Positions 1 through 31,432 of a DNA stretch of 31,432 nucleotides are shown here, in pieces. The stretch comes from a virus. A model generated the notes under the pieces. The model saw nothing but the letters and a program-made list of their open reading frames with translations, had not been told where the DNA came from and searched no databases. Numbering within the stretch: position 1 is the stretch's first letter; every line of letters begins with the position of its first letter. The position numbers and the translations under genes are program-made. The DNA is taken from positions 1 through 31,432 of IMG/VR virus record IMGVR_UViG_3300046734_000708. One strand, written 5' to 3'.

Positions 1-378
1 ACCAGCACTACAGGCAACTTTGCGATCACCGGGCTCAACTCAACGGTTGTAGTCCGTGATGCAAGCATTGACATTTCACGCGATACGCTAGAAACCACAA
101 ACTTAGGTGAATCCAGCAGGGCTTATGTAGCGGGATTGCGTGGTGCAACAGGTAGCGCAACTTTGCTTTATGAAAACAGTTTGCTTGATGATGTCTACGC
201 CAAAATAAATACTGATTCGCAAGGCGGCATCACCGCAACGCTGACGCTGACCACAGGCAAGACGATTTCAGGCAGTGTGTTGATTACTAGCGTAGGTTCA
301 ACCGTAACTGTGGGTGATGTCACAAGTACAAATGTTGCATTTACGTTTACTGGTGACCTAACTGTCTCCTCGACGTAA
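1..378 (+). CDS. Tail tube-like protein, C-terminal part (5' end outside window)
   Basis: The frame is open from the first base to the TAA at 376-378, giving about 125 residues of a protein that starts upstream. The sequence is Thr/Ser/Val/Gly-rich and beta-strand-like, with a segment reading DISRDTLETTNLGESSRAYV followed by AGLRGATGS. This resembles lambda-type tail tube proteins, where an 'ETTTLG..ARTYVPGL'-like segment precedes the second half of the beta-barrel. The stop overlaps the next start (TAATG), so the two are translationally coupled tail genes. The family call is from remembered motif resemblance; the missing N-terminus prevents a firm assignment. Confidence 0.6.
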   Translation, partial: TSTTGNFAITGLNSTVVVRDASIDISRDTLETTNLGESSRAYVAGLRGATGSATLLYENSLLDDVYAKINTDSQGGITATLTLTTGKTISGSVLITSVGSTVTVGDVTSTNVAFTFTGDLTVSST

Positions 379-1421
379 TGGCTGTTCTTGGCACATTTGG
401 CCGCATCGTAATCAAGCGTTCTGCCCCTCAGCCTGAGGTAATAAATTTTGGCGCAATAAATCAAACGCAAAAGCTCTATACATTGACTCAGACGGGATAC
501 AGAAACGGCGATCTCGTCGAGATTGCCTCAACGACAAACTGGCCAAATACGTCATCATCAGACGTGGGATTGGTCCCAGCTTATGTAGCGAACATTCCTT
601 TTGAATGGCGCGACAGGTTAGAGATGGTTGACTACACCGAGCCATATCCAACAGCACTGGGAGGCACTCCATATAAAAATCAGCTTTATATCAGCGTCGA
701 TCAGCTCAACCGCATCGCGTTTTATCGAAACAGAAATTCAGCTTTGCGTAACGTCAAGGCAGACCGCGAAAGCCTTGATTTAATCCAGCCCAGTGACACA
801 CTTGAGTTTCGTCTTGTGAATGATTGGCGGATTGAATGTGGCCTTAAAAGTTGGAACCTAAGCCTTGACGCGCAAGAGCTGGATACCACTGGTCTCGGAG
901 ATAAATTCTTTGATGGCGTCAAATCAACCATTAAGGGCGGCGGAACATTTGATTTCATAGTTGAACGTGAAACAATCGACCCAAAAAACAGCACCATTAT
1001 TAGCATCCCTAATTATCAAAATGCTGTTCTTTGGACAGGTTCAGCCGATGTGACGACGCTGGTTGATGCCAGCATCACAGATAACCCCAGCTCAACCGGG
1101 AATTACAACAATGCAAGCGTTACAGGAGTAGAGCCAGCGCCGAGGCAATACGCGCTGATGGCACGATCTGGCACAAGCAACTTGATGAGGCTTTTGCTTG
1201 AGACTCAAGATCAGGCGGAGGCCGATGCAGAGTTTTGGATGATCTCTGAGGAAGCAGCGCGATCAGACAGCGCAAGCGTTGTAAAAGAGCCTGGGGACTT
1301 GTTTTACCGAACAAAAATCATCATTACATCAAATGCGATTAGCACAACTGCAGTTGACATCATCACGGGATCAGCTGCATTCGTGACCGTGCGTGAGGTT
1401 GAACTGCTCGAAGGGTTGTGA
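378..1421 (+). CDS. Phage tail protein, probably tail-tube fold
   Basis: A 347-residue protein starting at the ATG that shares its A with the preceding TAA. It has no signal peptide or membrane segment. A stretch near residues 155-200 (LKSWNLSLDAQELDTTGLG, then GVKSTIKGGGTFDF) and a C-terminal part with alternating strands (KIIITSNAISTTAV ... FVTVREVELLEG) look like the beta-barrel of virion tube proteins, in which an LDTT.LG loop precedes strands around a GGG turn. The neighbours are the partial tail-tube-like gene and the tail fibre, so a virion role is well supported. The exact position (tube, tube terminator or baseplate ring) is not clear from sequence. Confidence 0.6.
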   Translation: MAVLGTFGRIVIKRSAPQPEVINFGAINQTQKLYTLTQTGYRNGDLVEIASTTNWPNTSSSDVGLVPAYVANIPFEWRDRLEMVDYTEPYPTALGGTPYKNQLYISVDQLNRIAFYRNRNSALRNVKADRESLDLIQPSDTLEFRLVNDWRIECGLKSWNLSLDAQELDTTGLGDKFFDGVKSTIKGGGTFDFIVERETIDPKNSTIISIPNYQNAVLWTGSADVTTLVDASITDNPSSTGNYNNASVTGVEPAPRQYALMARSGTSNLMRLLLETQDQAEADAEFWMISEEAARSDSASVVKEPGDLFYRTKIIITSNAISTTAVDIITGSAAFVTVREVELLEGL

Positions 1422-1467
1422 CGCTTATGATGAAGGCATTAAACGGCAGCGACTGGAGTAGGCATCG

Positions 1468-4400
1468 ATGACCGACATCATTATCCATAAGCACTCGATC
1501 ACCGAGAGCGACGTACCAGCAGCCTCTGAAATTGACATCGGTGAGCTGGCGATTCAAGCAGCTGACGGTCATATCTATCTAAAAAAAACCGATGGCACAA
1601 TCAACCGTGTCACGATGCTGCCAGGTGGCACTCAGCAGCAGGTTCTGTATAAGGCTGGCGCAGGTGATTACGCACTGGGCTGGGGGACGATCAGCTCAAC
1701 ATCGATAGGTGGCACGCTATGGAGCGAGGTTGTTGCAGAAGTGCAGCGTGTTTTTGCGTTGGTTGAAGGCACAGCATCTGTTTTGCTATCGGCACCGGCA
1801 ACGCTCACCGCCGGTAGCGCTGGCCCGCTTACTGTCAGCGTTGCTGATTCGTCCTATTTGACAGACGGCACCAGCATCACGGGCGTGCTAGGTACGGTGT
1901 ATGGAACGCTAAGCCGCAGCGGCACCACATATTCATTTGTTTCAAGTCAAAGTTATACAAGTGACGTTACTTTTGCAACTGGAACACGATTTGCAGCTGC
2001 ATTTCTAAACGACACATTTAATCCGCTACGGATTGGCAGCGCCGAGGTTGAAGATAATAACAGCTATACGGAGGGCTCAGGATACAGCCATGCCGTTGTT
2101 GATTCTGCGGGGCGTGTTGGATATGGCCTTAAGCATGACGGCACTTTTGGTGTTCCAAGCGGCAACATTGACTTAGACAACGCAAAAGTTCAAGAAGATG
2201 TTAGTTTTGCAGATGGATCTGACTATGCGCGGGTTGAAGTTGATATTTCTGGGCGTATTGCCTGGGGCATTAAGAAGGATGGTACTGTTGCGATCAGAAA
2301 GGCTTTAGTCCAAGGCAATAACACTATTGAAGGCAACAGCACTGTTCAAGGCAACAGCACTGTTGAGGGCAATAGCACTGTTGAGGGCAATAGCACTGTT
2401 CAAGGCAACTTAACAGTTCAAGGCGAAACCGTCACCATTGACGTAACTAACCTAACTATTGAAGACAATACAATTCTCTTGAATAAGGGAGAATCAGGCA
2501 ATGGAGTTTCATTAGGCAGCGCAGGCATTGAAGTTGATCGAGGTGCAGCAGATAACGTCAAATTTGAATGGAATGAAGCAGATCAGGCATGGGTTGCAGA
2601 AGAATCAATTAAGACTAATTCCTCTTTGTTTTTTAATGGCTCATCTTCAGAAGAAAATTTATCTTACACGGAGGGATCGGGATACAGCCATGCCGTTGTT
2701 GATTCTGCGGGGCGTGTTGGATATGGCCTTAAGTCTGATGGATCGTTTGATATTAACGGAGCAGTTGCCACAAAAACAGAACTAGGCTATGAAGCTTATG
2801 CAAAAGTTGAGTTAGACGATAACAATCGAATTTCCCGCGCTATTCTTGCATCAGGCAAACAATATTTCCCCAAGGCTGATTTTGATGAATTGACGATTAG
2901 GGGGGAGCCGGTAGTTGTAACTTCTAACAGCATAGCGGGCGGGTCGCTAGGGTTGTTTGAGTCACGTTTTGACGGCACAAACAACCAAATTTATCGTCAC
3001 TACAACGGCATTGAAAGCCAACTGACGAGCCAAGGAGACAACACTGGGATTTCGTTTACAGATGAAACTGAAAAGCGGATATTATTTTATACCACCCGAA
3101 ATGAGGCATCAGAACCCTATGTGATGGATGCTGATGGGGACTATCAGTGCCCTGCAGTCAGCTCAACGGATATTGCCTGGTGGGGCGATTCAATGGCTTC
3201 TGGTCAAGAAGCAGGCATTGGAACGGCACTTACTGGGCTGGGTGACATCACATCTCGAACAATCAGAAACTTCGGCTACGGAGGGCAATCGTCGATTGTG
3301 GTCGCCATGAGGCAAGGCGCAACAGACTGGACAGGTGAAATCAGTCCGGGCAACACGACCGGCACGATCCCAGCGCTAAATTCCGATTATGTTTCTATCG
3401 GTAACTTTAGAAACTCAATCCTTACAGGTAACATTCAAAAACACGCTGCACTTATAGCTACACAAGGGTGGACCGTAGACGAGGATCCCCTGTCTTATGG
3501 AACGTGGCAGGCATCGGATCCCCCCAATGCGCAATACAGTTCATACAAGTTGGTTGACGTATCTATCAACGGAGTGGAGGGCAATATCTGGCGTATCGGA
3601 TCCAATCACGCAAGTGGTTATGTATTCAAGCGCAAATCCAGCGGAACCTCCGTAACAGTGACTAATCCAGTCAACATCAAAGTCCTTGGCAACGGTTACG
3701 ACAACACACTAGGCAACGCTCTGACCAATCGAGAGCATGTGCAGTTCACTAGCATCCTGTGGCCCTTTGGAGCGCACACTCCAGGTGGCTTTGCGGCTGA
3801 TAACTACGCCTTTTCGGTGGACATTGAGCGCGATGTACTTAACGCTATGCTGACGCAACTAAGGCCGATAAGCAAACGAGTAATCCTGCTTTATGAGCAA
3901 AGGTCAAACCCTACCAGCAGAAGCACGAATTACATTAGAGATATAATCTATAAAGACGAGTTTTCAGACATATATTATGACTATACCTCTCATTTTGCTA
4001 ACGGTGCAGGCAGCATTCCATCATTCAAGGACTGGTTCAACACAAATCATCCAAGCGATTACGCCGACTCAGTGGTTGGATGGCAGGCTCCGTTTGAAAC
4101 TTACAACGGCACGTCAATAGCCGTAATTCCAACGACTAACGCCGTTTCAACCATCTCATTAACCGCAGATGGATCAAGTGGGATTACAGACGGCACCTAC
4201 CTGAGTGTAGATACAACGACGCCAGACCCTAACAACAACCCGTCGTCCAAAGCCCGATGCAGGCTAGGGATCGTAGCATCTGGTGGAGTCGTCCAGAGCG
4301 CATGGGTTCGGGAGGGGGGCCTTGACTATGCCGTCAACGACGTACTCACGATACCGGTTGGAGCCATCGGCAACACAGCGAACATCACCGCGACAGTCAG

Positions 4401-4599
4401 CTCCATTAGCAACGAGGTCGTCGGAATCGTGCGCAGTCAAAACGGCAGCATCGACGCCTCTCTAAGCTATTCTGAGTTCGATGTAGACAATGGATACCTC
4501 CCGAGAAGTGCGCTACGCGATGGCGTTCACTTTAATAATTACGGAGAGGAATACCTGAATCTTCTCCTGGCCCATCGTATTCAGTCCTTCAATTGGTAA
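1468..4599 (+). CDS. Tail fibre / receptor-binding protein with SGNH (GDSL-like) hydrolase domain
   Basis: A 1043-residue protein. Residues 1-50 look like the N-terminal attachment domain of the major tropism determinant type (IDIGELAIQAADGHIYLKK). Residues about 190-510 are repeat-rich: four related segments of the type Y.xA.VD..GRI..GIK.DGT, and six hexapeptides GNSTVQ/E at 283-318 likely to form a beta-helical shaft. A C-terminal SGNH hydrolase domain follows: G573-D574-S575 (block I, nucleophile Ser575), GYGGQSS at 603-609 (block II), and D1018-G-V-H1021 (block V Asp/His). The block III position, normally G.ND, reads G768-A-H-T, so the usual oxyanion Asn is replaced. A beta-rich insertion of roughly 120 residues (about 881-1005) separates blocks III and V. 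A plausible role is deacetylating or de-esterifying the host surface polysaccharide during adsorption. Start ATG at 1468; the next gene follows after 6 bases. Confidence 0.8.
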   Translation: MTDIIIHKHSITESDVPAASEIDIGELAIQAADGHIYLKKTDGTINRVTMLPGGTQQQVLYKAGAGDYALGWGTISSTSIGGTLWSEVVAEVQRVFALVEGTASVLLSAPATLTAGSAGPLTVSVADSSYLTDGTSITGVLGTVYGTLSRSGTTYSFVSSQSYTSDVTFATGTRFAAAFLNDTFNPLRIGSAEVEDNNSYTEGSGYSHAVVDSAGRVGYGLKHDGTFGVPSGNIDLDNAKVQEDVSFADGSDYARVEVDISGRIAWGIKKDGTVAIRKALVQGNNTIEGNSTVQGNSTVEGNSTVEGNSTVQGNLTVQGETVTIDVTNLTIEDNTILLNKGESGNGVSLGSAGIEVDRGAADNVKFEWNEADQAWVAEESIKTNSSLFFNGSSSEENLSYTEGSGYSHAVVDSAGRVGYGLKSDGSFDINGAVATKTELGYEAYAKVELDDNNRISRAILASGKQYFPKADFDELTIRGEPVVVTSNSIAGGSLGLFESRFDGTNNQIYRHYNGIESQLTSQGDNTGISFTDETEKRILFYTTRNEASEPYVMDADGDYQCPAVSSTDIAWWGDSMASGQEAGIGTALTGLGDITSRTIRNFGYGGQSSIVVAMRQGATDWTGEISPGNTTGTIPALNSDYVSIGNFRNSILTGNIQKHAALIATQGWTVDEDPLSYGTWQASDPPNAQYSSYKLVDVSINGVEGNIWRIGSNHASGYVFKRKSSGTSVTVTNPVNIKVLGNGYDNTLGNALTNREHVQFTSILWPFGAHTPGGFAADNYAFSVDIERDVLNAMLTQLRPISKRVILLYEQRSNPTSRSTNYIRDIIYKDEFSDIYYDYTSHFANGAGSIPSFKDWFNTNHPSDYADSVVGWQAPFETYNGTSIAVIPTTNAVSTISLTADGSSGITDGTYLSVDTTTPDPNNNPSSKARCRLGIVASGGVVQSAWVREGGLDYAVNDVLTIPVGAIGNTANITATVSSISNEVVGIVRSQNGSIDASLSYSEFDVDNGYLPRSALRDGVHFNNYGEEYLNLLLAHRIQSFNW
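2080..2733 (+). repeat. 54-bp direct repeat (copies 2080-2133 and 2680-2733)
   Basis: Bases 2080-2133 and 2680-2733 are identical, exactly 600 bp apart, with similarity reaching upstream to about 2064/2664. They encode GYSHAVVDSAGRVGYGLK twice within the tail fibre. Two weaker protein-level copies lie between and after them (residues about 245-275 and 435-465). Identity at third codon positions suggests recent duplication or gene conversion. Confidence 0.9.
2314..2421 (+). repeat. 18-bp tandem repeat, six units, in tail fibre gene
   Basis: Six consecutive 18-bp units begin with GGC at 2314, 2332, 2350, 2368, 2386 and 2404. The middle four read GGCAAYAGCACTGTTSAR and encode Gly-Asn-Ser-Thr-Val-Glu/Gln; the first and last have diverged. 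A degenerate seventh unit (GETVTI) follows. Such in-frame repeats can change number by slippage and so alter shaft length. Confidence 0.9.
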
Positions 4600-4605
4600 C
4601 TTTCC

Positions 4606-5556
4606 ATGACACTGATCACTCGCCTCAGCACAAACTTCACTGACACAACGCTTCCGGTTTTGGTAAAGGATCCTGTCATTCCGGCTGCCGGCAGCCGGTT
4701 CTTGTGGGACTTCAAGAACCCTGGCACTTGGAGCGGTGGCGCGACAATCACAGCTTCCGATCCCCTGTATTCTTTGGCTCGTATTGAAGGCGCAACCGGG
4801 CTAAATGTAGGCGACTCCTATATCACTAGCCAGACGACAGCGCGACCGGCTACAGATGCGCCAATAATCATGAATCATGACCAGGCTACTGGTCGAGTAA
4901 CTTTTCCGGCTCAATCTGGGTCGGTTAGTGGTCGTTATGCGCGTTTCATGGAAAGCGCGACGGAGGGAAAATATATTTTCAACGACTTGTCAGATGGTTA
5001 TTGCATGTCGATGTGGCTCTACTTTTCTAGCGGTATGGGCAGCACAAATCGTAGTTTTATGCTCCACAAGCCCTATCTAATCGGCAGGTTTGGGCTGTTT
5101 GTTTCAGTCAGGGAAGATTTTATTAATTTTCAGAGGTCAACTGGAAGTGGTTTTCCGAAGGATCAAAGCACAACTATTTCCGCTGACGCTAAATACCAAT
5201 CAAGCCATACTGGATTCGCAACCGATGCAATTCATCGCGTGGGCTTTGCTTGGTATAAAGACAGCAACGGAGACTGGTATCAAAAAGCTGTCCTGGATGA
5301 AAGCACCCCTACAGCAGAATTGCCTACTCCTAACTTTGGCACTGCTGGTTTGGATCTAGGCCAAACCACGCACGACGGTGCGCAAGACCCAAATCAGCTG
5401 CTTTCAGTCGGAATGGATACCTCATACACCGCTGACCTTTACGGCACGGGTTTTGGATTGTATCGGGTCTATGTCGAAAACATCACAGAATCAGGCCGCA
5501 CTCCTGAACAAGTGTGGGCTGCCGACTGGGCACGCGGTAACGGGCGCTTTAGCTAA
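4606..5556 (+). CDS. Virion protein, lectin-like (LamG/concanavalin-type) candidate
   Basis: A 316-residue protein that starts 6 bp after the tail fibre stop. It lacks membrane segments and is rich in aromatic residues and short strands. Stretches such as SMWLYFSSGMGSTNRSFML, IHRVGFAWYKDSNGDWYQKA and GLYRVYVENITESGRTPEQV resemble the jelly-roll pattern of phage concanavalin-like domains, which bind glycans. The position between the fibre and the lysis genes fits an accessory adhesin or second fibre component. The fold call is my inference; no catalytic motif is visible. Confidence 0.55.
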   Translation: MTLITRLSTNFTDTTLPVLVKDPVIPAAGSRFLWDFKNPGTWSGGATITASDPLYSLARIEGATGLNVGDSYITSQTTARPATDAPIIMNHDQATGRVTFPAQSGSVSGRYARFMESATEGKYIFNDLSDGYCMSMWLYFSSGMGSTNRSFMLHKPYLIGRFGLFVSVREDFINFQRSTGSGFPKDQSTTISADAKYQSSHTGFATDAIHRVGFAWYKDSNGDWYQKAVLDESTPTAELPTPNFGTAGLDLGQTTHDGAQDPNQLLSVGMDTSYTADLYGTGFGLYRVYVENITESGRTPEQVWAADWARGNGRFS

Positions 5557-5559
5557 CCA

Positions 5560-5688
5560 ATGGATTCCCGTACACTTGAAAATTGGAGGGCTATTGAAAA
5601 AGCCCTTCGAGAGGCTGGTAAAACTGACTGCATGTTTTACCGGCGTGCGGTCGCAATTGTTGCTGGCAGGCCGGACCCTCTAAAATGA
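5560..5688 (+). CDS. Small conserved-looking protein, 42 aa
   Basis: A short frame from ATG 5560 to TGA 5688 encodes 42 residues (start MDSRTLENWRAIEKALREAG, end AVAIVAGRPDPLK). It lies 3 bp after the preceding stop and fills an otherwise empty gap in a tightly packed rightward operon. It is predicted to be one or two amphipathic helices. I have an impression of similar small proteins in cyanophage tail-to-lysis gaps but cannot name a family. Function unknown. Confidence 0.55.
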   Translation: MDSRTLENWRAIEKALREAGKTDCMFYRRAVAIVAGRPDPLK

Positions 5689-5689
5689 C

Positions 5690-5706
5690 AAAGCAGGGAG
5701 TGCTTT
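5690..5706 (+). promoter_or_regulatory. Small hairpin carrying the Shine-Dalgarno in its loop
   Basis: AAAGCA at 5690-5695 pairs with TGCTTT at 5701-5706, leaving GGGAG in the loop. GGGAG is the likely ribosome-binding sequence for the GTG start at 5712. A 6-bp AT-rich stem is weak, so any effect on translation would be modest. Confidence 0.35.
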
Positions 5707-5711
5707 AAGCC

Positions 5712-5990
5712 GTGGTTGATATTATTGCTCCGCTGGCTGCAGCGTCACTTGCGATTTTCGGGGATCGGGCTCTAAGCCGTCAAAACCGGGGGAAGGACAA
5801 CGCTCAACGGTCTCGCGATGAGCTACGAGAGACGATGATCGCGCTGGCCAAACTCACGGGGGCAGTTGAACAGATCGGAAGCGCCCTGCAGGAACTTCAC
5901 CTGGACATGAAGGCTGATCGTACCGCGATCTATAAATTGTTGAACGAACAGGGAAACAGGATTACGGCTTTAGAAGCCGGGAAGGATTAG
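5712..5990 (+). CDS. Small N-terminally hydrophobic coiled-coil protein; lysis-associated candidate
   Basis: A 92-residue protein that starts with GTG at 5712; the GGGAG 11 bases upstream supports that start. Residues 3-20 are hydrophobic (IIAPLAAASLAIFGDRAL). A charged region follows, then a long heptad-like helix (about residues 35-90: LAKLTGAVEQIGSALQELHL, then MKADRTAIYKLLNEQGNRI). A membrane anchor plus coiled coil next to an endolysin is the layout of holin accessory or haemolysin XhlA-like proteins and of some spanins, but the topology is the reverse of XhlA. Lysis involvement is inferred from context only. Confidence 0.55.
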   Translation: MVDIIAPLAAASLAIFGDRALSRQNRGKDNAQRSRDELRETMIALAKLTGAVEQIGSALQELHLDMKADRTAIYKLLNEQGNRITALEAGKD

Positions 5991-6017
5991 AATTCACTTA
6001 AGGTAATGGAGTGACCG

Positions 6018-6167
6018 ATGAGTATTGAAGAAATCTTGGCATCACCGATCACTTGGATTGTGATTGCTGCCGCTTCAGAGGTCATTGCGCTATCTCCGAT
6101 GCGCGATAACAGCTTGATTCAAGTTATTTTTCATTCGCTGCGAGCGTTGAAGGGGGAAAAGGGTTAA
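6018..6167 (+). CDS. Small membrane protein, holin-like candidate, 49 aa
   Basis: ATG 6018 to TAA 6167, preceded by GGAG about 7 bases upstream. It encodes 49 residues: MSIEEILASPITWIVIAAAS, then a hydrophobic continuation to about residue 27 and a charged tail ending LKGEKG. One clear transmembrane helix (about 9-27) and a basic C-terminus, between the coiled-coil protein and the endolysin, fit a small holin or antiholin. No family-specific motif is visible. The gene is short enough to be missed by automated gene callers. Confidence 0.55.
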   Translation: MSIEEILASPITWIVIAAASEVIALSPMRDNSLIQVIFHSLRALKGEKG

Positions 6168-6208
6168 TCCCTGCTGACGGGCGGTGGTTGTTCAGATTCT
6201 CGACGCGA

Positions 6209-6289
6209 TCACCGCTGGATTTCGCGCTTGACGCCATCCAGCGTCGTCAGCTTGAGGCAACGCTGACATAGGTCACAGCCGCCAGTCAT
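6209..6289 (-). CDS. Possible 26-aa Cys-rich peptide, antisense in the pre-endolysin gap
   Basis: The gap 6168-6333 has no obvious rightward gene. On the minus strand an ATG at 6289 opens a 26-codon frame ending at 6209, with a CDLCQRC cluster near its N-terminus and a helical tail (TTLDGVKREIQR). The composition looks protein-like, but the frame is short and has no clear ribosome-binding site. A 19-codon rightward frame at 6288-6347 also overlaps the endolysin start. Low confidence. Confidence 0.25.
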   Translation of the reverse strand: MTGGCDLCQRCLKLTTLDGVKREIQR

Positions 6290-6333
6290 GCCACCGCCCA
6301 AAACTGACGATCTGCACATCAAACCACCCTGGC

Positions 6334-7404
6334 ATGACGAACAGTAAGCCGATCAGCCTCGAACAGCTATTCCGCTATCACAAAGACTTGCCGCATCAAG
6401 CCGCAGCGATTCAAGAGCTAGAGGCAGATCTAAGCAAAAACGGCTATGAAATCGCGATGCGTCGCGATCGAGGCTGGTTTGCAACGTGGAGCCAATCGGG
6501 TAAGCAGCGCGACTATCAAGCGGCAATCGCACTGGTCCAGCAGTTTGAAGGCTTTCACCCTGACGCTTATCTTTGTCCTGCCGGAGTGTGGACGATCGGC
6601 TGGGGGAATACAACAAAGTCTGACGGTTCCCCGGTAGTTCCTGGCGACCGGATCAGCCAAGAGGCCGGCGATGCCCTGTTGCAAAAAACGATTGATGGGA
6701 TTGTTAGGGTATTGGCCGGGTCAATTCCGTACTGGTCCGTCATGAAGGAAAATCAGCAATCGGCGCTGATCAGTTTCGCGTTCAACCTAGGGAGCTATTT
6801 TTACGGCCAACCCGGCTTTGAGACGATTAGCCGTTGCCTGCGCGAGCGGACCTACCAGAGCGTGCCGAATGCGCTGCTGCTCTATCGAAATCCGGGCAGT
6901 GCGTTTGAGGCGGGCCTTACTCGCAGGCGAAAAGCTGAGGGCATGTTATGGGCTAAGGAACAGGCTGCAGCGCCAGAGCCTGCAATGATCCGGCCAGAGT
7001 CGCCATTTAGCACCCGGCTAACGCCACATATCACGCTAGGTGAATTTGCGCTTGGGCTTGAGGCGAGGCGTTTTGAGCATCAATATCAAGTAGATATGGC
7101 TGCTGAACTGGCGGCATTCCTTGAGCGTGTTCGCGTCAAATTTGGCGGAAAACCCGTAATTATCACCTCCGGCTACAGGCCACCAGCAATTAACAGATCG
7201 GTTGGTGGCGCATCGCAGAGTGAGCACCTATACGATCAGAAAGGCGTAGGCGCCGTGGATTTCTATGTAAAAAACGCTGACATCTGGGCGGTTCAGGCGT
7301 ATTGCGAGGACAATTGGCCGCATAGTGTTGGCCGTGCGGCATCGCGAGGCTTCGTCCATCTAGGGCGGAGAGAGGGCGGTTTGTGGGTCCGCTGGGATTA
7401 CTGA
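6334..7404 (+). CDS. Endolysin: GH24 lysozyme-type muramidase + M15 peptidase
   Basis: A 356-residue two-domain lysin. Residues about 8-35 form a helical N-terminal segment, and 58-210 a GH24 (T4 lysozyme-like) domain: FEG with catalytic Glu72, then GVWTIGWG with Thr87. The position nine residues after the Glu is Cys81 instead of the usual Asp, giving an E-C-T triad as in P1 Lyz. Residues about 225-356 form an M15-type zinc peptidase, with SGYRPPAINRSVGGASQSEH, then GAVDF and FVHLG supplying the H...D...H ligands. It should cleave glycan strands and stem-peptide bonds of peptidoglycan. There is no SAR or signal sequence, so release needs a holin. The HNH gene starts at the base after its stop. 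Confidence 0.88.
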   Translation: MTNSKPISLEQLFRYHKDLPHQAAAIQELEADLSKNGYEIAMRRDRGWFATWSQSGKQRDYQAAIALVQQFEGFHPDAYLCPAGVWTIGWGNTTKSDGSPVVPGDRISQEAGDALLQKTIDGIVRVLAGSIPYWSVMKENQQSALISFAFNLGSYFYGQPGFETISRCLRERTYQSVPNALLLYRNPGSAFEAGLTRRRKAEGMLWAKEQAAAPEPAMIRPESPFSTRLTPHITLGEFALGLEARRFEHQYQVDMAAELAAFLERVRVKFGGKPVIITSGYRPPAINRSVGGASQSEHLYDQKGVGAVDFYVKNADIWAVQAYCEDNWPHSVGRAASRGFVHLGRREGGLWVRWDY

Positions 7405-7707
7405 GTGTTCATCGATGGCGCCGAGCTGGTTCCCAAGAAATCAGCTCAGGCCAGGTTTAGGCGCAGCATCCTCACGGCGTTCGATCATAGGTGTGCCTAT
7501 TGCGGCGGTGAGCTCGCCACGGGGAACACGACGTTAGATCATGTGCGCCCAAAGGCAGCAGGCGGCCAGACAACCCCTGGGAACCTCGTGGCATGCTGTT
7601 CGCGATGCAACGGTAAGAAGGGGGCTCAGCCGTGGCGTGAGTGGTTCAGGTGTCAGCCGTTTTGGTCAGCCGATGGCGAAGCCAGTATTGAACGCTGGAT
7701 CACGTGA
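7405..7707 (+). CDS. HNH endonuclease
   Basis: A 100-residue protein that starts with GTG at 7405, directly after the endolysin TGA. It has a zinc-bracketed HNH core: C30-AYC33 and C65/C68 as metal ligands, D45-H46 as the first H, N60 as the central Asn, and CNGKKG at 68-73. The length and lack of extra DNA-binding domains fit a free-standing phage HNH protein. Such proteins are either homing nucleases or, near terminase genes, part of the packaging motor. Here it lies next to lysis genes, far from the terminase in this linear view, so homing or another role is as likely. Confidence 0.8.
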   Translation: MFIDGAELVPKKSAQARFRRSILTAFDHRCAYCGGELATGNTTLDHVRPKAAGGQTTPGNLVACCSRCNGKKGAQPWREWFRCQPFWSADGEASIERWIT

Positions 7708-7861
7708 ACATCCCGTTGTAAGCGTCCATTGCCTGCTGATAGTAGATTTCAGCTTGCCATTTTTGCTGGTGCTCACGGGTGATGCCCGCAAACGTCACCC
7801 GCCAGGTCGTTCCAGTAGCGGTTTGAACCTGTTGCATAATCGGGGGTGTGCTTCCTACCAT
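7700..7861 (-). CDS. Small leftward protein, 53 aa, unknown
   Basis: A frame from ATG 7861 to TGA 7700 on the minus strand. Its sequence is protein-like: MVGSTPPIMQQVQTATGTTW, then RVTFAGITREHQQKWQAEIY and a short helical tail. It fills the gap between the HNH gene and the next rightward gene, and its end overlaps the HNH gene by 8 bp in convergent orientation. No Shine-Dalgarno is clear. It would be a leftward gene isolated among rightward ones, as moron-like genes are. No family recognised. Confidence 0.45.
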   Translation of the reverse strand: MVGSTPPIMQQVQTATGTTWRVTFAGITREHQQKWQAEIYYQQAMDAYNGMFT

Positions 7862-7887
7862 ATTTGAAAATACAACGAGGGGGCCTT

Positions 7888-8106
7888 ATGGCGTTTGCTC
7901 AGTGGTTGGTGCCATCAATAAGCTTAGAGAAACAGATCGAGGTAGAGCGTCATGCACGAGCCGTCTTAACCCAAGGCACGGAAAAAGAAATTAGAGAACT
8001 ATGCAGCCAACTCGTGAGAACCTTGGCCGAAAAAGAGCAAGCGATAAGTCAAGCCATTGGACACATCCTAGAGCTAGAAATAAAACTAGAAGATTTCAAT
8101 ATCTAA
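7888..8106 (+). CDS. Small conserved-type protein, 72 aa, unknown
   Basis: I prefer ATG 7888 over an upstream ATG at 7846 because a GAGG Shine-Dalgarno lies about 8 bp before it and the upstream extension looks unlike protein. The product begins MAFAQWLVPSISLEKQIEVE and is almost entirely helical and charged after residue 10. It has two helices (about 12-45 and 47-70), compatible with a small coiled-coil dimer. I have seen similar FAQWLVP-starting proteins in cyanophages and cyanobacteria but know no function. Its 3' end overlaps the convergent sigma factor gene by 11 bp. Confidence 0.65.
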   Translation: MAFAQWLVPSISLEKQIEVERHARAVLTQGTEKEIRELCSQLVRTLAEKEQAISQAIGHILELEIKLEDFNI

Positions 8107-8986
8107 TGTTCATTTGCTTTTTGATCTTTAGCAACGCCCTGTCTCTTTTTAGCCTGACAGCTTCTCTGCAACTATTTTTCTCTCTTGCGATCTGACTAAG
8201 CGTTTTTTCTTCATTGCCGCCGAGGCCGAAATAATCACGGAGAATAAATCTGCTTTCATCGTCAAGCTCTGACACAGCAAACAGCGCTTTCTCGACCTGC
8301 TCTTGAACTTCAACCTCAGACTCTAAAAAATTGCCGGCTCTAGGGTTTGAATCAGAAAAAGCATCGATAATAGAAACTTTTTGATCTCCTTCAAAAAAAA
8401 GCGGATCGTCTGACGATTTATGATGATATGACTGCGCCATTAACTGAAAATCACCCGGTTGTAAGCCTGTTAGCTCGGTGATCTGCTCAGTAGAAGGTGA
8501 ATGCCCGTGCTCAAAATGAAAATCTTTCAAAATCCTTTGTGCTTTTATGAATCTATTGAGCATTGAATCAGGGACGCGAATCATCCTGTCAGTTCCGTAT
8601 ATTGCACGGCTGATAGATTGCCGAATCCACCAATATGAATATGTGCTGAATTTATAGCCTCTTTCGGGATCAAACAGTTCTACCGCTCTACTCAACCCGA
8701 TTGCTCCTTCTTGCAGCAAATCAGAAAAAGTCAGGGTTTTTGGGTTTGCCTTGGCCAACATTTTCCTTGCAATACTTGCGGCAAGCTTCATATTACTTTT
8801 GATTAGCTTTTCTTTAGCCCTAAGGCCAGCCTTAATCTGTCGTTTCTGCAGGCCATCCAGTTGATCTTTAGGCAAGTCCTTAAGTTCAACGTATTTTTTC
8901 ACCTGCCTGCCTAGCTGAATTTCTTGGCTTGCGGTTAATAGCGGAAACCTAGACAGTTCGCTGAGGTAACGGGATTCGTCAGTCAT
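8096..8986 (-). CDS. Phage-encoded sigma-70 family RNA polymerase sigma factor
   Basis: A 296-residue protein using ATG 8986. Region 1.2 is at the start (YLSELSRFPLLTASQEIQLG). Region 2 follows at about residues 65-135: LIKSNMKLAASIARK, TFSDLLQEGAIGLSRAVELF and the 2.4-like stretch KFSTYSYWWIRQSISRAI. Region 3 (about 140-190) includes RVPDSM. Region 4, from about 230, has an HTH near LSQIAREKNSCREAVRL. This is the group 2/3 architecture typical of cyanobacterial primary-like sigma factors. It would redirect host RNA polymerase to phage promoters. A longer start at 9013 was rejected because those codons are the stem-loop of a terminator. There is no Shine-Dalgarno, which raises the question of how it is translated. 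Confidence 0.9.
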   Translation of the reverse strand: MTDESRYLSELSRFPLLTASQEIQLGRQVKKYVELKDLPKDQLDGLQKRQIKAGLRAKEKLIKSNMKLAASIARKMLAKANPKTLTFSDLLQEGAIGLSRAVELFDPERGYKFSTYSYWWIRQSISRAIYGTDRMIRVPDSMLNRFIKAQRILKDFHFEHGHSPSTEQITELTGLQPGDFQLMAQSYHHKSSDDPLFFEGDQKVSIIDAFSDSNPRAGNFLESEVEVQEQVEKALFAVSELDDESRFILRDYFGLGGNEEKTLSQIAREKNSCREAVRLKRDRALLKIKKQMNIRY

Positions 8987-8989
8987 GGC

Positions 8990-9011
8990 AAAAAAAAGGG
9001 GCCGAGGCCCC
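8990..9011 (-). terminator. Intrinsic terminator between SSB gene and sigma factor
   Basis: On the minus strand GGGGCCTCGGCCCC (9011-8998) is followed directly by eight T residues (8997-8990). It sits 9 bp after the SSB stop and ends 3 bp before the sigma factor ATG. It should end the leftward transcript coming from the recombination genes, so sigma factor mRNA depends on read-through. Confidence 0.85.
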
Positions 9012-9020
9012 ATCAGTTAA

Positions 9021-9365
9021 TCAAAATGGGATCTGATCCTCGAACCTAGGGGCGGCAGATGTTGCCCCTCCTTCCCGTGCGGGGAGAGTGAAATCAGTGA
9101 CGTTCATTTCAAGGCTGCTGCCTTGCGTCCCATCCTTCTTTTCGTAAATACAAAGTTTACCGGACCCGGTAAGGGTCACTTTGCTGCCTTTCCTGAAGTA
9201 AGCCATCACAGTGTCGGCGCGTTTGCCCCAGACAGAACAATCGACCCATGTGGTTTCGTCTTTGCCGGTAGGGACACCAACAGAGAATGAAGCAACTTGA
9301 GACTGATTAGTTGTTTTAAGTTCAGGATCGCGGCCAAGGTATCCAGAGATAGTGAGAACAAGCAT
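9021..9365 (-). CDS. ssb: Single-stranded DNA-binding protein
   Basis: A 114-residue protein from ATG 9365. The OB-fold signature is clear: LTISGYLGRDPELKTT near the start, ASFSVGV, then TTWVDCSVWGKRAD at about residues 38-52 and KGSKVTLTGSGKL. The C-terminus is short, with the protein-interaction tip FEDQIPF (compare DDDIPF of E. coli SSB). It protects ssDNA during replication and recombination and probably recruits partners through that tip. It lies downstream of the annealing protein gene in the same leftward operon. A TTG at 9371 would add two residues but is a poorer start. Confidence 0.92.
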   Translation of the reverse strand: MLVLTISGYLGRDPELKTTNQSQVASFSVGVPTGKDETTWVDCSVWGKRADTVMAYFRKGSKVTLTGSGKLCIYEKKDGTQGSSLEMNVTDFTLPAREGGATSAAPRFEDQIPF

Positions 9366-9367
9366 GA

Positions 9368-9544
9368 TCAATAATTGCGAAAGAATTTGGAGATAATTAC
9401 GGTGAGAGCTTGGTTCGCATTCATGCTTTGGTCTTGCATGTAATGCTGAAGCTTTAAGGCGAGCTCTTCTGTTAAGCGAACATGGAAAAGGCGGTTTTCC
9501 CGTAAGCGGTCAAGTTGCCGCTGCTTTAGCTTATCTGACGGCAT
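9368..9544 (-). CDS. Ribbon-helix-helix-type protein, 58 aa
   Basis: A short frame, ATG 9544 to TGA 9368. The core RLFHVRLTEELALKLQHYMQ, followed by MNANQALTVIISKFF, fits the Arc/CopG ribbon-helix-helix pattern: one strand with alternating polar and hydrophobic residues, then two helices separated by a short turn containing Asn. A basic N-terminal segment (KLKQRQLDRLREN) precedes it. It probably binds DNA as a dimer and may regulate this leftward operon. Its start overlaps the upstream gene, and its stop lies 2 bp from the SSB start. Confidence 0.6.
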   Translation of the reverse strand: MPSDKLKQRQLDRLRENRLFHVRLTEELALKLQHYMQDQSMNANQALTVIISKFFRNY

Positions 9545-9797
9545 GATGAAGCGGTCTTACGGCAGTAATAATCCGTGAAAAATCTCGAAGGTGTTTTGTA
9601 GCCAAAAGGGCTTTTGCCTCGGTTCTGAAAACCTGAGCCTGCGAGATGTTTTGAGTCCATAAGATGCTGCCATCTGTAACCGGGATTGAGCTGTCAATAA
9701 GCCAACCCTCTTCAGGGTTCCACACTCCGAACAATGGGAACTTCTGTAAGGATTTGGATCGCTGCCCGTGCAAGAAGGGCGTTTGAGTCGTTGCCAT
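9531..9797 (-). CDS. Hypothetical protein, up to 88 aa
   Basis: The credible part of this frame is GVWNPEEGWLIDSSIPVTDG, followed by SILWTQNISQAQVFRTEAKA and a helical end; it looks like a small alpha/beta domain. The first 21 codons from ATG 9797 overlap the upstream gene and read less like protein. A TTG at 9734 or GTG at 9725 would give a product of 64-68 residues with a short overlap. The end overlaps the RHH gene by 14 bp. No family recognised. Confidence 0.55.
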   Translation of the reverse strand: MATTQTPFLHGQRSKSLQKFPLFGVWNPEEGWLIDSSIPVTDGSILWTQNISQAQVFRTEAKALLATKHLRDFSRIITAVRPLHHAVR

Positions 9798-9897
9798 AAG
9801 AATTGATTTTACGCAGGTGGTGCAGGGCTTGGAATAGGTGCTGCTTAGCTAGGTGCTGATTAGTGCTGAGCGAGTTGCTCGCGGAGGAAGTCGGCAT
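9712..9897 (-). CDS. Small helical protein, 61 aa, unknown
   Basis: ATG 9897 to TGA 9712. After a Ser-rich start the sequence is one helical block (LAKQHLFQALHHLRKINSYG, then NALLARAAIQILTEV). The start overlaps the annealing-protein gene by 38 bp and the end overlaps the next frame, a pattern of compressed overlapping genes seen throughout this arm. It could be a small accessory factor of the recombination module, but nothing in the sequence shows this. Confidence 0.5.
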   Translation of the reverse strand: MPTSSASNSLSTNQHLAKQHLFQALHHLRKINSYGNDSNALLARAAIQILTEVPIVRSVEP

Positions 9898-10567
9898 GAT
9901 TTTCAGTAGTGATAGCGTTCGCGACTTTGGCGTTAGGTTCGAGACCAAATCTTTCGCGGAATGCAGCTAGAACGCTGTTTAGCGCTGGCTTGTCAAGCTC
10001 TTGCATACAGGTGAGCAAGAGCGTCCGATCGTCGTGGCTGAGGGGCTGGTCTGCGGTAGGGGTTGCGTCTGCAGGTTGTAGCGCTGGAGTTGATTTGCTT
10101 TTTGCTGCTGGCTTGGCGGCTGGGGCATGCTGTTCTGCCTCTTGTGCGTCTGCAACCTCAGCCTTTGCCCAAAGCTCAAAGCCCAGGCCAAACGTGAATG
10201 CAGCGCAGGCGCATAGAGCTCGGCGGTGGGTGTCAGTCAAGACCCGGCAAGAAACCTTCTCGATCGGGATTGGATTGTTACGGTTATCCATGCAGGGAAA
10301 CGGGAAGTCAGCGGTTGACTCTCCATTAGGGCCAGAAAAATACCCGATGACGTAGCCGGTGCTATCTGGAGCCGTCCAAACCGTGCCGGTGCTGTCTGGG
10401 GTCATGCGGAGATTAAATTCCCAGCCGTTGGCGTTGGCATGAAGATAATGGGCAATTCTGGCCCAAGAGACATAATCAGCAGAGTATGAACCGGAACCTT
10501 TTTTAGAGACATCAGACTTTTGAATGATGCCAGAAAGGTCAGGTAGCCTTGAGTTGTTTTCAGTCAT
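9860..10567 (-). CDS. Single-strand annealing protein (DUF1071-like / Erf-type recombinase)
   Basis: A 235-residue protein. Residues about 25-135 contain DYVSWARIAHYLHAN, an alternating beta region with two TPDSTG/APDSTG turns, then SCRVLTDTHRRALCACAAFT and FGLGFELWAKAEV. This matches the DUF1071/Sak3-like annealing proteins, with an early 'Y.SWA' motif and a late R...A.A...GLG motif. An Ala/Pro-rich linker (about 145-175) leads to a helical C-terminal domain (175-235). It should anneal complementary ssDNA during recombination-dependent replication. The gene order with SSB, RusA and a PD-(D/E)XK exonuclease in the same arm supports the call. Confidence 0.7.
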   Translation of the reverse strand: MTENNSRLPDLSGIIQKSDVSKKGSGSYSADYVSWARIAHYLHANANGWEFNLRMTPDSTGTVWTAPDSTGYVIGYFSGPNGESTADFPFPCMDNRNNPIPIEKVSCRVLTDTHRRALCACAAFTFGLGFELWAKAEVADAQEAEQHAPAAKPAAKSKSTPALQPADATPTADQPLSHDDRTLLLTCMQELDKPALNSVLAAFRERFGLEPNAKVANAITTENHADFLREQLAQH

Positions 10568-10615
10568 AGGGCAAAGATGAGTGGGCTCTGCTAGATGGTA
10601 GACCAGAAGAGGGCA

Positions 10616-11050
10616 CTAGACAAGGGGCTCGACAGAAATAATCACAAGATCTTCTGAGTCGTAAGCCTTAGCTAGATGCATCTCCACCACCTGACGATCA
10701 TCATTGAACAGCACGCCTGAGAGAGCATCGTTGACCGATCTTGCAAGCTTTTCGAGATCACCTAAACCATGGCTGGTAGCTTCTTCTGGAGCGCTTTTCG
10801 ATAAAGCAACCCCATCGCGCTTGAAATGACTTTTAGGCCGTGCAAAGTGAAAGCGAAAGCCGACACGCATAGGCGCAGCCATAGGCCAGTCAGGCGGCAA
10901 TGCGGCAGACTCAGCTGCTCTGCGAACGTCGGCCCTAAAGGGTTTTACCCGTTTAGATGATTCGACCATGAGACCGTTGCCGATGTGGCGCTTTGAGCCT
11001 TGAGGAGCAGCGCGAGAATAGACAACAAAAGAGACTCTCCGCTCATTCAT
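10616..11050 (-). CDS. rusA: RusA-like Holliday junction resolvase
   Basis: A 144-residue protein, the usual RusA length. It has the N-terminal P.GSKRH segment (about 16-22), a central FHFARPKSHFKRDG (67-80) and the catalytic block GDLEKLARSVNDALSGVLFN, followed by DDRQVVEMHLAK. The acidic residues D98, E100, D108 and D117/D118 fit the metal-binding set of RusA, with E100 where many members have Asp. It resolves branched DNA before packaging. The start overlaps the upstream stop by 4 bp (ATGA). Confidence 0.88.
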   Translation of the reverse strand: MNERRVSFVVYSRAAPQGSKRHIGNGLMVESSKRVKPFRADVRRAAESAALPPDWPMAAPMRVGFRFHFARPKSHFKRDGVALSKSAPEEATSHGLGDLEKLARSVNDALSGVLFNDDRQVVEMHLAKAYDSEDLVIISVEPLV

Positions 11051-11259
11051 GACTCCTCCTGTTCGTGGCTCACTGGTTCTTCCTTATCCTTCAGTCCGTA
11101 ATACAAAGAAAGAATCTTAGTGACGGTTTCGAGGCCGATAATTTTTCGATATTCAACAAGCTGTTCAGGTGTAACCTTCCTTTCCAATCCTTGTTCAGCA
11201 ATTCCGTTGGAGTGAATGCCAGCAGAGATGCTGATGAAAATTTCTTTTTTGTCAGTCAT
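11047..11259 (-). CDS. Hypothetical protein, 70 aa
   Basis: I place the start at ATG 11259, which overlaps the TAA of the upstream gene (TAATG). The longer frame from 11370 would begin with poly-Arg from the GC-rich repeat and is not credible. The product starts MTDKKEIFISISAGIHSNGI and has a helical middle (PEQLVEYRKIIGLETVTKIL) and an acidic tail. It ends in ATGA overlap with rusA, so translation is probably coupled. No family recognised. Confidence 0.6.
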   Translation of the reverse strand: MTDKKEIFISISAGIHSNGIAEQGLERKVTPEQLVEYRKIIGLETVTKILSLYYGLKDKEEPVSHEQEES

Positions 11260-11870
11260 TAGTTTGTCTCCATCGGGGCTTCCTTGATGAGCTTCAGCAG
11301 AGTGTCTCGTTGTCTCCGTCGCGAAAGGATGGGGTCGCCGCCGGCGGCGGCGGCGGCGGCGGCGGACCAAGCGGCGTAGGCGGCGTTGGTGGCGGCGGCG
11401 GCGTCTTTGGCGTCGCAGGCGGCGTCGGCGGCGGCGGAAACGGGCCAGTAGGCGGGGTTGGTTACGGTAGCCTCAGGCCATTCCTTGCCTTCTCCTAATA
11501 AATCCATGCCTTCAATGACTGGGCCAATAACGGCTTGAATGTCATCAGGAACAGGCGGTAATGACCGCAGCTCTGCAGCAAGAAACTTCCAGCCGACTCG
11601 CGTCAAATCTTTTCCATCAGAACCAATAGCCTGAGGAATTGCAGCGAAGAACGCAGGTGCCTCATCCGCAGGTAACTCCTCAAAAATGGATTCGGCAATG
11701 CGGGTGACCATCAACGGGATCCCGTATTCGTTCTCAATAAATACAGGGTTGTTTATACCGTTGGCGAGACAGCCTATAAAACAGGTCTTGTAAGAGCCTT
11801 GCGCAACGCGATCAGCTTTAACGTGATCTGCTACTTCGGATTGAAGCTTCTGAAAGTTTTTAGTAATCAT
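11259..11870 (-). CDS. Hypothetical protein with alanine-rich C-terminal repeat region
   Basis: A 203-residue protein. Residues 1-140 look like a normal globular domain (TCFIGCLANGINNPVFIENE; later VGWKFLAAELRSLPPVP). Residues about 145-178 are an Ala-rich run with AYAAW and AYWPVSAAADAA units. A basic helix ends the protein (RQRDTLLKLIKEAP). Ala-rich repeats of this kind ending in a LLKLI-type helix occur in other phage hypothetical proteins. It is preceded by a good Shine-Dalgarno (AGGGGAA) and overlaps both neighbours by 1-4 bp. Confidence 0.6.
   Translation of the reverse strand: MITKNFQKLQSEVADHVKADRVAQGSYKTCFIGCLANGINNPVFIENEYGIPLMVTRIAESIFEELPADEAPAFFAAIPQAIGSDGKDLTRVGWKFLAAELRSLPPVPDDIQAVIGPVIEGMDLLGEGKEWPEATVTNPAYWPVSAAADAACDAKDAAAATNAAYAAWSAAAAAAAGGDPILSRRRQRDTLLKLIKEAPMETN
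11336..11437 (-). repeat. GC-rich trinucleotide (GCC/CGG) repeat tract
   Basis: About 100 bp dominated by GGC/GCC triplets on either strand, including an uninterrupted CGG run of about 8 units near 11343-11365. It encodes the Ala-rich part of the leftward 203-aa protein and is much richer in GC than its surroundings. It is in frame with the gene, so triplet gain or loss would not break the reading frame. Confidence 0.85.
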
Positions 11871-12076
11871 TGGTTGTTCCCCTTTTGTTGTTGTTGTCGA
11901 TGATCGTACAAGTCGTCAACCAACTTGCTCATCTCTAAATACCACTGGAAATTCACATCCCTGCCTGCGTCAATCAGCCTGCCAGCGGCTAACACAAGTT
12001 CATGCAACCTCTTGGTTTTCCAAATGTACTCTGGCTCGATTCCAATAGGCGGACGAGAGGGGTTGGATTCAGTCAT
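11867..12076 (-). CDS. Hypothetical protein, 69 aa
   Basis: Begins MTESNPSRPPIGIEPEYIWK and continues with a helical stretch (RLHELVLAAGRLIDAGRDVN, then QWYLEMSKLVDDLYDHR). The 'P.YIW...R...L..A...yid' pattern is familiar from small phage proteins, but I know no function. GGAG about 8 bp upstream supports the ATG at 12076. It overlaps the upstream gene by 8 bp and the downstream gene by 4 bp (ATGA). Confidence 0.6.
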   Translation of the reverse strand: MTESNPSRPPIGIEPEYIWKTKRLHELVLAAGRLIDAGRDVNFQWYLEMSKLVDDLYDHRQQQQKGNNQ

Positions 12077-12395
12077 TGTTGTTCTCCAGTTGGTTGATTA
12101 GTTTAAGAAGTTCTTCTTCACTAGCCCCATCAATCAGTCGTTCAAGTTTCTCTTTAGGTGTTTCAATAAACTTCCACCTACGATGGTTGATTTTGCCATA
12201 GATAGTCTCATAGACATTGCCACCCACAGCGCCATAGATATCGCCATTGATGTCGCCACTTACAGCGCCATAGATATCTCCATTGACATTGCCATAGATG
12301 TGGCCAAAGACAGAGCGGACTCTCCAGCCCAGGGCATCCCCGTGCTCAAAACTAACAAGCTTTAGGACTTCTTCAAGTGTGATTTGTTTGGTCAT
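12069..12395 (-). CDS. Tetrapeptide-repeat (G-x-I/V-x) protein, paralogue of the gene at 20597-20956
   Basis: A 108-residue protein in three parts: a helical head (1-24, TKQITLEEVLKLVSFEHG), about ten tandem four-residue repeats (31-70, e.g. GHIYGNVNGDIYGAVSGDIN) and a helical tail (RRWKFIETPKEKLERLIDGA, then EEELLKLINQLE). The G-x-[IV]-x period suggests a narrow beta-solenoid with Val/Ile stacked inside, as in bactofilin-type polymers, although the repeat is shorter. The head and tail match the rightward gene at 20597-20956. AGGAG lies about 8 bp upstream of the ATG. Function unknown; self-assembly is an inference. Confidence 0.7.
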   Translation of the reverse strand: MTKQITLEEVLKLVSFEHGDALGWRVRSVFGHIYGNVNGDIYGAVSGDINGDIYGAVGGNVYETIYGKINHRRWKFIETPKEKLERLIDGASEEELLKLINQLENNND

Positions 12396-12432
12396 CAGTT
12401 GTTCTCCTGTGTGGTGGGGGTGGTTGAACGTG

Positions 12433-12726
12433 TCATTCAGGGGGAGAGGCGATGCAGGTGTTTGCGTTTTCTTTGATCAATTCAATCGCTTCACTGATAG
12501 ATAAATCAGGAAAGTCTCTGATGTCAAAATTTCCAGTGGCTAACCAGAAAACTTCATCGGGGTCACAAAATCCCGTCTCAACATCACGCCAGCCAAAGCC
12601 GGTCATTCGATCCACAACTGTGATGGATCCCCATGGTGCGTGATGAGCATGTTGACTATCGCCGTCATACATTTGAACATCGTTAAAAACCAAGTTTGCA
12701 AGCTTTTGTGTTAGGTCAGTCAGCAT
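12433..12726 (-). CDS. Hypothetical protein, 97 aa
   Basis: Starts MLTDLTQKLANLVFNDVQMY with an AGGAGG Shine-Dalgarno about 8 bp upstream of ATG 12726. The middle (GSITVVDRMTGFGWRDVETG, then DEVFWLATGNFDIRDF) is strand-rich and the end is helical (SISEAIELIKENANT). It is a soluble single-domain protein without recognised motifs. The start overlaps the upstream stop (TAATG), so it belongs to the same leftward transcription unit. Confidence 0.6.
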   Translation of the reverse strand: MLTDLTQKLANLVFNDVQMYDGDSQHAHHAPWGSITVVDRMTGFGWRDVETGFCDPDEVFWLATGNFDIRDFPDLSISEAIELIKENANTCIASPPE

Positions 12727-12911
12727 TAGTTTTCCTCCTGTGTTGTTGTTGTTGGGCGCATTGCTTCCCTGAGTTCTTCGGGGATGTTTACCGCTTCGAG
12801 GCTGCTCCCACGCTCGGAGATTGTTTCGTTAAGCCAAGCAATACACTCCTCCAACTGCCAATCAGCACCAGCTCGAATATAGGACGAAGAAGTTCCTGGG
12901 TGGTTAGTCAT
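12726..12911 (-). CDS. Hypothetical protein, 61 aa
   Basis: A small acidic protein (MTNHPGTSSSYIRAGADWQL, then EECIAWLNETISERGSSLEA and a helical end). ATG 12911 overlaps the upstream TGA (TGATG), and its own TAA overlaps the next ATG, so coupling is tight on both sides. No motif or family recognised. Confidence 0.55.
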   Translation of the reverse strand: MTNHPGTSSSYIRAGADWQLEECIAWLNETISERGSSLEAVNIPEELREAMRPTTTTQEEN

Positions 12912-13252
12912 CAGAAAGTAAATCGGAGCGAGGTTGTCTTTTCTTGAGTTGCACCGCCGTCAAGCTGAGCACGTTCTTGAATTTCTTTAATTGTACTTTT
13001 AATTTCATTCCCATACTTCCAGCGTTTAGTCTCGACAGTGGTGCATTTAATGCCGTCATAAACAAAAGAATCACCGTCAGCATATTCATCAAGCAGACCT
13101 AACAAAATCTCTTTTTCTAAAAGCTCAACTTCTCTCTTCACATCGGCTTCTAGCTCTTTGATTTCACGCTTGAGATCAGCAATCAAGATGAGCCGAGTAA
13201 CAGCGGGAGAGATGGCCTTTGTAGCCTTCGAGATGGGTGAGGATGTCATCAT
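12911..13252 (-). CDS. Coiled-coil protein, 113 aa, unknown
   Basis: Residues about 20-55 form a charged coiled coil (LKREIKELEADVKREVELLE, then KEILLGLLDEYADG). A compact strand region (DSFVYDGIKCTTVETKRWKY) and a second helix follow. The layout resembles small phage accessory proteins with a coiled coil followed by a 'GxxxxxxxKRW' turn, which are often found in recombination operons, but I cannot name the family. It begins the block of TAATG/TGATG-coupled genes at 12433-13252. Confidence 0.6.
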   Translation of the reverse strand: MMTSSPISKATKAISPAVTRLILIADLKREIKELEADVKREVELLEKEILLGLLDEYADGDSFVYDGIKCTTVETKRWKYGNEIKSTIKEIQERAQLDGGATQEKTTSLRFTF

Positions 13253-13290
13253 TCAATCGATCGGGGTTTGCTGGGCTGATAGAGGGGAGA

Positions 13291-13304
13291 GGGGCCGAAG
13301 CCCC
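13291..13304 (-). terminator. GC-rich hairpin, weak terminator candidate
   Basis: GGGGCTTCGGCCCC on the minus strand, 10 bp after the stop of the 50-aa membrane protein gene. It is the same kind of core as the strong terminators at 8990-9011 and 20538-20555, but it is followed by TCTCCCCTCT and not a T run, so it may pause or stabilise RNA without terminating. Confidence 0.4.
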
Positions 13305-13314
13305 AAGATGCTGC

Positions 13315-13467
13315 TCAGGGGCCTGTAAATTCTCCGGTTGCGTGGGCTTGAGCAATTGGAGCTTGATCGGTAAAAGCCGGAGCAACCTGAGAAGTCCCAT
13401 GAAGGAATGCAAAAACGGAGAGGGCGGCGCCGAAGCACAGGCCAAGCAAGAAGTGGGGATGAGTCAT
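13315..13467 (-). CDS. Small membrane or exported protein, 50 aa
   Basis: ATG 13467 opens MTHPHFLLGLCFGAALSVFA, a hydrophobic segment long enough to cross the membrane, followed by a polar tail (SQVAPAFTDQAPIAQAHATG and a short end). A signal-peptide reading with cleavage near residue 28-30 is also possible. A longer frame from 13590 exists but overlaps the neighbouring gene and looks unlike protein. Function unknown; small membrane proteins in early arms are often host-interaction factors. Confidence 0.5.
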   Translation of the reverse strand: MTHPHFLLGLCFGAALSVFAFLHGTSQVAPAFTDQAPIAQAHATGEFTGP

Positions 13468-13540
13468 AAAACAAGCAGAGTGGGTGCGGTCGCCCGCTAA
13501 AGTCAGGATGGCATACCATCCCGGGAACGTCAAGGCCAGA

Positions 13541-13888
13541 TCAATGAATTTGGCCTTGATTCCCCCGAGCCTTCCTGGCCCGGAGCTCAAAGAATCCCTG
13601 CAGCTCCGGGCGCTCTGCCATCAGGTCACGAGCCGCCAAGCTGCTGTAATTGTTGTTTACTTTGAGCCCGTTGTCGTTCATAGATGCTGCAGTCTCCCAG
13701 CGCAGGACATGAAACATCGCATCAGCTGACCACCGCGTGATCCCGCGACGCTTGGCGGTGAGGCACAGCTGATAGCACTGGTTGAGTAGCTGAGGGTTAC
13801 GGGCTTTGCACTCAAGCCAGCCAGCCTGAAGCTTGTCAGCATGTGGCGGTAGGTGTTCGCGCCATTCAAGCAGCGGTGTGTCAGTCAT
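13541..13888 (-). CDS. Hypothetical phage protein, 115 aa
   Basis: ATG 13888 gives MTDTPLLEWREHLPPHADKL. The interior (YQLCLTAKRRGITRWSADAM, then FHVLRWETAASMNDNGLKVN and NNYSSLAARDLMAERPELQG) follows a pattern I know from a widespread small phage family: 'A...G....SA..I...RW' followed by 'K.NNN...rla...m...P.l..fF..R'. It is probably a helical DNA-associated protein, but no function is established. An 8-bp overlap links it to the upstream RHH gene. A TTG at 13894 is an unlikely alternative start. Confidence 0.7.
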   Translation of the reverse strand: MTDTPLLEWREHLPPHADKLQAGWLECKARNPQLLNQCYQLCLTAKRRGITRWSADAMFHVLRWETAASMNDNGLKVNNNYSSLAARDLMAERPELQGFFELRARKARGNQGQIH

Positions 13889-14033
13889 GACCAAGTTTTT
13901 TCAGTTCAGCTTCAACTACCTCACGGACCCAGGCTGTCACCCTTAGGTCTCTTTTGGCGGCAATTGCCTGAGCCTTGGCGTAAAGCTCAGGTTTCATGGT
14001 CACTGCCATAAATTTGCGTTTAGTTGCTGCCAT
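13881..14033 (-). CDS. Short ribbon-helix-helix-like protein, 50 aa
   Basis: ATG 14033 to TGA 13881. The sequence KFMAVTMKPELYAKAQAIAA, then RDLRVTAWVREVVEAELKKL, fits an RHH fold: a strand (AVTMKP), helix A (ELYAKAQAIAAKR), a turn, and helix B (VTAWVREVVEAELKK). A basic tail precedes the strand. It probably binds DNA as a dimer and may regulate neighbouring early genes. Its end overlaps the next gene by 8 bp, and it starts 5 bp before the end of the four-gene cassette. Confidence 0.6.
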   Translation of the reverse strand: MAATKRKFMAVTMKPELYAKAQAIAAKRDLRVTAWVREVVEAELKKLGHD

Positions 14034-14037
14034 TTAA

Positions 14038-14382
14038 TCAAGACCTCAGCGAATCAAACAGTTCGAGCTGCGTCCCTTCCGCAGCTTGGCCATGCATTGC
14101 GATTTGGCCTAAACGCACAACACGACGCTGTTTTTCATAAGCCGGCCGGGCAAAGCCAAGCTGATACAAATGCAGGTCGTTCTGTAATAACGCAACAGCT
14201 ACTGCTTTCCAAGATGGGGCTCGACCAGACGCTGCTACCTTTTTGGGCACCTCTTCAGGTATTTCGTCCAAATAGCAACGGCGCCTCCATTGCTGGCGAT
14301 ATTCGCGCACTCTGTCGGTAGCGCATTTCCCAGGACTGAATGGCTCGATTAGCTTGCTTGTTCGCCAAAATTTGTTGCTCAT
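14038..14382 (-). CDS. Small protein with IbrA C-terminal-like motif (last gene of the four-gene cassette)
   Basis: A 114-residue protein. The convincing part starts near residue 24 (RVREYRQQWRRRCYLDEIPE, then EVPKKVAASGRAPSWKAVAV and ALLQNDLHLYQLGF). The block PSWKAVAVALLQNDLHLYQL matches the C-terminal block of the PAPS-reductase-like protein encoded at 15584-16900 (TSWKRFAITVLKNDHTCKYL). This motif is known to me from DUF3440/IbrA proteins, so the gene looks like a stand-alone copy of that C-terminal module. Its start overlaps the 140-aa gene by 128 bp; a later start would shorten this. Role unknown; its linkage suggests it acts with the cassette. Confidence 0.65.
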   Translation of the reverse strand: MSNKFWRTSKLIEPFSPGKCATDRVREYRQQWRRRCYLDEIPEEVPKKVAASGRAPSWKAVAVALLQNDLHLYQLGFARPAYEKQRRVVRLGQIAMHGQAAEGTQLELFDSLRS

Positions 14383-14677
14383 TGCTTAAAAAGCTCCATG
14401 CGTGTCGTGTGATGTCTTCTGGGCAGCGCAGTGCCAAAGCGCAAGCTGCGTGACCAATCCATGCGCGACGGTTCAGGTTGTAGTCCGTCAGAGCATTGAC
14501 GCAGCTGTTGCGCCACTCCTCGGTAACACGTCTCATGTATCGCCCATACAGGCGATGATTGCCTGTAAAACAAATTGCACGCTGTAGGTAGAGGCGCCGA
14601 TTTGACACCTCCCCCCACATATTGAATCTGGTTTCTTCCCATGACTCAAACGGCAACCAAACTCTTGTCAGCTTCAT
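14255..14677 (-). CDS. Cassette protein, 140 aa, family seen with IbrA/IbrB-type genes
   Basis: Starts MKLTRVWLPFESWEETRFNM. Its core reads AICFTGNHRLYGRYMRRVTE, EWRNSCVNALTDYNLNRRAW and IGHAACALALRCPEDITRHA, a helical domain I recall from small phage proteins next to ParB/PAPS-reductase pairs; the cysteines are not arranged as a metal site. The last 40 or so residues are coded in the region shared with the next gene. It overlaps the ParB-fusion gene by 32 bp. Function unknown; conservation of 'FTG..LYG..M..V...W..SC..ALTD..LN..AW' would be a good search query. Confidence 0.65.
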   Translation of the reverse strand: MKLTRVWLPFESWEETRFNMWGEVSNRRLYLQRAICFTGNHRLYGRYMRRVTEEWRNSCVNALTDYNLNRRAWIGHAACALALRCPEDITRHAWSFLSNEQQILANKQANRAIQSWEMRYRQSARISPAMEAPLLFGRNT

Positions 14678-15587
14678 CGTCTAAATCCTCAGCAACTTCG
14701 TCGATCTGCTCTACATCCCAAGCTTTACTGAAGTCTTTACCCAAGAACAGAGAAGCCAAACCTGTGACCTGCTTTAACCGTAACAACTCATCAGGACTCA
14801 TCCCAATGTGCTTGCAAATCCAAGCGTCACCTTTACCCATTTCAATTAATTCAGCCACGATTACGCTCATAAGTTCGATGTTGTGTGAGCCCCGAGCGCG
14901 GTTGTGACGAATGGTTGATGCCATTCGGTCATGAAGCTCTTTACGCAAAACAACGACTGGCAGCCTGCCACCTTCTCGCTCGCGAATGCGATCGCTGTTC
15001 TTCAGAGTCAGATAGCGGTGAAAACCGTCAATGACTACATAAGCGTCGCGTTCTGCGTCATACACCACAACGACAGGCTGCGTGTAGCCGTCTTCCCAAA
15101 TCGATGTTTCGAGTAATGCCATCTCAGGTGGCGCAACAGAGTTGGGGTTGTAATCATTGGCGGTAACTTTCTCGATAGGAACACTGCGTACGGAGTAAAC
15201 CGGGGATCGCCAAGGGTATGAGTCGTTCTCGTCATGCAATTCATCTCCTTTTAGTGGTGGGTTAAAAACGCAGATCAACGTAGTTGGCTGAAAAGCTTCA
15301 AAAACGTGAGCATCGTGATTGTCCAGCACGTATGTCACGTCAGGGCCAATGGCATTGGTAACGCCAGTAGTCTCATTGGTTATTTCACCCGCACCGTTAA
15401 CGCAGTAGCAGGTTTCAAGGTGATGCTGATAGTGCCAGCGATGAGGCTTGCCAGGATGAACAATAGTTTTGGTCATGCTGTAACCCATGCCATCGCTTTC
15501 AGTGACTAAGCGATGGCTAGTAAACCCACCCTTGGGACATTGAACAACACGTTCAGATGGAAGCGCTGAAGAACTGAGGATTTTCAT
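14646..15587 (-). CDS. Ectoine synthase-like cupin fused to ParB/sulfiredoxin-like (IbrB-type) domain
   Basis: A 313-residue fusion. Residues 1-127 match ectoine synthase (EctC) along their length: SDGMGYSMTKTIVHPG (31-46), HHLETCYCVNGAGEI (55-69), VTYVLDNHDAH (84-94), CVFNPPLKGDELHDEN (106-121), then a YP at 124-125. The iron ligands of EctC (Glu57, Tyr85, His93) align with E58, Y86 and H94. Residues 130-260 are a ParB/Srx-like domain: VPIEKVTANDYNPN, then VIDGFHRY (185-192) in place of the GEHR box, and a long helical region with IRHNRARGSHN. The C-terminal 50 residues are helical and acidic. The gene has 4-bp ATGA overlap with the IbrA-like gene. EctC and ParB matches are seen in the sequence; the function of the fusion is unknown. 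Confidence 0.85.
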   Translation of the reverse strand: MKILSSSALPSERVVQCPKGGFTSHRLVTESDGMGYSMTKTIVHPGKPHRWHYQHHLETCYCVNGAGEITNETTGVTNAIGPDVTYVLDNHDAHVFEAFQPTTLICVFNPPLKGDELHDENDSYPWRSPVYSVRSVPIEKVTANDYNPNSVAPPEMALLETSIWEDGYTQPVVVVYDAERDAYVVIDGFHRYLTLKNSDRIREREGGRLPVVVLRKELHDRMASTIRHNRARGSHNIELMSVIVAELIEMGKGDAWICKHIGMSPDELLRLKQVTGLASLFLGKDFSKAWDVEQIDEVAEDLDDEADKSLVAV

Positions 15588-16900
15588 TTTTTGGATTGAT
15601 TAAGGACTTGGCTGTACTTGCGCTGAATGTTTTTTTGGCGGCGCTGCTGCTCTTGAGTAGGTGCTAGCCCTAAGTATTTGCAGGTGTGGTCATTCTTGAG
15701 AACGGTAATTGCAAACCGCTTCCATGAAGTCACCATGCTGTTATGACAAGGCAGCTTGTCAAGATGATCGGGCGGCACTTTGATTACGACGCGGCGAAGG
15801 TTGTTGCCGCCATGACGTGTTGTGCCGTTGATATAAAAACGGATGCCGATACGGTCTAGCGCTTCGATGATTTGATCTGGCAGTCCGCGCCCCACTCGCC
15901 CCCAGTAACGGATGGATTGAATGAAGCGCTGCTTAAAATTTGTGCTGGACTGTTCTGGCAGCGTTGCTAGCAAAAACTTGACGAATGATTTCCACGTATG
16001 CCCTTTAGGCAAACGGAATGATTTGTAGTCAAGCTGTTTGCCGTAGGTGGCCATGAAATTGGCGCCGCCAACTCTGGCGCATAGTCGCGCCCAGATCTGC
16101 GGATCAATGACGCGGTACATGGCCAGACTGGATTTGGATTCTGACATAAATGGCGATGCAACCCGCATTGTTTTGATGGGAATGCCTGCCATGTAAAACA
16201 AGTCGTACAGAGTGTTGTATTCCCATCCAAACTTTGCATTTGCTGTCCAGATGTCTTCTGTACGCCAATCGTAAACTGGGTAGCAGTTGTAGGTGTGATC
16301 TGTGTTTTTTTTGGTCCACATCTGACCATGCATCGTTTCCTTGGCTTGGTTAACGATGGCGCGAAACCGATTTAGTGATTCAACGGTACGAATACCAATC
16401 AAGTTGGCGCACGGTTGCCCTTGGCTGTACCATTCTGCAAACATGTCCCAGAACGTGGCGTAATCCATGTTTTCGATAAACAGATCGCCAAAAGGGTGGT
16501 TTCCAAGGTTGACGATGTAATCGTCGGTAGGCATGGGACGAATCCAACGGTGCCGATCAGCTTCACCCCAACACTGCCAATCAATCTCGTAAGAGCTGAC
16601 AGTACAAGGCAGGGTGATAGGCAGACAACACCAGTAGATGTCAAGAATGTCGCGGTTAGCGCGTAGGATCTTGTGCATAAACTCCTCGCTATGTGTGTAG
16701 TTGGCTTCGTTGTCCATAATCTGAACGCCAATTTTGACGTCAAGATTATGAGAACGAACGTAGTCAATAACGAGGTTTAGAAGTACTCCGCTGTCTTTGC
16801 CCCCAGAGAAAGAGACGTAGACACGTTTAAAGTGCTTGAAGATAAAGCCTAAGCGTTCAATAGAAGCGTCGTAAACATTGGTGTCTAGGTAGGTCCTCAT
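15584..16900 (-). CDS. IbrA-type PAPS reductase-like protein (DUF3440, adenine nucleotide alpha-hydrolase fold)
   Basis: A 438-residue protein. The N-terminus (RTYLDTNVYDASIERLGFIF) leads to the PP-loop SFSGGKDSG at residues 30-38, which binds ATP in PAPS reductase, ATP sulfurylase and tRNA-thiolation enzymes. Further features are MDNEANYTHSEEF, an IGIRTVESLNRFR segment (an LIGIRaeES-like box), YPVYDWRTEDIW, and a C-terminal DUF3440-like block TSWKRFAITVLKND. The length and C-terminal region are those of IbrA, not of CysH (about 240 aa), so a role in sulfate assimilation is unlikely. It is the first gene of the cassette; the next gene encodes an IbrB-type ParB domain, the known partner type. 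Activity in the phage is unknown. Confidence 0.85.
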   Translation of the reverse strand: MRTYLDTNVYDASIERLGFIFKHFKRVYVSFSGGKDSGVLLNLVIDYVRSHNLDVKIGVQIMDNEANYTHSEEFMHKILRANRDILDIYWCCLPITLPCTVSSYEIDWQCWGEADRHRWIRPMPTDDYIVNLGNHPFGDLFIENMDYATFWDMFAEWYSQGQPCANLIGIRTVESLNRFRAIVNQAKETMHGQMWTKKNTDHTYNCYPVYDWRTEDIWTANAKFGWEYNTLYDLFYMAGIPIKTMRVASPFMSESKSSLAMYRVIDPQIWARLCARVGGANFMATYGKQLDYKSFRLPKGHTWKSFVKFLLATLPEQSSTNFKQRFIQSIRYWGRVGRGLPDQIIEALDRIGIRFYINGTTRHGGNNLRRVVIKVPPDHLDKLPCHNSMVTSWKRFAITVLKNDHTCKYLGLAPTQEQQRRQKNIQRKYSQVLNQSKK

Positions 16901-16957
16901 TGCGCATCTAGCAGCGTTGGCGTGTGGCTGGTCATGAGATTGGGGGCAAGCATGGTT

Positions 16958-17077
16958 TTAGGTGAAGAGGTCGTTGGCAGCGTCAAAAGCGGCGGGGCTG
17001 GTGGCTCCGTTGTCCCGCTTGAATAAAAATATAGCAGGTGTCGAGCGAACAAGCAGCTGCCTGCGCTGGTATGCCAT
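16958..17077 (-). CDS. Possible 39-aa protein upstream of the cassette
   Basis: ATG 17077 to TAA 16958 encodes MAYQRRQLLVRSTPAIFLFK followed by RDNGATSPAAFDAANDLFT. The sequence is protein-like and lies just upstream of the IbrA-like gene. After it, a second tiny frame (ATG 16953, 18 codons, TGA 16897) ends in ATGA overlap with the IbrA-like start and could act as a coupled leader. A competing 74-aa frame covers 16897-17121. No Shine-Dalgarno is clear for either small frame. Confidence 0.35.
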   Translation of the reverse strand: MAYQRRQLLVRSTPAIFLFKRDNGATSPAAFDAANDLFT

Positions 17078-17143
17078 ATTGGCTGAGTCTTCAGGGCTGA
17101 GCGTCGCTCGCCGGTCGACAAAAACCAATCAAAATTTGAATCA

Positions 17144-17326
17144 ATGACTTGCGCTTTCGCTTGGATCGCTGCCTTGCTGATCCTTCCCGTAATTATCCTG
17201 CTCTACATCACCGCATCACCTCAGCAACACGCCAAACGCCTCAGACGCCAAGGACGGACATACAAACAGATTGCACAACAGCTAAAAACGAGCCCTACAA
17301 CAGCACGTCGATGGGCATTGGCATAA
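17144..17326 (+). CDS. Membrane-anchored helix-turn-helix protein, 60 aa
   Basis: The only clear rightward gene inside the leftward arm. Residues 5-26 (FAWIAALLILPVIILLYITA) form a transmembrane helix. Residues 29-60 (QHAKRLRRQGRTYKQIAQQL, then KTSPTTARRWAL) are a homeodomain-like helix-turn-helix of the resolvase/sigma region 4 type. The basic residues after the membrane helix favour a cytoplasmic HTH. Such a protein could tether DNA to the membrane or regulate from it. It is transcribed divergently from the cassette across a gap of about 65 bp. Confidence 0.65.
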   Translation: MTCAFAWIAALLILPVIILLYITASPQQHAKRLRRQGRTYKQIAQQLKTSPTTARRWALA

Positions 17327-17401
17327 GGGGTTGATCTGCTGCCTCAGCCTTTTCGGGGGCTGGGGCTTGCCGCTGGCAGATCGATTAGCGGAGATAGCTA
17401 G

Positions 17402-17575
17402 TCAATTAGCGCCGTGCTTTGCGCTTGGGTATTTAGGCTTCTTTGCAGGCTTAGATCTTGAGGACGTCGCTTTCCGCTTAGGCTTTGTCCACGGGCGGGC
17501 TCTGCAGTCAGCCAGCGTCTTCTGGTAGCCAGGAGCCTCGAGACCAAGCTTGCCAAGCATTGTTGTCCAGTCCAT
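17402..17575 (-). CDS. Basic small protein, about 57 aa, unknown
   Basis: From ATG 17575 (or 17560) to 17402. The start LGKLGLEAPGYQKTLADCRA is followed by a Lys/Pro/Ser-rich tail (RPWTKPKRKATSSRSKPAKK and a short end). The strong basic tail suggests nucleic-acid binding. The first third overlaps the upstream gene in another frame, and it is not certain that both are translated over the shared 68 bp. A rightward frame at 17331-17528 is its antisense shadow. Confidence 0.45.
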   Translation of the reverse strand: MDWTTMLGKLGLEAPGYQKTLADCRARPWTKPKRKATSSRSKPAKKPKYPSAKHGAN

Positions 17576-17681
17576 AAGTCCAATCATCATCAGGCAGTTG
17601 CGGGGAAGTCGCGGCGACGTATTCAGCCGTGATCTTTTCGTCAAGCTTGCGCTGCTGCGCCTTGACCCATGCGTTGCTCAT
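17508..17681 (-). CDS. Hypothetical protein, 57 aa
   Basis: ATG 17681 shares its A with the TAA of the exonuclease gene upstream (TTTTAATGAGC), so translation is coupled. The product starts MSNAWVKAQQRKLDEKITAE, is helical for 25 residues, and ends in a Trp-rich part (DDDWTYGLDNNAWQAWSRGS). No family recognised. It is absent from simple long-frame lists because of its length. Confidence 0.5.
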   Translation of the reverse strand: MSNAWVKAQQRKLDEKITAEYVAATSPQLPDDDWTYGLDNNAWQAWSRGSWLPEDAG

Positions 17682-18319
17682 TAAAAGTCTGGCTGCTGTG
17701 CTTCAAATTTCATCCAAGCGTCTAGCCAAGAGGTCAAGCAGTCATCAGGCTTGCTGATTTTTATTGCCGTGGCGCCGGGGCCTGAAATCAGCGTTACGCA
17801 CTTGTCTACAGAAAGCTGATGAGAATCAAGAAGCATCATCAAATATCCGCCTAGTTGCTTGTCGGCCGACTTCCGTTGGTCAATGTTTTTCGACGTTTTG
17901 ACAGTTTTTAGGTCTCCTAGAATTGTGTTCCCGTTTTTGTCAACGATCAAAAAGTCAAGAATGCCTGCCAAGCTTTTTTTGGGATCGCATAGCTTGAATT
18001 CCACGCCAAGGACTTTGCAGCCTTCCCACAGCCAGTGGTCAATCAAGGGTTCAATCCATGGAGCCCACTTCTCATCGTAGGCGAACCCGTACTCAGCCTC
18101 ACCTGCCAGCCCCAAAAGAAACTTTTCAAGTGCGTTGTGGACGGTGCTGCCCCTGATAGCCCACCCGTCGGGGCCGTCTTTTGTGGCCATAATCCGCTCG
18201 AGGGCTTGAGGCGTCAGATCGTTGATTACCCTGGTGACGGAATGGACCATCCATTTTCCGTTGTATCGGAACTTGTGAGTGTGATCGAAGAACTCAATCT
18301 TGGGGTCTGGTTGCAGCAT
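17681..18319 (-). CDS. PD-(D/E)XK exonuclease, RecB/Cas4-like
   Basis: A 212-residue protein. Motifs: GSTVHNALEKFL with H61 (motif I of the RecB nuclease group), SLAGILDFLIVD with D122 (the metal-binding Asp), ILGDLKTVKT with D136-x-K138 (the (D/E)xK pair, Asp in place of Glu), and KQLGGYLMMLL with Q155/Y159 (motif QxxxY). This set is typical of phage-encoded RecB-like 5'-3' or 3'-5' exonucleases that prepare ssDNA for an annealing protein. It is the first gene of the leftward arm, consistent with early expression alongside the annealing protein, SSB and RusA. No Fe-S cysteine cluster of the Cas4 kind is visible. Confidence 0.82.
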   Translation of the reverse strand: MLQPDPKIEFFDHTHKFRYNGKWMVHSVTRVINDLTPQALERIMATKDGPDGWAIRGSTVHNALEKFLLGLAGEAEYGFAYDEKWAPWIEPLIDHWLWEGCKVLGVEFKLCDPKKSLAGILDFLIVDKNGNTILGDLKTVKTSKNIDQRKSADKQLGGYLMMLLDSHQLSVDKCVTLISGPGATAIKISKPDDCLTSWLDAWMKFEAQQPDF

Positions 18320-18376
18320 GATGTTTGTGCGCTGGCATAATTATGTCACGATATAGGTGCAAAGCAAGCCACAACT
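18320..18376. promoter_or_regulatory. Divergent control region with palindromic CATAATTATG
   Basis: This 57-bp gap separates the leftward exonuclease gene from the rightward RHH gene. It is AT-rich and contains the perfect 10-bp palindrome CATAATTATG at 18336-18345. On the minus strand TTGCTT, a 16-bp spacer and CATAAT make a plausible -35/-10 pair for the leftward arm. The rightward promoter is less clear (TATAGG near 18352). The palindrome overlaps the leftward -10, so a dimeric repressor such as the adjacent RHH protein could act here. This is inference. Confidence 0.45.
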
Positions 18377-18532
18377 ATGCCAAGCCAAAGCGGAGCAGCG
18401 AGGGTCATTATCGATGGAAAGGTGCTGAGATCTGTTGATGAATCCCTGCCGGCCGGCATGTCTCGCACGGCTTGGGTGAATTATCTCGCGATGGAAGGTC
18501 TCGCAGCAATTAAACGGCGCCGTGACTCCTAA
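18377..18532 (+). CDS. Ribbon-helix-helix-like protein, 51 aa
   Basis: ATG 18377 to TAA 18532. The sequence ARVIIDGKVLRSVDESLPAG, then MSRTAWVNYLAMEGLAAIKR, fits an RHH-like unit: an N-terminal strand, a short helix, the SRTAWV turn and a long helix. It is the first rightward gene after the divergent control region, a common position for an autoregulator of that region. The next gene's GTG overlaps its last 11 bases. Confidence 0.55.
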   Translation: MPSQSGAARVIIDGKVLRSVDESLPAGMSRTAWVNYLAMEGLAAIKRRRDS

Positions 18533-18827
18533 CCAACGCGCCTATGAACTGCTGCGCTGGCAAGCCCTAGCTCCATTGGCGGATTACGACGAATCGATCG
18601 ATTATTTCGCAATCTGGAAACAAGCCTCAGACAAAGCCATAAACAAATTTGACAAAGAACATGAGCAAAAAACCAGACGAAATCAAACCAAAGCTTCAGC
18701 AAGCCCTGTACGACCTAGCAGTTCATGCGGAGCACCTGATCAAGACAGAGCGAGAGCGGGATTGGCTCCCGCTGATGAGAAACCAGGCATACGACCTCGG
18801 CATTCACGAGGACGTCAAAGATGCTGA
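18522..18827 (+). CDS. Hypothetical protein overlapping the replication ATPase start
   Basis: Starts with GTG at 18522. The first 45 residues read well (MTPNQRAYELLRWQALAPLA, then YDESIDYFAIWKQASDKAIN), an acidic helical domain. The last 55 residues are coded in the 167-bp overlap with the ATPase gene and look like out-of-frame translation (Arg/Pro/Ser-rich). The protein is either translated through the overlap or has lost an earlier stop. No family recognised. Confidence 0.5.
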   Translation: MTPNQRAYELLRWQALAPLADYDESIDYFAIWKQASDKAINKFDKEHEQKTRRNQTKASASPVRPSSSCGAPDQDRARAGLAPADEKPGIRPRHSRGRQRC

Positions 18828-20277
18828 GCTGAAAGCATATCTTGAACGAGCAGAACGCAGCCAACGCAAAGGGCGCGTCTACAAAGGCGGCGAGACCCTC
18901 CTAGAAGAGGAACCCTCGTTCATGCTTGATGGCCTGATTCACTTAGGCGAAGCCAACTTCCTCATTGGCCAGCCCAAGATTGGCAAATCATCGTTCGCCT
19001 GTGGTTTGGTTGCTGCTATCCGTGATCGACGTGAGCAGTTTCTGGGCCGTGATCTAAAACTTTCTGAAACGCGGATGCCGGTGCTGATTTTCGGCACAGA
19101 CCAATCTGAAGGCAATTGGCAGTATTACTTGCGCCGCGAGGGGCTGATCAACGATGCCAAGCAGTTGGACTCCAACGCCATAGATCTGTTTTGCAGCGTT
19201 GACACCAAAGAGGAATTTAACTTCACTAAGGACGGCATACGCCATATGCGGGAGGAGATCGAGCGTTACCAGTTCCCGCTGGTCATCATCGACAGCCTCA
19301 GCTCAATGATGGAGCCCTGTGGCATAGAGGAGAACCTCGCACGCTTCGCTGAACCGATCAGAACAGCGATGGCAGATCTCAGCCAAACAGGAGCCACCAT
19401 TCTTGTGCTCCATCACACCAAGAAATATCCAACGACTTGGGATTGGGTAGCTGAATGCCGAGGCAGCAGCAGCATCACATCCATTCCCTCTTGGGGTGTG
19501 CTGATGCGTTGGGTCAGAGATGAAAGCGAAGGCTTGGCCCGTATTGACAAGCGCGTTGGCTTTGTCGGTTCTGGCCGCGGCTACAGCGAGCTAGGAGGCG
19601 TTGAGGCTGAATACCTTTCAGAGGGGAATTGGACGTTAAAGGGCAGCCTTGAGCATTCTCAGCAAGTGGAGCTGGTTCGCAAAAAAATTGCGTCTCTCGG
19701 TGGCGTTCGTGGTGACGTTTTTGATTACCTCAAAATGCGTTCTGAGCTCGGCGCTGATGTCCCTGCTGATGAGATCGCTCACAACATGACTCCTGCCAAA
19801 TCCACAGGGCACATTGGCCGCGAGCTTGGCAATCTTGTGGGGATGGGATTGGCCTTTGTCAGCCGTTCTGAGCCGACCGGCAGGCGCCCGAAACGGTACT
19901 GGAAAGTCAGCGAGTTCGCCTTAGCTGCAGAGGATGATTCAGCTGACCTCCTGAGAGAGCCCCAGGATGGATCTAAGGGATCTTTTGGATCTAATGCCAT
20001 AAGATCCAAAAGATCCATAAAAACACACCTTCAGGAGGGGGAAGAAGGAGGAGACTCTCTACCTAAAGATCCAATTGCTCTTGGGAGCCCTGTCGAGGTA
20101 AACCGCGACGGCATTTGGTCCGGCGGCTATGTCGTTCGGGATGGCTCCAATCCCGACAGCATCACGCTCGAACGGCTGGGTAACCCCATGATCACGTTGT
20201 CGAATCAGCGCCTAGAGATTGATGTCCGTCCGTGCGAGTCACCGTTCAGTTTTGCTGAACCACAAGTTGACTGGTGA
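18661..20277 (+). CDS. RecA-fold replication ATPase (RepA/AAA_25-like helicase)
   Basis: A 538-residue protein; ATG 18661 is preferred to the in-frame TTG at 18649. Residues 1-85 are helical. The RecA-like core spans about 90-330, with Walker A GQPKIGKSS (103-111), Walker B LVIIDSLSSM (207-216) and the sensor-like LVLHHTKK (249-256) of the AAA_25/RepA group. A winged-helix-like region follows (about 345-420, GDVFDYLKMRSELG ... EIAHNM). A repetitive linker (about 435-470) and a small beta domain (about 480-520) end the protein. It probably serves as the replicative helicase or helicase loader, as no DnaB or polymerase is seen in the window. An inverted repeat in the linker-coding DNA may have a second function. 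Confidence 0.75.
   Translation: MSKKPDEIKPKLQQALYDLAVHAEHLIKTERERDWLPLMRNQAYDLGIHEDVKDAELKAYLERAERSQRKGRVYKGGETLLEEEPSFMLDGLIHLGEANFLIGQPKIGKSSFACGLVAAIRDRREQFLGRDLKLSETRMPVLIFGTDQSEGNWQYYLRREGLINDAKQLDSNAIDLFCSVDTKEEFNFTKDGIRHMREEIERYQFPLVIIDSLSSMMEPCGIEENLARFAEPIRTAMADLSQTGATILVLHHTKKYPTTWDWVAECRGSSSITSIPSWGVLMRWVRDESEGLARIDKRVGFVGSGRGYSELGGVEAEYLSEGNWTLKGSLEHSQQVELVRKKIASLGGVRGDVFDYLKMRSELGADVPADEIAHNMTPAKSTGHIGRELGNLVGMGLAFVSRSEPTGRRPKRYWKVSEFALAAEDDSADLLREPQDGSKGSFGSNAIRSKRSIKTHLQEGEEGGDSLPKDPIALGSPVEVNRDGIWSGGYVVRDGSNPDSITLERLGNPMITLSNQRLEIDVRPCESPFSFAEPQVDW
19978..20016. repeat. 15-bp perfect inverted repeat with GATCC/GGATC cluster; origin candidate
   Basis: The arm at 19978-19992 (GGATCTTTTGGATCT) and its exact reverse complement at 20002-20016 flank a 9-base loop (AATGCCATA). 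Further GGATC/GATCC copies lie at about 19969 and 20069, giving six within about 105 bp, followed by a purine-rich stretch. This occurs inside the replication ATPase gene, in the part coding for its linker. Iteron-like repeats inside a replication-protein gene are known from lambda (origin in O), which is why I note it as a possible origin. Confidence 0.55.
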
Positions 20278-20340
20278 CAAAATGCCTTGGATGGTCTACA
20301 CTGTGATCACGCCAGAGATGGCACCCTTCGCTTAAGATTC

Positions 20341-20529
20341 ATGACCGCAACTCGTTATTTCGCGCCCCAAACTGAAGGCGTCACCCTTGGCCCTTGGTAC
20401 ATCGACGAAGCCAAAGCCCAGACAGCGGTTGACTCCCTTAACCGAGAGTGGGAGGGCAAGCGTACCTTTCAGGTAAACACCTTCATCTCTGACTCTTACT
20501 ACCGAATCCACTACATCGACCAACCATGA
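20341..20529 (+). CDS. Small protein, 62 aa, probably truncated by a frameshift
   Basis: ATG 20341 gives MTATRYFAPQTEGVTLGPWY, then IDEAKAQTAVDSLNREWEGK and a beta-like end (SDSYYRIHYIDQP). It looks like a small alpha/beta protein. Upstream, ATG 20282 (4 bp after the ATPase stop) opens MPWMVYTVITPE in another frame and stops at 20335. A -1 shift at about 20315-20319 would join it to the present frame as ...VITPE+DGTLRLRFMTATRYF, a more natural N-terminus. The gene may therefore carry a one-base deletion, a sequencing error or a recoding site. No family recognised. A strong terminator follows. Confidence 0.55.
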   Translation: MTATRYFAPQTEGVTLGPWYIDEAKAQTAVDSLNREWEGKRTFQVNTFISDSYYRIHYIDQP

Positions 20530-20537
20530 CCGCTGCT

Positions 20538-20555
20538 GGGGCTTCGGCCCCTTTT
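20538..20555 (+). terminator. Intrinsic terminator after the ATPase operon
   Basis: GGGGCTTCGGCCCC (20538-20551) followed by TTTT (20552-20555) and CCTG. It has a compact GC-rich stem with a short loop and sits 9 bp after the stop at 20529. It should end the transcript of the RHH-ATPase operon before the repeat-protein gene. Confidence 0.75.
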
Positions 20556-20596
20556 CCTGCGCTCCTCGCTTAAAACTAATTGGAGATTAACTCTCA

Positions 20597-20956
20597 ATGA
20601 CTAATCAGATCACACGCGACGAACTCCTTGATCTCATCTTCGTTGAAAAAGGGGTAGACGGCGGTTGGTTCATCTCAGGCGTTAAAACCGACATCTACGG
20701 CAAAGTTCAGGGCGACGTTTACGGCGATATTGGTGGCAATGTTTTTGGCAACATTGAGGACTCCGTTATTGGCGACGTTGGTGGCAACGTTACTGGCGAT
20801 GTTCGTGGCAACGTTTTTGGCGACGTTGATGGGACAATTAACGGTCGCGAATGGTATTTCGCTGAAACTCCCACGGAAAAGCTTCAGCGATTGGTTACAG
20901 AAGGCGCTACCAAAGAAGAGCTTCTCTTAGCGATTGACCAACTGGAGGACAGCTAA
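20597..20956 (+). CDS. Tetrapeptide-repeat (G-x-I/V-x) protein, paralogue of the gene at 12069-12395
   Basis: A 119-residue protein with the same three-part layout as its leftward paralogue: helical head (TNQITRDELLDLIFVEKG), 13 or so four-residue repeats (31-83, e.g. GKVQGDVYGDIGGNVFGNIE) and helical tail (REWYFAETPTEKLQRLVTEG, then ATKEELLLAIDQLED). The repeat DNA is built of degenerate 12-bp units GGCAACGTT/GGCGACGTT. One repeat deviates (EDSVIG). The head and tail align with the paralogue, so duplication within the phage or separate acquisition of family members is likely. A structural or assembly role is possible but not shown. Confidence 0.7.
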   Translation: MTNQITRDELLDLIFVEKGVDGGWFISGVKTDIYGKVQGDVYGDIGGNVFGNIEDSVIGDVGGNVTGDVRGNVFGDVDGTINGREWYFAETPTEKLQRLVTEGATKEELLLAIDQLEDS

Positions 20957-20962
20957 TGACCA

Positions 20963-21040
20963 GGCCGGGGAGCCTGCAAATACAAAACCGCGTGACGCGG
21001 AAATACAGGGCAGCTACTGGGGCTGATCCATCCCCCGGCC
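20963..21040 (+). ncRNA. Candidate structured RNA element (multibranch fold)
   Basis: In the 107-bp gap between two rightward genes, GGCCGGGG (20963-20970) pairs perfectly with CCCCGGCC (21033-21040). Inside are a hairpin CCGCG-TGA-CGCGG (20988-21000) flanked by two copies of AAATACA, an outer pairing GCCTG/CAGGGC (20972-20976 with 21006-21011), and a short AGC/GCT hairpin near 21012-21024. The fold resembles a three-way junction of about 78 nt. It is not a tRNA and has no T run after it. It could be a cis-regulatory element for the zinc-ribbon gene starting at 21064 or a small RNA. Confidence 0.45.
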
Positions 21041-21063
21041 ATTCACAACCCCTAAACACATAA

Positions 21064-21405
21064 ATGCCAATCGACTGCCCCAAATGCGGTGAGCCCGTTA
21101 TTCAGACCACATGCACAAGACGCAAAGCCGGAATCCGTATCCGTTACCGTCGATGCCCATCCTGCAACCATCCCTTCAGGACTGAGCAGGTCATGACTCC
21201 TGAAATCGTCATTAACCGCCAACGTGTTTGCGGTACGCCGCAAAATGCAAAACTCCAACCCTTTGAAGTTGCTGACATCAAAAAGTTTTTGCAAAATAAT
21301 ACCTACACTTCGTATGAACTTGCACTTCAATACGATGTTTCTCTCAGTGCTATTCAGCACATTCGCTTTGGCCGAACTTGGGCTTCTATTGAGCCTGCGC
21401 TATAA
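21064..21405 (+). CDS. Zinc-ribbon/HTH protein, putative transcription regulator
   Basis: A 113-residue protein. Residues 5-34 form a zinc ribbon (CPKCGEPV ... RRCPSCNHPF, two CxxC pairs about 24 residues apart), close to the N-terminal ribbon of NrdR and to phage Ogr-like regulators. The C-terminal half has an HTH-like part (FEVADIKKFLQNNTYTSYEL, then ALQYDVSLSAIQHIRFGRTW). The spacing is too short for full NrdR, which has an ATP-cone, so a phage-specific regulator is more likely. It is the last gene before the terminase genes and their promoter, consistent with control of late genes, but that is inference. Confidence 0.65.
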   Translation: MPIDCPKCGEPVIQTTCTRRKAGIRIRYRRCPSCNHPFRTEQVMTPEIVINRQRVCGTPQNAKLQPFEVADIKKFLQNNTYTSYELALQYDVSLSAIQHIRFGRTWASIEPAL

Positions 21406-21406
21406 T
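21378..21406 (+). promoter_or_regulatory. Sigma-70 type promoter upstream of terminase genes
   Basis: TTGGGC at 21378-21383, a 17-bp spacer and a perfect TATAAT at 21401-21406 that overlaps the stop codon of the zinc-ribbon gene. The expected transcription start is near 21413, about 15 bp before the terminase small subunit ATG at 21428. This is the best sigma-70-like promoter I can see by eye in the window and would drive packaging and head genes. Confidence 0.65.
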
Positions 21407-21427
21407 GTTCAGCAATAGTTGGTTAAA

Positions 21428-21907
21428 ATGGCAAACTTAAGACGACGACATTACAAGCTAAACTCAAAGGTAATTGAAGCTGTTCGTCATCTCGCAGAAT
21501 ATGGCGCAGCTTTAGAACATATCGCAGCCGCAGTTGGTGTCAGCTATGAGGCCATTACGCTATGGCTTCGCAATGCAAAAGGCCCCGATCCTACAGAAGA
21601 AGAAATACAACTTTTGCAAGCCCTTAATGAAGGTCGTGCAGCTGGCGCTCATAAATTCATCAACATCATCACAAATTGCGCCCAAGAAGGTGACAGTAAA
21701 TCAGCGCAATGGATGCTCACTCATAGCCCCTCATATCGTAAGCACTACAGCGACAATGCAGCCGTAACACGCGCACGAAATGAAGGCATCGAAGCCGCAG
21801 TATCAGCCATAGCTGAAGCAAACCTCACGCCAGAACAAGAGCGGACCGTATTGCTACGCATTCAAGCCAAAACCGGCCAAGAATTAGTGCCGAATGAAGA
21901 GGAATAA
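21428..21907 (+). CDS. terS: Terminase small subunit
   Basis: A 159-residue protein from ATG 21428 (a TTG at 21419 is a weaker alternative). Residues about 15-45 form an HTH (VIEAVRHLAEYGAALEHIAA, then VGVSYEAITLWLRNA) as in terminase small subunits that recognise the packaging site. Residues 50-100 are helical oligomerisation segments, and an acidic C-terminal region follows. The stop overlaps the large subunit start by 14 bp, the usual terS-terL arrangement. Confidence 0.75.
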   Translation: MANLRRRHYKLNSKVIEAVRHLAEYGAALEHIAAAVGVSYEAITLWLRNAKGPDPTEEEIQLLQALNEGRAAGAHKFINIITNCAQEGDSKSAQWMLTHSPSYRKHYSDNAAVTRARNEGIEAAVSAIAEANLTPEQERTVLLRIQAKTGQELVPNEEE

Positions 21908-23300
21908 CCCGGTACTGGCCAGGCTGGCAGAACTGCAGGTTGAAGCCGTTGGTACCCGTTCAGCCCTAGCGGATGTTGATGACCTGCTGCAACGCATCGC
22001 CGCAACACTTAACCCCGGCCAGCTCAGCGCCTTTGAGGTTGAACGCTTAAGCGCTATCGCTACATCACAAGGCGGATCACCCAACAGCATCCCTGAAATC
22101 GGCATCAGTGCCGGCTATGGCAGCGGTAAGACCTACGCGGCACATGCTGTTGCCGTCAAGATGGCCGCCTTAAATCAAGGCTTTGTTGGTTGCGTTATGG
22201 AACCTACCAGCGATATGGTCCGTCGAATCTGGGCACCAAAATTTGAGGACTTCCTAGACAGTTTCAGCATTCCATACACCCCAAGGGTGGCGCCGTATGT
22301 AAGCCACACGCTGCACTTCCCCGGCGGGGATTCAACAATCCTTGGTCTCTCGTTTGAAAACTACTCGAGAATCGTGGGAGACGACTGGGCCTTCGCAATC
22401 ATCGACGAGGTTGATACCGCGAAAGCATCAATCGCTCAGCGTGCTTATGACAAGATTCTGGGCCGTATTAGGGTCGGAAACTTTAACCAGCTCCACTGCT
22501 ATTCAACGCCCGAAGGCTTCGGGTTTCATTATCAAACGTTTGGCACTGATGCAGCGCGGGAGGGCAAGCGCAGGGCCCTACTCAGGATGAAGACCTCCGA
22601 CAATGCCCACAACCTCAGGCCGGGCTTTGTTGATGACCTGCTGAGCCGTTACACCCAAGAGCAATGCCGCGCCTATCTAGAGGGCATTTATCAAAACCTG
22701 GCAACCGGCACTGTCTACGACAGGTTTGACCGGGCGAAGCATGTTTCAGGCGTTGACGATGATCCGTTAGGAGAAGAGCCGTTGAGGATCGGCATTGATT
22801 TCAATGTGACAAATATGAATGCCGTTATTGCGATCAAGTCTGGCAATGCGCTGCATTTCATCGACGAAATCAGCGGCGCCCATGACACTGATGCCTTGGC
22901 ACAAGAGCTCTGCGCTCGCTATCCAGGCCGGACGCTTTACGGCTACCCCGACGCATCAGGTGGCAACCGCTCCACAAATGCAACTAAAACTGATCTGGAG
23001 ATATTGGCCAGCTATGGCATCAGCAACCAATCGCCTAGAGCGAATCCCCCCGTTCGTGATCGGGTTTCTGCTGTTCAGGGTGCTTTGGAGAACGGCAAAG
23101 GTGAAATCAGAATCCAGATCAACCCCCGATGTAAAAAGCTGATCGAATGCCTCGAGCTGCAGGCATATAACGAACGGCAGGAACCTGACAAAGAATCTGG
23201 CCATGACCACATGAACGATGCGGCAGGCTATCTCGTTTGGCGTGAGCTGAACCCACTGCATCGCAGGGCTGGCCGTGGCACCGGCATTAGACTGTACTAA
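21894..23300 (+). CDS. terL: Terminase large subunit
   Basis: A 468-residue packaging motor. ATPase domain: Walker A GYGSGKT (74-80), Walker B AIIDEVD (168-174) and the coupling motif CYSTPEG (202-208). Nuclease domain, RNase H fold: IGIDFNV with D302, YPDASGGN with D353, and HDHMNDAAGYLVW near 445 with the third acidic residue. It powers DNA translocation into the prohead and cuts concatemers together with TerS. The arrangement of motifs and C-terminal HMNDA box fits the Terminase_3/6C-type nucleases. Confidence 0.93.
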   Translation: MKRNNPVLARLAELQVEAVGTRSALADVDDLLQRIAATLNPGQLSAFEVERLSAIATSQGGSPNSIPEIGISAGYGSGKTYAAHAVAVKMAALNQGFVGCVMEPTSDMVRRIWAPKFEDFLDSFSIPYTPRVAPYVSHTLHFPGGDSTILGLSFENYSRIVGDDWAFAIIDEVDTAKASIAQRAYDKILGRIRVGNFNQLHCYSTPEGFGFHYQTFGTDAAREGKRRALLRMKTSDNAHNLRPGFVDDLLSRYTQEQCRAYLEGIYQNLATGTVYDRFDRAKHVSGVDDDPLGEEPLRIGIDFNVTNMNAVIAIKSGNALHFIDEISGAHDTDALAQELCARYPGRTLYGYPDASGGNRSTNATKTDLEILASYGISNQSPRANPPVRDRVSAVQGALENGKGEIRIQINPRCKKLIECLELQAYNERQEPDKESGHDHMNDAAGYLVWRELNPLHRRAGRGTGIRLY

Positions 23301-23314
23301 CGAAACATTGGGCA

Positions 23315-25033
23315 ATGGCTAAGCGCGGCGGTAGGTCTGGCAGAAAGTACGTTCGCGACTCCATTGGGCGGTTTGCTACGACTGGCGCCACTGCTCGCGG
23401 TGGCAGGCTGAAAACTAAAAGTGGGAAGAAACGGGCAACTCAAACGGTAAAAGCAAAGACCGGCGGTAAGCCTGCAGGTGCCATCAAGGGGAAGATCAAG
23501 CGGGATCCTGGCGCAGCGAAGCCAGCAGCACGCTCGAAGCCGACAGTCGCCCGGACCAGCAAGGCGCCAACCAATAAGGCAAAAGTTGCTTACAAGCGTG
23601 CCAGCGAAGACGCTCGAAGCAGAAATGCAGATCTAAGAGGCGCAGACGTTAACGAACGGCGGATGGCCAATAGCGCGTCAGCCAAGCTCAAGAATATGCA
23701 GCGCCGGAGATCAGCCTCAACGCCTAAGGCAGGCGCAGACGCTCCACGCAGCAAGCAAAAGGCAAGGGAGCTTGCACGGGTCAAAAGGGCTATCAGCAAC
23801 GAAAGGAAAGCCTATGCCGCTAGGGGTGACGGGGCCGGCAGTGCGAAACAATCCCGCAGCGCGTCTGTTGCGAAGAGGGCTAAAGACATTTACAGCGGAA
23901 AAATCAGCGCTTCGTATAAGACAACTTCACGGCTAACACGGACACAAAACCCTGATGTCTTGAGGGCGAGGATCAAGAAAGGCGAGAAGCTCACGGCAGC
24001 ACGCGCCAAAAAAAAAAGCGTAACGGCCAATAGCGCACGGGCAGCAGCGAAGCCAGCAGCAGCGAAGACAGCAGGACGATCAAAGACTGATTTGCAGCGA
24101 ATGCAGCAAGCAGACAGGATCATGGGCAAGCTTGCCAAGCGGCAAAAGGCTGTTGTTGATAAGGCGCCAAGCTTGAACGAAGGGTTGAAACAGATTCGTC
24201 GCAATAATGCACGGGCAGGGCGCGTCAATCAATCGTTGGCATCGAAAGGTTTGCTTGGCAAATACAACCGGCTTACTGCGCCTGCTGATCCAATTAGGAT
24301 GACTCCAGCGGGAAAAGGAATACCAAAAACCCCGAGACGCGCCAAAAAAAGCGTAACGGCCAATGGCGGGAGGTTGACGAAAGGAGCACGGGGCCAAGAT
24401 CCAGCAACTGGCGGGAAGAAGAGCAGGGCGAAACCAGCAGCAGCGAAGCCAGCAGCAGCGAAGCGCCGGAAGGCAATACCTAAAGACGGGACAGACTTCA
24501 CCCGCGAGATTGGCCGGGCGAAGGGGAATAAACGAATCAAGAACTTGAACCAGCAAATCAAAGAGGCCGGACCAAATGCCGCAGGACTCAGGCTGGAAAA
24601 ACTAAAGGTTCAGACCCGAATGCCCAACAAGCCGAGGCAAAGAATGCAACCGACGGCCAAGCAGTTGGCGAAGGAGGCTAGCCGTAATGATGCAATCCGC
24701 AGGCGTTCAGCCGAGCTGAGGGCTCAATCTGGGCGCTTACAACGCAACCAGGCAAACATCCAACGGCTAAAAAACCAAAGCCCTAAGCCTGGGAGCCGCA
24801 GGTTGTCTCCCTCGCAGATCAGCAGGACACTTCGCGCAGACACCGCAAAAGATATTTATTCAGCACCATCCACAAAAAGGCGAGCGCAGATCGTTAGGAA
24901 TCAAGCAGGCATCGCCAGAACAGAACGGGCAAAAAACAACTCCATGAGGCTTCGATCTGATCGATTGGCAGAAGCCAAAGCAACAGGATTGCCGATGATC
25001 AAGGTCACTAAGCCCAAGCGACGCAGGAGCTGA
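23315..25033 (+). CDS. Highly basic, Lys/Arg/Ala-rich protein of the packaging-head region
   Basis: A 572-residue protein that is low in hydrophobic residues and rich in Lys, Arg, Ala and Ser throughout. The N-terminus KYVRDSIGRFATTGATARGG is a motif I recall from other phage proteins near terminase or portal genes. The rest has recurring units such as KPAAAK, KKSVTANSARAAAKPAAAK and TAKDIYS/AKDIYSGK that recall histone H1 tails. Two copies of AKKSVTAN and two of KDIYS show internal duplication. It lies between terminase and portal. A DNA-binding, internal virion or condensing role is plausible; no enzymatic motif is present. Confidence 0.6.
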   Translation: MAKRGGRSGRKYVRDSIGRFATTGATARGGRLKTKSGKKRATQTVKAKTGGKPAGAIKGKIKRDPGAAKPAARSKPTVARTSKAPTNKAKVAYKRASEDARSRNADLRGADVNERRMANSASAKLKNMQRRRSASTPKAGADAPRSKQKARELARVKRAISNERKAYAARGDGAGSAKQSRSASVAKRAKDIYSGKISASYKTTSRLTRTQNPDVLRARIKKGEKLTAARAKKKSVTANSARAAAKPAAAKTAGRSKTDLQRMQQADRIMGKLAKRQKAVVDKAPSLNEGLKQIRRNNARAGRVNQSLASKGLLGKYNRLTAPADPIRMTPAGKGIPKTPRRAKKSVTANGGRLTKGARGQDPATGGKKSRAKPAAAKPAAAKRRKAIPKDGTDFTREIGRAKGNKRIKNLNQQIKEAGPNAAGLRLEKLKVQTRMPNKPRQRMQPTAKQLAKEASRNDAIRRRSAELRAQSGRLQRNQANIQRLKNQSPKPGSRRLSPSQISRTLRADTAKDIYSAPSTKRRAQIVRNQAGIARTERAKNNSMRLRSDRLAEAKATGLPMIKVTKPKRRRS

Positions 25034-25149
25034 CCTGCTACGATGCTTCATTCATAGGTTCTAGGCAGAACCGTCATCCCCCAGACCTCACTCCTTGCCG
25101 GGAGTGGGGTTTTTTAGTGCTTATCCGCCGCAGCGGCTGACCTGCTACG
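25029..25149 (+). repeat. 14-bp direct repeat GCTGACCTGCTACG (25029-25042, 25136-25149)
   Basis: GCTGACCTGCTACG occurs at 25029-25042 (last codons and stop of the basic protein) and again at 25136-25149, 107 bp apart, followed by AT and CT. Each copy has TGCTACGAT/TGCTACGCT, which resembles an extended -10 element. The copies flank the strong terminator at 25086-25115. They may be phage-specific promoter or regulator sites. Confidence 0.55.
25086..25115 (+). terminator. Intrinsic terminator after the basic protein gene
   Basis: CCTCACTCC (25086-25094) pairs with GGAGTGGGG (25101-25109), a 9-bp stem with one G-U and a 6-base loop, followed by TTTTTT (25110-25115). It lies 53 bp after the basic protein stop and should separate the terminase transcript from the portal-capsid genes. 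Confidence 0.85.
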
Positions 25150-25160
25150 CTCAGCACGTT

Positions 25161-25183
25161 GCCTGAGTTAATGGGTCTCAGGC
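25161..25183. promoter_or_regulatory. 7-bp perfect hairpin between the two terminators
   Basis: GCCTGAG (25161-25167) and CTCAGGC (25177-25183) enclose a 9-base loop. There is no T run, so it is not a terminator by itself. It sits between the second 14-bp repeat copy and the second terminator, in a stretch dense with dyad symmetry. Confidence 0.35.
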
Positions 25184-25199
25184 TTCATTGGGAGTGGGT

Positions 25200-25403
25200 T
25201 CAAAGCCTCAGCGATTCGGGCCGCTGGGGCTTTTTAATGCCATAAGCATCCGCTGCTTTCCTTGCATTCGCTCGCTGCAGCTGCTTACGGTGTGATTCCA
25301 CCAAGTGATACGAAGACACCGTGCAACAGCTGGTGATCCCTTCCTCTGTCAGGCACACCCTCACGCAATCGTCTGCGGTAACGCTTACGTCTAGATCGCC
25401 CAT
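25200..25403 (-). CDS. Leftward hypothetical protein, 67 aa
   Basis: The product MGDLDVSVTADDCVRVCLTE, then EGITSCCTVSSYHLVESHRK and a helical basic end, looks like a real small protein: a short beta region with cysteines followed by a basic helix. It runs against the surrounding rightward genes, and its last codons (PQRPESLRL) are coded by the rightward terminator hairpin. An isolated leftward gene in the head region is moron-like. No Shine-Dalgarno is obvious; family unknown. Confidence 0.5.
   Translation of the reverse strand: MGDLDVSVTADDCVRVCLTEEGITSCCTVSSYHLVESHRKQLQRANARKAADAYGIKKPQRPESLRL
25204..25235 (+). terminator. Second intrinsic terminator before the portal genes
   Basis: AGCCTCAGCG (25204-25213) pairs with CGCTGGGGCT (25222-25231), a 10-bp stem with one G-U and an 8-base loop, ending in TTTTT (25231-25235). 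It works in the rightward direction; leftward it is followed only by TTTG. Two strong rightward terminators within 150 bp imply that the portal operon has its own promoter downstream. Confidence 0.75.
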
Positions 25404-25454
25404 GCCTGTTTTGATGCCTCTTGCTAAGTTAAAGCCGAACCCATCCCCAGCATC

Positions 25455-25616
25455 ATGGAAGAATTTCTGAACGCTCTTGACGACCTGATCGCAGAAACTG
25501 AAGGTCTGAGCGTCATTGAGCTTGTCGGCGCGTTGGAACTAGCCAAAAGCGACATCATCGCCGGGCTTACAGTCGCCGAACTGCTGACTGAAGACGGTGA
25601 AGAGGCAACAGCATGA
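25455..25616 (+). CDS. Small acidic protein, 53 aa
   Basis: ATG 25455 to TGA 25616. The sequence MEEFLNALDDLIAETEGLSV, then IELVGALELAKSDIIAGLTV and an acidic end, is a helical, strongly acidic protein of two to three helices. It is coupled to the next small gene by an ATGA overlap. No family recognised; its position before the portal fits a minor head-assembly or accessory factor. Confidence 0.55.
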   Translation: MEEFLNALDDLIAETEGLSVIELVGALELAKSDIIAGLTVAELLTEDGEEATA

Positions 25617-25741
25617 CCCGGCCCGTCGTAACCGCTGTGGGCCGTTTGCTGCACCCAAAACACGGTGAACCGCGGAAGCATCAGCTGATTCAAGTTGATG
25701 CGAATGGCCGCGCCAAAATCATCAAAGATCAGCCGGCTTAA
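25613..25741 (+). CDS. Small basic protein, 42 aa
   Basis: ATG 25613 lies in the ATGA overlap with the acidic protein gene and the frame ends with TAA at 25741. The product MTRPVVTAVGRLLHPKHGEP, then RKHQLIQVDANGRAKIIKDQ and a short end, is basic with two short strand-like stretches. The coupling supports that both small frames are genes. Function unknown. Confidence 0.5.
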   Translation: MTRPVVTAVGRLLHPKHGEPRKHQLIQVDANGRAKIIKDQPA

Positions 25742-25767
25742 ACTGTTAGCAAAAGGCGGCGGCTGCA

Positions 25768-27129
25768 TTGGGCTATCAATCCACGGCACGGAATAGAACT
25801 AAAACCTCGACGGTCGTAAATGTCTATGACCCGAATCAGGCATGGATCGATCAGGAACCACACTGGGAGCTGATCGAATGCCTGCTGACGGGCACCTATG
25901 GCATCAGGAAAGAGGGCCGTAAATACTTGCCGCAGGAGCCGCGTGAAACTGATGATGCCTATCAGAACAGGCTGCTTCGCAGCACGCTGCAACCGTATTA
26001 CGTCAGGCTTGAGCGGCTACTGGCCGGGATGCTTACCCGCAAGCCCGTCAAGCTGAATGACATCAGCGACGGCATCCGTGAGGACTTGTTCGACGTTGAC
26101 CGGCAGGGCAATGATCTAAACACTTGGGTGTATGAAACAGCCCGTAAGGCGATCCGATATGGCCATGCTGGTGTTTTAGTTGATGCACCATCAGACGGTA
26201 ACGGTAGGCCCTATTGGTGCGCCTACACCCCGCGAGACATCTTGGGCTGGCGCACTGAAACGCAAGACGGCAAGCCCCGGCTTGTGCAGCTCAGGCTAAA
26301 AGAGCAGGTGACAGAACCTGATGGGGAATACGGAGAAAAAACAGTTAATCAAGTGAGAGTATTGACGCCAGGATATTACCAGCTATTCAGGCAAGACGAA
26401 AAGAAAGACTACACATTATCTGAGGAAGGTAAAACAAGCCTAAGCGAAATACCCTTTTCAGTTGTATACAGCAACCGCGTCAATTATCTGCAATCAAAAC
26501 CACCGATGGAAGACATCGGTGAATTAAACATCAAGGCGTATCAAGTTCAATCAGATCTTGACAACATCTTGCATGTGGCGGCAGTTCCGATGCTGGCGAT
26601 TTTCGGATTCCCGCAATCAGCAGAAGAGATCAGCGCAGGGCCAAATGAAGCGCTTGCGCTACCGGAAGGCGCATCAGCGCAATACCTAGAGCCAGCCGGC
26701 AACAGCTTTAACGCATTGTTCCAGCGGCTGGATCAGGTCGAAAAGCAGATCAATGAGCTGGGCCTATCCAGTGTGCTGGGTCAGAAGCTTTCAGCCGAAA
26801 CAGCCGAGTCAAAACGCATTGATCGCAGCCAAGGCGACTCAACGATGATGGTGATTGCCCAAAACATGCAGGACATGATCGATAATTGTCTGCGGTTTCA
26901 TGCTGCCTACCTAAACGATGCCTCGCCCGGCAGCGCATTGATCAACCGTGATTTCATGGGCTCCCGCATGGATCCTGCAGAAATTAAAGCGCTGCTCGAG
27001 CTTTACCTGGCCGGCACGATCACGCAATCAACCCTGTTGACGCAACTTGAGGCAGGGGAAGTGCTTGGTGATGACTTTGACCTTGAGGAGGAGCTTGAGG
27101 CAACGGCTGCCGGTGGACTGCAGGAATGA
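25768..27129 (+). CDS. Portal protein (DUF4055-like)
   Basis: A 453-residue protein. There is no ATG between the in-frame stop at 25747-25749 and the protein start; TTG 25768, with AAAGGCGG about 12 bp upstream, is the likely start. Residues about 25-130 (WELIECLLTGTYGIRKEGRK, then RTLQPYYVRLERLLAGMLTR-like region) and the central WVYETARKAIRYGHAGVLVD, YTPRDILGW and a C-terminal helix pattern (SSVLGQKLSAETAESKRIDR) fit DUF4055 portal-like proteins. It would form the dodecameric DNA entry ring. The stop has ATGA overlap with the gp7-like gene, as portals often do. Confidence 0.75.
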   Translation: MGYQSTARNRTKTSTVVNVYDPNQAWIDQEPHWELIECLLTGTYGIRKEGRKYLPQEPRETDDAYQNRLLRSTLQPYYVRLERLLAGMLTRKPVKLNDISDGIREDLFDVDRQGNDLNTWVYETARKAIRYGHAGVLVDAPSDGNGRPYWCAYTPRDILGWRTETQDGKPRLVQLRLKEQVTEPDGEYGEKTVNQVRVLTPGYYQLFRQDEKKDYTLSEEGKTSLSEIPFSVVYSNRVNYLQSKPPMEDIGELNIKAYQVQSDLDNILHVAAVPMLAIFGFPQSAEEISAGPNEALALPEGASAQYLEPAGNSFNALFQRLDQVEKQINELGLSSVLGQKLSAETAESKRIDRSQGDSTMMVIAQNMQDMIDNCLRFHAAYLNDASPGSALINRDFMGSRMDPAEIKALLELYLAGTITQSTLLTQLEAGEVLGDDFDLEEELEATAAGGLQE

Positions 27130-28358
27130 GCACCCCGTCTGAGTTTTATCGGCACGCTGTTGATCTGAACAGGTTCAGCAATGCTGAGGCAAAGCAAATT
27201 GCGATCGCTTACAACCGTTTGATTTTGCAAGCTGTCGCGGATCTGCAGATATTGGTCGAAGATGAACGGGCATTTGACCGTCAAACCAGACTCAGGGAGA
27301 TCGTCAGGCAGCTACGGGCAAGCCTCGATAACTGGGCCGGCGAAAGCTCTGCATTGCTGGCCGGGGAGCTGCAGGGGCTGGCCACATTTGAGGAGCAATT
27401 CATCAGGGCGCAGCTGCTGGAGATGGTGCCAGACCACATGATCGAACAGGTCAGGTCGTTGCAGATCGATCCAGCTTTTGCCCGTGCTGTCGTGATGACA
27501 GATCCAATTGAGATCGGCCTGAATGTTTTATCTGATGATCTGCTGGAAGCAGTGGGGCCATCTCCGGCAACATTCAGGCTGACGGCAACGCAGGGCGCTC
27601 AGATCACGTTGCCGAATGGCTCAACCGTATCGAAGGCGTTTCGGGGCATCGCTGAATCTCAAGCTGAGCTGTTCACCAAAACCGTGCAGTCTGGGTTCTT
27701 GGCAGGCGATTCAGGGCCCCAAATGGCAAGGCGCCTGAAGGGCCGTCTGAAGTTTGCTGATTTTGGGCCGCTATCAGTGCGGCAACTAGCGCAGGCAGGG
27801 GGCCAGCTCACAGCAGTGGCCAATCATCAGGTGAATACGTTGGTTAGGACTAGCGTCAATCAAGTGGCCAATGCGATCAGCCAGGCCACCTACAAGGCAA
27901 GCGCTGAGATTACGGAAAAATACAAATACGTGGCGACGCTGGATTCACGAACATCGGCACGTTGCAGGGCATTAGATCAGCAGGTATTTGAGTACGGCAA
28001 GGGGCCAACACCCCCGCAACATTTCAACTGCAGATCAACTACCGTCCCAGAGATTGACTATGCAGCGCTTGGGATGCCTGAACCGCCACCCAGCGCAATA
28101 CGCAGGCCGGGCATTATTTCAGGGCCGATGAGCAAAGCCGCCAAGACGCGGACGGTTCCGGCAAATCAGTCTTATGGGGAATGGTTGCAAGAGCAGGGCG
28201 ACAACGTGAAACGCGACGTTTTGGGGCCTAGCAGGATCCCTTATTGGAACAAGCTGGTGAAGAAATATGGGCCAGAGGATGCAATCCGTAAGTTTGTTGC
28301 AAATGATGGTTCAGAGTTGACGTTGAAGCAGCTCAAGGCAAGGTACGGGCAGCCGTAG
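27126..28358 (+). CDS. Minor head protein, SPP1 gp7 / phage Mu F-like
   Basis: A 410-residue protein. The C-terminal region about 240-300 holds the recognised motif: RTSVNQVANAISQATYKASA, then YKYVATLDSRTSARCRALDQ, and after it PTPPQHFNCRSTTVPEIDY, with the CR...D...H.NCRS pattern of SPP1 gp7/Mu F-type head morphogenesis proteins. The N-terminal 200 residues are helical. Residues 360-410 are a basic tail. It follows the portal directly, as is normal, and is thought to act in head assembly and DNA ejection. Confidence 0.85.
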   Translation: MSTPSEFYRHAVDLNRFSNAEAKQIAIAYNRLILQAVADLQILVEDERAFDRQTRLREIVRQLRASLDNWAGESSALLAGELQGLATFEEQFIRAQLLEMVPDHMIEQVRSLQIDPAFARAVVMTDPIEIGLNVLSDDLLEAVGPSPATFRLTATQGAQITLPNGSTVSKAFRGIAESQAELFTKTVQSGFLAGDSGPQMARRLKGRLKFADFGPLSVRQLAQAGGQLTAVANHQVNTLVRTSVNQVANAISQATYKASAEITEKYKYVATLDSRTSARCRALDQQVFEYGKGPTPPQHFNCRSTTVPEIDYAALGMPEPPPSAIRRPGIISGPMSKAAKTRTVPANQSYGEWLQEQGDNVKRDVLGPSRIPYWNKLVKKYGPEDAIRKFVANDGSELTLKQLKARYGQP

Positions 28359-28382
28359 AATGAGGACAACAGCAACCAAGCC

Positions 28383-28442
28383 ATGAAATGCGGCGGTTAT
28401 AAGAAACCAAAAGGCACCAAGAAAGGCGGCAAAAAGAAATGA
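28383..28442 (+). CDS. Tiny Lys/Gly-rich peptide, 19 aa
   Basis: ATG 28383 to TGA 28442 encodes MKCGGYKKPKGTKKGGKKK. It is too short for most gene callers but has ATGA overlap with the following Tudor-like gene and lies directly in the head operon. Nearly half the residues are Lys. It may bind DNA or the capsid interior, or act mainly to couple translation. I have a general impression of similar tiny basic peptides in cyanophage head regions. Confidence 0.5.
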   Translation: MKCGGYKKPKGTKKGGKKK

Positions 28443-28663
28443 AAAAAGGGCAGCGCGTCAGCTGGGTTTACCAAGGCAAACGCACGTTTGGCACTGTTAC
28501 CGCGATGGGCGGGGCTCGGGCAGCAATCAAAGGGCCTCGAGGCGGCAACATCGTCAGGGTCGGCACTGCTGACGATCCAGTGATCAAACTCACGTCAGAG
28601 TCGACAGGCAACCCAGTGCTTAAGCGCAGGTCACAACTGAAAGCAGCACCAAAGAAGAAGTGA
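28439..28663 (+). CDS. DUF2945-like (Tudor-type) small protein
   Basis: A 74-residue protein: MKKGQRVSWVYQGKRTFGTV, TAMGGARAAIKGPRGGNIVR and TADDPVIKLTSESTGNPVLK, then a basic end. The pattern KKG..VSW.....G..GTVT and ending 'ESTGNPVLK..S.L' fits DUF2945 (hypervirulence-associated, TUDOR-fold) proteins. The function in phages is unknown. Its stop overlaps the next gene by 4 bp, so it is part of a chain of coupled small head genes. Confidence 0.6.
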   Translation: MKKGQRVSWVYQGKRTFGTVTAMGGARAAIKGPRGGNIVRVGTADDPVIKLTSESTGNPVLKRRSQLKAAPKKK

Positions 28664-28938
28664 GCATCAAGCGCGGCGGCCATACGTTTGACGGCTATGA
28701 CAAGCCGATCAGAACGCCAAGCCATCCCAGCGGCAAAAGTCACGCTGTCGTGGTGAAGGTTGCCGGCAAACCGAAGCTGATTCGTTTCGGGATGCAGGGC
28801 GCAAAGCCAAAGCCACCCCGAAAAGGTGAATCAGCAGCTGATAAGGCAAAGCGTGCATCATTCAAAGCACGACACGCCAAAAACATCGCCAAAGGCAAAA
28901 CTTCTGCAGCCTTTTGGGCGAATAAAGTAAGGTGGTGA
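28660..28938 (+). CDS. Small basic conserved-type protein, 92 aa
   Basis: Starts with GTG at 28660, overlapping the previous stop (GTGA). The product SIKRGGHTFDGYDKPIRTPS, then HPSGKSHAVVVKVAGKPKLI and a C-terminal RASFKARHAKNIAKGK...WANKVRW, is basic throughout. The C-terminal 'RASFKARH..NI.KGK.S.A.WA.KV.W' motif is one I have met in several cyanophage and cyanobacterial small proteins (DUF6321-like shape), possibly a nucleic-acid-binding module. No enzymatic motif is seen. Confidence 0.65.
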   Translation: MSIKRGGHTFDGYDKPIRTPSHPSGKSHAVVVKVAGKPKLIRFGMQGAKPKPPRKGESAADKAKRASFKARHAKNIAKGKTSAAFWANKVRW

Positions 28939-28963
28939 GGTAAATAAGCCTTACGGGTTTCAC

Positions 28964-29626
28964 ATGACCGACGAGATTACGTCTCAAGAGCAAGAACAAC
29001 CAACAGCTGATGTTGAGGCGCTAAAGAAAAGCGTTGAAGCATTAGAGCGCAAGAATTATGAGCTGATTGGCAAGCTGAACAAAGCAAAAGCTGCTGATGT
29101 TGACGTTCAGGCCCTGATTGACTTCAAGGCAAAGGCCGAGCAAGACCAACTGGAAAGCAAAGGCCAATACGCCGAGGCCAAAGCTGCACTTGAGCAGCAG
29201 TTCAGGGAATCAGCTACTGAGAAAGACAAGCGGATTCAAGAGCTGACCGATCGCGTGCAAGAGCTTGAGTTGATGGCACCAGCCGTCAGCGCATTGTCTG
29301 ACGTGGTGCATGACCCGCAACTGGTGCTTAACACCCAGTTGAAACGCGACCAAATCCAGCGTGAGCCTGATGGCACTGTCGTGGTCGTTGAGGGCTATGA
29401 GCGCACCCCCGTTGGGGAATGGGCAAAGGCCAAAACACCGGCATGGATGCAAAAGGCACCAAAGCCGCAGGGCAGCGGGGCTCCATCGTCGAGGGCTAGC
29501 GGTGAGATCACACCGGGCACAAAGAACCCGTTTAGTGCTGAAAACTTCAACCTGACAGAGCAGTCACGACTATACAAAACAGATCGTGATTTGTACGAGA
29601 GGTTAAAGAATGCTGCAAGCCGCTAA
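28964..29626 (+). CDS. Capsid scaffold protein
   Basis: A 220-residue protein. Residues about 15-105 form a long acidic coiled coil (ADVEALKKSVEALERKNYEL, IGKLNKAKAADVDVQALIDF, LEQQFRESATEKDKRIQELT). A short beta region follows (PDGTVVVVEGYERTPVGEWA), then a Pro/Gly/Ser-rich linker and a C-terminal helix (FNLTEQSRLYKTDRDLYERL). This layout and the position directly before the major capsid gene are typical of scaffold proteins, with the C-terminal helix as the coat-binding element. Confidence 0.78.
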   Translation: MTDEITSQEQEQPTADVEALKKSVEALERKNYELIGKLNKAKAADVDVQALIDFKAKAEQDQLESKGQYAEAKAALEQQFRESATEKDKRIQELTDRVQELELMAPAVSALSDVVHDPQLVLNTQLKRDQIQREPDGTVVVVEGYERTPVGEWAKAKTPAWMQKAPKPQGSGAPSSRASGEITPGTKNPFSAENFNLTEQSRLYKTDRDLYERLKNAASR

Positions 29627-29692
29627 TATGTAGTGAAGGTGAAGCTACGCAGAGCCGCAAGGGTTACGCCCGAAAAATAAACAACCATTTTT

Positions 29693-29699
29693 AGGAGGT
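29693..29699 (+). promoter_or_regulatory. Consensus Shine-Dalgarno of the major capsid gene
   Basis: AGGAGGT at 29693-29699 is 5 bp before ATG 29705 and is among the strongest ribosome-binding sites in the window, as expected for the most abundant protein. The 78-bp gap before the capsid gene also holds CCGCTAATATG at about 29619-29629, a possible weak -10 element. Confidence 0.8.
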
Positions 29700-29704
29700 T
29701 AGTC

Positions 29705-30733
29705 ATGGCGGTTCTGCGCAGTGACATCATCATCCCGGAGATTTTTACTCCATATTTGATCGAAGAATCAACACGCCGTGACGCATTTTTGCAAAGCGGT
29801 GTTGTGCAACCATTGGCGCAGCTTGATGCGTCTGAGGATGGCGGCGATTTCGTCAACGTGCCATTTTTCTCAGCCAATTTAGCTGGCGATTTTGAAGTTC
29901 TGTCTGACAGCTCTTCACTGACTCCGGGCAAGATCACAACCGGCAAGCAAGTGGGCGTGGTGCTCCATCGTGGCCGTGCGTTTGAATCCCGTGATTTAGC
30001 AGCATTGGCATCTGGGGCTGACCCGATGGCCGCTATTGGCCAGAAGATGGCCAGCTATGTGAACCATCAGCGTCAAAAGGACTTGCTCGCATGTCTCAGC
30101 GGTGTGTTTGGCCCGGTCAACAACACGTCATCTGCTGCCGCGTTCTTTGAGCTAACGATCGACGGTGAATCTGGCGATACTCCAACATCGCTCAGCCCCC
30201 GTCAGGTTTCGCAGGCCCGTGCATTGCTCGGTGATCAAGGCGAAAAGCTGAACACAATCGTGATGCACTCAAAGACCTATTACGAGTTGGTCGAACGCCG
30301 CGCTGTCGATTACGTCAAGGCAACAGATGTGGCCGGCGGTGATGCAACTGCATCCGGCGGGTCAATCGCTAACGCCTATGGAGATGTCACAGTTCCGACC
30401 TACTTGGGGATGCGAGTTATCGTCTCTGATGACGTGAACACCGTTGGATCTGGTGCATCGACTGAATACGCTGTCTACATGTTCTCTCAAGGCAGTGTTG
30501 GCAGCGGCGAGCAGGCTGGCATTCAGACCGAAACTGATCGGGACATCTTGCAAAAGTCTGATGCAATGTCAATCGATCTTCACTACGTTTACCACCCGGT
30601 GGGCGCAAAGTGGGCTGTGACTGATGCAAACCCAAACCGGACCCAGTTGGCAACAGTTTCCAACTGGTCGAAAGTGTACGAGCTGAAAAACATCGGCATC
30701 GTTCGCGCCACCGTCGTCTCTTCAATGGATTAA
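29705..30733 (+). CDS. Major capsid protein
   Basis: A 342-residue protein. It begins MAVLRSDIIIPEIFTPYLIE. It contains an N-arm, a long spine-like helix region (AAIGQKMASYVNHQRQKDLL, then ACLSGVF) and a P-domain-like section LNTIVMHSKTYYELVERRAV, followed by GDVTVPTYLGMRVIVSDDVN and a C-terminal PNRTQLATVSNWSKVYELKN. The pattern 'H...Y..L' followed by 'YLG..ViVsd' is characteristic of HK97-fold capsid proteins of this head-gene type. The scaffold gene precedes and a decoration-like gene follows, confirming the context. Confidence 0.88.
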   Translation: MAVLRSDIIIPEIFTPYLIEESTRRDAFLQSGVVQPLAQLDASEDGGDFVNVPFFSANLAGDFEVLSDSSSLTPGKITTGKQVGVVLHRGRAFESRDLAALASGADPMAAIGQKMASYVNHQRQKDLLACLSGVFGPVNNTSSAAAFFELTIDGESGDTPTSLSPRQVSQARALLGDQGEKLNTIVMHSKTYYELVERRAVDYVKATDVAGGDATASGGSIANAYGDVTVPTYLGMRVIVSDDVNTVGSGASTEYAVYMFSQGSVGSGEQAGIQTETDRDILQKSDAMSIDLHYVYHPVGAKWAVTDANPNRTQLATVSNWSKVYELKNIGIVRATVVSSMD

Positions 30734-30739
30734 TTAATC

Positions 30740-31102
30740 ATGGCCAGTATCTTTGAAACATCCGCCGGCAAGGCCATTGGCTACGTCTACGGCGGTGCTG
30801 TAACCCAGCTCACCAGTAAGGCGACAGGCGTAACCGTGAATGCTCCATCAGGAGCTGTCACGACACATAACGCATCATTGGCAGGCAACGCTGAGGTGAC
30901 TTTTACCGTCACCAATAGCTCTGTGACCGCCAGTGATGTTGTATTAGTTAGCGTCCAGTCAGGCGCAAGCACAGGGCTCTATCTGGCGTTTGTGTCGGCT
31001 ACTGCTGCAGGGAGTTTTGATGTCACACTGTCAAACCTCGGTTCAACCGCTGGTGAGGTTGTGGTCGTGAACTTTGCAGTAATGAAAGCCGCAGCCTCAT
31101 AA
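30740..31102 (+). CDS. Head decoration / capsid-associated beta-sandwich protein
   Basis: A 120-residue protein with no charged clusters, rich in Val, Thr, Ser and Ala. Sequence parts KATGVTVNAPSGAVTTHNAS, EVTFTVTNSSVTASDVVLVS and SFDVTLSNLGSTAGEVVVVN show the beta-sandwich pattern of a family found after capsid genes, in which 'TG..v....G.i.t..a.......v.f.v.NS.v...D.v.v' is recurrent. It probably binds the outside of the capsid. It begins 6 bp after the capsid gene stop. Confidence 0.65.
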   Translation: MASIFETSAGKAIGYVYGGAVTQLTSKATGVTVNAPSGAVTTHNASLAGNAEVTFTVTNSSVTASDVVLVSVQSGASTGLYLAFVSATAAGSFDVTLSNLGSTAGEVVVVNFAVMKAAAS

Positions 31103-31104
31103 CT

Positions 31105-31278
31105 ATGGGGCTCTACGCTTTTAGAAGGGGGAAGGAGCAGGAAGCAGCAGCAGCCACCGCCAAGGCTGCCGCTGCTCCGGCACCGGAGGAGACCAGCAAA
31201 CAGGAATCAACTGATGGCCGTAGTAATCGTCGCAACAGCAGGAGCCGCAAACGCAAACTCTTACCTGACGCTGACTGA
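31105..31278 (+). CDS. Small basic/Ala-rich protein, 57 aa
   Basis: ATG 31105 to TGA 31278. The start MGLYAFRRGKEQEAAAATAK is followed by an Ala/Pro/Glu-rich middle and an Arg/Lys-rich end (SNRRNSRSRKRKLLPDAD). The 'MGLYAFRR' start is one I recall from small proteins after cyanophage capsid genes. The last 65 bp overlap the following gene in another frame. Function unknown; disordered by composition. Confidence 0.55.
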   Translation: MGLYAFRRGKEQEAAAATAKAAAAPAPEETSKQESTDGRSNRRNSRSRKRKLLPDAD

Positions 31279-31432
31279 CGCTGATGCGTTAGTTGATGCA
31301 ATGGTATTGAGTTCTGATGCCTCGAAATGGGGCACAGGCAACACTGATTCACGGAATCGAGCGCTCACAGCGGCAACGCAGCGGCTTGACCGTGAGCGGT
31401 TCTTAGGGGCTCGCGCAACCGATACGCAGTCG
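31214..31432 (+). CDS. Head-tail connector-like (DnaT-like) protein, N-terminal part
   Basis: ATG 31214 opens MAVVIVATAGAANANSYLTL, TDADALVDAMVLSSDASKWG and RNRALTAATQRLDRERFLGA, and the frame runs off the window. The pattern 'ANSYlt...Ad......' followed by 'k..AL..AT..LD.e.f.G.r' is that of the phage head-completion family named DnaT-like in annotation databases. It would attach the tail to the portal end of the head. The start overlaps the preceding small gene by 65 bp. Confidence 0.6.
   Translation, partial: MAVVIVATAGAANANSYLTLTDADALVDAMVLSSDASKWGTGNTDSRNRALTAATQRLDRERFLGARATDTQS

Follow-up and report, generated by a model that had tools for sequence, protein, structure and literature searches.

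A conserved viral gene module that joins an ectoine synthase domain to IbrA/IbrB and may modify phage DNA

Four minus-strand genes of an environmental phage, encoding IbrA, a fusion of an ectoine synthase (EctC) domain with IbrB, and two small proteins that we term P3 and P4, are, judged by their conservation across viral genomes, a real module, and we propose, with a probability of roughly 0.4, that this cassette covalently modifies the phage's own DNA. The window, the whole 31,432-nucleotide stretch of DNA that we analyzed, comes from an IMG/VR virus record and belongs to a phage akin to cyanosiphoviruses (its portal protein shares 70% identity with the portal of Cyanophage KBS-S-2A), and we infer that its host is a cyanobacterium. 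The four open reading frames occupy positions 14038-16900 with consecutive overlaps of 4, 32 and 128 bp, a layout that had been described in a first-pass annotation of this DNA and whose coordinates we confirmed on the minus strand:

16900-15584, minus strand: IbrA, 438 aa
15587-14646, minus strand: EctC:IbrB fusion, 313 aa
15222..15587, minus strand: EctC domain, fusion residues 1-122, with iron ligands E58, Y86 and H94
14649..15209, minus strand: IbrB domain (ParB/sulfiredoxin-type), fusion residues 127-313, with motif DGFHR
14677-14255, minus strand: P3, 140 aa, all-helical in the structural model
14382-14038, minus strand: P4, 114 aa, homologous to the C-terminal tail of IbrA
14255..14382, minus strand: P3/P4 overlap, 128 bp, +1 frame, dual-coding by its divergence pattern

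Across 57 loci, IbrA, EctC and IbrB have a coding-type codon-position bias. The domain calls that the annotation had made for the first two genes held up in profile searches. IbrA is a member of the DUF3440 family (Pfam E=3.4e-54; 183.8 bits against a cut-off of 25) and also matches PAPS_reduct (E=2.2e-8). The best fold matches of its predicted structure (pLDDT 82) are the PAPS domain of FAD synthase, APS reductase and CysD, at Z 14-16, and the PP-loop relatives recovered in the same search include TilS, NcsA and TtuA. The PP-loop itself, SGGKDS at residues 32-37, is invariant in 36 IbrA relatives save for G33, which is an alanine in one of them, and its integrity implies that IbrA should activate some substrate with ATP. 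No cysteine is invariant across the 36 sequences and the ECGLH motif of CysH is absent from them; on these grounds we rejected IbrA as a PAPS reductase and, given the retained PP-loop, think it likelier that IbrA activates a substrate with ATP than that it reduces sulfate. We also rejected IbrA as a DndC sulfurtransferase, as the DndC equivalog model scores it at 18.8 bits against a cut-off of 290.4. The IbrA proteins of EctC cassettes form one monophyletic clade (support 100/100) with several clade-wide cysteines (C91, C92, C99, C110, C274 and C407).

Residues 11-126 of the fusion match Pfam Ectoine_synth (E=5.2e-38), the NCBIfam ectoine synthase model scores the protein at 135.4 bits, over its cut-off of 128, and the domain aligns to the solved EctC structures 5ono/5bxx (E=5.9e-24). 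The iron ligands (Glu57, Tyr85 and His93 in ectoine synthase; E58, Y86 and H94 here) are present in 21 of 21 cassettes, and in a wider set the Glu and Tyr occur in 72/72 and the His in 71/72; most pocket residues of ectoine synthase are kept as well. Cassette EctC domains form one clade, separate from 45 cellular EctC sequences sampled mainly from Actinomycetota and Pseudomonadota (100/100). At position 51, where the cellular enzymes have L, M, I or F, a W is found in 20 of the first 21 cassettes and in 72 of 72 in the wider set (0/45 in cells), and W21 of ectoine synthase is mostly F. The first 21 all have K or R in place of D/E39; the wider set has 55/72 with K or R, 13 with N and 3 with E, and we therefore dropped the D/E39-to-K change as a universal mark of the clade, for which W at position 51 is, in these alignments, the steadier one.

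The IbrB region (fusion residues 82-307) matches the ParB-like family PHROG 2159 (E=2.4e-78), with Pfam ParB_N reaching 2e-4 and 21.8 bits, below the Pfam cut-off of 26.3. The domain is 59-98% identical to 17 IbrB proteins from several phyla, and D61, G62, H64 and R65, in domain numbering, are invariant in the 18 sequences (motif DGxHR); only weak matches to the SerK/SbnI amino-acid kinases were found (SbnI E=0.011, SerK E=0.11, 5uje E=0.15). Among divergent EctC loci, separate EctC and IbrB genes are common, so the fusion is a variant of the cassette and not its defining state. The first-pass annotation called the system undescribed; our literature search found no paper describing an EctC-ParB fusion or the cassette, but the GenBank records of phages Gaia and XCL1123 already name an 'ectoine synthase/ParB multidomain protein'.

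P3 is modeled with high confidence as an all-helical protein (pLDDT 91.4). It has no match in Pfam domain-family or PDB sequence searches and scattered weak matches in PHROGs (best phrog_7052 at 5e-4, with 3/21 members matching), and a PDB fold search with the model gave nothing at E<=0.001 (best 1.7; best VIA Z 3.9), which leaves P3 without a fold assignment. P4 weakly matches the DUF3440 tail in Pfam (0.002) and its own IbrA by blastp (6e-6), and a P4 profile matches IbrA tails, best in Pseudomonas phage Amjad_SA (2.7e-17); by homology, P4 is a free-standing counterpart of the IbrA C-terminal tail. The gene order in Amjad_SA and in Microcystis phage Mwe-JY13 is IbrB-P3-IbrA, meaning that P4 takes the place of IbrA in the window, and P4 may be what is left of a second IbrA that kept only its tail, which continues to serve P3.

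The start of P4 lies exactly 295 nt downstream of that of P3 in 81/83 loci. Inside the overlap the third codon position of P3 is the second position of P4, and divergence at that position is 0.18, compared with 0.41 outside it, with the wider set in agreement. On this pattern the 128-bp overlap is dual-coding and constrained in both frames, and a conserved dual-coding overlap in which one product is related to an enzyme tail is unusual by itself. By the 295-nt spacing, the deposited P4 gene of Gaia (gp107) starts 90 nt too late. Neither the homology of P4 to the IbrA tail nor the dual-coding overlap appeared in the first-pass annotation, and the same is true of the EctD-bearing cassettes and frequent helicase neighbor described below.

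The annotation had listed a lack of co-conservation of the four genes among the results that would refute its reading; we found the genes together widely. Gaia encodes homologues of IbrA, the fusion, P3 and P4 at 69, 67, 58 and 48% identity, and Pseudoalteromonas phage XCL1123 has homologues of the first three proteins by blastp and a P4 reading frame by tblastn. Throughout a first set of 80 viral EctC loci and three further phage or genome records, P3 and P4 are present wherever the contig extends far enough; in the apparent exception, locus L084, the beginning of P3 can be seen before the contig runs out. Scanning for divergent EctC genes added 71 viral loci, 70 of them with IbrA and IbrB (the remaining one lies 158 nt from its contig end) and 61 with P3. 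A few divergent sets (for example IbrA-EctC-IbrB-SF2) have no recognized P3 or P4, making these two near-constant but not strictly universal. Loci from a scan for divergent P3 carry IbrA and IbrB, save for a few where contigs end nearby, and P3 and P4 were not found beside the EctC-less, IbrA-first pairs of bacterial genomes. At least five gene orders occur among EctC loci (IbrA-EctC-IbrB-P3-P4, IbrB-P3-P4-IbrA-EctC, P3-P4-IbrA-EctC-IbrB, IbrA-EctC-P3-P4-IbrB and EctC:IbrB-P3-P4-IbrA), and the survival of the gene set through this reshuffling argues for a shared function; many EctC contigs are close relatives, and it is the changed orders, not the locus counts, that represent independent events.

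The cassette is missing from cyanophages that are otherwise very close to the window phage, sharing up to 98% identity in flanking genes, which marks it as accessory and exchangeable. In S-H1 the same broad region is occupied by DNA methyltransferases. The closest cassette-free relatives have unrelated genes in the slot, an unknown 400-aa gene in L202-L205 and other genes in L201; we accordingly rejected a dedicated DNA-methyltransferase slot, and the position is not reserved for modification.

Three related cassettes (L084, L300 and L446) encode the ectoine hydroxylase EctD, which is absent from the window cassette. The L084 protein scores 371 bits against TIGR02408, over the curated cut-off of 336.5, the L300 protein scores 285 bits, under it, and all three keep the WHSDFETWH motif. 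EctD sits between EctC:IbrB and P3 in L084, where Gaia and Nebkiss hold another small gene (GIY-YIG-like by the Nebkiss annotation), and between IbrA and EctC in L300 and L446. Since the three are 32-40% identical to one another and the L084 protein is 64% identical to an actinomycete EctD, the hydroxylase was likely captured at least twice. EctA and EctB (TIGR02406 and TIGR02407) were found in 0/28 cassette carrier records, several of which are fragments, and we rejected a complete ectoine biosynthesis operon. Most simply read, EctC makes an ectoine-type ring, or closes one, using a precursor supplied by another gene or by the host; the retained iron ligands, and EctD in three cassettes elsewhere, make it probable that the domain still performs this type of ring chemistry.

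Helicase and recombination genes around the cassette and its relatives favor a role on DNA. In 20 of 25 EctC-less loci the end of an SF2 helicase gene lies no more than 120 nt from IbrA (those profiled are PHROG 62, SNF2-like), and an SF2 helicase follows P4 in 48/72 EctC loci, cases that come largely from one phage group and belong, where profiled, to PHROG 16, a common phage helicase. The window has no helicase beside the cassette. PDDEXK exonucleases adjoin it in the window, in Gaia and in the L013 group, and YqaJ/RecT adjoin the locus in Mwe-JY13. A tight three-gene operon of SNF2-like helicase, IbrA and IbrB is found in bacterial genomes and metagenome-assembled genomes (gut Alphaproteobacteria, Listeria, Nocardia and Lentisphaeria) and in Streptococcus and Flavobacterium phages.

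The conserved gene set, the intact catalytic motifs, EctD, the DNA-related neighbors and parallels to the Dnd and Dpd systems together underlie our preferred reading of DNA modification. IbrA would activate a substrate with ATP and, with IbrB, would form the core that activates a group and places it on nucleic acid; P3 would build or regulate the complex, together with P4 in the role of a detached IbrA tail; and the EctC domain would close an ectoine-type ring, whether free or already part of the attached group, and in some relatives EctD would hydroxylate that ring. The phage would thereby be shielded from host restriction or nucleases. DNA, RNA and a small molecule are all candidate substrates, although the sequences lead us to infer a nucleic acid, DNA in particular. 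On the other side of DNA modification stand these observations: the EctC-side helicases are largely those of one phage group, the slot filled by methyltransferases in S-H1 is not dedicated, and IbrA/IbrB are annotated as co-activators. In a bolder form of the proposal, which we consider a long shot, IbrA/IbrB would use ATP to attach an amino-acid-like group to a nucleobase of phage DNA, a step loosely comparable to the addition of lysine to a tRNA base by TilS, and EctC would cyclize the group in place, so that the base ends up with an ectoine-type ring, hydroxylated in cassettes that have EctD.

Several other functions were weighed, taken here in descending order of probability. We think it unlikely that the cassette is a defense or counter-defense unit that leaves DNA unmarked, with IbrA/IbrB, alone or with the helicase, sensing or disabling competing phage or host systems. 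The tight helicase-IbrA-IbrB operon and the gain and loss of the module between near-identical phages fit such a unit, but PADLOC returned weak DndC and BrxP matches only, and a biosynthetic domain whose active site is intact, together with EctD, fits synthesis better than sensing. Distinctly unlikely is RNA modification, in which IbrA would act on a tRNA base as TilS or TtcA does and EctC would tailor the added group. TilS, NcsA and TtuA are indeed fold relatives, and chemistry of the TilS type couples an amino acid to a base; the closest folds, however, are not tRNA enzymes, and the window has no tRNA genes, the neighbors of the cassette being recombination and helicase genes.

It is quite doubtful that the cassette acts as a transcriptional co-activator with EctC as a ligand-sensing domain. 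IbrA/IbrB, named from E. coli prophages, are annotated as co-activating the expression of prophage genes, IbrB contains a ParB-like region, and the homologous ybdNM operon of E. coli is repressed by CitR (PMC9068703). A plain regulator would nonetheless need neither a strictly conserved PP-loop nor the EctC iron site, and no regulated gene is known for the window phage. An auxiliary metabolic set whose product is ectoine or hydroxyectoine in free form, serving as osmolyte or nutrient, would agree with the intact iron site and the three EctD genes, but we consider it improbable given the absence of EctA and EctB from the 28 carrier records, the fusion of EctC to IbrB in the window, the presence of IbrA/IbrB beside EctC in 70/71 viral loci, and the substitutions that fall on pocket residues or their neighbors (W21 to F, L/M/I/F to W, and D/E39 mostly to K). 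DNA phosphorothioation or another sulfur transfer, an analogy drawn in the first-pass annotation, is very improbable: weak DndC profile matches, the clade-wide cysteines and a joint rise of ybdNM and cys genes when the ybdNM repressor is deleted (one RNA-seq table, correlation only; PMC9068703) are outweighed by 36 IbrA sequences with no invariant cysteine and no ECGLH, and by a DndC score far under the cut-off.

Many environmental viruses carry related gene sets, and IbrA/IbrB pairs occur widely, in phages, on plasmids and in bacterial chromosomes. The EctC and EctD additions give a specific chemical hint, an ectoine-type ring, that the isolated carriers Gaia and XCL1123 make directly testable. 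A product on DNA would represent a new type of DNA modification, and the ring-on-base version a new class of hypermodified DNA; were the product elsewhere, one would still have to explain why a compatible-solute enzyme is linked to a ParB-like protein.

The window shares its two core proteins with the IbrA/IbrB pair of E. coli prophages (YbdN/YbdM), for which we found no published biochemical function, the literature on COG3969 being uninformative. Its IbrA is ~32-42% identical to those of E. coli phages, Streptococcus and Listeria and its IbrB ~51-72% identical to EctC-less relatives; to the plain pair it adds EctC, P3 and a free IbrA tail, P4. P3 also stands beside IbrA/IbrB in Amjad_SA, Mwe-JY13 and many IMG/VR contigs, but these IbrB-P3-IbrA loci lack EctC and a free P4, the tail still lying within IbrA. 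The Mycobacterium phages Gaia and Nebkiss (gp103-107) have the gene set of the window plus one gene between IbrB and P3, and Pseudoalteromonas phage XCL1123 has the same set but with EctC and IbrB as separate genes; the hosts of all three differ from the probable cyanobacterial host of the window phage, which is related to cyanosiphoviruses. Cassette EctC shares the iron ligands and most pocket residues of ectoine synthase and differs from the cellular enzyme in lacking EctA/EctB, in being fused to or almost always beside IbrB, and in forming its own clade. In Dnd phosphorothioation the PP-loop enzyme DndC pairs with the ParB-family protein DndB, a combination resembling IbrA/IbrB, whereas IbrA has no cysteine invariant across the 36 sequences and falls far under the DndC cut-off. 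Neither Dnd or Dpd genes nor a ParA were recognized among the window genes scanned. The Dpd system of 7-deazaguanine DNA modification also uses a ParB-like ATPase, DpdB, beside DpdA (PMC12839542).

Several features were recorded within and directly after the cassette:

L001:6856-7146 (mycobacteriophage Gaia), gp107 (P4), whose deposited start falls within gp106 and comes 90 nt after the position at which P4 conservedly begins
L064:3924-4256, second, partial copy of IbrA after the cassette, at the contig end
window:13881-14033, 50-aa protein following P4, with weak Arc-like/HicB-like matches

The partial IbrA copy matches the window IbrA at 77% over residues 1-111. The 50-aa protein downstream of P4 was found with the cassette in two compared loci (L004 and L005) and was not detected in the cassette-free relatives L201-L204. 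In near-identical cyanophages, the slot holds a different gene:

L202:6993-8198, opposite strand, 400-aa gene in the cassette slot

This gene, which has no Pfam match, has copies in L203 and L204 and a partial one in L205.

A possible methyltransferase-like motif and, elsewhere, methyltransferase genes were also seen:

L071:9145-9732, L059:9149-9742, L359:8418-8999 and L375:9031-9588, short protein with an HPPCTHLAVSG-like stretch
L200:8371-12867 (cyanophage S-H1), one C5 and one N6/N4 DNA methyltransferase alternating with two SF2 helicase-domain proteins

The short protein recurs a few genes away from EctC cassettes and lacked a Pfam match in the three copies scanned; by eye, we take its stretch to resemble C5-methyltransferase motif IV. 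S-H1 is a related cyanophage, and this stretch is part of its early region.

In bacterial genomes and MAGs (L086-L106, L111 and L112), an SNF2-like helicase gene lies upstream of IbrA in a tight three-gene helicase-IbrA-IbrB operon, which looks like a stand-alone system in its own right; a Listeria example has a trigger-factor-like gene nearby. For the E. coli IbrA/IbrB homologues, ybdNM, a purely correlative link to sulfur metabolism comes from deletion of their repressor ybdO, which coincides with induction of the cys sulfur-assimilation genes (PMC9068703, Table 1).

Follow-up and report, generated by a model that had tools for sequence, protein, structure and literature searches.

An ectoine synthase-type cupin fused to IbrB in a widespread phage module of IbrA, EctC, IbrB and two further proteins

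Introduction

Pairs of IbrA and IbrB occur in phages, plasmids and bacteria. The literature describes the two proteins as co-activators of prophage gene expression, and our search of it found no chemistry assigned to them. The same IbrA and IbrB core is present in Streptococcus phage CHPC1230, in E. coli as YbdN/YbdM, and in others (PMC9068703). Compared with the locus described here, modules of this sort have no EctC, mostly lack the two small proteins that we call X and Y, and often have a GNAT-like partner.

The closest systems are annotated phage genomes. Mycobacterium phage Gaia (KJ567043, gp103-gp107) and phage Nebkiss encode a PAPS-reductase-like protein, an EctC-IbrB fusion, X and Y, arranged as in our locus; Gaia differs in having an extra gene, gp105, between the fusion and X, and is known from annotation, no study of it having been found. 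Pseudoalteromonas phage XCL1123 (MN313256) shares the IbrA, EctC, IbrB, X and Y cassette, with EctC (130 aa) and IbrB (183 aa) as two overlapping open reading frames. The GenBank records of Gaia (gp104) and XCL1123 already carry the name “ectoine synthase/ParB multidomain protein”, and a literature search whose coverage excluded subscription papers and preprints found no paper on an EctC-ParB fusion.

In the EctC reaction, an N-acyl diamino acid loses water and closes into a ring. In EctC of P. lautus, the iron ligands are E57, Y84 and H92, the substrate is contacted by W21, R25, N38, T40, Y52 and E57, and the product by S23, N38, Y52, E57 and F106 (PMC6344544). Trp21 is fully conserved in 437 EctC proteins from ect clusters, and its alanine variant in the P. 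lautus enzyme has 9.7% activity (PMC6344544).

Two further systems offer points of comparison. In phage DNA hypermodification by CmoX/CmoY, the AMP-forming ligase is a homologue of asparagine synthetase, and ParBc proteins are found close to it; an AMP-forming ligase alongside ParBc proteins in phage modification loci is what it has in common with our cassette, whereas its ligase belongs to another family and no cupin is mentioned for it (PMC12783734). DndB has been described as a protein of the ParB superfamily (PMC12839542).

Here, we examine a viral window, by which we mean the whole analysed stretch of 31,432 nucleotides (IMG/VR record IMGVR_UViG_3300046734_000708), which is of phage origin, as its genes for terminase, portal and major head protein confirm. 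An earlier, sequence-only reading had proposed that it encodes an EctC-like cupin joined to a ParB/sulfiredoxin-like domain.

Results and discussion

The fusion gene occupies 14646-15587 on the minus strand, exactly as read from the sequence, encodes 313 aa and has a start that overlaps the IbrA stop by 4 nt; the same architecture is found in 73 distinct loci. Its EctC-type cupin domain comprises residues 1-126 (15210-15587, minus strand), of which residues 11-126 match the Pfam family Ectoine_synth (PF06339) at 5.2e-38 and 130.6 bits against a cut-off of 27. The NCBIfam ectoine synthase model scores the fusion at 135.4 bits, above its cut-off of 128, and the best matches in a PDB sequence search are EctC crystal structures (6e-24). 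The remaining residues, 127-313 (14649-15209, minus strand), form an IbrB-type ParB/Srx domain, which in a PHROG search matches the ParB-like phrog_2159 (2e-78). Pfam ParB_N reaches 2e-4 and 21.8 bits in this half, below the cut-off of 26.3 that a partition ParB would be expected to pass. Assignment to IbrB is given instead by the phrog_2159 profile, by the motifs DGFHR and RHNRARG, and by the adjacent IbrA. The sequence-only reading had pointed to FHR in place of the usual GEHR; this is in fact the IbrB norm, as DGFHR or DGYHR is present in 215 of 216 IbrA-IbrB loci and RHNxARG in 214. A profile of IbrB proteins without EctC, searched against PDB sequences, found Noc (2e-6) and, more weakly, SbnI/free serine kinase (0.003-0.006).

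Structural comparison leads in the same direction. The AlphaFold model of the fusion, built on an alignment of 21 close sequences, has low confidence (pLDDT 59). Using this model, the eight top Foldseek matches are EctC chains (best 8e-10) and the second half leads to Noc, while VIA-align places EctC 5bxx at Z 11.3 over 96 residues (rmsd 5.0). Profile and fold searches thus both rank EctC first for the N-terminal half, within the limits of a model at pLDDT 59, and the placement in an unrelated cupin family that would have spoken against the sequence-only reading did not occur. For the IbrB half of the same low-confidence model, VIA-align gives Z 10.5 with CDP-bound ParB (7bnk) and Z 8.7 with sulfiredoxin, in agreement with the ParB/sulfiredoxin-like assignment made earlier; as modelled, IbrB resembles ParB in fold and has a tail of helix-turn-helix-like appearance.

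Upstream of the fusion lies IbrA (15584-16900, minus strand), a PP-loop ATP-pyrophosphatase of 438 aa that combines the Pfam families PAPS_reduct (2e-8) and DUF3440 (3e-54) and matches phrog_2302 at 4e-107. The PP-loop is present in 201 of 204 aligned IbrA proteins but the ECGxH motif of PAPS reductase (CysH) in none of the 204, and “PAPS reductase” is therefore a misleading name. Cysteines C92 and C407 are common to nearly all IbrA. A further four, C91, C99, C110 and C274, are conserved at 98-100% in the EctC type and at 21%, 25%, 9% and 0%, respectively, in the others; judged from this pattern, an Fe-S cluster in EctC-type IbrA is possible.

Downstream, protein X (14255-14677, minus strand) is a protein of 140 aa, confidently predicted to be all-helical (AF2 pLDDT 91) and found in 92 of 95 EctC loci and in 15 of 121 IbrAB loci without EctC. 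It has no Pfam, PHROG or PADLOC family and no PDB sequence match, and a fold search gave no confident PDB match, the best VIA Z of 3.8 being meaningless for a helical protein. Its one BFVD match, 64% identical, is probably the XCL1123 protein. Within the annotated phage collection, X is confined to Gaia, Nebkiss, XCL1123 and Pseudomonas phage Amjad_SA; Microcystis phage Mwe-JY13 has a more diverged X. Protein Y (14038-14382, minus strand; 114 aa), present in 89 of 95 EctC loci, resembles the C-terminal part of DUF3440/IbrA (DUF3440 0.002), and its relatives in other EctC phages exceed the DUF3440 cut-off, up to 1e-9. The Y frame overlaps the end of X by 128 nt (14255-14382, in another frame). 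This overlap is shorter in loci L092 (53 nt) and L118 (38 nt) and in Gaia (14 nt), and the annotated Y start may therefore be too early.

The fusion is not unique to this window. Full-length relatives were found by tblastn in Gaia and Nebkiss (66.8% identity) and in XCL1123, and 227 stretches of viral contigs encode relatives, among the best 80 of which independent contigs extend down to 64-65% identity. Many independent loci and viral contigs at such distances rule out a chance fusion or an assembly artefact. The fusion query also matches 219 phage and 761 plasmid records, mostly through the IbrB half. IbrB elsewhere (Streptococcus, Flavobacterium and Lactobacillus phages, enterobacterial plasmids) mostly aligns only from residue ~116-130 onwards, and these proteins therefore have no cupin. 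One apparent phage-collection member, the EctC of MT835761, was set aside, being part of an ordinary ectB-ectC pair on a bacterial-looking scaffold.

The EctC cupin is thus part of a widespread four- or five-part phage module of IbrA, EctC, IbrB, X and Y; each of the 83 loci of the first round has this set if its contig extends far enough. EctC occurs in 95 of 216 distinct IbrA-IbrB loci, fused to IbrB in 73 and as a separate gene in 22. A search for other EctC-ParB fusions together with their neighbours had been suggested by the sequence-only reading, and the 73 fused loci, with their conserved IbrA, X and Y neighbours, are its outcome. Four gene orders were seen (IbrA-EctC-IbrB-X-Y, IbrA-EctC-X-Y-IbrB, X-Y-IbrA-EctC-IbrB and IbrB-X-Y-IbrA-EctC), and in all four EctC directly follows IbrA; its start lies no more than ~15 nt from the IbrA stop in 92 of the 95 loci tabulated, and also in the window itself, with its 4-nt overlap on the minus strand. 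This constancy across gene orders indicates that EctC is linked first to IbrA. Split EctC and IbrB genes occur in L091 and L092, which are bins assigned to Planctomycetota and to a Saprospiraceae bacterium, and in many divergent viral loci. In an EctC tree of few columns the deepest phage branches are split, with three changes between the fused and split states, and the fusion to IbrB is therefore, as far as so short an alignment tells, a secondary arrangement. The two-domain fusion recognised earlier is real, then, but the primary tie of EctC is to IbrA; the sequence-only reading had overlooked the surrounding cassette and the accessory place, which other proteins can fill.

We compared the cupin active site with cellular EctC in an alignment of 134 phage EctC domains (103 distinct) and 47 cellular EctC, using P. 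lautus numbering. All three iron ligands are retained, as had been claimed for this protein: E58, Y86 and H94 of the fusion align with E57, Y84 and H92, which are invariant in all 134 phage domains, as are S23, R25, T40, Y52, E114 and H116. Trp21 is found in none of the 134 (Phe in 108, a gap in 25, Met in one; Phe22 in the fusion), as opposed to 43 of 47 cellular EctC, a loss that the sequence-only reading had passed over. Position 59 is Cys in 134 of 134 phage domains and in 5 of 47 cellular ones, and position 61 is Cys in 134 of 134 phage domains; these are C60 and C62 in the fusion. Residues 57, 59 and 61, which alternate on one strand, probably all face the barrel. N38 is variable in cellular EctC as well (mostly His) and is therefore little informative. 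In a tree, phage EctC forms a single clade separate from 44 cellular EctC (SH-aLRT 99). The phage type thus has the cupin fold, the iron ligands and most substrate-contacting residues in common with EctC of P. lautus and S. alaskensis, and differs by the loss of Trp21, the extra invariant Cys59, the lack of ectAB and the linkage to IbrAB. Probably, EctC chemistry has been kept and the substrate has changed. Orphan cellular EctC-like proteins have Cys59 and a displaced Trp in common with the phage type (PMC6344544), but group with cellular EctC in the tree, outside the phage clade. L440-L443 are orphan-like cellular EctC of this kind and show both features.

Loci without EctC often carry another gene in the accessory place. 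Of the 121 EctC-less loci, 47 have a GNAT-like protein of ~135 aa before or after IbrA, whereas the 95 EctC loci have none. Acetyltransf_1 is matched above its cut-off by some members (3e-7) and weakly or not at all by most, so that part of the family is named GNAT only through profile similarity. The gene between IbrA and IbrB in L256, L266 and L286 encodes a methyltransferase-like protein (Methyltransf_12, 7e-6 to 1e-2, under the cut-off). The occurrence of EctC, an acetyltransferase or a methyltransferase-like protein in the same place suggests that these phages tailor a product yet to be discovered. We considered and rejected repeated independent replacement as the source of the exclusivity of EctC and GNAT, as the EctC type has one origin in the IbrA tree, where EctC-bearing IbrA form one clade (SH-aLRT 100) and the GNAT label needs ten changes. 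With a single origin, the Fisher value of 1e-14 for this exclusivity is therefore no valid probability. The trees indicate that EctC was acquired once and kept, and that GNAT came and went.

Among the GNAT-like companions, those before IbrA or between IbrA and IbrB include L249, L290, L298, L115, L118, L260 and L278, together with ~35 Bacteroidales-type loci, and several companions of IbrAB have no obvious CoA-binding motif. SNF2-type helicases adjoin IbrAB modules in L088, L115, L159 and others, and the helicase of L159 carries a fused GNAT-like domain.

We propose, with a probability of roughly 0.45, that the fused cupin is a metal-dependent tailoring enzyme within a phage IbrA-EctC-IbrB-X-Y pathway, probably one of nucleic-acid or nucleotide modification. 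IbrA, as a PP-loop ATP-pyrophosphatase, and IbrB, as a nucleotide-binding ParB/Srx protein, would form the core that activates and targets the substrate: IbrA would activate with ATP, and IbrB would bind a nucleotide, perhaps DNA as well. An exchangeable tailoring enzyme, encoded in the accessory place, would act on the IbrA/IbrB product. As such an enzyme, the cupin would depend on iron and, like EctC, would close an acyl-diamino unit into a ring with loss of water, or catalyse the reverse reaction; its substrate would differ from N-acetyl-diaminobutyrate and would probably be a group on a nucleobase or nucleotide. By its fusion to IbrB, the cupin would be kept at the spot where the product of IbrA/IbrB arises, and X and Y would serve as assembly or targeting subunits. 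The closest precedent for such a route is the CmoX/CmoY hypermodification of phage DNA (PMC12783734). The suggestion made from the sequence, that this may be a novel kind of enzyme for nucleic-acid modification or for signalling, is reasonable as an inference.

Three observations weigh against the tailoring proposal. IbrA and IbrB have been described as prophage co-activators, not as modification enzymes. The C5-methyltransferase domain PF00145 is above its cut-off in 4 of 23 records and absent from the complete Gaia and XCL1123 genomes; the exact CmoX route is therefore excluded in these two phages, where its handle is unavailable, and we rejected a CmoX-type carboxymethylcytosine handle as a general requirement. 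Finally, with EctC-bearing IbrA forming one clade, there are not many independent events behind the exclusivity with GNAT. If the proposal is true, phages have recruited an osmolyte enzyme as a tailoring enzyme. The EctC variant places an active site of known reaction type inside IbrAB and so gives the best handle on the role of the core, as the reaction narrows the possible substrates to an acyl-diamino unit or a cyclic amidine; Gaia infects M. smegmatis, which opens the cassette to direct testing. A bolder and doubtful extension is that IbrAB is an unrecognised phage nucleic-acid modification core, for which EctC cupin, GNAT and methyltransferase would be interchangeable tailoring enzymes. 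Its EctC type would attach a ring-closed, ectoine-like group or another cupin product to a base or nucleotide, and the IbrA of this type might bear an iron-sulphur cluster.

Cupins can act as sensor domains, and the cupin may instead have kept its metal and pocket for binding a small molecule, such as ectoine or a host metabolite, and thereby switch IbrB, which together with IbrA would regulate phage or prophage transcription. The description of IbrA/IbrB as co-activators fits such a role, as does the helix-turn-helix-like tail predicted for IbrB. However, a sensor would not need the full iron triad and E114/H116 to be as strictly conserved as they are across 134 sequences, the separate EctC gene behind IbrA in 22 of 95 loci makes covalent contact with IbrB dispensable, and the proteins that can replace EctC in its place are enzymes (GNAT, methyltransferase-like), which leaves a sensor unlikely.

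We judge it similarly improbable that the cassette works on a soluble metabolite, made or broken down for signalling or against the host, and has no action on nucleic acids. In the known ectoine pathway both EctC and GNAT handle small amino compounds, and the ParB/Srx superfamily includes the free serine kinases SbnI and SerK, weakly matched by the IbrB profile; nevertheless, IbrB is closer to ParB/Noc than to these kinases, and in phages the modules sit among DNA-processing genes.

Counter-defence or exclusion by a Dnd/BREX-like logic, in which a PP-loop protein works with a ParB-like protein and the cupin is a minor accessory, would accord with the ParB-superfamily membership of DndB (PMC12839542) and with the weak similarity of IbrA to the DndC and BrxP models of PADLOC. 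Yet PADLOC gives no match for the fusion, X or Y, and the NCBIfam DndC model scores IbrA at 18.8 bits against a cut-off of 290.4. We rejected a known defence system, for which PADLOC offers nothing beyond this weak likeness, and consider the counter-defence reading very improbable.

Least probable of all is a true ectoine synthase, an auxiliary metabolic gene using host-made N-acetyl-diaminobutyrate, for which the strong family match and conserved iron site speak, but which leaves the coupling with IbrA, IbrB, X and Y unexplained and lacks, in all 134 phage domains, the Trp21 that the P. lautus enzyme needs (PMC6344544). Neither EctA (TIGR02406) nor a class-III aminotransferase of the EctB type (Aminotran_3) was found in 17 EctC-carrying virus records, namely the window, for which the absence of ectA and ectB had been noted before, and 16 others that include the complete genomes of Gaia and XCL1123. 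Three bacterial bins carrying phage-type EctC yielded no second EctC, which also counts against this reading. Ectoine synthesis is thus unlikely because Trp21 is always lost and ectA and ectB are absent from the 17 virus records, and the earlier view that an osmolyte role is improbable holds on the same grounds.

Other features of the window

Elsewhere in the window, a sigma-70-type RNA polymerase sigma factor is encoded at 8096-9013 on the minus strand (phrog_351, 2e-57). Between the terminase and portal genes, 23315-25033 (plus strand) encodes a 572-aa protein that is very rich in Lys, Arg and Ala and has no PHROG match. A pair of related proteins (108 and 119 aa), alike at their ends and bearing GDI/GDV/GNV repeats, is encoded on opposite strands at 12069-12395 (minus) and 20597-20956 (plus). 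A low-complexity stretch at 11310-11498 would, according to the frame and strand read, give poly-Arg/poly-Gly or Ala-rich peptides.
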